From Cliona cf. orientalis (lineage: Eukaryota > Porifera > Demospongiae > Clionaida > Clionaidae): a stretch of DNA of 64,000 nt. The stretch is from contig OZ005697.1 in NCBI GenBank assembly GCA_963930775.1, forward strand, positions 5,602,292 through 5,666,291, in the 5' to 3' direction. Below are positions 1-64,000 of this stretch, piece after piece. Under the pieces are notes generated by a model, which made no database searches, was not told the DNA's origin, and worked only from the letters and a program-made list of their open reading frames with translations. Position numbers and translations under genes: made by a program. Each line of letters opens with the position of its first letter. Within the stretch, counting starts at the first letter, position 1.

Positions 1-448
1 CAAAGACTCAAAGGGTGTATGTATGCTTGGCAGTTGAGTGGTAGTAGATATAGTGGTGGGTGGTTGTTCTTTTAGCCCCAGGTGGGTGTACTTCAACTCA
101 TAAAAGATTCTCTTAAGTGGTGGCTGCATCATGTGGGGGTGAGTTTGTCGTGTGCTCTTCCAATTTGGGCAGAATTAAACCTGAGTTACTTTCTATTCTG
201 ATCTGTGGAAGCCGTGTAAACTCATGTCCTGATGTGCATTATCGTGTATGTAGTTGGGGCGAGCCGAAGCGAGCCCCACACAGGTGATACCAATCGAGAT
301 TTTCCATTTATATGTATGTGTATATATATCTGCCGTACGTCCTTCCGTACCGTATATATATCTCATCTATTTCAACGATGTACATTCAATATTTTTCAAT
401 TAATGCACATGCGTAATGACAAAACTTATGTATAAGTAACTACACAAG
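1..448. other. No gene seen; probably SLC9 intron
   Basis: No coding exon is supported here. The stretch lies upstream of the first visible SLC9 exon and is probably intron. Around 250-277 there is a short inverted repeat with the arms ggggcgagcc and gcgagcccca, similar to arms of the element near 62.25-62.56 kb. Confidence 0.4.
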
Positions 449-857
449 TTGCACACAATGTTGACTCAACGTTCATTAACTGGAGTCTTCAGCTGTGAGA
501 GAAAAAAACTCCAACGTAGAAGAGAAAGGGAGCGAGCTCATCGAGCAGCTGAAACTGCAGCCGAAAAAGAAGAAAGGTTAAGAAAACGTAGAAAGAGAGA
601 CCAGGAAAGGAGAGCTGCAGAAACACAAGAACAGAGACAGACTGTGAAGACTTCAGAGAAAGTGCTCTAGGCAGAGTGAAAGTTTTTCATCAGAAACTGA
701 AGAACAGCGAGGGGTCAGATTGATTAGATTAAGTAATAACCAAAGGGAGAGATTGGTGAGAGAGTCTCAGGACGAGCGTGATGCCAGACTGGACAGAACG
801 AGGGTAAATCAAAGGGAAAGATTGGCGAGAGAGTCTCAGGACGAATGTGATGTGATC
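449..857 (+). pseudogene. Arg/Glu-rich Helitron-like protein fragment, frame-broken
   Basis: Two overlapping pieces in different frames (449-670 and about 693-857) encode repeats rich in Arg, Glu and Gln. The cores resemble RRRERERAHRAAET, then ETEEQR and NQRERLVRESQDERDARL, with the NQRERL..ESQDE unit present twice. Such charged repeats are familiar from the N-terminal part of Helitron or PIF1-helicase-type transposon proteins in invertebrates. No helicase or Rep domain is visible, the frame changes between the pieces, and the second ends in a stop. I read it as a transposon remnant inside an SLC9 intron. It could instead be any charged low-complexity exon; the family call is an inference from composition and repeat pattern. 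Confidence 0.4.
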
Positions 858-1357
858 CTATTACAATTTTAGATTCTGACAATAAAAAAATTCTAAGTGC
901 ATACTTAGCTATGCTTACATATGTACATATGTTAACACAAATTGCGAATGCTTATACTGCTGTGTAGGTATACAACTGTTACTTGAGATAAGTAACAAAT
1001 TTACAATTCTTCATCATCACACTAAATCCACTCACTATAGGAACATATGCACAATCATATGAATTCAGCAACTTTGTATAGAACAACAGACAGCTGTGAA
1101 ATATTATCAGAACATGGAACTAGCCTATTGAAAATTCCACTTTTATTATACCATAACACTTGTGTGGGGTTCGCAGAGGCTTGCCCCATTGATGTTGAAA
1201 CATCTTCTCTAGTTAAATATTGTATGTACATATATACATGATGCAATGTAAGGCCTTCTGGTCTTCTGGACTTCTCTGTCTTGTCCTATCTTGTTTTGTT
1301 TACTTTTAAGCTTCATCTGTGTCCTGTCACGATAAATTTGGACCCCGCCTTTTTTGT

Positions 1358-1381
1358 CCCCCCCCCCCCCCCCCCCCCCCC
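1358..1381. repeat. Homopolymer C tract
   Basis: Twenty-four consecutive C residues, flanked by short repeats of the form ATATTTNGGACCCC and GGGTTAGTNTTCAGGGTCTG at 1385-1570. Length is likely unstable in the genome and in sequencing. Confidence 0.9.
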
Positions 1382-1905
1382 GTCCATATATTTCGAAATA
1401 TTTGGACCCCCAGCCCTTACATTTCTGAAATATATGGATCCCCATGCATGTTATCAATTACAGCAGAGATTCAGAAAGGTCAGGGGCTGGGTTCTGGGTA
1501 TGAATGGTTAGCAGGGTTAGTTTTCAGGGTCTGTATGGCAGGGTTAGTCTTCAGGGTCTGCATGGGGGGTCCGAATATTTCGGGGGTCCAAATATCATGT
1601 GACAGTCCAGGCTTAGGACCTTAAATTTGCATTGTACCCTGGATCATGAGGATGAGCAATTAGCCTATTAGTGTCTGATTCCCACTCATCCAAGGCTTTG
1701 CTCAAAAGAACCACTGGAATTCTTTAGTCAGGAAACTGTGACCTTATAGTGCACTGCTAATGTATCCCCTGGAGGATTGTGCATACCCTCTTTGGATGCC
1801 CTCTTTGGTGATTCAAAGAAATTGCTAGCATATCTACACTCTTATCTAGAATAATGGGGTGCCCTTTCCCTCTCTCCTCTGAAACTTGCTGATGCTGAAG
1901 TATCA

Positions 1906-2074
1906 TTACCATAGTGTTCAGGCCAGTGCCCAATCCTGGGTAAGTGCCCGTTTACATGTACCTCAGGTGTCAGTGTAGCAGCTTCCATACCACTGTATAT
2001 CCCAGGCAAGCGCCCAAGTTGGCCAAATCATGAATTATGTTTTAATTGCCATGTGTACTTACTTGGGGCACTAC
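1906..2074. mobile_element. MITE family A, copy 1 (degraded)
   Basis: The left end reads taccatagtgttc and the interior has cctgggtaagtgccc. The right end has acttggggcactaca, roughly the inverse of the left end. It resembles the copies near 12.7, 15.9, 46.8, 55.0 and 61.1 kb, which share a central block (tgtagcagcttc) and ends of the type TACCRTAGTGTCCCGGG. No coding capacity. I read it as a non-autonomous DNA transposon. Confidence 0.6.
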
Positions 2075-2585
2075 AGCAAGTATCAGAAGTTGTTACTCCA
2101 GTATTTATTTCTAGTGGTTGCACGTGTATATCCTCTTCCTTGGGTAGTTTATTGACCACTTGACCACTTCCACTGAGAAGAAAATCCTGTACTAATATCC
2201 AAGAGAGTCCGAGTGTAGTTACTCCAGTGACACCCACAGTACCACACACACAATACAAACAAATCTTCTGTAAGATGGGGAAAACATCTAGTATGTCAGC
2301 AACAGGATTTTGTACTGGAAATGATATCATGCAGCAACACTAATTGATCTAGTGGTATGCTTCTCAGCAAACTGTTTCTGAGAACATGGTATACAGATGA
2401 AAAGGAATTATGTACCACCTACATGCATTATTGCAATGTCGTAAGATTTGATATTTTGGAAGGGAAGGGGGAATACCAGGGTGCCCCCCCCTCCCTCTGT
2501 ATATGTTGCCTGATCTCGAGGTCCTGTGCGTAACTATTGTAATATTATTGTTGCCATGTACATTGTTTTATCATACCATGTGCAG

Positions 2586-5500
2586 GCCATTGATCATGTT
2601 ATGGCTGGGGTTGAGGAGATTCTAGGCCACTTTGGCCACAACCAGGTACGAGAGAAGATCCAGGTCTTTGATTCAAAGTACCTGAGGAAGATCTTTGAGC
2701 GTTATCCCGAGGCCAGGGACGAGCAGATCCTCCACACCTTCAAAAGACTGCAATTCAAGTGAGTAGATTCACTCATTTTATCACTTAGACGACACTATGC
2801 ATATTATTGATAATTATTGTGTTGATTAATAATAATACTGAACAGCTGTATAAGACAGAAATTGACATTCTTCTTGTAAAAATACATGCAGATATTGTGC
2901 ATAATCATACTGGAGCATGCTATTAGCTCAATTATGTTCTTTATGCGACTTGGATATTTGCCAGATTCATAACCATATTGACATGTTGATGTCTTCACTG
3001 GGTACACTATTCCATAGAAGCATATTAAGATAGGATGACAGTTTCCTGATGATAAAGTGCTGGTTTACCCAGTCACTGGTTTCTAGGCAATGAAAACATC
3101 ACCTGATTTCCAGCACTGGGAAAATATTGAAGTTTTTTGGTGCAGTATGGCTTTGGGTATCCAACCCTAGGAGGCCTGGCATAATCAAATTATAAGGCAA
3201 TCAAAGTCTGCTTACTGTTTACTACTAGTACTGTAGGAGGCTCCCTGATAGGGTTACCAGCACACCTACACTTTTGACCTTATATCCACTGTAGAAGCCA
3301 CACACCTATACCCTAATGCTAGAAAGCAGTCTAGACCATCTTTGTAGTGCTCCATGGGCCATTCAATTGGAGTAGCAGTACCATTAAAGGAATGAATGTA
3401 CTTACTATAGCAGTGTGGTGGTATGGGTGCCTTCCCCATGCTCCCAGCTAATTTTGTAATTTGTATGTACAGTGTACCTGGTAGCAAGCACTGAAAGGGC
3501 TTTAGTTAGTGGGCAGAATTTGTCCATACTGATCTTGTACATGTTTAGTATTGCTGTATGTTTTGACTTCGTTGCTCCACTTCGAGTGTTAATTAATGTA
3601 ATAGTGCAGCAGTAGTGCAGAGCACGAGCTGGTACATATGTTCATGGGCCTCGAGTACATAATACATGCGAATAGCATCATCCCCAGGTCCATCTCAGCT
3701 TTCAATGTTGCATACTAAGGCCTTGGAGTCAAAATCACATCCCTATACGAAATTTTATGCATGTAACATGTACTGACATGTGACATAATATTATACTAAC
3801 CTTGGCGCATGTTATATGCTGGTTTCATTTGTGTCTATATGCATGTCGTACACAAATGTCATGTACGTAATATGCATAGATTTGGGACGTCTTCCGTGCA
3901 TGCTACATGCATGGTACATGATATGCATGTAACACACGTAAAACAATTGAGGATTAAAAATCACTTTCCAAAGTGCTCATCCATGTATACACGTACATGC
4001 ACGCATATAGATCTAGGTGGGGTGGGGTCAACATACATTCAAACGTCGAGGGATTCACAACAAATACCTATATGATATACTTAGCACATACTAAACATGC
4101 ATCAAACATGATAATAATATATAATATTATTACTTACATGAAACATGCATGTCACTGCCTATTATTTACCTGTTACTCCTGCTACATGCGCTGCGCATGC
4201 TACCCTTATTTTGACATGCATACAACATACAGCATGCATTTGCTCCTACTGTAACATGCATGTTGTCTTGACATGCGCTACACATGAGTATAGCATTCAT
4301 GTTACAGGCATGTTTGGGTCAATATGCACGTAAATGCTAGTAACATGCATGTTATAGGGGCATAATTTATGAAAATGGCTGCTAGAACTTTCTTCAAGTG
4401 TAGCTCAGGTAGTCAGTCACTTGTATTGTGATTGAACTTGAAGCACACAGAAATTCGCGATTTTTCAGCCATCCGCGAAAGTTTTCTCCACGAAATTCTA
4501 GGCATGCCACACCCATTATCCGATCAGTTTTTGCATTCCGCGAAAGTTTTCTCCGCGAAATGCTCCTTTCCTACTGATCCACGAAAGTTTTTTCCCTCGA
4601 AAATTTCCCGCTATACAGTAATTTTTTGCCTATGGTTGCATTTTATTGCTAGGCAGCAGTTTATGTACTGTATATGCTTGAATACCATCCCGGGCTTCTA
4701 TTCCTTCCTGGCTCTCGAGACCTGGCTTTAAAATGAGACCGGCGCAGTACCATCAGTACTGGCTCCAGGTAGTGCCACGTGGGCTGTATGTACGAATCAG
4801 TAATACTGCAGCCTCTTTAGAGCGAGTTTCAGCCACCTTGTAGGAAAGTCTTTCATTTCTGGGTCATTGGGTTGACAAGGCTTACAGGAGCAGCTCAGAA
4901 TGTCGGCACTCATTCACGCAATTGTATTCTAAGACCACACCCCCAGCTATTCAGTTCACATGATAGGTACATGTACCATGCCCCCTCGAAGGCACCTGAC
5001 CTCTATTTGAGACTCGGCGCTTATTTTCTTGAGAGTTAGGATAGAATCACACTATATTAATTCTCCCACCCGTACATACATACATGTAGATAGGATTTAG
5101 TGTACCCTGCTCTAAATCCCAGCTATATACACGAGTGGGCCACTGTTTTTTTTTTAGTGTATGCTAAATCCCTCCTATATAAAAATAATATATGGCAAGA
5201 AATAGCATAAGTGTACACTATTGTCATCCTATATGTACTTAGGGGTGGTAATAGCGTAGGGGTACACAAAATCCCACCTACATGTATTATAGTTCAAGCT
5301 ATGAGTGTATAGGTACACTATTCTTCTCCTATACTTAGGTGGAAAATAGTGTAGGGACCTTACTCTATTTCCTGCCATATATTATTTATGCTAAATCAGT
5401 AGCCCACCTATGTATATAGGTGGGATTTAGCACGGGGCAGGATTCCCCTCCCCCTTGAGAGTAGCCACCATCGATACACGCAATACATGCATGTACATGT

Positions 5501-8500
5501 AAAAAGTTTGAATGGTGAGAGTGTCCAAATTAGCAGTTTTGCTAATTGTTAACCCATAAACTAGCTGAAGCTTTGCGCTACGTGTGGTAGGAGACACATC
5601 CAACAATCGACTATTAAAAGGGAGTGGATATCACTGACAGGCTTTTCCCCAACCGGGTGCTCAGAAGCCACCAGAAACAGTCTCAGAGGTTGAAATGTTA
5701 AAAAAAATTTCCTGGGGGAGCATACCCCCAGATTGAAGCAAGGTGGGGAATGGCTAGTGGGTCCTCTGTAGTATTCTATCAAACTCCATCCTTTCTACTA
5801 AATTCACCAGATTCGATAGTAGGGGTATACTAGCTACTCCAGAGGTTGTGTGGGACAGCTGTGACTGAATAATCAAAGCATTCTAGATATAATTTGCGTC
5901 AGCACTGCTAAAATTAATACCGTAAATCGCGAATATTTCAATGTTAAAATATTTTCGGACAGCCTGGCTTGTGCGAAAATTAAACGTGCAAAAATACATA
6001 CGCAATATTAATGATAATGTGGTACAGGGTCGTTGTCCGAAAATTATTTAACACGAAAAATTATTGCACGAAATATTTTAGACACAAAATATTCGCGATT
6101 TACGGTATCATGTTTGCAGTAGGTATCAAAGGTCTTTAACACTATTAATTTGAGTTAGCACCCGATGATATTTGCCTGGAAGTTATGCACAAATTTCTGC
6201 ATCTTCAATAGTTTAATCCTGCTTCTTTCATTATCATGAGCACTGAGAGTGTTATCGTAACTGCTGTGAGAGGTAAGTTTGCAGTACTACCAAAAAAGGT
6301 TGTTACTTGGTTACTACTGATACCAGGGATTTTTTCTCCTTAGGGCAATCTCCTCTCCCCTCCTAGTATGCTATATTCACAGCAGCAGCCCACATCCATC
6401 TTTAGTGTAACTTTATTTATTAGTTCCAGCACCACGGTACAAGTCCTGCAACATGCAAGAGCACACTCCAGACCTCATATATACATTTATAATTGGTTTC
6501 TATACAAGAGGCTCTTACCCCTTCGAAGATATTGTACTATGGATACACCCTCTCCCATAACCTTCAGAATGGAATATTGAGGAGTAGTTTCACAATAGTG
6601 ATTGATATTTTATTGTGGAGTGGTGGTTCACTATAGATAGCCTCTCACATAGTAGCTCCACCACTTGTGCATGCTTGTGTGAAACCTCACAGTGGAGCAG
6701 TGGTTGTGGAGGAGGACTGATCAGATCTGGCTGGCTGGCTGGCCAAAACACCTAACTGGGCACCTATGCATCATTTACCAATTTATATAAATCTAATAAT
6801 CATTTCCTCTGCATTATATTATCCTTCATCTACAGCAGGGGATATAACCGTCTTTGTATCACACCCTGCCCCATGCTATTTGACAGCTCAGTGCCTTAAG
6901 CAATTCCATATGCTGCCACCATGATATGAATGTGATGTCTTTCTTGAGTTCCCCCTCAGTACAGTTTCTGTACATTTAGCTACTACTTACTCGTTCCCTT
7001 ACCCCTCCCAGTTCAAATAACATGGCATCTGCCACTTGCATCTGAAAGTTAAGCTTAACCCACTGTCTTTGCATGTCATTGTGATGCATGGCTCTTCCTC
7101 TTTTCAGTGATACATGGTGGAAGGTTGATGTTAGTTCATTATGTGCATGTCAGTGAGCAATGTATGTTGTGGTTGCAGCTGTTGCAGATCGAGGCCATAA
7201 TGACACACAGTGGCTAGCTGGATGTTGCCCACACACACTCATGTCAAGTGTGTTGTCATAAGTACATGGTCAGGTCAGCAACATTGGGCACCTGAGCATA
7301 TTCATATGAAATAGTATACTGCTATACACGGTGTGCTAAACCAACTATCTTTAGCTCACAGCCCTACATGGCAATTCAGTGTAGCTTGGTTGTACAGCAT
7401 CCCTATGAACTAGTTACAACCCTTGTATGGTTGACAAACTCGAAGTAGTGCGAGATCATTCACGCAGAGCCCCTTGCTCTGTTCCAGAGTGTGTGCATGC
7501 GAGGAACCATTGTTTAGGTTTAGTCTAGCTAGTATCTGAATCCCCAGAATGAACGTCTAATGGCTGTAACTTAATCCTTGTGATTGCCTAGTAACTAAAT
7601 ACCAAAGCAAATTACAAATTTTAAATTGGGAAATTTGATACCCTAGAAAGAGTAGAGTAGAAGTTGCTTTGCATGTATGTTTGTATGCAACTTGAGTTGA
7701 TGTATTCTCTTTCGTTCACTTGTAAGTGCAGAATGACCTTTCTAGTTAACTTTGGAATTATGCACATACTTATATATCTATATATGCACGCACCCTTACT
7801 TAGCGTCGTTCCCAAATATCTACACATGATTATAATCATCTACGTTGAATCGTGATTGTATTAGGTCTCTCCATGCAATCTCCATGTTTGGTGAATGTAG
7901 GAAAAGTCAGTAGTACTCAAGATACAGGTGGATGTCTGTGTGTATGTATGGGTGAAATCTGTGTACATTTTGTACTGCTTTAGAGTAGGACTAGGAGTGA
8001 GTATTTGTGTGATGGAAGAAACTTTTTTGTGGGGGACCAGCAGGCAGTGCGTGGTAAAATCATCGTCATAGGATAGATTTTTGAATGTTCATTAAGTCAA
8101 AGATTGTGTTAGTGTTAGTATATATGGGTATGCCCCCTCGAAGTCCATACATGGATCTCAATACTACAGCTTCTCTTCCTCTGTGCTTCAAAGCATAATC
8201 ATGATCTTGACAGATAGAATTCCACGGATGGATGCAATAAAATGCTTCTAACATGCTGGGTCAGAGAACTAATTACTTCTCCATGGTAGCATTATGTAAA
8301 GCTGAACCTACACACGCATGTACTTGTGTGAGCTTACTGTGATGTTATGTGACATGCATGTGGTTCAGTGGGTCCATGGCTTGTGTGGTTTGGCTGTGTC
8401 TCAGAAGGAGAAGCCTGGCAAGCACATTCCCTTGGGGGCTTCTAGAAAATGATTTGATTGGTGCTTATATTGTTACATTAGTGCTGGTCACTCACTTATA

Positions 8501-11500
8501 AGGATTGCACTATCCTATAGTAATGGTAGGTGGATGCTGAGCTGTGCCACTGCACACAGTAATTGATGTTGACAAACATGTCAATTTTTGTTCATTAGCA
8601 GCTCCTACTGTGCTAAGAGGTTTAGCCTGCACCTGCATGTGCCCATGTGTTTCTGATGATTAGCTCGTTAATCTGATTCTCTGCACACACACACACACAC
8701 ACATGCATACACACATGCACACATACCACAGAGAATCTCAGTTGGCTGCTGAAAAAAATCTTGTATTTGAGGTGAGCTCATGGGATGTGGCTTATTACTT
8801 GAAGTGGATTTTTGGTTGCTCACTGTGGGGAGAGCAGTTAGTGGCCAGTCTGTTTCTATAAACTTGAGGACCCTTTGCCTTTGGCTGTGGCTTAGGGGCT
8901 ACCACTGCCTTTGAGGTGTACAAATTTGAATTTACCACCAACCTGGATAGCAACTATTACTGTGCACTGTAGAGTAATAATACTATGTTATAATGTGTAT
9001 TGCTTTACATGTGCAGTATCACCAGCATGGTGGGGGAAAGAATGCCAGCCACATATCGCTTCATGAGCAATCAGGTATGTTTTGAGATCGTTTATATGCA
9101 GCCCACCACATTGGTCAAGCCTACTAGCGGAAGACCTTAAATGGAAAGTGCAGTAATCTTCCAGGAATAGCCACCCAGATTGGTTATCAGTGCTAATTTG
9201 TGCACTGGGTATTGGATGCTCATGGCTTCAGCACTGTGTGGGAGGAGGAAGAGAAACTGGTGAAGTCATTTGGCTGTAGTTGTGACTGGGTTTTCTATTG
9301 GCTTTAGGTGGCCTCAAAGCACACTGAGATCTACGAATATCCACTTTAGGGTGTGTTGCTTGTTTTTGCTGAAGTGTGCCGTCCATTGTGTGAAGCCACT
9401 CTATAGTCAGGATCACTGCTTGTGCATGCACCCACTCACCTAGCACTTGTATAGTATATGGCTCCAGTATGTAGTGCATAACATGTAGCGATTTGCAACT
9501 ATGTGGCACACTGACGCCAAGCTTATGTGATGTATGATTATATTATGGTTTGGTGTACGCCTTGCCTGTGTTCGTTCTTATCTCCATGTTAAATTCTTTA
9601 CATTTCTCTGTGGTCTCATTCTGGTCAGCGTGGCTGTAGAAATGTGGTCACCTTGTCTACTTTATAGTGAAAAAACAGTTGACCACAGAATCTAGAAATT
9701 GGGGTGTTCTTAACACTGTGCATTCTTCTGTGCTGCCACTGCCATCACATGCTTGATGGACAACGATAAATGCTGACTATGTCCGTGTGCAGTTAGAGGG
9801 CTTTGCTGCCAGCATTAATTCAATTAAGGCTGTTGTGAAGCAACGTAGAATGCCTGCTTTCATCCTAGAGCTTCTCATTGTGTAGCGGCTTGTTTGTTAG
9901 GGTATGGCTTATCAGTTGGAGATTATCTAGGAAATTCCTGCTACTTTGAATGAGGTCAAGTGGCCCACACTCCTGCGAGGGAGGGGAGCTCATGCTCCAC
10001 GTATTGCATAATAATCTTATTTGCTGATGACCTCATAGTGTACAAAAGAGTATCCTGTTGAGCTATCCTGTCCTAATATTTTTGATGATAACAGGGTGGA
10101 TTTACTGCACTTTGCAAAATAACATTTATGACCTACATACATCTATATATATATCTGCTGCTTTTGTTAGCTCCCTCTGGCTACTGAATAGGTATTTATC
10201 ACCCATAGGCATGGAAAACCAACCATTGGATTCTGTATTGTCCCTCTGGCAATTTTCACCTATGGTTTAAATTTATTAAGTGGTGATAATTTCTGAGTAT
10301 ATGCCTTGTACCCTGCACTATTCTGGTTGTTGGTCCTCCCCTTAGCACTCAGAATGCTGTAAATTTCGGTGGGAAGTAACAGGGGTTTGATGGCAGTAAT
10401 GCCATAGTTGTGGTTGAGTTAATGTGTCTCGGCTCGTTAATCCATTTCAGGAGAGAGGCGGTTTCATGGGTCCTTGCTGACTTAATGGTCTAGATCACTG
10501 AAACTGTATGTAGTGTCTACATTCCAATCGCATGAGGTATTGTGTATATGGCAATTGCTGCTTGTGGTTGCATGCTTCGTTAAAGATAAATAATTGCAAT
10601 TGATTTTTGCTGTCCAGCCCATCCATGTCGATGATTTGCATAGCTGAGCCAGGGTGTTGGTTCAGGGTATTCTATGCTCCATTAACTTGCTAACCACAAT
10701 GTTTATGATGCACATTTAAGATCAGAGGGTTGTACTAATTAGTGCTAATTTAGTTAATATTGTGGTGTGTAGCTATGGTATGTGTGGGGTTGAACAAATT
10801 GCACCATGGGAATTGAATATTCCTTGCTTTTGACATGATATTTATCTTTATATGTTATGGCATGTCATAATGATGAATTAATTACATACTGGACATTGCA
10901 GTAGCCGTGTACATTAGTGGTAATTTTCTTCAATTTTACTGATTTATTGGACATGTGTATCATTACCTTGTGTGTGTATTCTCCCCACACTCTTGTTCAA
11001 ACCTTCCACTGCCTAAGGCGTACAGGTACTGTTCACTATTCAATGGCAATGATAGTAGCCTATCCATAACCGTTATGCTCTCTAGTTTGTAGAGTGGAAA
11101 GATTAAGTTGTGTGATCCTGTGAAGGTTATGGCTGTTGTATAACATTGGTTTCTGTGGAGCTATTGTCTGTAAAGAGTGGGTGAGTTGTTCTGCAACAGT
11201 ACTATTGCAGTGTGTCTACACTGGCTCATGTGATTTGCTTAATACCTGGTCTAAGAAAGGTCTTCTTTTAGCAGTGAACTCCCCCTAGTGCAGTCAGGCT
11301 GCTGGTGAGCCAGTCACACAGCTGGACCAATTGTTGAGTCTATAGTAGTCTAACTGTTCCAGGTATGGGCATGGCACTTTTGCCCTACCATGTCAAGTTA
11401 TTATATTATACTATGTACTTGTTTGAAGTAAGGTAGTTTGTTGAACACACACAACCTGTAATTATGGGTTGAGGGTAAGTCCACGTGTACAATTTGTGGT

Positions 11501-14500
11501 TATTTTGAAGTTTCAGATTAGAAGTGGCTACTTTTATAGTACACTGTATAGATGCTGATTGTTAGGTGCAGCTCACTGTCAAGTGCACATTTGTTGTTAA
11601 GCACATGGTTTGTGCAGGCTTTCCTACTCCCTAGCTGTTAGGCACGGCGAACGTAATGAATGCACCTAGGTGATATTGAGCCTAAACGATGGACGAAAAG
11701 TGAACACAAGAGCATGATTCTGGAAGAGACTCCTCTCCAGCAACGACTAGCCTCTGTCTCTGCATCATGATATGCAATGTTTAGGTGCCTTGCTAAGTGT
11801 ATGTGCCCTGTTTTAATTGAGTGCATGCTTCCTGTTAAGTGCATGTTTTTTGTTAAGTGTATATTTCCTTGTTGCCATGAGACAACCAGCATCTACAGTA
11901 TGGCTTCATTTTCTGAATCCAACCATTTATACATGTAGCTATCAGTCTTTGTCCCAGCGCCTTTACAGCTCCACCCATTCCATTTTTATATGAAATTGCT
12001 TAACTATCCGCTTGAAAATGTTTTATTCAACTGTGTGCATCTGCTTTGTTGCCCAAACTTATGCGTGGTAGGCAATACTGTTACGCTGTGATTGTTAAAA
12101 TGTGGCATATTTTCCTATTTTGTTTTTTCAACATTCTTTTGGTGATTCTTTCAAGAACCATAATTTGGGGTATTACTAAGCCACTGTTGAGCAATTGCTT
12201 GTCTTATTTTACTAAGTTAGATACTGTTCCAGATTCCAGCGATTTTGTCCCAGTCATAACTTCGTAGCAATCTCCTATACTCGTTCTCTGTGTGCGCACC
12301 TGCACTTGTTTTTACCAAAATGTGCACTTAACTTTGAAATACACACTACCTAAGTTGTCGAATTCAAAACACACTTGTTATTGGTGCAGGCTAAAGTGAG
12401 CCTTGTACTAGTAATGATGTCTGCACCTTTGTGCTTCATTATGCAATCGTCATGTACCACCAATATTACACTCCAAGATTATCTCGGAAGGTCTTGCATT
12501 CAAATTCCAGCTGGATCCCTTCTCTTCCACTAATTAACTTCACTTCCGCCTCGCCTGCATTTATCTGCTTTTGTTGTCACATGGATTATGCATTGACTGT
12601 GGAGCATAGTTATCATGAGATTCCAAACGCTAATGATGACTCACATGCACTTGCAATGATTATGTAGTGATCACACAAAAGCACTTACACACATGGGTTT
12701 ACTAGTATCGTAGTATCCCGGGCAAGCACCCATAGTGCACCTGGGTAAGTGCCCATGTACCTCATTTCAAGGGGTCTATGTAGCAGCTTCTATGCAAGCA
12801 TATGGAAGTTATATCCTGGGTAAGTGCCCATGTGGGCCAAAATCGCAAGTTATATTAAAGCGCCCTTGGGCACTTACCCGGGACACTACGGTATTAGCCT
12901 ACAGCTATACAACAGTGCACTGCATTCTTAGTGTTGCGTCAGATTCGATGGAGTATGGTGTAAGTGGCAAGGATACAGAGTGTAGTATGAGTATTCATCA
13001 TGTATTAACTACAGTATGATACGGTTGACACTGGTGCATTGGTAATCTGATTCACTAGATGCACTGCTCTAAACAAGATAATAGAGAGCTAGAGTTTCCT
13101 TCACTTCATTCCACTGGGGTGAGTGAGTAGTACATCTGCCTGAGTTAGAGAGGTGTCGTTTTTCATGCACTCAAGTGCTTGAACCTTTGGCTCATGGAGT
13201 GTCAACATAGTTGTACTATTAGTGTATGGAATGCTTCTCAGTTGCAGCATGACATAATTTATCATCTTGTGAAAGCATGACAAGTAGTCGAGGGAGGAGC
13301 AAGCATGTTCAGGAAATTAGCATCAAATAGCACAGAGCATGTGTCGTGAAGGATGAGAATGTTTGCTTTAATGATCCACCCGTTCTTCAGTACTATCTGG
13401 TTTATGGGCTGCACACACTTTCATGGTCATTGTTCTAGGAGCTTACAGTTTGGTGCTCCTTTTGATGTGGATGAACTAGCTAGCCTACATGAGCTGTTGT
13501 GTGATCAGACATTGAAATTGAACAGTCTACCTGCATAGGAAATACATAGCTAGCTGCCTTTGATCAACAACTATTTTCAATCCAATAGACTCCTGCGATT
13601 TTCCTTTGAAGTCTCACTAATTGGGTTTGTGAGTGGCAGCCTTATTTCCACATCAGAGACACAGAGTGTTGCACTACAAACAATGCTAAGTTGTGAGAAT
13701 TTTTGGTTTAGATTTTGCTAGCCCAATCCCCCTCATGTATGCCACGGGGAAACTGCACTGTTTTTGCTGATCTCCAACCTAGTTCCTCCTTCAGCATAAT
13801 ATTGATATTAAGTATTGCAACAGTTCCATGTCCCTATAGCCACTCATGATGCTAGGGAAGATATATTATAGCAAGCGTTTGTTGGTTTTGCTGCTAGATT
13901 TCTATTGTATTTGATTCCACAATAACCTCGAATTATTGTCCCTCTAAAAGTTGTGTGTAGTGCAAATAAATGATTTTTGGTATGTGCAGGAGAGGTACAT
14001 GTGAGTCATCTGGACTCGGAGAGCAGGGGTGGTTGGTGTGCTAATCTTGTCTGTGGTACCCCCTCTGCCTCCTGTGTCCCCTGTTTATGGAATAGGCTTG
14101 GTGCTTTCTCTAATTAAATTCACCTAATTCCAGAGCTGTGGTAACCAGTCAGTCCACACTCTGGTATTCTGCTACAACCTATTTTTGCATACTTCCATGC
14201 TAATTGATATTTTAGACAACCACAGCACACTCTGGTGTCCACATCAAGTGGCCATGCGTGGTGCAACTGGAAACCATCCTTGCATGAATTCACGCTGCTA
14301 ATAGAGTTTTTACTCCCTGCAGGTGTATCCTCTCTGCTATTGTTAAGGTTGCTCCTTAGGCCTGGCAAGTCATTTACCACTTGTCCTAATGAGAGTAATT
14401 GGCATTGATAGGAGTTGAGTATATGAGTGTGTTAGTACTTGGCTTTTATTAAAACACTTTGCTGTTCTGGGAATATGGCTTCTTTTTTGACAGTCTCTCT

Positions 14501-17277
14501 GAAAGTGTGCTCTGTTTATGTACAGCAAAGTGGTGTGCATAGTTGTTGGTGGTGCACCTGCTCTTGCTTGGCCAGGTTCCAACACTGTGCATTTGCAGAC
14601 ACTTTGTCCGTAAGTAGTTGAGGTAGTTGGTTGCTTGTGGCAGCCGATAGACTACTGGCCTCTTCAAAGCATGCCCACTGAAGGACTCAATTGGATTGGA
14701 GAGACCATGCTTGTGTTATTACATGAGAATGTACATTAATCAAAATGTCTACATTTGTAGCGATTTCCGTTTTTATTGTAACTGTTGTTTTCGTTGTGTG
14801 GCTTGGCAGACATTATTATGGATATTCTTGATGATGGTGTATTTTGTAGCTAATCTAAATGCTCTGGTCAGCCATGCACTATTATCTTGAACTTTGACTT
14901 GCCCTTCTGGAAATGGAGCCACTTATACTAAGTGGATGTTTACTCATTTCGAATTTGATACTGGATAATAAATTTTTAACATGCACATTGATTGGTGCAT
15001 AATTTATCTGCTATATTCTAGCCATATCTCATTGTGCATGATAATGATATTCAATGGCACTGATAGTTGACACAAGGGAATAGTGGTTGTCACTATATTT
15101 ACACAAGAATTATGATTGTAATTAAGCAGGTGTGTGAGGCAATCCATTGGTGCATTGTGTGGGTGGATAGTTGTGGGTTGTTGTCAAATCACCATGCTAT
15201 CAGCGTTCAGAGAATCAGCCAAACCCTGGCTGGGTATGCACACGAGCGTGAGAAGTTAGGGATATTGTTTTGGTGGCATGTGTTCCAACTATATACCTGT
15301 GAAGGTTTCATTGGTGTGCTGTGTGTTTTCACTGGCTGGATACTTGCAATTTAATTAGGTGAGTAGAGTTCAAAGGTAGCTAGTTGAGTCCATTTGGACT
15401 GTGCTTTAGCAATGAATCTCTATCTGTCTTTAAATGTTGACAGTGGCTTGGTCATAGCAGTTAAGCATGCTTGTCATAGTTTTATCCCACTTCGACAAAA
15501 TCTCTGTATGCTATGTCCAGTGGTACTGTGCAGAGTGCATAGTCAGTTGTGATAATCACTGCATGGTTTTAATGTTACTAACCATGTTATGGAGTATGTG
15601 GTCCTCACTAGTTAGGCTAGAAGTTGTCTGGTCACATCTTTAACCCACAGCTGATATGTTTCCATTATGACTAGTTGTAAAATAAACAAGTTACCCATTG
15701 TAGTTTGAATAATTTGCCGCAGAGTTATGTAGCACTCCTTAGGAGTGCAGTAGTATTTGTTGTTGCGTATCTATGATAACAATTATTCAGTCACTGGAAT
15801 TTTGGGAAGATGTGTCCATTTGTGTCTATATTACTATCATGTCTAGTTTCGTAGGGCAAAGCCTAGGGCAAAGCCTTCGAGGATAATACAGGCAAGCGCC
15901 CATGTACCACATTTCAAGCAGTCAATATAGTGGCTTCCTGTGCATTTTATATCCCGGGTAAGCGCTCATGCGGGCCAATATTGTGAGTTACATTTTAAGC
16001 ACCCATGTTTGCTTACCTGGGACATTACAGTATTATACATGTAGCTCTAGATGGAAAGCCTGTCACGGGAATGTTGAGTAAATTAATCCTAGTGCCGTGC
16101 TACCATGACCGACCTCCACCATGGTGGGTATACTGCCATTAACGTGATCTGATTGTGTGTATTGAACTCCTCATTCATGTCCCTAGGTGGTGATTTTCTT
16201 TCGATTTCCGTACTTTTTGTTCTTGTGCTCTAGCTTAGCTAGAGAGCGTGATGGGTAGTTGTTTTTCCATCCTTCGTCCTGTCCCCTTTGGGCTGCACTG
16301 TACACAGTGACCAGCTGCTTTTTGTGGCTATGAAATCCTGGACAAACAGAGAAAATTTGCCTACATGTTGATGACAGAAAGGCCACTTGTAAACAGTCTA
16401 GTTATTCCTCCTACATCGATCTTAATGCTCTATCAATTGCCCCCCAAGCCATCTGGCGTTCTGTTGACTTTATCGAATGAGGAACATATGCTGCCCAACT
16501 TACTGTAGGTTTGTCTACGAGAGGTCTTCGTTTCATAGTTTCAGAATGGAACTTGTATGCTCATACAAATATAAAATCATGAGATACATTTTTTTCTTTT
16601 GTAGAGCTAGATGTATTGCCTTTCAACTATGAGACAGAAACTGGTGATGATGATATACCAACTCTAAATGATATACTGGCAGCTAGCTTTGTAAATGTAA
16701 GATTTAATGCTACCCCAAACAAATGTAGATACTGCCCTACATAATCATGACCGGCACTTTTTGCATTTGATAGCCTCATGCAGATCACTATGGGCATGTA
16801 TTAGCCACGACTGAGAGAGAAAATGCTGAAGATCATCACTTTGAGCCTGTAAGTGCCCGCGCAGGTCTCATTAAAGCCAAACATAATCGCAGAAAGCTAC
16901 GACGTCTGCGCAGGCAACGATTTTCTAAGCTTGTGAAAGGTTCATCAAATTTCTCCCTGGACAGCACCAGGACCGATAAGACTGGAAAGACTGAAAAATC
17001 GTCAGAGGCGGATGCAGATATTTCTGATCAAGATACTGAGCCATTTGGAGAGCAGATGGCAATACCTATTTCAGATCTCAGTTCCCCCATTACTGCGTAC
17101 ACTCCACCTGCTGTTCTAACTCCTCGCACTTCAGTGGGAGATATTCCTATTTCTGACACCTCTGCTCCAGTTGTGTATATGCCTGAACCATCGGAAGGTG
17201 CAGACATTTTATTGCAGGAAATGGATGTGTCACCAGGCCCAGTAATTCTCCAAGACTCAAGAGAAACTGATGTTTGA
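2586..17277 (+). CDS. SLC9 (NHE): SLC9-family Na+/H+ exchanger, C-terminal part (5' truncated)
   Basis: Four phase-compatible exons: 2586-2758, 9017-9074, 16607-16696, 16774-17277 (274 residues). The first encodes AIDHVMAGVEEILGHFGHNQ followed by FDSKYLRKIF, matching the start of the cytoplasmic regulatory tail of plasma-membrane NHEs (human NHE1/2/4 have FLDHLLTGIEDICGH and similar). The product exchanges Na+ for H+; this tail binds regulators such as CHP and calmodulin in the family. The last exon has a basic stretch (RRKLRRLRRQRF), Ser/Thr/Pro-rich sequence and the C-terminus ETDV, a class I PDZ ligand. The membrane domain must lie left of the window. The second exon (58 nt) is supported only by splice sites and phase. 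For the third I chose the second of two nearby AG acceptors (16605-16606) because it preserves phase 0. Confidence 0.72.
3820..4365. repeat. ATGCAT/ACATGCATGT-rich tract
   Basis: About 540 bp in which ACATGCAT, CATGCATGT and related self-complementary words recur more than ten times, for example near 3895-3930, 4095-4150, 4215-4262 and 4345-4355. Spacing is irregular, so it is not a tandem satellite. It may be degenerate repeat DNA or clustered binding sites; I cannot decide. Confidence 0.55.
4440..4621. mobile_element. Short element ending in tttcccgctatacagta
   Basis: Contains repeated units of the form CCGCGAAAGTTTTCTCC (three variants between 4470 and 4590) and ends with aaatttcccgctatacagta. 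The same terminus (tttcccgctatRcRgt) occurs near 46.59 and 62.49 kb, and its inverse at 34.38 kb, so it looks like one end of a dispersed MITE family. Confidence 0.5.
5040..5440. repeat. Mosaic repeat with recurring taggtggga/ggatttag words
   Basis: Short words such as taggtggga, ggatttag, tgctaaatc and gtgtacactat recur in both orientations across 400 bp. The right end (ataggtgggatttagca) is partly inverse to internal sequence. No protein is encoded. Probably a non-autonomous element with internal duplication. Confidence 0.4.
5918..6107. mobile_element. MITE family B, perfect TIRs
   Basis: A 190-bp element whose first 21 bases are the exact inverse complement of its last 21; each arm begins taccgtaaatcgcgaatatt read inwards. 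The interior is AT-rich and also partly palindromic (cgaaaattaaacgtgcaaaa and related). No coding capacity. Confidence 0.8.
8684..8702. repeat. CA microsatellite
   Basis: Roughly nine CA units, followed by imperfect acatgcatacacac sequence. Confidence 0.85.
12706..12893. mobile_element. MITE family A, copy 2 (well preserved)
   Basis: The left end tatcgtagtatcccgggcaa is nearly the inverse complement of the right end ttacccgggacactacggta. Internal blocks cctgggtaagtgccc and tgtagcagcttctatgcaa match other copies. No coding capacity. This is the best copy for defining the family consensus. Confidence 0.8.
15880..16032. mobile_element. MITE family A, copy 3
   Basis: Contains aggcaagcgcccatgtacc, then atatcccgggtaagcgctc, and a right end ttacctgggacattacagta. 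The left terminus is worn. Same order of blocks as copy 2. Confidence 0.65.
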
Positions 17278-17796
17278 ATTGCTGCATGCAGTGATCAGTG
17301 CTTGCTGACATCAACTGCATGATTTTATGTGATTAATCAATTTTTTTACAAACACACAGCTCAAATTTATTAAATTCACAACTTTAATATTCTGTATAAT
17401 TATACTTGTAATATATTTGCATGCACCGCTGCCAAATTGTAGCATGGTTTATTCTATGCATAATCTCCGTGGTTTTATTAGTACAAACTTCTTGTCTGTT
17501 TATAAATATTAATTTTGTAGTAGTATACGAGTGATATGTGTGGATGTCTAGTGAATTTTGATGTGGTGAAATTCACCACCGTGATCAACATAAATTGGCA
17601 CATAAAACCCAGAACAATAAAACAATAAAAAAGAGCACATAATGGGTGTTGACAAAAGGTATAAAAGTTTCTGGGAGAGTACAAACTATGTCGAATTGAA
17701 TTGCACTATACAGTAGTGATGAAGCAATGATACTGAACTCAACACAAACTCCAGTGTTATCCTATAAAATTTGTGGAAACATACAATAACAAAACT
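17278..17796. other. Shared convergent 3' region of SLC9 and bHLH
   Basis: No gene. Plus-strand AATAAA signals at 17616-17621 and 17625-17630 could serve SLC9, 340 bp after its stop. A minus-strand AATAAA (TTTATT at 17474-17479) could serve the bHLH gene. If both are used, the two 3' UTRs overlap by at least about 140 bp. Confidence 0.45.
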
Positions 17797-18971
17797 TTAA
17801 TGCGTATAAAGTGTGTATGCTGTAGGAACACTCCCTGTTCTTTGCCAGGTTGGAGGGGGAGCATGTGGTGAAGGCACACCATTGGTGAGCAGTGGTGGGC
17901 TGATTGTATGCTGAACGGAATGGGTGGCTAGTGGAGATGGAATGTTCACCTGTCTTTGTGACTGACACATACTTGACCCACTAACAGGGCAAGTGGTTTG
18001 CTGCTGCTGCTGCTGCACGCTGACTGGAGGAGACATGCGTGCATAAACGGCTACTGAGGAGTCACTGTTTGTTCTTGTCAGAGGAGGGGGTCGGGTTGCA
18101 AGACCTGTGGGCTGGCAGGTGTGAGCTGGGAAGTAGGGAGGACTGTGATTGTCTGATTCTGAAGTACTATAGTCGGTTGAGCTCGGGTCCTGTGGGAATG
18201 AAATATGGAAAGAAATGATCAGTTAAATGGGCATTTTCAAGTGTATGGTTTATTATACTGCTGATACATAAACATAGCACATGCAACAAGGCCAAAGACT
18301 AAACACTGCTCTAGTGCCAACACACTTATCTACTTAGGATCTATTCATGCACAGGTGCACAAATATTAATATCTTACCGTAGTGATGCATGACTGGGGAA
18401 TCCTGTAAGGCGAAAACGCAGAGAATTCGGGCATCTCAGCCTTCACATGGTAACCACCATTTATCTGCATGTATCCGTCACTCATTGGAGCTGGGTACAA
18501 CTGCAATTGTACATCTTCACCTTGGATAGCATGTGTATTATGTAGAAGTGACACGAGATCTTGTATGTAAGTGCACGCAAGTCTCAACGTGTCTATTTTC
18601 GAGAGTTTTCTGTTTGAAGGATAAGTGGGTACGAGCTCTCTGAGTTGATCAAACGCCGAGTTGACAGTGTGCATCCTTTTTCTCTCTCTTTTGTTCGCTG
18701 CAATCCTTTTAATCTTTTTCTGTACGAATGTCTCCTCGTTGTCGTACTCGCCATTGCTTTCATCTGAGCTGGTGCATGTGCTACCGCCAGGACTTCGGTC
18801 GGTATAGGGTGCATTTCGCTGTCTGTTGGCCTTGTTGCAAGCCCTTCTCATCTTAGGAGACTTGGGAGATCCACTCTCTCTCTTGATGCCTGCACCCGGT
18901 TCTTTTGGAGATGCGCAGAGTGGTGCTTGCTGTGCAGAAGTGGACGTCGGTGAATCAGCCATTGTCAACAT
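17797..18971 (-). CDS. Group A bHLH transcription factor
   Basis: Two exons, 18971-18378 and 18189-17797, joined in phase 0 (328 residues). The bHLH domain is at about residues 86-143: basic region [14 protein letters not shown], helix 1 [13 protein letters not shown], helix 2 [20 protein letters not shown]. The ERxR motif that contacts the E-box and the KLSKxxTLRLA helix 2 place it in group A (atonal/neurogenin/twist-like superfamily), a DNA-binding nuclear dimer. I cannot assign the subfamily. The N-terminal part is Ser/Pro-rich with an acidic stretch; the C-terminal exon is Ser/Pro/Gln-rich with six consecutive Gln, like an activation domain. A second ATG lies three codons in. A TATA box lies 96 bp upstream. 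Retaining the intron would end the protein four codons after the splice point (VRY and a stop), a shorter 201-residue form. Confidence 0.9.
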
Positions 18972-19066
18972 TGTCGGTCTAACTAGCGCTCGTTAGCGTC
19001 GAAAGTGACTTTGCAGCCTGCTTGTTGCCAGAAGTGATGTTAGCCTCGGAGCTGAGAGCTCGCGGC

Positions 19067-19073
19067 TATATAT
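19067..19073 (-). promoter_or_regulatory. TATA box of the bHLH gene
   Basis: On the minus strand the sequence GCATATATAGCC lies about 96 bp upstream of the bHLH ATG, in an otherwise GC-rich stretch. Position and context fit a core promoter. Confidence 0.6.
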
Positions 19074-19117
19074 GCAGAGCTGAGCCCGAAGCCCTAGTAG
19101 AGGAAGTGTTTGCTTCC

Positions 19118-19123
19118 CACGTG
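19118..19123. promoter_or_regulatory. Palindromic E-box CACGTG
   Basis: CACGTG lies about 50 bp upstream of the TATA box of the bHLH gene. It is a bHLH-type binding site. Class CACGTG is usually bound by Myc/USF-type factors rather than group A, so autoregulation is only a possibility. Confidence 0.4.
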
Positions 19124-19924
19124 CTTGAATTAGGTATGTTAATACTGCTTAGTCTAGATAACTACACAAATACATAGTTAATAAAACAGTAATACTTTTA
19201 TGTATATAATATATATATTATATAAATATTATGTGCATAAATAATAATTATTATTCACTGGTGAGAAACAAGATTATTCTAGATTAATACTAATAAAATA
19301 ATACTAATGTTCAAGAACCCGCTGAGTACAAGCTAATCAACCTGCATACAAAGAACAGTATAATAATTGCAGTGAGAAATTCCATACATTCCAGTACTAT
19401 TGCTACGTACATTTAATGAACAATCCGCACACACTAGCACTGTTCCTGCTTATTTTAGCATGTAGCAATAAGAGGAACTTTCTGTACATCTTGAAAAGGC
19501 AAAACATGAGAAGTGTGAGAGCAATTTTAGCAAAACATTCTGCTTGAGTGATGCTTGTAACTATACATAGTCATGAGACCATCACATTCTGTAGGTATCG
19601 TAGGCTCCAGCCCACTAGACAGCCACCTAGTTCAGTGCATACCACACTGCTATCAATACACAATGCAATTGGAAGGGCTGGCCCTGTGGTGCTCGATGCA
19701 TACTACAGTCTGGCTGCTATCACAACCAGAGTATCACGGCTAGCCTTGTACTCCTGCAGGCTCTCCGATCATTAATTTTCTAAGAAACACTATGAATAAT
19801 TATAGCAGGGACCTGGGTATTGAAGTCCCATTTAGAATTGTCAATGTGCTAGGGGATGAGGTTAGCCCTAGTAAACCTCAAATCATTATGAACTCACATT
19901 GTATACATAGATAGGGAAGAAGAA
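19124..19924. other. Intergenic, AT-rich
   Basis: Upstream of bHLH and downstream of the last candidate SLC26A11 exon. Strongly AT-rich around 19190-19290. No gene seen. Confidence 0.5.
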
Positions 19925-22280
19925 TCAACTGGCTTGATCAGGTGTTTGAACCGAGTACCGGTGGTCATAGTTGTCATCTTTAGCTGCAAATCAATAGAAT
20001 GTATATATAGTAAACCCTAGCCACAGTTGCCATGATTCAGCTAAAAATCGTGTTTCTCACATTTCAAGTTGATTGTTGGCTATAAGCACAAAAACCAAGA
20101 TGAAATTATGCTAACTCAATTAGAACCACTAGAAATCCCTTTGATCACCAATCAAGCACCTTTGCATCATCAAGTATATGTATTGCTGTTGAATCAGAAT
20201 GAATTTACAGCTAGAGAGGGTGCAAATTAAATCACCACTTTGCTTATACTGTGAATAGCTAGCAATATAGAGTGAATAGCAGTTATTAACCAGGGTTGTT
20301 GGGTCAGCAGCTCCTGCACCCACCATTGCTCCCATGATATATCTGCAACCCCCCAACCAATCTGTCTGGGAACTGCACTGGCCCTACACACTCTGTAAAC
20401 CAAGGCCTATTCTGTGTGCCAATCATGACTTACTCATGCTGCTTGATATACCTCTCAATGGAGTTATGACAGAGGAATTACCTTCTGCAAAAATTACATT
20501 ATATTATATTATGCATGCAAATGCTTCAGTGTAAAGATTTACGAACTCACCAGATAAAATAGCATTAAGTGATTCACTAAACTGGATGTTAGCGATTTCA
20601 CCTCTCTCCAGCTGCCTTCGAACATGATCCTGCAGAAATATGAGTTTGTATGAGATAAGATTCAATTTGTGCATGCACTACATGCATGCATGGCACGCCA
20701 ATCATTTAGTTCTTGATATTGATATCTCACAGAATAGATTTAAAAGTCAAAGTGCACTGGGTAAGATATTCAGCTCTGGATCCACTTACATAATCCACAG
20801 TCTTAGCATTCTTGGCATTTATTCCCACAGGAAGTAAACAACTGCATTTCCATGTGTACAGAACAACTAGGAAAATTATCCATGACTTCCATACATGGAA
20901 ATGTCGCTTTTGTTATTATGCAAGTGTAGAACTTAGTACAAAGCATGGTGCACTAATGTGAGTAGACTTCCACCCATACAACACAGATATAGCTTCATCT
21001 CAATCAAAAATTTAATAATGACTGATCTTGGTTAAGTACCAAAATTGAATCTGCACTCCATCCTCCTGCTATACATGATCACTGGTAGAAACAACCTCTG
21101 TTTTGCATATCTCAAGATTAAATCATTAATTCGACAAAGGTCTAGCTCTATTGTAAACCACGGTGAGCACATCTCTGCCGACACCATTCATGGTAATCTG
21201 TTCACAGCTCATTGGACACCAAGAAGCTCCATTAACCTCAAATTGCCCTGGAGCCCTTTGAAGTAGCACCAAGAATGTGTATACTTCAGCATCAAATGGG
21301 AATCTCCCTACTGATTTAGATTTAGATTGGATGAATTACTAAGTTAGTGGGTTTGGTCCATGCATAGATCTAGACATAATCTCCGACTGAACCCACAGAT
21401 AAGGAGTCTGGGCATGTACCTTCATGTTCACAAGCAAGAGTGGTAGTAACACAATCTTAGTCCAATTTGGATTATTACGATCTTATAGAGTGGGAGTGTG
21501 CATTGAGGGAGAGGTAGTGACTTCATCCCTGCAATCTTGGCCAGTAAGGTCAAGAAAAGGACAGGAAATTAGTAGCTACATCACACTATGAATTGAATAT
21601 TAATAATCCTTTGTCCAGACCACCTTTTCTCTTCTAAACAGCCCTAGGCTATGTGTGTTGGATGGTGGTTGATTAACAGGCTAGAGTTAACTAAGTTAGC
21701 ATACATAACACCTCCAATTAACTATGACAAAGCCCAAAAGGTGGACCATGCACAGAATGCAATACAATTATGCATGTAGTGGGTCACACTTCACTCACAC
21801 TTTTCTGCAGTGATCTCAAGTTAATTACATACTGGGAAGCCATGTACCTGAGTCCCTGCACCACTAACTAAATGGTGTCACTGAACATACATAAGGTGCT
21901 TTCAACTTGTCCAGCTTGCTGTATATTGCCAATTAATCTGCCATACAAGAACAGACTGTGGTACTTTAAGCTATGTGCATGCAGTTACACATGTTATGTT
22001 TGTAGTAGTGAGTTTATAATAATATTATTATCGTTTCTCTGATCCACAAGAATTTGATTATGCTGACTTGGCTCCAAGTATGGATCGCAGCTGGTAAAAA
22101 TCTGTAACAAAGACTTTATTTATGCATTCTACTATCAGTACTAATATTTCGATATGTGTAACTACAGTCATGAGATATCCGTCCATAGTCATCTGTTCAT
22201 TAATATGCATTGTTCTCAGGGACTGTCATTTTTGGAAGGTATGGCTTACCACGTCAGGAGTTTGACATTCCACAAACCCA
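19925..22280 (-). CDS. Alternative 3' exons, probable long C-terminus of SLC26A11
   Basis: Four further minus-strand exons fit splice consensus and phase: 22280-22250 (31 nt), 20841-20790, 20629-20551, 19983-19925. Joined to the 23682-23636 exon they skip the short terminal exon and give a 762-residue protein ending PVGINAKNAKTVDYDHVRRQ, then LERGEIANIQFSESLNAILS, then a tail ending in QTPDQAS. I do not recognise this tail in any family. The 20.8, 20.6 and 19.98 kb exons fit each other well. The 31-nt link exon is short and could be chance, in which case these exons could belong to a separate small gene. Confidence 0.45.
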
Positions 22281-22339
22281 CTGTGCACCAAACAGAGTCA
22301 ACAACTAACATGTTTATTCATACTTCATAGAAATCGTAA

Positions 22340-25300
22340 TCAGGAACGAGAGCTGCCATGCTTAAAATTGCTAGAAATAATAGGGACATTTTTGGTACCT
22401 GAAAGCAACAATTAGCACCAGACCATTAAACTTAGAACGTAACAAACTTTATTGTACCATTAGTGGCTACTACATAATTATACTGATTAGGCCGGACGGT
22501 CATGTAACAACAAAATAGAATACAGCATGACGTAACAGTATGTATTCCTCGTACTATTAAGGTGTGTAGGAGTGAGCTGGGTGGGTAATTATGTACTCTG
22601 GATACTAACTGCTGAATTTACAATTCTTGTTCTGATTTAAAATAAACTACTAAAAATATTCCATATTAGCCGAGTGTTTTCAATACTAGAATCTTGTGTA
22701 TACAGATACTATAGCCGAACTCAAACTGTAGCTGTCCATAGACTATCCACAAGCTGTCAGTCACTGAGAACACGAAATGCTATACAAGGCAAAAGCAGAG
22801 AAGTTGTTATGAGAGCAATCAAGAAGCATTTCCCCCTAGGCCACACTGGCCGGTCAACTAGCATCCCATGCACACATCAAGAGGTAGCTCATAGCTACAG
22901 CAGCAAGAGACAAAATTTGATCTATTAGTACACTTTGAGGAATGCAAAGCTGTCAAACTCTGTCAACAAGTTCCCTGGTGGAACAGCCATTGCTGAGGAC
23001 TAACGTTAGCTAGCATCCACGTATAGTCTCCACATATGGTAATTTCACTGATTGAAGGAAGAAAGAAGTTAAACAACAGCTTAGGTTGAGCAAGGAACAT
23101 GGGGTCCATACTACTGTCAATTAGAAGCTATGATGCTTGCAAACAAAGTTGTCACCACGACTTTAAACCACCTTATATGACAGCCAAGTTAGTGTAGTGG
23201 AGGAAATAGTGGAAGTGGTTGACTTCAGAAGGACAGTGTCACAAAAAATCGGGGCATTGTGGGTGTGAAGGTTCTTCTGGTGATATCACTGAGGATGGCA
23301 CTTTACTGTGGCTAATGACTGTGAGAAACCAACACAAGTTCCTCAAAGGTGGAATGTTGCTACACTTGCCAGGAGCAGTTATGAGTGGGTGTGGAGAGGT
23401 GAAGCTGATCAACTGCTGACTGCCACTACACAGAGGGAAAAGGTAATCTACTTCCTTGCACATCCTGTTATGCTACTCTGAGCTAGCACACTTTCCTCCT
23501 CATACTGCCAACCTAGAATGACCTCAACTATTCAACCTTTGATACCATCATGCAAACTTAATGTCCCAAGAGAGGGGAGATTCAATGATCAAATAGAAAA
23601 ATTTAATAATGATCATGCACTACAGGGACTGGTACCTGCTCCATAAAAGGGATCCATGGAGGGGTAGGCAGGATCCCACATCCTACGACAGAAACACACC
23701 CAAATTAGTGATTCTCAAGGGGAATCTAAATATGGATATTTAACGCAAACAAGATTAAGTGTGTGTGAATTGTTCTTCCTAACCTGAAGAAAAGAAACAA
23801 CTATTATGCCAATTCAGAATAGCTTAGGTTATTATAATAGTCTCTTGGGAGAAACTTAAAAGACAATATGTAATAGGAGTTTACCATAATATTTATAACC
23901 ACGGATATGTTATAGCTAGCAAATTTTTGCAATGCAATATAAGGTAAACTCAAGAATGTTCAAATGATCCTTGTTTTGCACTGGATGAACTTTAGTACCG
24001 TTCTCACACAAGATAGACCCCACAATGTCAGGTAAAGAATGATTGGCATGATCTAAGTCATACCTACTTCCTGCAGCCCATACCAACTTTCAGCCGCTAT
24101 AGCCATGGAAACAGCAGCTAGTCCAGACTAAATATGGTCCGCCAAACAATGCTATTCTGGTTGTGGGCCTTAACATTCCTTGCTTTGATTGCTCTATGAA
24201 TATTGACTAATTTTGTGGTGAATATGCATCGAGCAACCTACAGATTTGATTCATGGCCACGGCTGTAATGTAATGCCTGTGGGATGAACAGAGTTTCCCA
24301 TGCACATCTGAATTACCTACACGGAGTGAACTACATCAGCTCCCATACTACACCTGAAGGGAAGCGATGCCACATAGATCTATGGAGGTCAAAATACAAT
24401 GCTTTAATCCATACCTGTTTACAGATTAGTCGGTGGCGCTATTTCGAGCAGTCAATACAGACAGTGTTGGACAATACCTTGCTTGATAACAAGGAATTGC
24501 TTGAAACAGTTACTAGCCAAAGCCGTCAGAAAGCTATTCAAAGTATGTCACATCCACCACTTAATTGTGATTGTGACATCAGCATCACCTCTATAGCATG
24601 TGTGTGTGTGTGAAAAATGTAGCTCCCAATGCACTACCAACCCCAACGATGTCCGAGGCGGGTCAAAATATTGAAAGCATCAAAGCTAACTAAAGTTAAC
24701 TATTTTCTAAGAGATATGCGCTAACAAACTTCAACAAGACAATGCAACTTACTCACTAGATGTGGATAATAACCAATCAATATTGCACTCAAGGTCAATG
24801 ATCGCAGGCTATCACGTTCGCCAATGTTTGGTTCTACGGTACAAACAAGAGTAACGTGGTGTTTACTGTTCAAAGTGGCTATTGTACACTGGGTGTGCAG
24901 CCCACACAATCACTAACCACTTTATGGAGTTGCAATAGTCCAGCGACAAACAAGTGAAGACCACACTAGCACACCACCACAGCCACAGGTATGCCTTTCA
25001 AAAGATGTTGTGTACATCAATGGTATTAGCCAATTGTAGAGGCATTGGGTCACCCTTATCACGTTAGACCCAGTCACACTGGGCATTCCTTGGGGCTCAC
25101 CAGACACTTAAACACATAACCACTAGCTGCAGAGAGCTGGGAGGATACCTGACCTAGCTGAAACACCCACTAAGTGGCAAGGTGAGCGTCCACCTAGCAT
25201 AGCACCCTTGGCCTGGAGAACATCGATCACTGGTTGATAAATGCAGACACGTGTGGCAATAATAACATGTGTAAAACTGGTGATCACTTGCTTCACTGAC

Positions 25301-28300
25301 CCATCCACCTCTGAGGATATCTAACCAGCAAACCTCTATCTCTATGCAGAGAATGTCAATCAACTTGGTTGGTGCTTGCATGTGCCTATACTATTGCACT
25401 AACTCGACAGTCTGCAGACTCAATCGCTAGCCAACCATGCCAGAGCGATACAACTCTAGAGTATGGATTCACCAACAATTTCAAACTCGCCAACAGTGGT
25501 AACCATCAAACAAGGAGGTACAATGTAGCATCACCACACAAAACCAGCAATTCACTAGCAAACCTCAAGTAGATGGTTGACAGAAATCCTTACTAGTCTT
25601 CAGGTGTGCTACCATGGCTGTGCCACATATGACTGGCAAGGGCTGGTAACCTGATTGTGGTCCCCGTTTGAAGTGGAATAACCTCACACAATGAACTACA
25701 CACACAAATTATATAGGCACATAGTTTTCAAGCCACAAATATAATTAATTTGCTGCGACCGATTTCACTGCCACCCTGCCTGTGGTGGGGTGGGATGCAG
25801 TGTAGGAAATGCATCCTAATAGGATCATGGTTTCTAATTAAATCATACCTTCCAACTTATTTGTACGCTAATTTGTAGTGAAGACTAGAGAGGTAATTAG
25901 CGTGGACCAGTTATGTACATGCATGTTCGTGACAAACGGAAGGCTGGTCACTGTACCATCACTACCACACAGCCAGCCAGCCAGCCCTTTGCAACGGTCA
26001 GAGTGTATACTCATGGGAATAGTGTCATATCATCTTTAGATAACCTCAGAACAATTGCCCTTACCAATTGTGGAGTTGTTGATGGGCATGGAATCAGAGA
26101 AGGGGTCAGTTTACAACATAACAGTCAGCCCAGGTATATGATGATTGGCAACACCTGCCTTAATGTGTATTAGGCTAATATTATCAACATGTAATGAAGG
26201 CATAATTACATCATACTGAACATGCTAAATCATTAGGTTGAGGATGCAAACATCGAGTGAGGCGTTTCAACACCTGCATGCACACCAAACGAGGTAATCT
26301 CGTGCATGCCTCGATGTCTGGCGCCAGTTGGGGGTGTGTCCATGTTGTCTGGACCTACCCACTACCCTACCCTACCACCTGCAATGCTGCATGGGTGGGC
26401 TGGGCCAACAAGAATGCACACGTTTATTATAGAGGACATGTTTTTTTGCTGAGTAGGGTAATTAACAGCAGTCCACATGATGCTCTGATGTAAAGGGTGC
26501 CTGGAATGTGGTATAACAGAGATGATTACCGTTGACCGAATTTACACCTGACCATCACTACAGTGACACGATTAGCAACACTCATATTCATAATGACTAC
26601 CCTACACACTGCAGCATAAATTCATTTTGTAGGCAGAGTACCATGCACATGGCAAACATGAGGACTTGTAATGTAGTTGCTGATGAGTGGTTTCCATCTA
26701 GTGGCTTGCATGTACATGAAATGGCTTTTGGTTGCCATGGGCAACAGTGCCTGGACTCGTTAATGTGTAGAGCACTTTCTATTCCCCATTCAGACTGTAT
26801 CAAAAAATCATCCCTATATAGCACCTTTTGTAGTATACAATTACAGATTTTCATAATCCTTCCCAGATACAGGCAAGCAGGTAATACACTCTAAGACTGC
26901 AGAGCTCTGAACTTTATAATGCTGCAAGGGTTGCAGCAAATTACGAACAAAGTGCTCAGAAGCCTTGAAACTGGATGCCACAGAGGAATAGGTACATGGT
27001 ATATCCTGGATCATACTGGACAAAACAAATTATCGGGCCACAATAAACGGACTTCAAACCGGTCTACAATTTAGAAAGGAATGCAAACCAAAAACCACTG
27101 GATGACGCATCAGGCAAGAGGGAGAGGGAGAGGGAGGTAGGGAGAACAGGTAAACAACTGTCATGGCAAACAACATTCCTCACACCTGAGGTTACTATGA
27201 AGAGTTGAGCGGTGATAATATCCACTTGTGTTCTGAGCTGCACAAACAATGGAGCGGTGGTTACTCACTGCGTCTACACACAGGAATCTCCACACCATCA
27301 TCAGATTGAACCACAGACTGCCTTATCAACTGAACGCCAAGAATTACCTGCATAGTTACACTTGGCTATAGGGGGTGGATACTACCAAGCTGTACATGTA
27401 CCTACATGCAAGCCCATGCAATGAGCAGTGGTATGCAGTGTGTACAATGTACACTTTAACCTAATCTTGGGGAGATTTGAGTGAATGATTATGAAACCAC
27501 GAGATTTCTGTTCACATCACGTTTTTGCCAGCTACTCTTGACTATGCAATAAATATTAGCGATAACATATTACCAGATAATATTATGACCCAAATAATTT
27601 AGCTCATGCATGCCTAGATATACAATGATACCACTAAAAAACCCAAGTATTCCGATAGCCTCTTCATTATCGTAATATCGCACACTCACTCACATATTAT
27701 GTCTCAATACACATACTCATGTATATGCACATGCGCATGCACATACATACAATATTATCATACACTCACACACATTGATGTATCTCAACTAATGTCATGT
27801 ACATGTAACTGATTGTTCGTCCATGACCCCCTTTGATCATTGATAATCATCTACACTCATCCCATAGCCCCAATAATTTTGCTTATAAAACTTTTTGTTG
27901 CCAGATGATTACAAATAAATGCATCCTCAACACACACCACACACAAACACGTACACACACATGTAGTATTTGTATGATAACCACAAATGCTGATTATTAA
28001 GCACAGCTCATTGTTTGGCACATAATATTACTTCCAATATGTGCATAGGTTGGTGTGAGTTTCACCTCTCTCTGTTAGGTGCATACATGTACCTAGCAAG
28101 CTGCCTAAACAATCAGACTGGAGGCTATAGTAGAGATATAGGTACACTCAGTTAACCCTGGGGGACACCTATAACCCTTGACAGCAAGGGTAATATTATG
28201 CACTTAATGGGAAGCATGTTCAAGCACACAGCATTATTACAGTACATAACGAACAGAGTTTGGAGCCCAGAATGATGAACAAGAGGCAAACAGGACCCAC

Positions 28301-31300
28301 CATTCCTGGGAGCTTTATGTATAATGAAAATTGGGAGATGAATCAATGAGAACTGAATATCCTCCTGCATCATATGGTTATGCATAACATACTCCATTTA
28401 TAGAGGAGCATACATGCATGTACAACATAATATTATATAGTTTCCAGTTGAAGGCAGCCAACAGATGTCACTCCCAACCCTCCTTCTCAAACACACACAC
28501 GTGCATGTACGTACACATGCATACACGCATGCATATGCACATGCATACATTCACACAACATACACACATGCATAGTATCACACACACACACACACATACA
28601 TGTACACTGACCTGAACATGGACAAAGTATACTTGTATGTCATAAAGCTGCAAATCTTTGCACGTCTTTTTCAATTCCTACATTTGTATATTGATTTTGT
28701 CAAAAGTGATGCTGGTCCTCATAATCATATGCACATCTAACCTGCACTATGGTGAAGTCAATCTCTGGCATAGCCTTACAGTCCAACACCACAACCGTTG
28801 TCCTTTGACCTGTAAGGAATCACACTTATTTCCCAACAGTTCCATAGCAACTGATGCACTTACGCTCCAAGTCAGTAGGTGAGGTGGTCACCTCAGTGGT
28901 CAGCCTCTTGAGGATATAACTGACTCCAGGATAAGTCCAACCTCCGTTAAACTCAAATACAACTGTACTACCATGAATACGAACCTACAGGGACAGTAAT
29001 AGTATACATATACTTATTTCCACTCCTTATCACCCACACAGATACCCATGCATATGCTGAGCACCTATCATTGAGCATCTCTCCTCTTACTAAACCTTTG
29101 GGAAATAACAGGGAATGTCTAGGAATTAGTTGGTTGATCAATAGAGGTGTAGGCAATTGCTTGCCACAATCTACTGAGCAGCAGGATGTAGGTAACAGGG
29201 AAGTAGTCTAAACCTTCTGCCCCTCTTTCCTGGGTGCACAGAACATGAGTAGAAGTAACAATGACACTATACCAACAGCTCCATTCCACAAATCCACTTT
29301 GGGATACTGATAAGGACCTCAATCAAGCAGTGCTGTATGCCACGGAACAATCTGCCAGACTCACTAGAGCAACACATCAAAGGGAGCCTACAGCGTGCCT
29401 AGCTAATGAAGTTAGGGTCTGTGTGGCACACTTTCTCACCATCAGCACAATAGCTTAGTGGGTGAGGGTTATGTCTGTGTATAAACAGGAGGGCAGTGAT
29501 TGGTCAACTGAGACCTACACACTGCAAGACCTAGCTATGTAAGTACATGTACATGCATATACATGTACATCCTCAGGGCATGCCACTAAGAGCGTGCCCC
29601 AATTAGTGAACACCTCTGGTAAGGTCTACTAGTACCACATATTCAACGATAAACTTGCAATAACAAACAATAGCATAATATATACACCTAGCCTTGTTAT
29701 ATATAATAATCTACTACCCGTTGTTCCCTGCAGGAGTCTGAGTATTAATACTACAATTAGAGCACTCACTTGGTGTCTGGGCCGAGCATGCCTGTAGAGC
29801 AACATCAACACATATACCACCATGGCAATTGGTACACCATACTGTGTGGATTACACATTAGCTGGTTAACAATATAATACAATACAATATCTCACTTATT
29901 ACATACCTCTATTCCAAGAAATAAGGTCAGAGAGAATGAAATCACCAAAGGAAAGAGGTCAATGGCTGCATAGCATGTGCATACACAGTGTAGCATGAGA
30001 GTGATGAGTTTACATATACTGTGTACATGTATGTACATACGTATATGTATGCATGACCAACCATTGATTTTGAAAATTGCCCACAAGATTCGGACATCGA
30101 CGACTGGAATGACAGCTGCTATGATAATGGCAGCCAAAGAGGTGGATGGGATGTACTGAAAGAGAGAGCTGAGCACAGCCAGAGCAAGCAGCACTATGCT
30201 GCCTAAAGGTAAACGAGGAGAAAATAATTATGAATGGAAATGTGTTCCAGGACACTTAACAAATTGGGAGTTAGTAAATACATGCATTGTACATGCCTTA
30301 GTTTGAGTAATGCTGCTAAAGCTCTTGGAGTAAAATTTTATGCATTAGCGGCTCTATATGTATGCCTTACTGCGAGCATGCATTATGGGTAGTAGTAGTG
30401 CAATGTTAGGAATCTACATGTAGCTGTGTGGTACAAGTAATCAATATAGAATAGTATGTCTGCTGATGAAACATGACAGCACAAGACTTGGTATTTCCAT
30501 TTCCCCTCCTCCTATGCCTACTTCTCAGCTACACATATGGATTACCTGTGATAATACCAGCAGCTGGGGTCTTAACTCCACTCTGAGCATTAACTGCAGT
30601 TCTGCAGACATTGCATCATTACATGTGTACGTAGTAAGATTGCTTCAGGTAGTAATATTATAGCATAAGAGTTGGGTTCTTGTGTGACGAATACATTATG
30701 GTTCTATTACGCCAGCATTGTAAAAAAAGTGTTGCACAAAATGGTGTCTATACTATGTCATGTGTTACAAGTGACTACATTTGGCTTGCTACAGTAGGGG
30801 ATGCTTTATTATGACATTTATGATTTGAGCATATTCGTTACATAGGACTGATGGTATAATATAATATAATATTATATTATGACACATACCTTGAAAAGCT
30901 TCCAGTGACTGGATAGGAACCAACAAATGAACTGGCCAGGTTGCACATGCCTACACGTACAATAATGACAATCAATAGGTAATGGTCGTCACATGTATGG
31001 GTGCTTAAATATTAGACTGGATTCCATCGTATCGGCAGCTCAGTTATGTACCTCCTCACTTAATTACCCTGCATACATGCATAGGGGACAAGGAAACTGG
31101 TTCCATAGTCCATCTATTGTCAGTTGTCAGTCTGCTCAGCATCCTTCGACACAAAAATCAGCAGCATTAGAGAGGTTGGTATATAAGTGTCATCAATTCG
31201 TTAGAGACAGTAATGAGTGCTGTAAATAATGAGTTTTTATCAGTCATGTCTATCCTAGTATTGCTATGCGCTATTTCTACTGTGTATGCTCAATTTCATG

Positions 31301-34300
31301 GATCATCAATGCTACACATACAGCATATGCATAGTACTGGTGCTCTTCAATGGCAAAGCTCAGTGTGCATCTAAGGAGAGTTCTAATGAACACATGTACC
31401 ACTGAAAAAGACTAATACTGGTGATATGCGACAATCTGCAAGAGGTTTTGGACTTAAATATGGGTGCTGCATGGCTGTCTAGCTCCTAGATATCCCTTCC
31501 GCTTACCAATTGCCACCAGTTCTTGACTAGGTTCAACTTCATATCCATTCTGTCGTGCTATAATAGCATCATTGTTATGACAACAACATCAAGCTGAAGT
31601 ATAATGTAAACAAACTTACCAAATGCTTTGGCTATTGCAATGCTCTCTAAAAAGCTGATCAGCGGCCCCATAATGATCCCTATACCAAGCACCTGAGGAA
31701 AAATTTAACCCACTAACTACAATGTGAATAGTGATTGAAGCACTTACAGAACAAACATCAGGTGTAGGATCTGGCACTTGAATGGGAGGCAATTTGCCAT
31801 TTTTATAGTCAATGAGAGAAATCTGGTCATTGAACCATGGCTGTAGGGTCAGGCAGTAGCCAAGCATAGCTGCTACAAACACAACCAGGGCATTACGTGC
31901 TGTATGGAGGGACACATAATTATGTAGTATTACAGATGCAGCAGAATGCTATCAGACACTTACATACCAGTACAAAGCAACCATATAAATTTCAAAGCCA
32001 GCTTTTGCACCCAATGTAGACTATTTCCTCGCTCCTTCTGTAGCTTTTCTACATGATTCTTAAAGAGCTACACGATTCAGGAGAGCATAAAGCACATTAA
32101 TTTAGGATCAGCTGGCCTATGATAGCTATTTAATCAGTGAGTAGCTTCTTACCTTGAGAAAGACAACAATCACGATGCAGCATAAACCAAGAACTAAGTC
32201 CCAAACCCTGTAACATAAATTATAAGCTTAAATCTTTCAATCATTATAGCCATCTGCAAATTGATCACTTTGTTTCCTTAATGTGATGAATAATATCACC
32301 AACTTCTTCAATGAAAGGTCGGCGTATGTGGTGGATACCTAACAGTGACTGCAGTGGCAGAGCAACAGTGGAGTCACATAGGATGCAACTGATAAAGCAC
32401 ACATAAAAATTAATGTACCTTGACTTGTCCAAAAGCAATGGTGATAGCTGCGGCTGATGTGAACCCACTGATGACAGGGACAGGGATAAAGTCGACTAGG
32501 AAACCTATATCACAAAGATGCTTCATTCATTACAGTTTTCACCACCTTAGGAAGCTAGAATGACAACTTCAAAGAGTGATTAGCTAATAGAGTATGAGCT
32601 CATATCTCACACTTGCACTGTAGTTGCATTCATAGCACTCAGTGTGCTAATAGTGTACACCTATTGCTGTGAGCATGCACATGTGAATGAGAGTATTCCT
32701 AGATATACTAAACGTACAGGAGTCGAGTCACCAGACCCATAATATCAGAAGTAAAACAGCCATGAACTTAATTTTCCATTAGTTAAATTATTATGTAGGT
32801 TAGTTGTTGAGCTGATCATTCTTATTTCAAGATACATGTATGTAATGGGAGTGGAGGAAACAATGCTGCTATAATAGCTTAATGATACAGTGATCACTAA
32901 CTTTACACAGGAAATCCAAACAAGAGCCTCCAGTACACCACTTAATTATTGTACTCTAACAATGCTACAACATACAATGTCATATAGCTAAGGCACCATT
33001 CAGTGATGTAGTGCGCAACCTAGAATAGCTGGGAATTGGCCTGGAGAGTTAATTAAGTCTTAAGACTAATACATAGTGTATAATACCAACCAAGATTGAG
33101 TAATCCAACTGCAAACTGAATTGCTCCAGAGAGGAAAGTGAGAGCAATAGCACACTTGATTCTGTTAGTAGTGTCATCAGGGTCATCACTGGGTCCACAG
33201 CCCCAGGTTAGCGAGGCAGTCAGGAGGGAGAGAATGGCAGTAGGACCAAGGGTGATGTCCTTACTAGTACCAAATATTGTGTACACAAAGCAACCCATGA
33301 ACGCTGAATACAGTCCATACTGAAGTTATCATCAGTCCAGCAGTGATGAGTGTATATGTATGTTTGAGATGGAAAGAGAGTTAACAGTCAATATAATATT
33401 ATTATAGAGTTGTAGGATCAAAGCACTATGATACCATTACATGTTTTGTCTACCCAATAAAGCAAAGGGTAACATTACTTATGGAGTTCATGATCACCCG
33501 GCACAAAAGTGCCCATTAAATTCTACCACACTGAGGAGTCCTGCATACCTAGAGTACCTTTTCAGCTTAAAAGAAAATAAGACAGGTCTTACTACTTATG
33601 CCATGTAAGGGCTTCAATTTCTTATATAATTGAGCACAAAAATATGAAACATGCAGCTGTTTTTGCAATCATTAGTACAAAATTTCAGATGCTACAATAA
33701 CTATAACAGTGTTTGAAAATTAAGCCAGCATCTACAGTGCGTAACACTATTATAATAGTGGTAGTGCTCTGCACTGAAAGTGAGATTAAATTGAATATAC
33801 TTATTGAATGCACTCTAGTCTGCGAGTAGGAACACTCAGTTCTACATAGTTACGGGATGGTGCATGTTATGTCCAGTCGATCTGAAAGATAATGCAGTCC
33901 CTGATGCTACCCACTCCACAACGGAGCCGGCCACATTGGAAAAAATTCACACAGATAGCAGCAGTTGAAGAAAAACACTGAAAACCTTGTGATCATGGAT
34001 GGGTTGGAATTTGTACTCTAGGCATCTCCACAACACACAACTGGACCATCTGGCTTGCTATGCCAAATAAAAAATGTGAGCTTTACCTATGTTCGCATTT
34101 ACATGCCATAAATCTACAACACAATCAGTAAACTGTGTATTATAAAACTAGCCCCACACTACACAATGAATTCGAAATAAGTATTCTCTTGTCATGCCTA
34201 TTGTCAGTAATTTGAACCTGTGACCACACCCTTGACTAACCAGCTCATAAGTATAATATTATGTATGAATTGTAGATTATTTGTGATTGACTGTGGATTT

Positions 34301-36628
34301 ATCTTAAATTTCTTGTTTATACATTAATTTTGCTGCCCTATGCTTTTTCTACCAACTACGCCATGAGGTTCATTATATACCGTATAGTGGGAAACTTTGG
34401 CAGGGTTTTTAATTTGATAATTTGGTGAATTAGGTTATAGATCGCCAAATTTAAATTTCACCAATATCAATGGAGAGCTATTTTGTCAAATTTAATGCTC
34501 GCCAAAGTTAACCACTATAAGGTTACTGGGTATATCAATAGTAGGGGTTGAGATAAGATGATGCTATTACTGGTACGTTCTTACTGCTTCGTGAGAATAC
34601 ATGTAGGTCTAGCTATCATCGTTTCATTTGTAATTTATGTTCTACACATAGATACGTGCAATGTTATTCTAACATGCCGCGTCACTATTGAAACGACGTG
34701 CTGCACTGATGTGGGTGGGACTACATCTTCACACAAGACGAACTTCCACTGTTCTGATATATATTTCATGTATCACTTTATTATACATGTAGCTGAACAT
34801 ATTCGCTGGACAAACACTTCACCAAGCTTTTCACCTTTGGAGTACAGAAATGTTCGGTGGAAAAAAATACTTTAGCTACCGTAGTGAAGGACACTGTATC
34901 TTCCATGCAATCAATTAAGTACAGAACAAAAAATTCATGGGACAAAAATTTCAGTAACCAAAAGAGGTGGTAAAATTTTTCCTGGCGAAATTTCTGGCTA
35001 TACAGTACCTTGCAACTACATGTATCAAAGACTAGAGCTCTGTAGAGCACATACCCTGCACACACATTGTGCAATCTATAGATTTACTCTTGTGTGCATG
35101 GCTATAATTTTGTGAATTTCATGCAGACAAATAGTGGAAATGCTGCTTGCTTGTACTGTTGTAGTAGCTACAGCTACCGGGGGTCCCAATGTACAAAATG
35201 TACCAGACCTAGACTAGGAAGATATGAACTGATACCGCCTATATTTTGTTGTAATACATTATGATTAATTTTGGTTTCAGATTTTAGCCCCATCAGCGGA
35301 TCTGGATAATATAGCTATACTAGATGTCATGAACATTTAATTTTGACGATCTTTACCAGTCATACTATACTTGGCACTTAATCGTGCACATGAGCACAAA
35401 GCACAATAGCATGCATTATGCAGTGTGTAGGTACAGGCACTGTCGATAGGCATGGCTACGGTGGCCAACAAAAAGGTGACGATTGTAGACTGTATCCCTT
35501 GAAGCCAGTTTTTTGCTGAATTTGATTGATTAGTGAGTCCCTTGGATGCCTACATATCGAGGATTTTTGTGCTAACGACGACAATGATGACACAGCCGAT
35601 TGTTTTACCCCTTGCACATGCACGCGGGGTAATATCAAGGTGCTATATTATAACAATAGTGCACATACGTATGCAATAGAAAGAGAGAGGAGAGTGGGAC
35701 ACTAGTACATACCAAAGGTCAAATGCATATAAACGTGTCTGAGACAGCATATACTCAAGAAGTATGTGTAGTCACAAACTTACATGCATACACTGATGGA
35801 AGCATAATCTCAATAGCTGAGTGTAGCATTGACTTACTATAGTATGCACATTATACACTTTTTTACTTTGGAGATATGAACCATGCCAGGAAATAATATA
35901 TGCAGAGTGGTACACTCTCCTCTCTCTTCTGTTATGAGTTGGCACTAAATTATAGTGAGTGAGGCTTTCAAACCACATCCACAAACACACATGTATACAT
36001 GTGTATCATCATGTACATGTATAGCAGATTCTATTAGAGTGCTGGTACAGATGTAATCCAACATATGGCGGCCAAGCTTTCAGTGTGTTGCTACAGCTGA
36101 AGTTTTTGTCAACTTGCGTGGTCTTGGCTATGAACAGAGGGGGAGTGGTCTCTGTACCCAATGCGTATACGGTATATATGTACCCTTGTGCAGTGAGGGA
36201 TAACTCACACTGTGAGGTAATCTAGCGATGGTTGCATACGCCAGTGCCTGGGGAACAACCATCAGACCCACAGTCAGTCCAGCGATAATGTCAGCCAGCA
36301 GCCAGCGTGGATTGTACCTCACCAGCCACTTTATACAGGCAAACTTATCCAAAAGCCATGTCCCCTCAAAATAGTAAGGAAAGCACTCCAACAGCTCAAA
36401 TCTTTTATAGCCGACAGGTCTTGCAGCTCTTTTAGGAGTTGGAAGCCTGCACTTTCCTTCCGGGTTGTTGGGGTCAGAACAGCATGTGGCTTTCAAGCAG
36501 CCAAATACGCTAGTTTCGCCTCCTCTTATCCGCTCTTCCATAGCTTGATGCCTTCTCTGCTTTGACAGCAGCAAGGGACGACTTGTACCTGCTGAACAGC
36601 AAGTGTAGGAAAAGCAAACCTCCAGCAA
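22340..36628 (-). CDS. SLC26A11: SLC26A11-like anion/sulfate transporter with STAS domain
   Basis: Twenty-one phase-consistent exons (708 residues): 36628-36209, 33319-33091, 32504-32419, 32348-32269, 32207-32153, 32067-31968, 31899-31748, 31692-31620, 31557-31507, 30950-30890, 30601-30546, 30202-30062, 29965-29907, 29841-29770, 28984-28864, 28809-28742, 28677-28612, 27347-27269, 27237-27186, 23682-23636, 22398-22340. Family landmarks are NPRWLLADIIAGLTVGLMVV and PQALAYATIA in TM1-2, YGLYSAFMGCFVYTIFGTSK, TLGPTAI, SGFTSAAAITIAFGQVK, SFLESIAIAKAFA, SYPVTGSFSRTAVNAQSG and ARPRHQ before the STAS domain (about residues 546-656; VVVLDCKAMPEIDF). The order and text match human SLC26A11, a multi-pass anion transporter. 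One donor is weak (GTGATC after 32269). The last three exons, beyond STAS, are inferred from splice sites and phase. Another ATG 29 codons downstream is possible as the start. The gene is divergent with laminin. Confidence 0.88.
23683..27185. other. SLC26A11 intron, 3.5 kb
   Basis: No supported gene on either strand. Many overlapping short open frames (for example 24284-24613 and 26532-26894 plus) show no domain, no splice context and no recognisable motif. Confidence 0.5.
27738..28600. repeat. CA/CATG-rich low-complexity stretches in SLC26A11 introns
   Basis: CA and ACATGCAT words are concentrated at 27720-27780, 27930-27965 and 28490-28605, including about nine CA units near 28580. Open frames over them are repetitive artefacts on both strands. 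Confidence 0.7.
33320..36208. other. First intron of SLC26A11
   Basis: 2.9 kb between the first and second exons. No gene inside. It contains a MITE at 34378-34524 and a related sequence ending ctggctatacagtacc near 35010. Confidence 0.6.
34378..34524. mobile_element. MITE family D copy
   Basis: Left end taccgtatagtgggaaactt; right end gccaaagttaaccactata, an imperfect inverse. The interior has aatttgataatttggtgaatt and caccaatatc, AT-rich and partly palindromic. Related to 46426-46612, which shares the cgccaaa core and the terminus cccgctatgcagt. Confidence 0.65.
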
Positions 36629-36944
36629 ATCCGATCACTCTCAAAGCTACAGTGCGCCTCATATGGAAATAATTCATGAGCCCCGCCCATCACATGATGC
36701 TACAGAGCATGCGCGGACCATGCGCGGGCTCGCAAGTTCTATTGTTCACGCCCCCTCGTGCGGTAAGGGGCGTTGCTAGGTCTTGCAGAGTGGAGTAAGT
36801 AGTTCAGTGGTGGAAGGAGGGGCAGTGCAAATTTTCAAAGTGCAGGTGCATCATAATGGGAAAATCCACCTGATTCCAAGTATTAATTGGCTATAAAGAT
36901 ATTTGATTTCAAGTCACTAACTGCTGGAAAGTTTATAGAGAAGG
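36629..36944. promoter_or_regulatory. Bidirectional promoter of SLC26A11 and laminin
   Basis: The two ATGs are divergent with 316 bp between them. The region holds a GC box (ccccgccc, 36681-36688), two NRF1-like words (gcatgcgcgg and ccatgcgcgg, 36707-36728), a CCAAT box on the minus strand (attgg, 36886-36890) and TATAAAG at 36892-36898, about 47 bp before the laminin ATG. The SLC26A11 side has no TATA box. Sharing of elements is inferred from spacing. Confidence 0.6.
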
Positions 36945-39900
36945 ATGTCTCCAATCATCCTGCTGTTTGTACTGCTGACATCTCTTGCAGGCACATGTAC
37001 TGCTCAAACTGGGTGCACAGAGAATACAGGGTGCTTTCCACCCATTGGTAACCTTGCACTTGGGAGGTCTATCAATGCCTCTTCTACATGTAATAGTAAC
37101 AGTGAATATTGTGTCTTTCTTGCGGGATGCTCCCCTTGTTTACCAGACACTGTGAACTCACCAAGTAGTATTAATGATAACAACAATGACACATCTTGGT
37201 ATTCAGAAATTGGATCAGGCAGTCTACCAACTAGCCTACAAATAGACTTTGAGGCTCCAGTCCTATTTCAAGAGATGGCTATGGTTTGGCAGTCGGTGAG
37301 ACCTCGTACAATGTTGCTGGAGCGATCTCAGGACTTTGGGGCAACATGGCAGGTCTACAGATATTACTCCAGCAGCTGTTTAGACAGTTTCATGCTTCCC
37401 GATACACCTGTAACTGACTCATCTTTGTTTAACACCACTGTTCCCATCTGTACCAGCTCTCAGTCACAGCTATTACCATTTAGGAATGGATTGGTTAGTA
37501 AATAACCCACCCAGTGAAACCTCACTATAATGATCCAAATTAATAGCTAATGAGGTGATTCTCTTAAGGAGTGACCACTATAGTGAGATTTCGCTGTACC
37601 ATATCCACAAACTACAGTTGATAAAATTCATGCTATGAATAGTGATTACTATTGATGGCATGTTATCATGAATGTGAATAGCCAACTGTGTGTGGCTCAA
37701 CTTTTGTACTTCTATTATGCAGGTAACTTTTTCAACCTCCCAGCATCTCTTACCAGATGCCATAGATGCCACTAACTACCGTACAGTAACAAACCTCAGG
37801 GTACAGTTTATTGATCTGTTTATAGAACTACTGATCTCTGCACCAGGCAATCAATATTTTTCTGTATCTGAGTGGTTGATTTGGGGATCATGTTCATGCA
37901 ATGGCCATGCTGTTCTCTGTGTTCCTGCAAATGGTGAAGTAATGACAGCAAACAAGGTAACAATAATCACGATCACATTATATCACTGCCATTATCCTTG
38001 ATGCTCTCTGCTATCTGTTAAATCAAGGAGGTGTACACTGGATGCTCCTGTGAGCATAGCACTGAAGGGGATAGCTGTGAAATGTGTCAGATGGGATTTA
38101 ATAGTGTCCCATGGATGTCTGGAACACCGTCAGCTGCAAATCAATGTCAAGGTACACCGCAACTCAACATTGTGATTTGAATTATGACATTGTGTATCTC
38201 ACTTTATAGAATGCATGTGCAATGGACATGCAAATGATTGTGAATATAACACAACTCAGTCTTCAGCTGTTTGTCTAAATTGCATGGATAATACTACTGG
38301 CAACAACTGTGAGCTGTGCTTGCCAGGATTTTATCAAGATGAAAATGTACTTTTAAATGATCCTGCCATTTGCATTCGTAAGTTCATTCTCACCTTATTG
38401 TTGTAGTTAATTGAGTCATTAATGTAATCTCTTATAACAGCATGTGATTGTAGTGTAGCAGGCATTATGGACAATGGGCTGTGTGACAGCAGTGGTCAGT
38501 GTAACTGTAAGGCTAATGTGGATGACACCTCCTTAAGTTGTAGTCAATGCCGAGATGGCTATTGGAATCTTACTGAGCACAATCCAGATGGGTGTCAAGG
38601 TAATAACCAATGTTTATTGTGTCTATACTATCGCATGACATTGTATGATTGTCCAGTTTGTGATTGCAACATGGATGGAAGTATTCTTGCCGCTAATGGA
38701 CTTCCGCTCTGTGTCAGAGACACTGGAGAGTGTCTTTGTCGTGATGGTGCCACTGGAAGCCAATGTGAAGGATGCATGGTTAGGCAGAATCAAAATAGTA
38801 ATAATAATAATATTGCATGTAATGATGGTTGGCATCTACTTCTCCATACAGGATGGGTTTTATGACATTAGTGCAGGCTGCCTTCCCTGTGAATGTAATC
38901 AGGGTGGTTCTACCAGCCAAGTCTGTGATCAAAACTCTGCAAATGCTCAGTGTCCTTGCATTCCTGATGTTGAATCTACTACCTGTCGCATGCCTGTTGC
39001 AGGCTACTACTCCAGAGCTCTTGATGATCTCATCTTTGAAGCGGAAGAAGCCACTCTAGCAGGGGTATGTTATGTCATCATCATTCTGTGATCAGAATAA
39101 TTATGTGAACACTGTTGCATAATATATACACAGGGCTCAACTGTTTTTATTCCAACACCTGGAAGTGTGGGGCCATTCACTGGCGGGGCATACGTCTCTT
39201 TGGTATCGTTTAGCAGTGTGCAGTTCATATTTACTGCTCCTAAAAATGATCAATATGAGCTAATTATCAGATATGAGGTATTCTTTGCATTCTTGCATTC
39301 ATTCATGTCTTTAAATGAGGTATTTTGATTCACAGGCATTATCATCATCAGTAGATAGCATCACCTTTTCATTGATTAGCCTGACTCCAGTAACTTTCGA
39401 TCTCAATTGTGATACAACTTCCAGTATGAATGTGTCCCGATTCAACTTTGCTAGTCGGCTTCCACAGTCACGATTTTATTCTATCGTATCTGTGTGCTTA
39501 AGTAGAGATATTCCTTATCAGCTGACAGTTGAAGATACCAGCTTTGCACAGACTGGATGGCTAATTGACTCTGTAAGTACTCCCCCCACAATGATTACAT
39601 ATTACATGCACATTAAATTTTTTCATATACTTCAGCTTCTTCTACTGCCAGACTTTAGTGCCACAAGTACCTACTATGCCAGCCAGAGTGCACAGGATCA
39701 GCAGACCATCATTGAGCCATGCCTACCTCGTCAAGCTCCTGCAAATCCAATTCTTCTCCCAGAGTGTGAAGAACCAACATTCACACTCTCCACTGAGTTT
39801 TATGGATCTGTTTTCGGTATAATTTCCCTGTTAGAGTTCTTGCATTGATATCTCTATCATTCTTTAGCCTGTGACTGTGGCTTGAACTCGACTGACTGCT

Positions 39901-42900
39901 ATCGCTACAGTGGTAGTTGTACTTGTCCGAGTGGGGTCACTGGAAGTCGTTGTGATCTGTGCATTGAAGGAATGTTTAATTTATCTGACTCAGGATGCCA
40001 GCGTAAGTTTGATAAGTGGTGACTGACCATAATGAGACTGGGAGGATCTAGGAATAGGGACGTGAAATTTCCACAATGAATGCGTTTGCTCTCTGTTTTG
40101 TTTATTGTCATCACCTAGCAACCACCCCATTCCCCATTATTCATAATATTATTAAATTTTAACTGTCACAATACATGGAACAGGTAAGTTGCTGTAATAC
40201 CAAAATTTAATTATGGAATAGGGAGACACTGTGCATATCCATGCTCAACACCATGCAGTGTATACATGTAGGATATGAATGTGCCTTTGATTGGTAAACA
40301 ATTGTTGTACATAATCTCCTATAATCAGGCTCAAGTTTGTTGGTCAGCAAAGATGTGTACTACAAAGTACATATTGATTGTGCATTCTATATAATGTTAT
40401 ACCCCAACTTTATCACTTTAGCTTGTGATTGTGATTCAGTGGGGTCCGTCAATCAAATTTGTGATCAAGTTAGTGGAAACTGTTCATGTCAGCCAGGAGT
40501 TGGGGGACGAAGGTGTGATCAGTGCCTTCCTGGATTCTACAGCTTGAGTGCTACTGGCTGTAGTCCTTGTCAGTGCTCAGAGTACGCTCTCCAGGATAGC
40601 TGTGACTCCCAAGGACAGTGCACATGCCCATATGGAGTCACTGGACTGACCTGTGACCAATGCCAGTCGAACTTTTACAACATATCCATTGATGGCTGTA
40701 CTCCTTGCAATTGTGATCTCTCTGGGAGTTTCTCCAGTGCATGTGATACCACTACAGGGCAATGCACTTGTGTTGGTAGTACTGTTGGGAGGAACTGCAG
40801 TATGTGTCCTGATGGATTCTTCCGAACTGGCGGTCTGGTCCGTGATCAGTGTGTGAGGTGCAGTTGTATGGGACAGACAAGCGAGTGTGTGGCAGACAAT
40901 GCAAGCTATGGGCTGGGGTTGATACTCTCCAACTTTTCAATGTTGTGCCAAGACACTCCCATTGCATGTGATGATGGTTGGACCATACTAACAGCTGACG
41001 GAGAACAAGCTGCCCCCTATGGTCCAAGGTAAATCATATTGTTTCTTTTGTCTAGCGTTAATTCATATCTGATCCTAGTAATGCTGATGGATTGGGCTAC
41101 ATTTTGCTAATTAATCACATGCCAATGTTGTATGCACCTGAGAATTATCTGGGTGACCGCCTGGCAACTTATGGACTGACATTCTCAGCTTTCCTCCGAA
41201 TCTCAAATACAGGAGCACTCAATGTCAACACAACTATTATCAGGTTAAGTGATCGTCATTCTTAGTGGTGCATATTAACGGTATAATTATATTTGCTGCA
41301 GGATTATTGGTTCAAACTTTGATCAAGAACTCATAGGAATATTCCCCCCTCCGACTGTCACACTAAATGGATTTGGAGCAGAAAGATACCTGGAATATAC
41401 TGTATGCGGCATCATATTACTCTAGTGTGTGCTAAATAACTAACTTTTGCTAATGTAGATTCAATTTGTGGAGGACAATTGGCATGTTGGAGGTTCTGCT
41501 GGGCCCACTGCTACATTTGCTCAGTTTATAACTGTTCTATCAAACCTCACAGAACTAAGTTTCTCAGCACAGTATACAGAGGTACGTTTCCATGGTATAT
41601 TGTGTTGCTACTTTACTTCCATATAATTGAGTTCTTTGTATTCAGGATATCATAGAGTTTGTCCACATTGTAAATATTTCTCTGCAATCTCTGCTACCTA
41701 TGGAGTCATTCCTAAATTCCACTCTCAATTTCTCCACTCCAATCGTTCCTATTCTCTACCCTTTCCCAACTGAAGACTGCCAGTGTCCCGAGGCTTACAC
41801 TGGTCTTTCCTGTGAAGAGTGCAGTCAGGGTTTTGCCAGGTCTTCTGGACTCAACACGGATTCTTGTGTCAGATGTGATTGCAATAATCAAACTCTAGAC
41901 TGTGACACAGTTACTGGAAGTTGCTTTAACTGTCAAGGAAACACTGAAGGCGATCGCTGTGAGCGTTGTATTCCTGGTTACTACGGAGATCCAACCATAA
42001 ACATTGACTGTCTTCCGTGTCAGTGCCCTCTTCTCAACAATAATTTTAGCCCAACCTGCTTTCTAAATGAGACAGATGGACAGTCAACATGTGATGATTG
42101 TGCTCAGGGTTATACTGGAAGAAACTGTGAAGTTTGTATGGATGGATACTTTGGGAGTCCTTTAGTAAGTATTTCTTTTCTTTTTCTTCTATACTAAAGT
42201 GATCATCATACACATGCACCACATTAGATGGGTCATTGTACAACATGTGAGTGTAATGGCAATATTGATCCTGCCCTGGGACCTATCTGTGACACTACCA
42301 TTGGCCAGTGTTTGAATTGTCTCAATAATACAATGGGCTTTGAATGTGAACTTTGCCTACCAGGATACTTTGGTGATCCACAGATTGGAAAACCATGCCT
42401 GCGTAAGTTAACACTATACACTACTTAGACTTTTATATTATAATACTATGAAATGTTGGAGCAGCTTGTCAATGTCATCCTGGGGGCAGTGTTGGTGATT
42501 GTGATTCTCTGTTTGGAACATGTGTCTGTCAACCTGGCGCAACAGGACAATTTTGCAATGAGTGCATAGATGGCTACTGGGGAGTATCTCAGGGCTGCAT
42601 TCCCTGTGACTGTTGCACAGAGGGAACTATCAATGGCAGTAATGTGTGTGATAAGGTATACTACTATAAGCACATACATGATCATGATGTACTCTTGACT
42701 ACAATATTTATATTGTCTATGCAGGAAACAGGAGCATGCAGTTGCAAACTGAATGTAGGCAGTGATATGGACGATAAGTGTTGCAATTGCACTCCGGGCT
42801 ATTTTAATTTCACAGATCAAGGATGTCAAGGTGGGAAATCAAAATGATAGCTAATGATAATTGCATAGTATTGCGCTTTCAGCTTGCAACTGTAGTGCAC

Positions 42901-45454
42901 TAGCAGTGACTGAGGAGTGTGATCCAGTCTCAGGAGCATGTATCTGTCAGGATGGAGCTCGGGGACTCAAGTGTGATGATTGTGAATATGGATACACAGG
43001 TATGTTACATTTGATAGATATTACTTATTAATGATACAAGTTCGATGCAGGTCAAGTGCCTGTTTGCGAGCGCTGTCATGATTGCTTCTTTCAGTGGGAT
43101 GACATCATCAATGACTTAAGACAAAGAATTGTTCGTCTTCATTCACAAACTATTTCTTTGACACAGTTTTATTTTGGTAATTATACTGTGGATGAGATAA
43201 CCCTGGAGGTCAATCAGCTTTTAGCTGACCTTCAACAAGCAAACGAATCATTAAACACCATCAATCTCCAAGAAAGCTCTCTTGAAGAACTGCAGCAAAC
43301 CATCATCAATGTAAGTCTGTTTCACAAGATGACTACTAGCCTAGTAATAACAATTGTTAATTCTGTCCCTTTTGTAGTTAAATATCACCATAAATGGATA
43401 CTCTGTACGAGTTGAAACTATTGAGAATGAGTTAGTTGATGCTCAGCGTATGCTAGATACTGCCATTGGATATGATGGAACTGTGAATATGACTTCTGTG
43501 GCTGAGCTAATGTCACAATTATCAGCTATAAATTCCACAATAGCCCGTCACCTTTACACAGCCAACAGAACAACTATACTTATTCTAGAGGAACAGCAGA
43601 TGATTACCAACGTTTGGGGAGAGCTGAACATGTTAGATGAACTAGCACAAGAGCTATTTGTCAACTTGACTCTTGCAAGGAATAGCACAGAAGAAGCTGA
43701 AATATTAATACAGAGATTCAATGAATCTTATACTCTGCTAAGAAGAAACCTAAGCTCATTGGCTGTGCATAATAGTACGCTTAGTGATCAGATTCTATTG
43801 ATAAATCAGATTGCTAGCAATGCCTCCATGTATCTTGAAAATGTCGAGGCTGATTTTTACTCTTTGGTAACTGACGTTAATGCAAGTGTAGCAGTAGCAA
43901 ATTCAGTGCTATTAGCGGCAATAGATTTGAACACTACCATCAGTGAAACACAATCAGCTGCTCAAATGACACTGGACAGTGTAAATAGATTACTGGTAAG
44001 TCTTTCTATAATTTGCAATTACTGGCTATATTATCACTAATGCTCTGATTGATTATTGTTATAGAGCCTCATCATTAACAGCACAACTGAAGCCAACTCA
44101 ACATTGAATAACATTGTTGATACTCGTGCGCTGACGGACCTAATTGCTCTGAACCTTACACAGACCAAGGCTGTTGTTGAGAGGATCCTTAACTTAAGCA
44201 TCAGTTTCAGTATTGGAGAAGCAGAGGCTCTTGCACGGCAGATCAATGATACCATCCTACCTCCTGAAGTAGTGAGAGAAATTGTCCAGAATGCAACAAT
44301 TGTAAAGCAGGTTGCCAATCGAACACTGGAAACAGCATTGGAGGCAAGGTAAATGTAAATGAAGCAAAATGTAATTACGTATGATACAGCTAGTAGATCA
44401 TGTCACATTTATACCTTTCAATATTAATTTGAATAGTGCCTCAGCAATGGAAGTGGGGTCACTTGCACAAGAGCTGCAAGACAATATAGGCAGTACAAAC
44501 ATGATTCAACAGCAAGTCACTGAAAGTCTCGCACTGTTGGAGGACAGTGTTCAGGAAACAGAAGAGCATATTGAGCAGGTAGGAAATATTATTAATTACC
44601 TGCAGTAGTTCAGCAATAATGGTGCAATCATATCCAGCTTAATGAAAATGCAACAGAAATCAATACTGCATTTGAACGAGCTGAAGAGATCTATGCTAAT
44701 GCAGCCAATAATATTCAGTTTATAAGGGAACTGGGCATGAACAACACAGCAAGAGCTTCAGATGTCCTTACTCAAGCAACAGACATCGCAAATCAAGCAC
44801 AGGAGAGTCAGAATGTGAGTGGATTTATGAGCTCAAGTGCAGTGGTCACTCACTACTTGTGATCCCACACACAGGGTATAGATCAGACAATAGAGGACTA
44901 TAGGGATATTGATTCCAGGATTGATGCTGCACAAGTGGTGGCTGAGTCAACACATACTACTGCATTAGACCTGCAGTCTAGAGCAGAAACCCTAAACACT
45001 GAAGCAAAGCAAATATCATTAGAGGACCTATTAGGTAAGCAGAGGTATAGGTTAGAGTTAATGATAGTACGGAGGTGACCCAGAAAATTTTCGGGGTATC
45101 TTGATACTAGGGGTGGCTGATAATAGGCACCAACCAATGCTAAGAGTGGCTGTTATGGTACTATAACCAATGTTAAGAGCACAGTGAGTGGCTGGCTACT
45201 AGCTAAGCAATAGCATATCATCTCCCACCCCCTATAGTAATGAGTGGGCATGGATGGGTAACGAATAACTAGCCTTGTTGGTGATCATAGTATTCTTTGA
45301 TTATCTAGATCTCTTGCAACGATACAATGATGAGACAGCTCAAGTGGTCAGATTGAGAGAACAGGTCAACCAACTAGAGCAAAGACTACGAGTCTTGACC
45401 GAGTCTTTCGAAAAAGCATCACAAAGACTACAAATATGTTATAAAACTCCATAA
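36945..45454 (+). CDS. Laminin chain with beta- and gamma-type domains
   Basis: Twenty-seven phase-consistent exons give 2051 residues: 36945-37493, 37723-37956, 38028-38151, 38210-38377, 38441-38599, 38657-38778, 38852-39064, 39134-39277, 39336-39572, 39636-39816, 39868-40002, 40422-41028, 41079-41243, 41302-41401, 41459-41581, 41646-42164, 42228-42402, 42465-42655, 42725-42830, 42883-42999, 43051-43310, 43378-43995, 44065-44348, 44437-44578, 44638-44814, 44875-45034, 45309-45454. Order: signal peptide (1-20), laminin N-terminal domain VI (to about 255; LLERSQDFGATWQVYRYYS), EGF-like LE repeats, domain IV type B (about 500-715; YELIIRYE, GWLIDSLLLLPDF), LE repeats, domain IV type A (about 945-1130; DGWTI, GYILLINHMPMLYAP), LE repeats, coil from about 1460 (CHDCFFQWDDIINDL) to the C-terminus CYKTP. 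It has no G domains. It is a secreted, N-glycosylated basement-membrane type subunit that would trimerise through the coil. The exon 3 acceptor could be three bases later. I avoid a vertebrate symbol because the architecture is mixed. Confidence 0.93.
37511..37597. mobile_element. Small TIR element in laminin intron 1
   Basis: The left arm cagtgaaacctcactata and the right arm tatagtgagatttcgctgta are inverse complements with few mismatches, separated by about 50 bp. No coding capacity; a MITE or a solo hairpin. Confidence 0.65.
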
Positions 45455-46100
45455 GATGAAATAATAGATACATAATAATTATATTTACAGCAGGCAGGTA
45501 TTGCACCATCACTGACACAGCAAAACATGCATTTTGTAATTCTCACACCTGACACCATCTCTCATTCAGTAACACTTTACATTGACTACATATTATTAAA
45601 CCAATATTGAGTCAAGCAATAGAGGTTGAGAGAAAGCATAAGGCCTGCATGCATTATGCATTGCATTAAGTCTGGAAAATGGGGACTGATTGGGGTTCTG
45701 TCTAGCCTCGCGTACCCAGGCCCTTTGAGGATCTGTCCAGCACTTTCTTATGCACAACGTATATGCCTAGTATACCGGTAGCATAGCACGTAGGTAAAGG
45801 TCGTCAACAAGCGCACCTCATCATGCATAGTAACGATTAACCTTCGTCTCTTGCTATCATGTCAGGAGTAGATCATGTAGATTAGACAATATAATGTAAT
45901 CTACTCTTGATGCTTAATATGCAGGATGCGAATGCAGAACGGGGGGTATGTAGCTCTAGTTCTAGCAACCTTATGGTTTACTGTACAGCATAGAAAAGCC
46001 ATAACCAAGGCTCTGACCAAGGCTAGCATGATATTAAACAAGAGTATGTACTCTTGATGATAATCGATGGGCGTGGCTGAAATAACGCGCTGTTGCATTG
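45455..46100. other. Intergenic between laminin and EI24
   Basis: Holds the laminin 3' UTR and the EI24 promoter. No canonical AATAAA close to the laminin stop; aataat/ataataatta sequence at 45460-45480 is the nearest A/T-rich candidate. No gene seen. Confidence 0.5.
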
Positions 46101-49100
46101 ATGGAAGAGGTAAAAGAGGCGATAAAGTGCATATTGATTGGGGTGAAGGACTCAGTGATAGGAGTATGGCCTGTTGTTTATCTTCTCAAAAAGTGAGTAG
46201 ATCATGCTGGAATGAAATCTACGGCCATGTAAGCTTAGAAATGTTTCTAATAAACGCCCCACATCCCATGGCAGAAATGAGAAAATCAAGAAGCAACTGC
46301 TGCAGTGTTTTCTGCTCAACGGTGTGATCCTTGGGGTATGTATCTATCGTGTTTACTACGATGAATATGTGTTATCTAGCCTGTTGCTAAAATTTAATGT
46401 TAGGAGGTTGGTCCAGCTAGGGGATTATGCCACTCCGTATAGTAAATTTGGTGAAATAACTCTCCATAATTTGGTATTGGCGAAGTTTAAATGTGGCAAT
46501 TTGAATGCTTACTATTCAATTGGCAAGTTTTTAGTTTGGCAATCTATACTGAATTCATCAAATAGCCAAATTAAAAACCTCGCCAAAAGTTTCCCGCTAT
46601 GCAGTTATTAATTAAACCAGGAGTACGAGGCTAGTATAACGTGTGCACTAAAATGGTCTTCTCGCCAATCAATTATTGTTCTGCTGAATTTCATTCCTAT
46701 TGTGGACCAAAATTGTTTTGATATTTTAGAATACTTTCTAGGACTGTTTAGAATGATATCTGCACTAAATATTCCAGTGACGTAACTAGCATGGAGCTCA
46801 GGGTGCTGGAGCAGCCCCACAAATACCATAGTATCCTGGGCAAGTGCCCACTCCTGCGTAAGCGCCCATGTACCGCATTTCAAGGGGCCAATGTAGCAGC
46901 CTCTATACATAAATTATATCCCAGGTAAGTGCCCATGCAGGCCAATATCGCCATGGGTGCTTATAAATTACCTGGGACACTATGGTAGTGTCAATGTTAT
47001 TATCAGCTACCACCAATAATAAACTTACTAGTTAGCCTCTAAAATTCGCTCCTGTTTCTCATCGCCACTAGGCCTTCTTTGTCAGCCAGCTACATGTACA
47101 TGTATCTTGAAGAACATGTCAATCTGAGGTGTGGTCAATGTTTTGGGGGTGTGGCAAAATTGCGCACAATTGACCTAGCACCTCCCTTCTTCAAATATGC
47201 CACTGTACTTATATATAGATATACAGTACAGCAATCTCGCTTCTGAAGCAGGGCCCATGAGTGCCACAGGACACTGAGATTAAGTCTTGTCCAGACCCTC
47301 CTATTTCTGCAGTGCTGGGTGTATTGCATCACTAGCATGAAGGTCAGAAAACTCTAGCTCGGTTTTCATATGCTCTAGAGCATAGAACCCACTCTGCATA
47401 GAGCCAGTGGTGTGAGATATTATGTGATATTCAATCATTAACTGATCATAGCATGCATGGGAGAATGAATCAGCAAAGAAAGCAAGACCCTGAGTGATGC
47501 TGGACTCTAAGAGTTAGGGCTATTGAAATTGAGAATAATGGGGTATATATGATGCTTTAGGTTCCTTTGAAGCAAATAAACACCATTCTAATTTCTTGGA
47601 TGTATATCTATGCCTGTGAGCTAACTTGAAAAATACTAGATGATCAAGGTGCAATGGAATCTTCTCTGCTTTATAGCATACATGTATCTAGACAGACTAC
47701 ATGTACAGCTACACAATGCATACATTGTACAATAGTCGTCCTGTGTATGTATGTGTCTGTTGCTGTGCTAGCTGCTTCTACCATGAAAACAAGATGCCAA
47801 TGGGCTCTTTATGACATTTTGTGGTGGCTTTTTATTGAAACACTTCATTCATATTTGCTGACCATCTCAATGGACAAAAAGAGTCAGCAACGGCTTGTTT
47901 TTGAGAAGACTAGTGTGTATGTCTAGCGATACCTGGTACTTCATGTAACAATACTGGTTGTAGCAACTATCACCTACACTTTTTGCCTTTAACTTTCTTG
48001 TATGCACTAAATCTACTGATATGGCATACAAGTGGTACTGCTGAATTTGATACCACTGCTAGCATTGTTGCTGAATTAGATTGTAAATTTTGTCTAATTA
48101 TAATATGTATTCCACTTTCTTACAGTTGAGTATCTTGGTATTTGATTATGTGGTCCTACCTCTCATCCAGTACGTGGCCCAGTGGATGTATGGTAAGAAG
48201 TTACTGCATGCTTTATTGTATCATCACTGGCAAGCTTGTTGCCACAGGTATAATCAGTGATCCTTCGGAATCAGGCATTCTTCCTTGGCTGGGTGTCATC
48301 TTGTCATACACTTTCACTGGATTTTGGGTTCTACCAATCTTTTGGATAAGTAAACCTATCAACAGCATCTGGTTCCAGGCGAGTTGTGGGAGGGTTGGTA
48401 TTGGAATGGGAGTTTGATTTTAGAGCAAGGCTCATCTTTATTTTCTTGCTATTTATCTCAGTATTAGGATTTTACTGCCACTTTCCTGTAATCTGATTGG
48501 TTAATAGAAGATACCTAAGTAGCTTAGTTACTAGTACTTAGCTACTGTAAATTTTGACCAATAGGATCCATGGTATTATGAGAGCTCCAAGGCAAATAGC
48601 TGTTCTCGCTATAGCAACAGTTGTAAAACTTTGCTCACCTTGGTCAATGGGATCCACAGTATGTAGCATCCCTCTGTCCCCTTAGTAACACCCTTGCTAC
48701 GCTCGGGGCCATCAGGATGCTAAATACTGTAGATCCGTATCTAACTATTATTTAATTATGCTGCAGGATATTGCCTCGCTGGTGTTTGATGAATCCAAGA
48801 AGCGACAAAAGCAAACTAACAAGAGGTACATGTGTTTGTTTGCTATTGAGTCATGGTGCGAAGATGGGTCATCCCTGCAGGGACAACCAGCCTCTGGGTC
48901 AGCTGATTAGTCGGTTGATAGCCGACTTCCTCTTCAGTGTAGTAATGGAAGCTCTCTTTCTTTTCCAGGTCAGTGATTGCAACACTTGAGCATGGCTATA
49001 GATCATACATGTAGATGAGAGCATAGTGTGTGTGGAAATGATTATGAGTCTGCATACTAAAAGCACAGTCCATATACCAGTACTATTCTGGTATGATTCT

Positions 49101-50906
49101 CCTTGCTCTTTCACACATTAGGTTATGATAGTTGGTCTTGTTCCTGGAATAGGAAATTTTCTCAGCTTATTGCACATGGCCATGCTGTATGCTCTTTACT
49201 CTTTTGAATACAAGTGGATATATGAGGGTAAGCCATGCCATACCTTGCAGGTTGACTGACTAAGAGTACAATGCTTTCTCTAGGATGGATTATCCATCAG
49301 AGAGTGAACTTTGTGGAGAAGAACTGGCCATACTTCCTGGGATTTGGTCTACCACTCGCCATTTTAACCTCCATTCCAAACTCATTAGTGATTAGGTACC
49401 CCAGCTACATCTAGTAGACGTAAAATTGTACTTGCATCATAATGTTATTATGCTGCAGTGCATGCATCTTTGCTGTTACATTTCCCTTGTTCATCCTGAG
49501 TGCTAATGAAGCAAGACCCAAACTATCCAGGTATGATGAGAGTCTTTGTGTATTACTCCAAATCCATTACCCAAATGATTGCCTCTTCTATATCAGAGCT
49601 TATAATTTTCATTTGATCTTAAAATGTAAGACCATATTAAATTTGATCAGACATTTTGATGCAAAATTTAATGGTCCGACATCACATATTAATGAACAGC
49701 CAGTAATCATGCAAGTTTGCACAGCTACAGCCATCATGTGGGTGTTAGGCCCACCCTCAACAAGCCTCCAAACTGCCTTACTTCGCTACAACCACTTTGG
49801 GTGCTGCCTAACCTAGTAAACAGGATGGGGTCAGACAATATAGCATACTCCACAGCTTGAACGGACAGTCAGACCAACAATATGAATGGTCCAAATTTTG
49901 ACCAGAAATTGTCTGGTGTCAGACCGCCCTGCTGTATGTACACAGTAGCCTCGTTTCCAGGTCACTCCCACGTCTTCAAATGTGGGAGTGGCCCGGGGAC
50001 GAGGCTATGACGTTTTCAATGTTACATTGAAAACGTAGGAGTGGCCTGGGGACAAGACTATGTACACAGTAGTTGGAGACTTAGGGTCTTGTCCCCAGAC
50101 CCTACCCTCAAGGAGGGAAAAGGGTCTGGTGAATTTGGACACAATTCTTGGGCCAGGGAAAGGAATTTGAGCACTCCAATCAGGTATGCAAAATGCCTTT
50201 CCCTTCTATACAATTTGAATCATCAGCCCACGCACAGCCGTGCCCATGACCAATCAGATCAAGGTTTATTTCACTACTGCAGTGTTGGCGTGCGCCCACT
50301 GAGCCGGCCAAACCAAGGAAATGGTCCAAATTCACCAGACCCCTTTCCCACTTTTTGGGGTGGGATCTAGGCACGAGACTAGGGGGTTCTATGTGATACA
50401 AAAGAATGATGGGCTCTTTGCAGAATTCTGAACGAAGGTCTTTGTGGTTAGCAGGATTCTACATAAAGCCTATATTGATCTTTAGAATCTGAAGAATCCT
50501 CCTAAACAGTGTCTACTATTTTTCCTATATTATTATAGCTTGGTATAAGTTTGATCGTGTTAGTTCAGATCTAGATGTAGGACTAAGGTTACTACTCCTG
50601 TTTCTGGTCCCTGCCTATGTGCCTTTGGAAATTTTCAGTATCCTCAGTATACGGCATGTACAAAAGTTAGAGTCTGATTGGCTCATAAAAATGCTAATTT
50701 ACTGCCTTCCCACATGGCTCTTGGAAGAATCCAGGACCAGAAATAGAAATACAGCTTGAAGTGGCCTATCTCAGTGCCCATATCATGATCACACATTAAT
50801 GTCCAACTGAACATGCAGGTTATCACAGGTTCCAATTTTCAAGATTGTCGTCATTGTCACCAACAAAGTATTCAACAGAACTCCTCAAGCTCCCAGAACC
50901 AACTGA
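46101..50906 (+). CDS. EI24: EI24 autophagy/ER membrane protein homologue
   Basis: Ten phase-consistent exons (291 residues): 46101-46192, 46275-46335, 48126-48192, 48248-48378, 48767-48825, 48881-48968, 49122-49227, 49284-49395, 49459-49530, 50819-50906. Recognisable blocks are IGVKDSVIGVW, LPIFWISKPINSIWFQDIA, LIADFLFSVVMEALFLFQ, NWPYFLGFGLPLAIL and FPLFILSANEA, all in the order of human EI24 (PIG8/EPG-4), an ER multi-pass protein required for autophagosome maturation and induced by p53 in mammals. Several hydrophobic segments fit 5-6 membrane passes. It is shorter than the human protein (about 340 residues), mainly at the N-terminal charged region and the C-terminus. The intron after 48378 begins with GC (CAG then GCGAGT), a GC-AG intron. 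The stop is 2 bp from the stop of the opposite death-domain gene. Confidence 0.93.
46426..46612. mobile_element. MITE family D, second copy
   Basis: The left end ccgtatagtaaatttggtga and right end ccaaaagtttcccgctatgc are imperfect inverses. The interior repeats aatttggnnattgg and ggcaagttttt words. Matches the copy at 34378-34524. Confidence 0.6.
46824..46987. mobile_element. MITE family A, copy 4
   Basis: Left end taccatagtatcctgggcaa, right end attacctgggacactatggt, close inverse complements. Contains the family blocks gtaagcgcccatgtacc and tgtagcagcctctata. Confidence 0.75.
49947..50070. repeat. Two adjacent short palindromes
   Basis: First, arms cctcgtttccaggtcactcccac and their inverse around 49949-50007 form a roughly 60-bp hairpin. 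Second, acgttttcaatgt and its exact inverse at about 50010-50037 form a 13-14 bp perfect stem with almost no loop. A partial third arm, gtaggagtggcctggggacaa, follows at 50036, so the unit was duplicated. Confidence 0.7.
50083..50380. mobile_element. TIR element of about 300 bp
   Basis: The left part has aagggtctggtgaatttgga; the right part has tccaaattcaccagaccc, an exact inverse over about 18 bases, with further similarity outward to gtcttg and cacgagac ends. No coding capacity. Confidence 0.65.
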
Positions 50907-50907
50907 T

Positions 50908-50913
50908 TTTATT
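50908..50913 (-). terminator. AATAAA polyadenylation signal over the death-domain stop codon
   Basis: On the minus strand the last codons read GAA TAA AAT, so AATAAA includes the stop TAA. If used, cleavage would fall inside the last EI24 exon on the opposite strand. Confidence 0.5.
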
Positions 50914-52500
50914 CTTGTTTTAATACATACTTCCTGAGGTCACTTGCTAACACACCTTTTTCTAAATCATCTAGCACTATCAATAATTCACCCCATGTTA
51001 CTGGTTCTCTCACGTTCACTGAGTTGTGGCTGTCAAGCCACTTTTCAAACACAGCCCTGCACTTATCAGAGGGACTGGGAAGGCGAGGGTCTGTTTCAAT
51101 CTCTCTGGTCACATGCAGTGATGACTCGGGAAGGAGAAAGTCAGCTACCATCTTCCACTGTCCAGCACACTCCTGTATGACTCTATAGCGCTGTCCATTG
51201 GTACCAATGATACATTGCAGTTGGGACATAGTCGGTCGGTTGCCTGTAATAATACAATTTTGTTGCTTAGCATGCAGTAGAGTCAGAAGTTTTAAATGCA
51301 ACCTTTTCTAAAGTCAGTTGCTGAGCAAGAACATGCAATTTTCGTGTACATAGAGGACTTACTTAGACGTCCAATTTCTTTCTTTTCTCCTGGTCCTATG
51401 AGGACAATAATGTAACGACCATAAGATTATGCCATCAACCACTGTACTTTCCATTCTTATCCCTAGGAATCAGGGAGATACCAGTGGTACTGTTGAGGAT
51501 TATATTTCGATAAGGCCACTTCAACTGCTATTGTTGTTTCACAGGCCCGACCGACCCTCTAATTTGCAGATTTGAAAAGAAAATAAAAATGACGTAAATG
51601 CATAAGTGCGCATGCGCAATGGCGTCGATGAACGCTTCGCTCAGTGCAGTGGTGTAAGAAGATACTTTTGAACAGGGGGGCTGTAAATAAAATTGCGTGC
51701 AAAGCGTGCAAAAAATGTTTTGGATCACACGATACGCCTTCAAACCATGCCCATTATTACGCTAATTTGGCTGTAAAGTAAACTTTATATCACAAATCTG
51801 AAGATGTCAACTGAGTGTATCTACTAAACGAGGTGGATCGCCAGTCGTTTCTCATAAGATTGTTAAGTGCGAGTGGACAGATACACTTGGGGCGATCGTA
51901 GAGAGGGTGGAGCCGAGTTTGAGCCACAAGAAATCAGCAACTCCAATTGCTTCTTTTTTTTTTTCAAACCGACCTACCAACCCTGAACTTTTGTCTGGTA
52001 TGCCCGTGAAACAACTATTGCAATTGAAGTGGCCTAAGGGGTGTTCTGTAATTCTTAAGAATACATAAAGGACCATAGTGAGCTAATCCAAACTAGAGGT
52101 GATCTGAAATGCCACTGGCACTCACTGTATCTCTTGTTAATGCTCTCCACTGCCCTGATCATCTTGAGCTCAGCTAGGACTGCGAGCAACCTCTGCCAGG
52201 TCGGCTCTTCTCCTTTTCTTCGCACTGCCTCTAGCCACACTCCTGCTAAAAGTTTCTTCTGTTCCCTGGGACCTCCGCCATACCTGATCTCGTCCAGCTC
52301 ATCCGTAGGCAGACCCAGCTTCAGCCCTACAGAGTACCAGTCGGTCACCATGTACAGGAGCTGCGTCACATCCTCCTTGTTCGGTGGATCATAAAGCAGC
52401 TCCGAGTCTGCAGGGCCTACATAGTGATAGATACATACATCGATACGTGCATTTATATATAATGTTATAGCGTTTTTATGCGTAATTTACCTGATGCCAT
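50909..52500 (-). CDS. Small protein with two death-fold domains
   Basis: Four phase-consistent exons (222 residues): 52500-52491, 52416-52126, 51395-51363, 51243-50909. Residues about 25-97 (WYSVGLKLGLPTDELDEI, then AGVWLEAVRR, EEPTWQRLLAVLAEL) and about 135-217 (WKMVADFLL, FEKWLDS, VTWGELLIVLDDLEKG) each show the six-helix death-domain pattern: Trp at the start of helix 1-2, a Trp before the final helices (PTW / VTW), and Leu spacing. A short Lys-rich linker exon joins them. No enzyme or membrane domain is visible, so it is probably an adaptor in apoptotic or innate-immune signalling; the partner is unknown. The first coding exon carries only ten bases. The stop codon overlaps a minus-strand AATAAA. 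A possible donor near the end (AGGAA/GTATGT) could extend the protein. Confidence 0.75.
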
Positions 52501-52876
52501 GCCAGCCACTCACAATTAAGGATCTTCACAAGTTCAAAGGACAATACATAGAGCACTGCACTGTACCACGCCCAGGCCCTTTCCTGATCAGCTAGGTTGG
52601 CACATTAAATAATAATATTATGCTCGTTATGCATGCAGCAAAGCTCCAATTCAAGAATCGCATTATTATGCTTGCTAGCGCTATTACGCTCCAAAATTAA
52701 ATTTTAATAATATTAAAGTATGTAAACTCGTAATAATAATATGTAAACTCATAATAATACTATGGGTAATGTACATGTATATTATGCATTGAGGATTATT
52801 ATAAAATAGTATAAAACTTCAACACAAGAAGATATGTTTTTACAAAAAATACCTATTATAATACATGGCTACGCAG
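52501..52876. other. Intergenic, AT-rich
   Basis: Between the death-domain gene and the PPP1R21 stop, both on the minus strand. Many TAATAATATTA words. The PPP1R21 3' UTR and the death-domain promoter must be here. No gene seen. Confidence 0.5.
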
Positions 52877-55800
52877 TCACTTGCCCTTTCTTTTGCCCTG
52901 AGTATTAAATTTTTGGCACAATAAAATTTTGACAATAAGGAATGGTAAAATACTGACCTTTGATGGTCGTTTGAGATCTTCGATCTGCTCATTTTGCTTC
53001 AGAAGCTTTTCATTAAGTTCACACAAGTGATCGGACATGGTACTCAGCTGCTTTTCATAATTAGTTGAAGTAGTTGCTAGCTGATCCTGTATCCACAATA
53101 AACTCGTAAGCCATTATTATTATTATTATTATGGCAGGGTTCGGGTCCCATGCTAAGCGGGTGTGATAAATAAAATTGATGGGGGACATAATTATCAATT
53201 CTTGGGCATCAGGCAGGCATGTTTGGATGCAAGGAATAAGAATATTGAAATCAAGTTTGTTCCTATGATTAGAAATGGACTAGCTAGTTTTGGGAAAGTC
53301 TAGTCTATCTCATGGTGATGCACTAACAGTCTCTAACTATTACTAATGTTATAATCGTGTAATGATTGTATGAAACACTTTACCATATCTCCAGTAGCTG
53401 CATGGTAAAAGGTTGTCTACATACATGTAGTGTGTACACGAGCTACATTTGATTGCAGAGAATCGGAGATAGAGTCTGAGATCGACTCTTGATCTTGATA
53501 GTGTCAAGATTAGTCTCTATGCTTCAATCACAGAGACAAACTCGACAGTACTACAGTACAGCTTCCGCATGCTATAACCATACTGCGCTACAGGCGCTGA
53601 TCCAGAAAATTTTCATGGAAGGTGGCTGACAGAGTGGCTACCCATAGTAAACAATACTGGTGCAAAGGGGGTGGCTGGTTAATAATGGTGTACCTAGACT
53701 GTGCCGAGGGTGATGAAGTAAAAGCCCTGCTAAAGTGACCTTTTAATGACCCCACCCACCCCCTCACCCACCAAACAACGCGGCCAGCAAAAGTCCACAT
53801 GTGGACATCTCCTATACTACGTTGCATAAAAGAACTGGTAAAGGGGGGTGGCTAGCCACCCCATCCACCCCCCCCCCCCCCCCCCCCCCCCCCGGATCAG
53901 CCCCTGCGCTATATACATGATGTGAGCTATATTATATAGCCAGGAGTATGAAAGCTGCAATACTGATCCCTTGACGTGGTACATCAGCACTTGCCCAGTA
54001 CACAACGGTACGTGTGTCCAGACCCTTCCTAATGTATACATGTAATAATTTATATTGGCTCTATGATGATATACCAATGTGTGATAGATAATACATGCAT
54101 CTGTTTGCTGGATGAAAACTGAATCCTTGAATTACCACTACATGTATCATGTATCATGGTATTGACAAACCTGGAGATGTTGTATAGTATCAGTGGCCAC
54201 TTGAAGCTCTTGAGCTAGCTTCGTTCTCAGCACTGAGTTGTGGTTCAGCTGCTTGTGCAAAGCTCGGCACTGTGGTGGATTCAATAGTCACATAAAGTCC
54301 TTGCACTCGATGTTGTAAACAACATACCTCTGCATAGTAATGGGAAGATTTACTATCTGAGTCTTGTACCTGCATTGTATACACACAACATGTACATACA
54401 TACACGAAGATAGACTGAGCCCCACGACACCAATCAGATAATATCTGCCTACCTGCTTGTTGAGCTCAGCAATTCTGCCAACAAAGTGCTTCCTGATCAT
54501 GACACTGTCATCCACCTGTTCCTAAGGGATTAAATGCACGGAGCTCAAAGTATAATATGTATACTGGATTACAAGTCAGTTAGAAATCATACCTCTTCAC
54601 CAGATGCAGTTGACAGTGAACCAACCTACAATAAGTGGCATACATGTACCTTATACCATACACTATGCAGGTCATATAATGTCATGTGTAAGATATTCTA
54701 TACTCACAGATCCAGAGAGTGTTGAGTTCACAATTGGTTGTGTCACCTATTTCCAGGATTATTAATACAAAATATGAAAACAGGACACTACATGTACATG
54801 CACGTAAGAACTGCGGTGACCGTGTGATGGGGAGTAAAACATATTGTGCACATTTGTCAGCAAAGCTAAGAGGATGACTGCGTATTTACATGTATTAAGC
54901 AACACAACACAATGGTCCAAAGTAACTGAGGAGTAGCTTAACGCTAGGGATACTGAATGTTCAATGTATCCAAGTGCCTCCATGATGCTATTATAGCATC
55001 CCAGGTAAGCCCCCAAATGCACTTAAACATGATTTAAAATTATACTTTTGGCTAGCAAGGTGCTTACCCATGCAGGATAAAAATTATATTTTATATGAAA
55101 GCTGCACTTAGATGTGGTACACGGATACTTATCTGGGACACTATACAGCACCACTAGTCCATGGTGGTTGTTTTGAGTACCTGTTTGGTAGCGGTGAGAG
55201 GGCCTGGTCCATCAGGGAGGGGCTGTCCTCTTAAGATAGCCAACTCAGATTCCAGCGATGCAACTTTCTAGCTTATACAAGTGACTCATAATCAATCATA
55301 ATGGCTGGAAAGCTACAAATACCTTCTGCTCCTTCTCATATTTGACCTTCAATAATTGTAAATCGAGGACAAGCTGCTCTTTGTCCTACAAATACGGCAT
55401 TATAAATTACATGTACTTGTATAAAGCATGGCCTTTTACATGCAGCAGGGTTGCATGCATGGCTGATAATTACACGACAATTACCTGCTCCAATTTTGAA
55501 AGTTTGTCCTGATTAGCTGTGACCTATCAAAACAACCACCACAACAGTTACATTGAGTGCAGGCAATGAATATCATGAGCAAGTTAACCTGCTTCATGAG
55601 GGTCTGCTTGCTCTCAGAGGAACTGGAGAGAGAGTGAGCATTATAGACTGCCAGTGTATAAGGGACCGAGGAAGGGCAATCCTGGTAGTGATAACAATAG
55701 TGGGTAGGTATTGTGCAATCAACAGTACATGTATCATAGCATGCAGTACCATCTGGTAGAGTCGATTCATGAAATTGGTGGCTCTTGTTCTTAGCTGACC

Positions 55801-58800
55801 CACTACAGATTGCTGAGACAACAGACGCTGAAGAAATAGATCGCACTAAGCACACACGACATATAGCATAACATACATATATGTAGGGTACCTTGTTTTC
55901 TGAGCTGTTTGGCATACTCTGCTCCAACGAGGCACTCAGTGCTTCCGAGTTACTCTCAAGAAACCCACACAACTGCACACAACACCATCACAAAATAGAA
56001 TGTAGATCAATATTCCTTTGAGTGTGTGTACATATACGTACCTGGTGAGCAGTGGAAGATATTCCACCAAGAACAGAAACAACACACTCGTTGGTCGTAT
56101 TCAGTTTCTGAAGAAGACAAGGGTGAACTTAGCGTACATGTACATTTTGAACATTCCCATTTTTTGATATTTCATGCAGGAATAAAGTTCCCATTTTTTT
56201 GGAGCCGCAAACATACCTGTGAAACAGTTGGTAACTGATATTCATGTCCAATTTTTGTGGAGTACCTGTCTGATAGTTCTAAAAAATTAAATAAATGTGT
56301 ATGTTGTATATACAGAACAGTATTAGGCCGCTCCAAATTAATTCATTGTTTCTCATCCCCCACCCTGATGCAGGCAGGCGGCTGGAAATGGTTGTTGATT
56401 AATCACAAGTTTGATGGAAACTGGTCGTCAAAACCATAAGTTTGGCAGTCCAAAAAATTGAGGCAGTATTACTTTTGCATTGTGCTGGTGCTGGTGCTGA
56501 TGGAAATACATGTGGGTGAAAATCAAGGGGGGATGAGAAATAACTAATTGATTTGGAGTGGTCTTAATTAATATAGTACAGTAGTTTTGTACCATCCACA
56601 ATGTTCTTGACATCAGCCAAGCTTGACTGGAGCATTCGCAGACAGGAAGCAGTGTTGATGGAGGGAATACCCACAGCTGGACCTGCACACACGCAAGACA
56701 TTACACAAATAAGCCATGCTAGCTAGGAATGGTCACAAATATACATTACAAAAGTATTGATGGTTTTAATTTGGCCGTAGACGCGATAATTGTGAAGGTT
56801 GATAGTATTATATTATAGTACACATGTACCCGTACATGTATTATGTGCACTTACATGGGAAAATTCAATTTGTAATTAACATATACTCACAATTAAAAAT
56901 CGTGCTATGGTATTGCTGTGTACATGTACATTCAGGGGGAAATTCTGCAAAATGTGGCTGTTTGTAAATTGGATAACCAGACCATCACATTCTGTGGCTG
57001 ACACTTATACTATAGATGGCTCTCATACAGGACAGGTACAATGTGTACAAAAATGTACCTTCAACAATGATATTGATGTACTCGTTGAGGGAAGCAAATG
57101 CTCCAGTCAACAGTGGAAGAAGCTGACAAACCTTCTGGTTTACGTCAGTCAGTTGAGCACCACAGACTGACTCAGCACTCTCCTCTTCCAGGCTGCATGG
57201 AATAAAGGTTCACCATTGGTAGCTGCATACAGTAATACTATCATACAACTTGTACCTCAGTTGGAGATATGGAGTCAGCGTTTCTAGATAGATGACGAAT
57301 CTCTGATGAGAGGTGGCAAACTCATGAAGGTCACTCGAATTAGCCTATGGATGTATATATGTACCACATGGAACTCGATATTGGAAGTACATGTACTGAT
57401 AAATATCCTACATGTAAGTTCTAACCTGAGCGTAGGGATTGCTTTCCAGCCTTTGACAGTAGCTGGTGAGAGAGCTGACCAAGGGACGAGTGAAGGTGGA
57501 TGAGTTGTGAAGTAACTCACACAGCTGAACGATAGGAAGTGAGCATGCATGATTACAGTGTAGTGTATGTGCTAGAGTCATGTACATGTATGTTAACTGA
57601 CTACTCACCTTTTGGTTGACAATACTCATGCTGTTACCAGCAGATGTGTCGATTGGATAGGCTTTACACCGCTACAGCGCACACACACATACATGTACAA
57701 CAGTGACATTATTCTGGACAGATATATGGACAAAGCTACCTGCTCCAGGTAGGAATGAAAGGTTGACATCTGCGTGGTGAAAGTAGACACCAATTCCATA
57801 CCACCTTTGAGAATGGTCAACACTTCAGCCTTATGATGAACAAAAATTGTGACAATGTTGTTAGAATCAGTGCATGCAATCGTTTACTTGTAGCTTTGTG
57901 TCCACAATGGGAATGTTGAGGGTCATAAATGATCCATCACCTGCAGCATGATCATTATCAGTGCATTGCCAGCTGTGACTACGTGTAGTAGTACTCGTTC
58001 CCTGGCCCTACTCCCAGCTTTTCAGTGCTGAAGATGGGAGACAAGCCTAACTTGGACTACTTAACATACCTTCACTCATAAGCAGAGACTTGGGTAGGAT
58101 TTTCTGGTCCTTTCCAATGGAATCTATGGTACATATATATGTATCAAGAGCAGCATCTTTGGTCAAATATCAGCTACGATATGCAAGTCAGGAGTGTATG
58201 TGCTGCTTGAAGGGCAGCACATACACTCCTGACTTAGTGCTCCTGTATTAATTTTATGCATACACTATGTCATATAAATACCTGATAGTTCAGTAACAAA
58301 CGCTTCTTTACTGACTCTGGCCTGTAACCTGTGGTAAGGCAATACAGTATGAAACAGATAGCATGCAAAGTAGCAGTTGACCTACTCTTCAAGGGTTTTC
58401 TTGAGTTCTTCCATCTCACTAGTTCCCTTTGCCAACTTGCCCTGGATGATACAAATTATAGATAGTCCGGATATGAGACAAACATTGGCACGACAAAAGG
58501 AGAAACTTTCAATTGGATTGGTGGCTGGATAACAAGAAACATAAATGGGTACATCCCATTCTTAATTATTAATGTCCAACTTAACTGAGACCAGTGAACT
58601 GCTTTACTACAGTGCTCGTTAAATACTACACTCCAATCCATAGTAGCCACAATGATCTCCCTCAAATTGAAATAGTACATGACCAACCTCTAGCATGGCT
58701 TTTTCTGTGCATAGCGTCTCCAGCTGTAGGTTGTGTTCTCTGTTGAGTTCGTCGATGCCGGCATTGTGGGTGGCCACCTCCTTCTCAAGGCTGCCAACCT

Positions 58801-60083
58801 TCATCTCAAGGTTGGTGATGGTACGCTCCGACTTCTGAGTCAGCTCAAGCACCTACATAATAATATTACGCAGTAAACGTACGAGTAAATAGTTCAAGTT
58901 TGCAGATCACCATATTAAAGTACATCATATAAAAGTACAGCTGAAATTCCGTATGGGAAAAAAAATTCACCAAGGCCCAGCTAAATGTACCTTTGTATTG
59001 CAAATATTTGTTATCATGGAGACGATGCTAAAATGGTGATATAAATCATTAATACACGAACCCAAATTTCTCATCAACAATAGCACATATAGATGGTAAG
59101 TGGCAAAATCAATTTTCTCCCGGTGAAACTTTCCAGTTGCATGATATTGCTTATCAGTAATTTGTACCTAATTTCTTTCCATAATACATTTTGAGTAAAA
59201 TAGGGAACCATGCTGCATTACAAATGTACCTTCATGTGGAGCCGCTCATTTTCACTGATCTTGGAGGCTAGCTCCTGAGCATGAACTTCAGCAACTGTAC
59301 TGTCTGCCCCACCCTACAGTCAAGGCAAAGGATCAACCCAGATACCATAGAACTCTAAAGAGCTTCTCTCACTCTCTTCTTCTTGTTCTTGGAGGGGCTG
59401 TTGACATCTTCCTGCAACAGAACTACTCTCTTGCTCAGCTGCTGGTTTCTAAACTCAAGAGATTCATTCTCTTGCACATGCTTCCTCAGATTCACTTGAG
59501 CATCACGAAGGCTCTCCTGTGCACATTAACACACTATGCTTAGCACTTGGCTGGGTTTCATAAAACCCCCTCACATGCCATTCAACTGCACACATTACTA
59601 CCCACATCCACACTGAATTAAGTTTCTGACCTCAATGGCTGTCTTCTGGGCCTGCTCCTCTCTCACAGCTTTCTTCAGCACATCAACGTGGCTCCTTAGC
59701 TAAAATCAGTAAATTACATGCAATAGTATTATTAAAAGAAGGCCTAACCATATACATGTACTGGTAAATATTTAATATAACAACCACAGGCCACTAGATT
59801 CCTAAATTATATGCAACTCAGTGTATATAAAGTTAATAATATACACTGCCAGAGATACACATTTTTTCTACGCTACAGAAGCCTACAATACTAGATGATG
59901 TACTAGGACATCCACCAAGTCTATGTTAGAGTGCCAGGAGGTGGGTTTCAATTAGAAAGCACATGCTGGCTGGCTTGTAATTGACCATCTCAACACCCCA
60001 ACAGGTCGACTTATCTAGGCAGCTCTTACCTTAGCGTATTCTTGAGCAAGCTTCTGATACTTGGCCTGGAGTTCAGTACCCAT
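52877..60083 (-). CDS. PPP1R21: PPP1R21 (KLRAQ1) homologue
   Basis: Thirty phase-consistent exons, 763 residues (human about 780): 60083-60030, 59699-59631, 59516-59373, 59313-59230, 58852-58688, 58441-58386, 58328-58282, 58123-58070, 57940-57888, 57829-57740, 57671-57609, 57524-57426, 57344-57256, 57192-57059, 56682-56593, 56278-56217, 56107-56042, 55972-55892, 55827-55750, 55681-55589, 55523-55485, 55385-55323, 55267-55181, 54746-54708, 54625-54593, 54521-54453, 54369-54328, 54269-54171, 53086-52958, 52897-52877. The N-terminus MGTELQAKYQKLAQEYAK and the C-terminal NYEKQLSTMSDHLCELNEKL match the vertebrate protein closely. Two coiled-coil regions flank a helical middle. The vertebrate protein is an endosomal adaptor that binds PP1 and belongs to the FERRY complex, linking Rab5 endosomes to mRNA. 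Exon 16 needs the AG at 56280-56279 to fit phase. It is divergent with an enoyl-CoA hydratase-like gene. Confidence 0.95.
53087..54170. other. PPP1R21 intron with C tract and repeat element
   Basis: A 26-base C run at 53868-53893 lies at one edge of an element that begins near 53593 (ctgatccagaaaattttcat) and ends near 53910 (ccggatcagcccctgcg); its ends are inverse over cgctgatcc. A piece related to its left end occurs at 45070-45130. No gene. Confidence 0.55.
54990..55147. mobile_element. MITE family A, copy 5 (divergent)
   Basis: The left part atagcatcccaggtaagccc and the right part atacttatctgggacactat are inverse. The interior has diverged from other copies. It sits in a PPP1R21 intron. 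Confidence 0.6.
58185..58235. ncRNA. Perfect 22-bp hairpin in a PPP1R21 intron
   Basis: 58185-58206 and 58214-58235 are exact inverse complements (22 of 22) with a 7-base loop (ttgaagg). Each arm contains caggagtgtatgtgctgc or its inverse. It lies inside the intron 58281-58124. Stem and loop size resemble a short miRNA precursor, but pairing does not extend past the 22 bp, which is short for a Drosha substrate. It could equally be a snap-back repeat or MITE core. Confidence 0.4.
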
Positions 60084-60182
60084 CTCTACGGCTCGGATAC
60101 AACCCCGTTTCAAGAAGGGGGCGGATCTCCACTCACACGAACAAGCCACGCCTACAAACACATACATGTAGAAGGATCCAGG
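60084..60182. promoter_or_regulatory. Divergent promoter of PPP1R21 and the enoyl-CoA hydratase-like gene
   Basis: Only 99 bp separate the two ATGs. A GC box (gggggcggat, near 60117) lies between. No TATA box is evident. One or both transcripts must start within or very near the coding starts. Confidence 0.5.
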
Positions 60183-61050
60183 ATGTCACATGTGCATGTG
60201 CCAGGATTGCAAGTAGAAAAAATTGGGAGCCGTGTGGTTGTTCGAATGACAAATAATTCCAATGTTCTTACAGTACAGTTTAATGAGGGACTCCATTTGG
60301 CTCTAGATGCTGTGGAGAGGTAAGGTATAAGTTGATTATCACGATTATTGAGGTGTGGCTCAACTTGGCATGCTGTTGTTGCCGTTCAATAATCCTTAGT
60401 CCGGGTGCTAGCCCCTTGATAAGGGAGGAGAGATTGGGGATCAAGTGGCGAGATTGGTACCCTGATTATATTAGTCCTTAGTTGAGCAGCTCTGGCTGAC
60501 GGATCTCCTATATTAATTAAAGAATGGCCATTTACGAGAGCTCGAGGGGTCAGGGATTGTTTGTACATATCAGGGCTAATTTAATAGTCTCCAGGGTTTG
60601 TCCATGCTTTAACTTTGGCCGTGTCCGTTCATTTCATTGTAGGTATCAAGATGCAAAGTGTCTAGTGACAACTGGTCATGGCAAATACTTCAGCACTGGT
60701 GTTGATGTATCCTTATTTGGAAGTCAGTCTAGCCGTGACTCCATTGTGGAAGTCACTTCAACAACTGCTGTACCGTTTACTGACCTTTCCTCTCATTACT
60801 GTGGCTGCAATCAATGGTAAGTAAGAACTCATGTACGGGATCATGAGGATGGTGTTTACCTGTCAAAAATACATGTCTTGATAGGCCACTGCATTGGTGG
60901 AGGAGTAATGCTGGCCTTGGCACACGACTATCAAATTATGCGCTCTGATAGGGGGTGGTTTTCCATACCTATTGTCAAACTGAAGCACACTCTTCCACTT
61001 GGACTCCTGAACCTAGCAAAGTGAGTGAAACTGCCAGTCTGATTAAGTAA

Positions 61051-61195
61051 ATACATCCATAGTGTCCCAAGTTTCAAGGAGTCAATGTATAGCCGCAGCT
61101 TCCATACAAACCTAATAATTCTAAGCACCCATGTGGGCTGAAATAATTACATGTATTGTGAGTTCTGTTTGCATGGCTGGGACATTATTACCGTA
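61051..61195. mobile_element. MITE family A, copy 6
   Basis: Has ccatagtgtcccaagtttcaagg at the left and ggctgggacattattaccgt at the right. Its right end shares taccgta with the left end of the next element, so the two abut or overlap. Confidence 0.6.
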
Positions 61196-61539
61196 GACTC
61201 GGGTTATTAAGCGCATGCGCTTATTGCTGTTGGTGGTAAGGAAATATGCGCTTAATAAAAAATGTGCGCTTATTAACGAGAGTAGTTTAGCCACACCCCC
61301 TCACGGGCGGTCGTGATCCGCGCGAAGGATCGAGGTATACTGCACTGGTAGAGCTATCAAGTGAGTAGCAGAGCCATCAAAAGGGACGGTAACCTGATCA
61401 GAAAGCTACAGTGAACAGCTAGGCTACATTTATTGAGTATGCGCTTATTAGCCAATGCTAGTAGTAGGAAGGCAGCATGCGCTTATTAAAAAATGTGCGC
61501 TTAATAACGAGGTGCGCTTAATAACCCGAGTCTACGGTA
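61189..61539. mobile_element. MITE family C, perfect long TIRs
   Basis: A 351-bp element with exact inverse termini of at least 27 bp, beginning taccgtagactcgggttatt. Inside, a second layer of inverted repeats carries tgcgcttattaa and ttaataaaaaatgtgcgctt. It lies in an intron of the enoyl-CoA hydratase-like gene. No coding capacity. Confidence 0.8.
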
Positions 61540-61839
61540 TTATGGTATCATCATCTGTGTGACAATATTTTCACAGAGCCAAGCTACCCCAGCCTGGGTA
61601 TCATGTTGCTATAGTTACTGGAAAGAGATACCGTGACTGCAAAGGAGGCAAGGGATGCAGGATTCATCAATGAAGTGTCCCTGGACAACTCAAAGCTTGT
61701 GGAGAGAGCTGTTCATTTGGGAGAGGAGTTATCACAAAGTGATGTGGACCGAATATTTCTCAGTGATTATAAACATGACCTTTATCACAGTTTATGTTAC
61801 TCTCTTAAACAATCTCCTGTGGTAATATCTCACATCTGA

Positions 61840-62904
61840 TATATGTTATCTCCAAAATTTAAAGGCAATTAATGCAGGTTGCAAACTTTAAATAATCTCT
61901 GCATACATAAGCTATTAGCATCTATGGTATCAAACACTGAGGTATATCTAAGGGAATGAAGTCATTTATTTAACACTAATGGTCATGAAAATCACCTCTG
62001 TGGGGCGAGCCTTTGCAAGATTTCTTTGAAAGCACACAGGCATGCATGCGCACATGGGGGTGGTACCCCAATAGCTAGGCCTGAGAAGCTACCACGACAG
62101 TGAAAGTATCACAGATTGCTAGTATAATAGCTATAGTCCAATAACGTTGATCACTTATACTATAATAGTTTACAGTCCAAGCAGGGACGTAGCTAGCCTC
62201 GTACCCAGGCACTGAAATGATCACCCCACAAACATATAATTCGGGGTGAACCTGAGCGAGCCCCGAATACACGAGGTACAGGAAGTGGTTTTATATGTAA
62301 TAGTTATTGACCAACTCCCGAGGTTTGTTTTTAGCACCTGCCGCTAGCGACCGCGTGTGGCGTGTATAGGTCAAAGGTCACGCGCGAAAGGAAAAAAAAA
62401 AAAAAATTCACACGTTCCTATTTTCGCAGTTTTTATTTTCGTATAAGGGATGGCGCATACGAAAATTAGCACCATACGAAAATTTCCCGCTATACGGTAT
62501 GTGGGGCTCGCCCCAACAAAACTGCTTCCTGTCTCTCGTGTATTCGGGGCTCGCTCAGAATTAGCAGTACCGGTATCATGAGACAAACAGTCACATGCAA
62601 CTTCTTCTTCGCAATATCTAAACAATCATTATGTACTATAAACAGGAGTGCATTAGCAATGTTAACAGTGTGCAATACACACTAAAGGAGTTTACATTTC
62701 TTGACTTCTCCATGCCGCATTAATTACCAATAACAACATGTACAATGCTAATAGTGCCAATCTAGACTTACAGTGCACGTCTGTTTACTGTAACTAGTGA
62801 ATTTGGGAAATTCAACCAGCTAATTGGCAATAATATAGTCACAAAAAAGGAAGGTGAATACTTTGGAAAGTCAACAGATTGTTCATTGGAGAACTTGAAG
62901 GAAG
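61840..62904. other. Intergenic with nested inverted repeats
   Basis: No gene seen. An outer inverted repeat (gagcgagccccgaatacacg at about 62254-62273 and its near-inverse at about 62537-62557) surrounds sequence ending aaatttcccgctatacggta (62480-62500), the terminus of another MITE family. An A run of 16 lies at 62391-62406. The talin promoter must lie close to 62904. Confidence 0.55.
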
Positions 62905-64000
62905 ATGGCATTGATTTCATTGAATATTGAGATTTTGAAATACAGCAGCACAGTGACAATGCAGGTGGGTGAATTCAATTCTTTAATAATGGAAGCGAAA
63001 CTGGATCATACACCCATACACTTTTAGTTTGATGGCAGTACACTGGTCTGTGATATTCATCAATACCTTTGTGAAAGACTGCCTTACATCGATCAAAGAC
63101 AGTGTAAGCAGATAAGTATTACACGATTGAATCAAAACTTGTATGGTGTCAGATGCATAAAAATTGTGTGAATCATGGCATACTATATAGCTAGCTAGCA
63201 AACATAAGTGTTGAACTAGTTAACTTGCATAGGTTGTTTCTTCCCCTCCCTCAGAGTCTCCCACCAACACAGCTAAAATATATCATACATTTTTGTTTCA
63301 TACTCCACATAGTTAATGATCATGGTCTGTTTAAGCCAGATGAAGGCTCAACTATAGGATGCTGGTTGAATGAAGAGAGGACACTGGAGCACTACAATCT
63401 CAAATCAGGAGACATGCTTCAGTACAAAAGCAAATTTCGCCTGCTTCGTGTGAAAACACTGGATGAGTCAGTAAAAACATTACAGGTGGATGAAAGTCAG
63501 ACTGTGGCCGAGCTGGTCAAGGCAGTGTGTACAAAGATTGGTAAGGCTAGAACAATGGATATTAATCTTGCACAATGGGACACTATAATATTATTAACGC
63601 TTCAGTGCATGCACTATATTATGCACAATAAATGTGGATACAACATAGTTATACAGTACAGATAATCCACATGAAATTCTGAGCTTGTAGTATACACAGG
63701 AGTGCATAAATTTAACTTTAATCGTAGATAATAATTTTATTATAGCAGTACTGATGACTATATATATGTTGTGGTGGTAGCAGCAGCCATGCATATAATA
63801 CACAATGGATACGGTATAATAATACTAGCTATTTTGCTGCTGTACTCAGATTGGTTAATGGTACATTGATGGAATGGATGCTTATGAATCCACCCAATCC
63901 CCTCAGTACGATTTACTGGAAATTATGGCAATAATATTATTAACGGATCAACCATACAGGTCTCTACAATCCAGAAAAATTTTCATTTACAATGGATGAC
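62905..64000 (+). CDS. TLN: Talin, N-terminal FERM F0-F1 (3' truncated by window)
   Basis: Exons 62905-62964, 63028-63103, 63313-63540 and 63960 onward, all phase-consistent (135 residues visible). The start MALISLNIEILKYSSTVTMQ followed by FDGSTLVCDI corresponds to talin MVALSLKISI..VKTMQFEPSTMVYDA. The next exon (GCWLNEERTLEHYNLKSGDM, then LLRVKTLDESVKTLQVDESQ) covers the end of F0 and the start of F1 (human GIWLEAGKALDYYMLRNGDT; IRMLDGTVKTIMVDDSKT). The last visible exon starts GLYNPEKFSFTMDD. Talin couples integrin beta tails to actin at adhesions. The start was chosen because it aligns with the family start. The integrin-binding F3 and the rod lie beyond the window. Confidence 0.92.

Follow-up and report, generated by a model that had tools for sequence, protein, structure and literature searches.

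The window, by which we mean the whole stretch of 64,000 nucleotides analysed, carries on its + strand at 36945..45454 a gene of 27 exons for a laminin chain of 2051 aa with the architecture LN-LE5-LF-LE4-L4-LE6-coil, as read from splicing, Pfam, and comparison with a paralog. Laminin is a cell-anchoring protein that serves as the initial scaffold of animal basement membranes, and in vertebrate beta and gamma laminins the LF (laminin IV type B) and L4 (laminin IV type A) inserts are found on separate chains. Manual splicing from the DNA gave 26 introns, GT-AG throughout, and a coding length of 6156 bases with an in-frame stop only at the end, the protein terminating in CYKTP; the coordinates were the same as those of the initial annotation, and its statement that all 27 exons join in phase was confirmed. 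Of the 27 exons, our own exon-chaining script reproduced between 22 and 25 without error, the number varying with the setting, and a laxer setting over-split the gene; as the script was trained on this very gene, the agreement is a consistency check and not independent proof.

Along the chain, with every feature on the + strand, a beta-type LN domain (37032..37878, aa 30-235, exons 1-2; PF00055, E 1.1e-32) is followed by LE1-LE5 (37891..39010, aa 240-505, by Cys count), the LF domain (39011..39816, aa 506-709, exons 7-10), LE6-LE9 (39868..40858, aa 711-901), LE10 split by the L4 domain (40859..41873; Pfam core of L4 at 41131-41690), LE11-LE16 (41874..43064, aa 1164-1461), and a coiled coil (43065..45454, aa 1462-2051) that has the entry CERCHDCFFQWDDII and is without knob Cys. 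Past its entry, the coil has one Cys only, at aa 2047, and the chain ends four residues later. Pfam assigned EGF_laminin to 15 stretches of the spliced protein (E 6.1e-89) and gave weak matches to Spectrin_3 and Endotoxin_C, both below cut-offs; the last 484 coil residues had no PDB match at E<=1. Phase-1 introns lie at many LE borders of the gene.

Both inserts were recognized by their profiles. LAMININ_IV_B (PF21199) matched aa 510-671 (E 3.4e-9, 36.9 bits, cut-off 27), and the LF region matched the laminin beta-2 LE5-LF-LE6 crystal sequence 5LF2 at E 2.2e-18 (query 2-281 of 281). The Ca-ligand positions E515, E517, and D649 and the disulfide Cys C596 and C625 align with 5LF2, and C679/C694 are present slightly out of register. 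Laminin_B (PF00052) matched aa 976-1102 (E 1.9e-9, 37.9 bits, cut-off 22.4); a phmmer search of PDB with this L4 gave no match at E<=1. The L4 sits between Cys3 and Cys4 of LE10, with CSCMGQTSEC before it and CQCPEAY after. Directly before the LF, LE5 is truncated to six Cys (without Cys7-8) in both the window chain and the paralog, and a truncated LE is the form that precedes an LF (PMC5338690). With LN, LF, and L4 all over their Pfam cut-offs, the initial annotation was right to place a beta-type LF and a type-A L4 in one chain.

Intron 11 (40003..40421, + strand), at 419 bp the longest, separates the LF side from the L4 side of the gene, a junction at which the initial annotation had queried whether two genes might meet near 40.4 kb. 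When the frame of exon 11 is extended into this intron, a stop follows after 6 residues; the frame of exon 12 is open upstream as far as 40325 only, with a single in-frame ATG at 40394 and, on inspection by eye, no visible signal peptide ahead of the exon. The interval 39800-41000 holds one AATAAA or ATTAAA hexamer, at 40151. The paralog, at C9:5404217-5417742 on the minus strand of the same contig, 221 kb away, shares this intron in both position and phase. Since the predicted model of this paralog agrees with the window chain in domain order and LE counts, with 7 of its 11 introns identical in aligned position and phase, mis-joining of the window exons is very unlikely, as had been argued before from their phases; the locus looks like one real and intact gene encoding a laminin chain of non-alpha type. 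Both chains have five LE with the last one truncated, the LF, four LE, a fifth split by L4, and six LE, compared with five (the last truncated), LF, two, and six in beta1, and four, a split L4, and six in gamma1.

Chain type was read from the LN and the coil. Among PDB chains, the window LN was nearest by phmmer to beta-1 (1.1e-23), followed by gamma-1 (1.7e-12), alpha5 (4.5e-10), and alpha1 (4.6e-5). In an LN tree of 10 rows, in which the sponge rows are long branches, as in our other trees, the window chain groups with LAMB1, netrin-4, and another chain of this genome, C5 (94/93, marginally below the value that the tool stars), and window and paralog as sisters are rejected (pAU 0.001). Four-row tests on window, paralog, beta1, and gamma1, with vertebrate comparison chains only, favour (window,beta1)(paralog,gamma1) for the LN; with two alignments and four models, the window-plus-paralog tree obtains pAU 0.016-0.049. 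The first 110 residues of the coil favour the same pairing (0.93-0.94 vs 0.025 for window plus paralog), in line with the beta1-like coil entry noticed in the initial annotation. The coil tail points in the same direction without significance (0.908 vs 0.099) and is weakly beta-like in the window chain (z 2.4 to beta1, 0.4 to gamma1). All parts minus the coil, joined, lean likewise (0.66 vs 0.37), and the last six LE favour neither pairing.

The paralog LN, in contrast, was closer in the PDB search to gamma-1 (6.4e-32) than to beta-1 (1.6e-15) and is gamma/netrin-1-like, and its tail LPEGC carries a Pro at the third position ahead of the last Cys; over its first five LE, the better score is with beta1 (z 57.6, compared with z 33.1 for gamma1). 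This Pro is common to all gamma chains (PMC5343747), its place in the tail being our own count, and is absent from the window chain, so the gamma1-like C-terminus formerly proposed for the latter was not upheld. A Glu third from the end, another feature of gamma tails (PMC5343747), is absent from both chain ends. The paralog thus reads as a gamma-type chain by LN and coil tail, with an LF insert retained.

With laminin beta1/beta2, the window chain shares the beta-type LN, five LE with a truncated LE5, a compact LF with its Ca-ligand positions, six LE before the coil, and a similar coil entry, CHxCFxxWDxII. It differs in having four LE and a fifth split by L4 between the LF and the last six LE, where beta1 has two LE and no L4, and in a coil tail that is only weakly alike. 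A Cys-rich knob in the coil is a feature of vertebrate beta chains and is missing here, and the window chain also departs from a beta chain defined by LF and no L4. With laminin gamma1 it has in common an LE split by L4, after which come six LE and a coil, whereas it does not resemble gamma in LN, coil entry, or C-terminus, an LF is present, and the tail has neither Pro nor Glu. The window chain therefore reads as beta-type by LN, compact LF, and coil entry, with an L4 insert retained, which leaves the L4 as the one gamma element of what had been described as a mixture of beta and gamma domains.

Elsewhere in the genome, the C5 chain also falls on the beta side by LN and coil, and so competes with the window chain as "the" beta; unlike the window chain, it has a knob-like Cys insert in the coil. 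Its L4 (25.1 bits, cut-off 22.4) lies in an open frame of its own, and no LF was found in the chain. An alpha-like chain on C14 has LE repeats over cut-off (L051), LG matches over cut-off downstream, and a coil recognized by eye; no LN match was found on that contig. C15 was rejected as an alpha chain, its five LG domains coming after EGF repeats with no laminin coil. Three further LN genes are not laminin chains according to their predicted proteins: an LN-LE-cadherin gene on C17, an usherin-like LN-LE-FN3-LG gene on C16, and another on C16 in which no LE was seen. A profile search for a third LF besides those of window and paralog found none, and it also missed the window's own exon-split LF; the L4 profile caught 1 of 4 candidates genome-wide, with window and C5 among those missed. 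Laminin_II was uninformative, giving nothing over cut-off in this genome and matching 8 of 14 control genomes, and the nidogen G2F profile matched neither this genome nor any control.

Chimeric beta/gamma-like non-alpha chains have already been reported from sponges (PMC10280926, citing Fahey and Degnan 2012), with two such chains each in glass sponges and Amphimedon, accompanied by an alpha-like chain and one with a single L4. The set found here, two mixed chains beside the C14 alpha-like chain and C5 with its L4, resembles the published one as far as descriptions can be compared. The covered part of PMC10280926 states that a beta chain was not identified in Amphimedon or glass sponges, whereas here the LN is of beta type in the window chain and of gamma type in the paralog; PMC4582122 credits sponges with orthologues of alpha, beta, and gamma chains, and the literature is thus in disagreement on sponge beta chains.

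Taken together, the window probably holds a single intact gene for a beta-type chain that keeps L4, with a gamma-type partner that keeps LF, both descending from an ancestral arm with both inserts that was later trimmed by reciprocal loss. This reading is favoured because the window chain is typed as beta and the paralog as gamma, and both have LF and L4. The chief competitor, which we consider rather unlikely, is that one chimeric chain was duplicated within sponges, so that window and paralog are sisters and their beta or gamma likeness is convergence or chance. Whole-coil alignments point that way, with (window,paralog)(beta1,gamma1) receiving pAU 0.95-0.96 under LG+G4 and 0.82-0.94 under three other models, against 0.04-0.20 for (window,beta1)(paralog,gamma1); so do all parts joined including the coil (0.77 to 0.23) and LE1-2, where the beta/gamma pairing gets 0.05-0.20. 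Shuffled coils, however, yield the same window-plus-paralog tree in two of three runs and, in another set, in 15 of 20, with both rival trees below 0.05 in 14; because shuffling mostly reproduces the result, we read the whole-coil signal as composition, and the coil body consequently backs neither side. Sisterhood is further contradicted by the LN and coil-entry tests given above and by the L4s, which score 64 against each other and 103-110 with gamma1; the mutual LF score of window and paralog does not exceed the score of either against human beta1 LF. The shared introns and the common contig, which also speak for a sponge-specific duplication, are equally compatible with an old one.

A lineage-specific fusion, in which a beta gene was joined to a gamma or alpha gene through exon shuffling, is improbable. 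The domain mixture itself and the phase-1 introns at LE borders would permit it, but the same event with the same LE counts would be needed in two diverged genes, and two chains of this kind are reported from glass sponges and Amphimedon alike (PMC10280926). Of the two origins left open by the initial annotation, the ancestral beta/gamma form has more support than the fusion because the diverged paralog shares the architecture, LE counts, and most introns. Its further remark that the architecture is non-standard needs qualifying in that the short arms of vertebrate alpha3/alpha5 have a longer, partly LF-like insert and then L4, in the order of the window chain (PMC5338690). A reduced alpha chain of that type which lost its LG domains is still less probable: the window chain has neither an alpha-type LN nor LG, its LN is nearest beta, its coil start is beta1-like, the chain ends four residues past its last Cys, and its LF is the compact beta form, not an insert of ~580 residues of which the first ~200 alone are weakly LF-like (PMC5338690). 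Two adjoining genes, or an assembly artefact, read as one are very improbable, for the length, hexamer, and ATG of intron 11 are outweighed by phase-matched splice sites, the same intron in the paralog, the early stop and unseen signal peptide, and the same kind of chain published for other sponges (PMC10280926).

If the window chain is indeed a beta-type partner of a gamma-type paralog, its coil would, by analogy with vertebrate laminin, pair with those of the paralog and the C14 alpha-like chain to give a secreted heterotrimer, which cysteines at the coil entry and a beta-gamma disulfide between the C-termini would hold together. The LN tip of the window chain may join the LN tips of adjoining trimers into a sheet, with the LE repeats as spacers and LF and L4 set into the arm as beta-sandwich domains. 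Because both chain ends are without the gamma-tail Glu, we predict that vertebrate-type integrin binding is missing or altered. The ancestral beta/gamma arm would have been LN-LE5-LF-LE4-L4-LE6-coil, and after the beta/gamma duplication the eumetazoan beta would have lost L4 and the gamma LF, with both kept in both chains of the sponge lineage studied here. This account of reciprocal loss was not found in the covered portions of PMC5338690, PMC11260871, PMC5395295, PMC10280926, PMC4582122, PMC12549020, and PMC5343747; the likeliest place for it, Fahey and Degnan 2012, lay outside that coverage.

In its strongest form, which we regard as an even proposition, the window chain is not a chimera but an unreduced beta, the beta/gamma split predates sponges, both chains then bearing the two inserts within a common LE frame, and eumetazoan beta and gamma each lost a different one. 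One arm plan may even underlie the alpha, beta, and gamma chain types, because alpha3/alpha5 share the LF-then-L4 order. If true, beta and gamma chains proper would exist in sponges, against the covered part of PMC10280926, and the published dispute over sponge beta chains could be settled. Chain type would then have to be assigned by LN and coil rather than by the insert, and the function of LF and L4, unknown even in vertebrates, could be studied in an animal that has both on one chain.

The laminin chain noted in the initial annotation is confirmed. Its gene, at 36945-45454 on the forward strand as exactly given there, was joined from the DNA itself into 27 exons with 26 GT-AG introns (50-419 bp) and 6156 coding bases, encoding 2051 residues with, as judged by eye, a signal-peptide-like N-terminus. 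Above their curated cut-offs, Pfam profiles placed in this protein an N-terminal domain (LN; Laminin_N, aa 30-235, 1.1e-32), a laminin IV type B domain (LF; LAMININ_IV_B, aa 510-671, 3.4e-9), a laminin IV type A domain (L4; Laminin_B, aa 976-1102, 1.9e-9) and 15 laminin EGF (LE) stretches, so that both domains claimed for the one chain were recovered. When compared with the PDB, the LF and its flanking LE matched one distinct sequence, laminin beta-2 LE5-LF-LE6 (5LF2, 2.2e-18), over query residues 2-281, including the helical part. Features of LF and L4 insertion are described in a crystal-structure paper (PMC5338690), and both are seen here: LE5, preceding LF, has six cysteines, and L4 is placed between Cys3 and Cys4 of LE10. 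Because Pfam, the 5LF2 match and the insertion features agree, both inserts, type B and type A, are genuine, and they share one reading frame.

Two separate genes meeting at the LF/L4 junction were looked for: exon 11, when read onward, reaches a stop after six residues, and no signal peptide was seen ahead of exon 12. An LN profile search of the genome (216.8 Mb, 149 contigs) returned seven matches; among them are at least two that seem to belong, as separate exons, to a single gene. One match lies on the minus strand of the same contig, 221 kb upstream; an LF match and an L4 match follow it, and it marks a paralog (C9:5404217-5417742, C9 being the window's contig). For this gene, an exon-chaining script, which recovers 22 to 25 of the 27 window exons depending on setting and 23 at the setting applied here, predicted 12 exons encoding a protein of 2030 aa that has LN, LF, L4 and coil. 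In the first 1876 residues of the predicted protein, which were those covered by Pfam, LN (6.9e-37) and L4 (5.6e-15) were found, and LF (4.5e-6) scored 26.7 bits, slightly below the cut-off of 27, with 31.5 bits in the genome search, above the cut-off. The window chain and the predicted paralog have a common plan of five LE (the fifth truncated), LF, four LE, a split LE with L4, six LE and coil, and 7 of the 11 paralog introns match window introns in aligned position and phase. Uniform random placement never reached seven (0 of 20000), although real introns favour LE borders and this control therefore flatters the result. With such a paralog present, it is very unlikely that the window chain is a mis-joining, an origin that had already been held unlikely.

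Regarding chain type, sequence comparison puts the window LN nearest beta (netrin-4 2.9e-24, beta-1 1.1e-23, netrin-1 5.6e-21, gamma-1 1.7e-12, alpha-5 4.5e-10), and the paralog LN nearest netrin-1 (1.4e-41) and gamma-1 (6.4e-32), with beta-1 at 1.6e-15. A ten-row LN tree, in which the tool flagged the sponge branches as long, grouped the window, a chain on contig C5, LAMB1 and netrin-4 on one side (94/93) and set the paralog beside LAMC1 and netrin-1 with weak support (73/73), both short of the tool's star; a tree forced to keep window and paralog together was rejected (pAU 0.001). For z-scores and trees, the human sequences were checked against the PDB only in part. Four-row LN tests (window, paralog, beta1, gamma1) favoured window-beta1/paralog-gamma1, the window+paralog tree having pAU 0.049 on the full alignment and, under four models, 0.016-0.036 on columns free of gaps. 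The beta-like coil entry described initially was upheld, with z 23.5 to beta1 vs 10.2 to gamma1, and the paralog entry gave 5.5 and 10.0. In the coil tail, z was weak for the window (2.4 to beta1, 0.4 to gamma1) and 2.4 and 7.2, respectively, for the paralog. The four-row coil entry likewise favoured window-beta1/paralog-gamma1 (window+paralog pAU 0.025), and the tail pointed in the same direction as LN (0.099). The view of the window chain as half beta, half gamma thus stands as regards its type A L4, but not as regards LN and coil entry, which are nearest beta.

Other regions argue against clean typing: the first five LE of the paralog are closer to beta1 (z 57.6) than to gamma1 (z 33.1); the whole paralog coil is undecided between the two. 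In four-row tests, LE1-2 leaned to window+paralog (window-beta1/paralog-gamma1 0.05-0.20), the last six LE were undecided, and the whole coil favoured window+paralog (pAU 0.95-0.96 under LG+G4, 0.82-0.94 under three other models). All parts joined gave window-beta1/paralog-gamma1 0.66 vs 0.37 without the coil, and 0.23 vs 0.77 against with it. When residues were permuted within each coil, window+paralog won 2 of 3 runs and then 15 of 20, with both rivals below 0.05 in 14 of those 15. Shuffling LN or the coil entry yielded nothing of that kind (0 of 20 each), and shuffling the tail did so once (1 of 20), for window+paralog. Because shuffled coils mostly reproduce the window+paralog tree, we read the coil-body signal as a composition effect, and it lends no support to window-beta1/paralog-gamma1.

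Elsewhere in the genome, two adjoining loci (C5:1497249-1521551) look like a tandem pair, a laminin chain followed by a partial tandem copy. The LN of the first chain falls on the beta side (beta-1 2.1e-14 vs gamma-1 4.6e-9), and its coil is nearest beta1 (z 16.5 vs 4.5). This chain also has a Cys-rich insert that lines up with the knob region of beta (score 63 and z 6.4 for an alignment that takes in the flanks) and an L4 in an open frame skipped by the predictor (PF00052, 25.1 bits, cut-off 22.4); LF was not found in it. It is of the "gamma-like, single LamIVA" type by insert and beta by LN and coil. A chain on contig C14 appears alpha-like from its LE repeats, coil (read by eye) and LG matches, the LG-like frame within locus L051 itself being below the cut-off. 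Two LF domains were found in the genome, those of the window and the paralog, and three matches to C4 collagen domains (collagen IV or spongin) lie on contig C1. The laminin set is similar to that of Oopsacas, a resemblance from which the host is probably a sponge.

LN and LG searches also touched other genes. At C17:2045020-2076477, a predicted giant protein joins LN and LE to cadherin-like repeats, which were recognised by eye and form a very long run; two predicted exons are longer than 9 kb. An usherin-like gene (C16:1967958-1989411) carries LN, LE, two LG domains and, as judged by eye, FN3-like repeats. At C15:3936501-3944500, a predicted exon longer than 7 kb consists of EGF repeats, several near-identical in tandem, and lies upstream of five LG domains. 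Within the window, an open frame at 36131-36634 (minus strand) encodes the beginning of a sulfate transporter of the SLC26 type (PF00916, 1.2e-7). This frame and the laminin gene are oriented head to head, the upstream end of the frame being some 310 bp away from the start codon of laminin. A 208-codon open frame at 18369-18992 (minus strand) holds a bHLH domain (PF00010, 8.6e-23) and is possibly a single-exon bHLH factor. A Talin-type FERM F0 domain at 63195-63662 (plus strand; PF16511, 6.4e-15) lies 18 kb downstream of laminin and apparently opens a talin-like gene, which makes an integrin adaptor and laminin near neighbours.

By analogy with vertebrates, alpha, beta and gamma coils would wind together, inter-chain bonds would form through the coil-entry cysteines and the last cysteines of the window chain (aa 2047) and the paralog, and the LN tips would build a lattice; receptor binding would need LG or other sites. 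This kind of chain was already known; to this the analysis adds a typing of the window chain as beta and of the paralog as gamma, each retaining LF and L4. On this typing, reciprocal loss of the inserts is about as likely as not.
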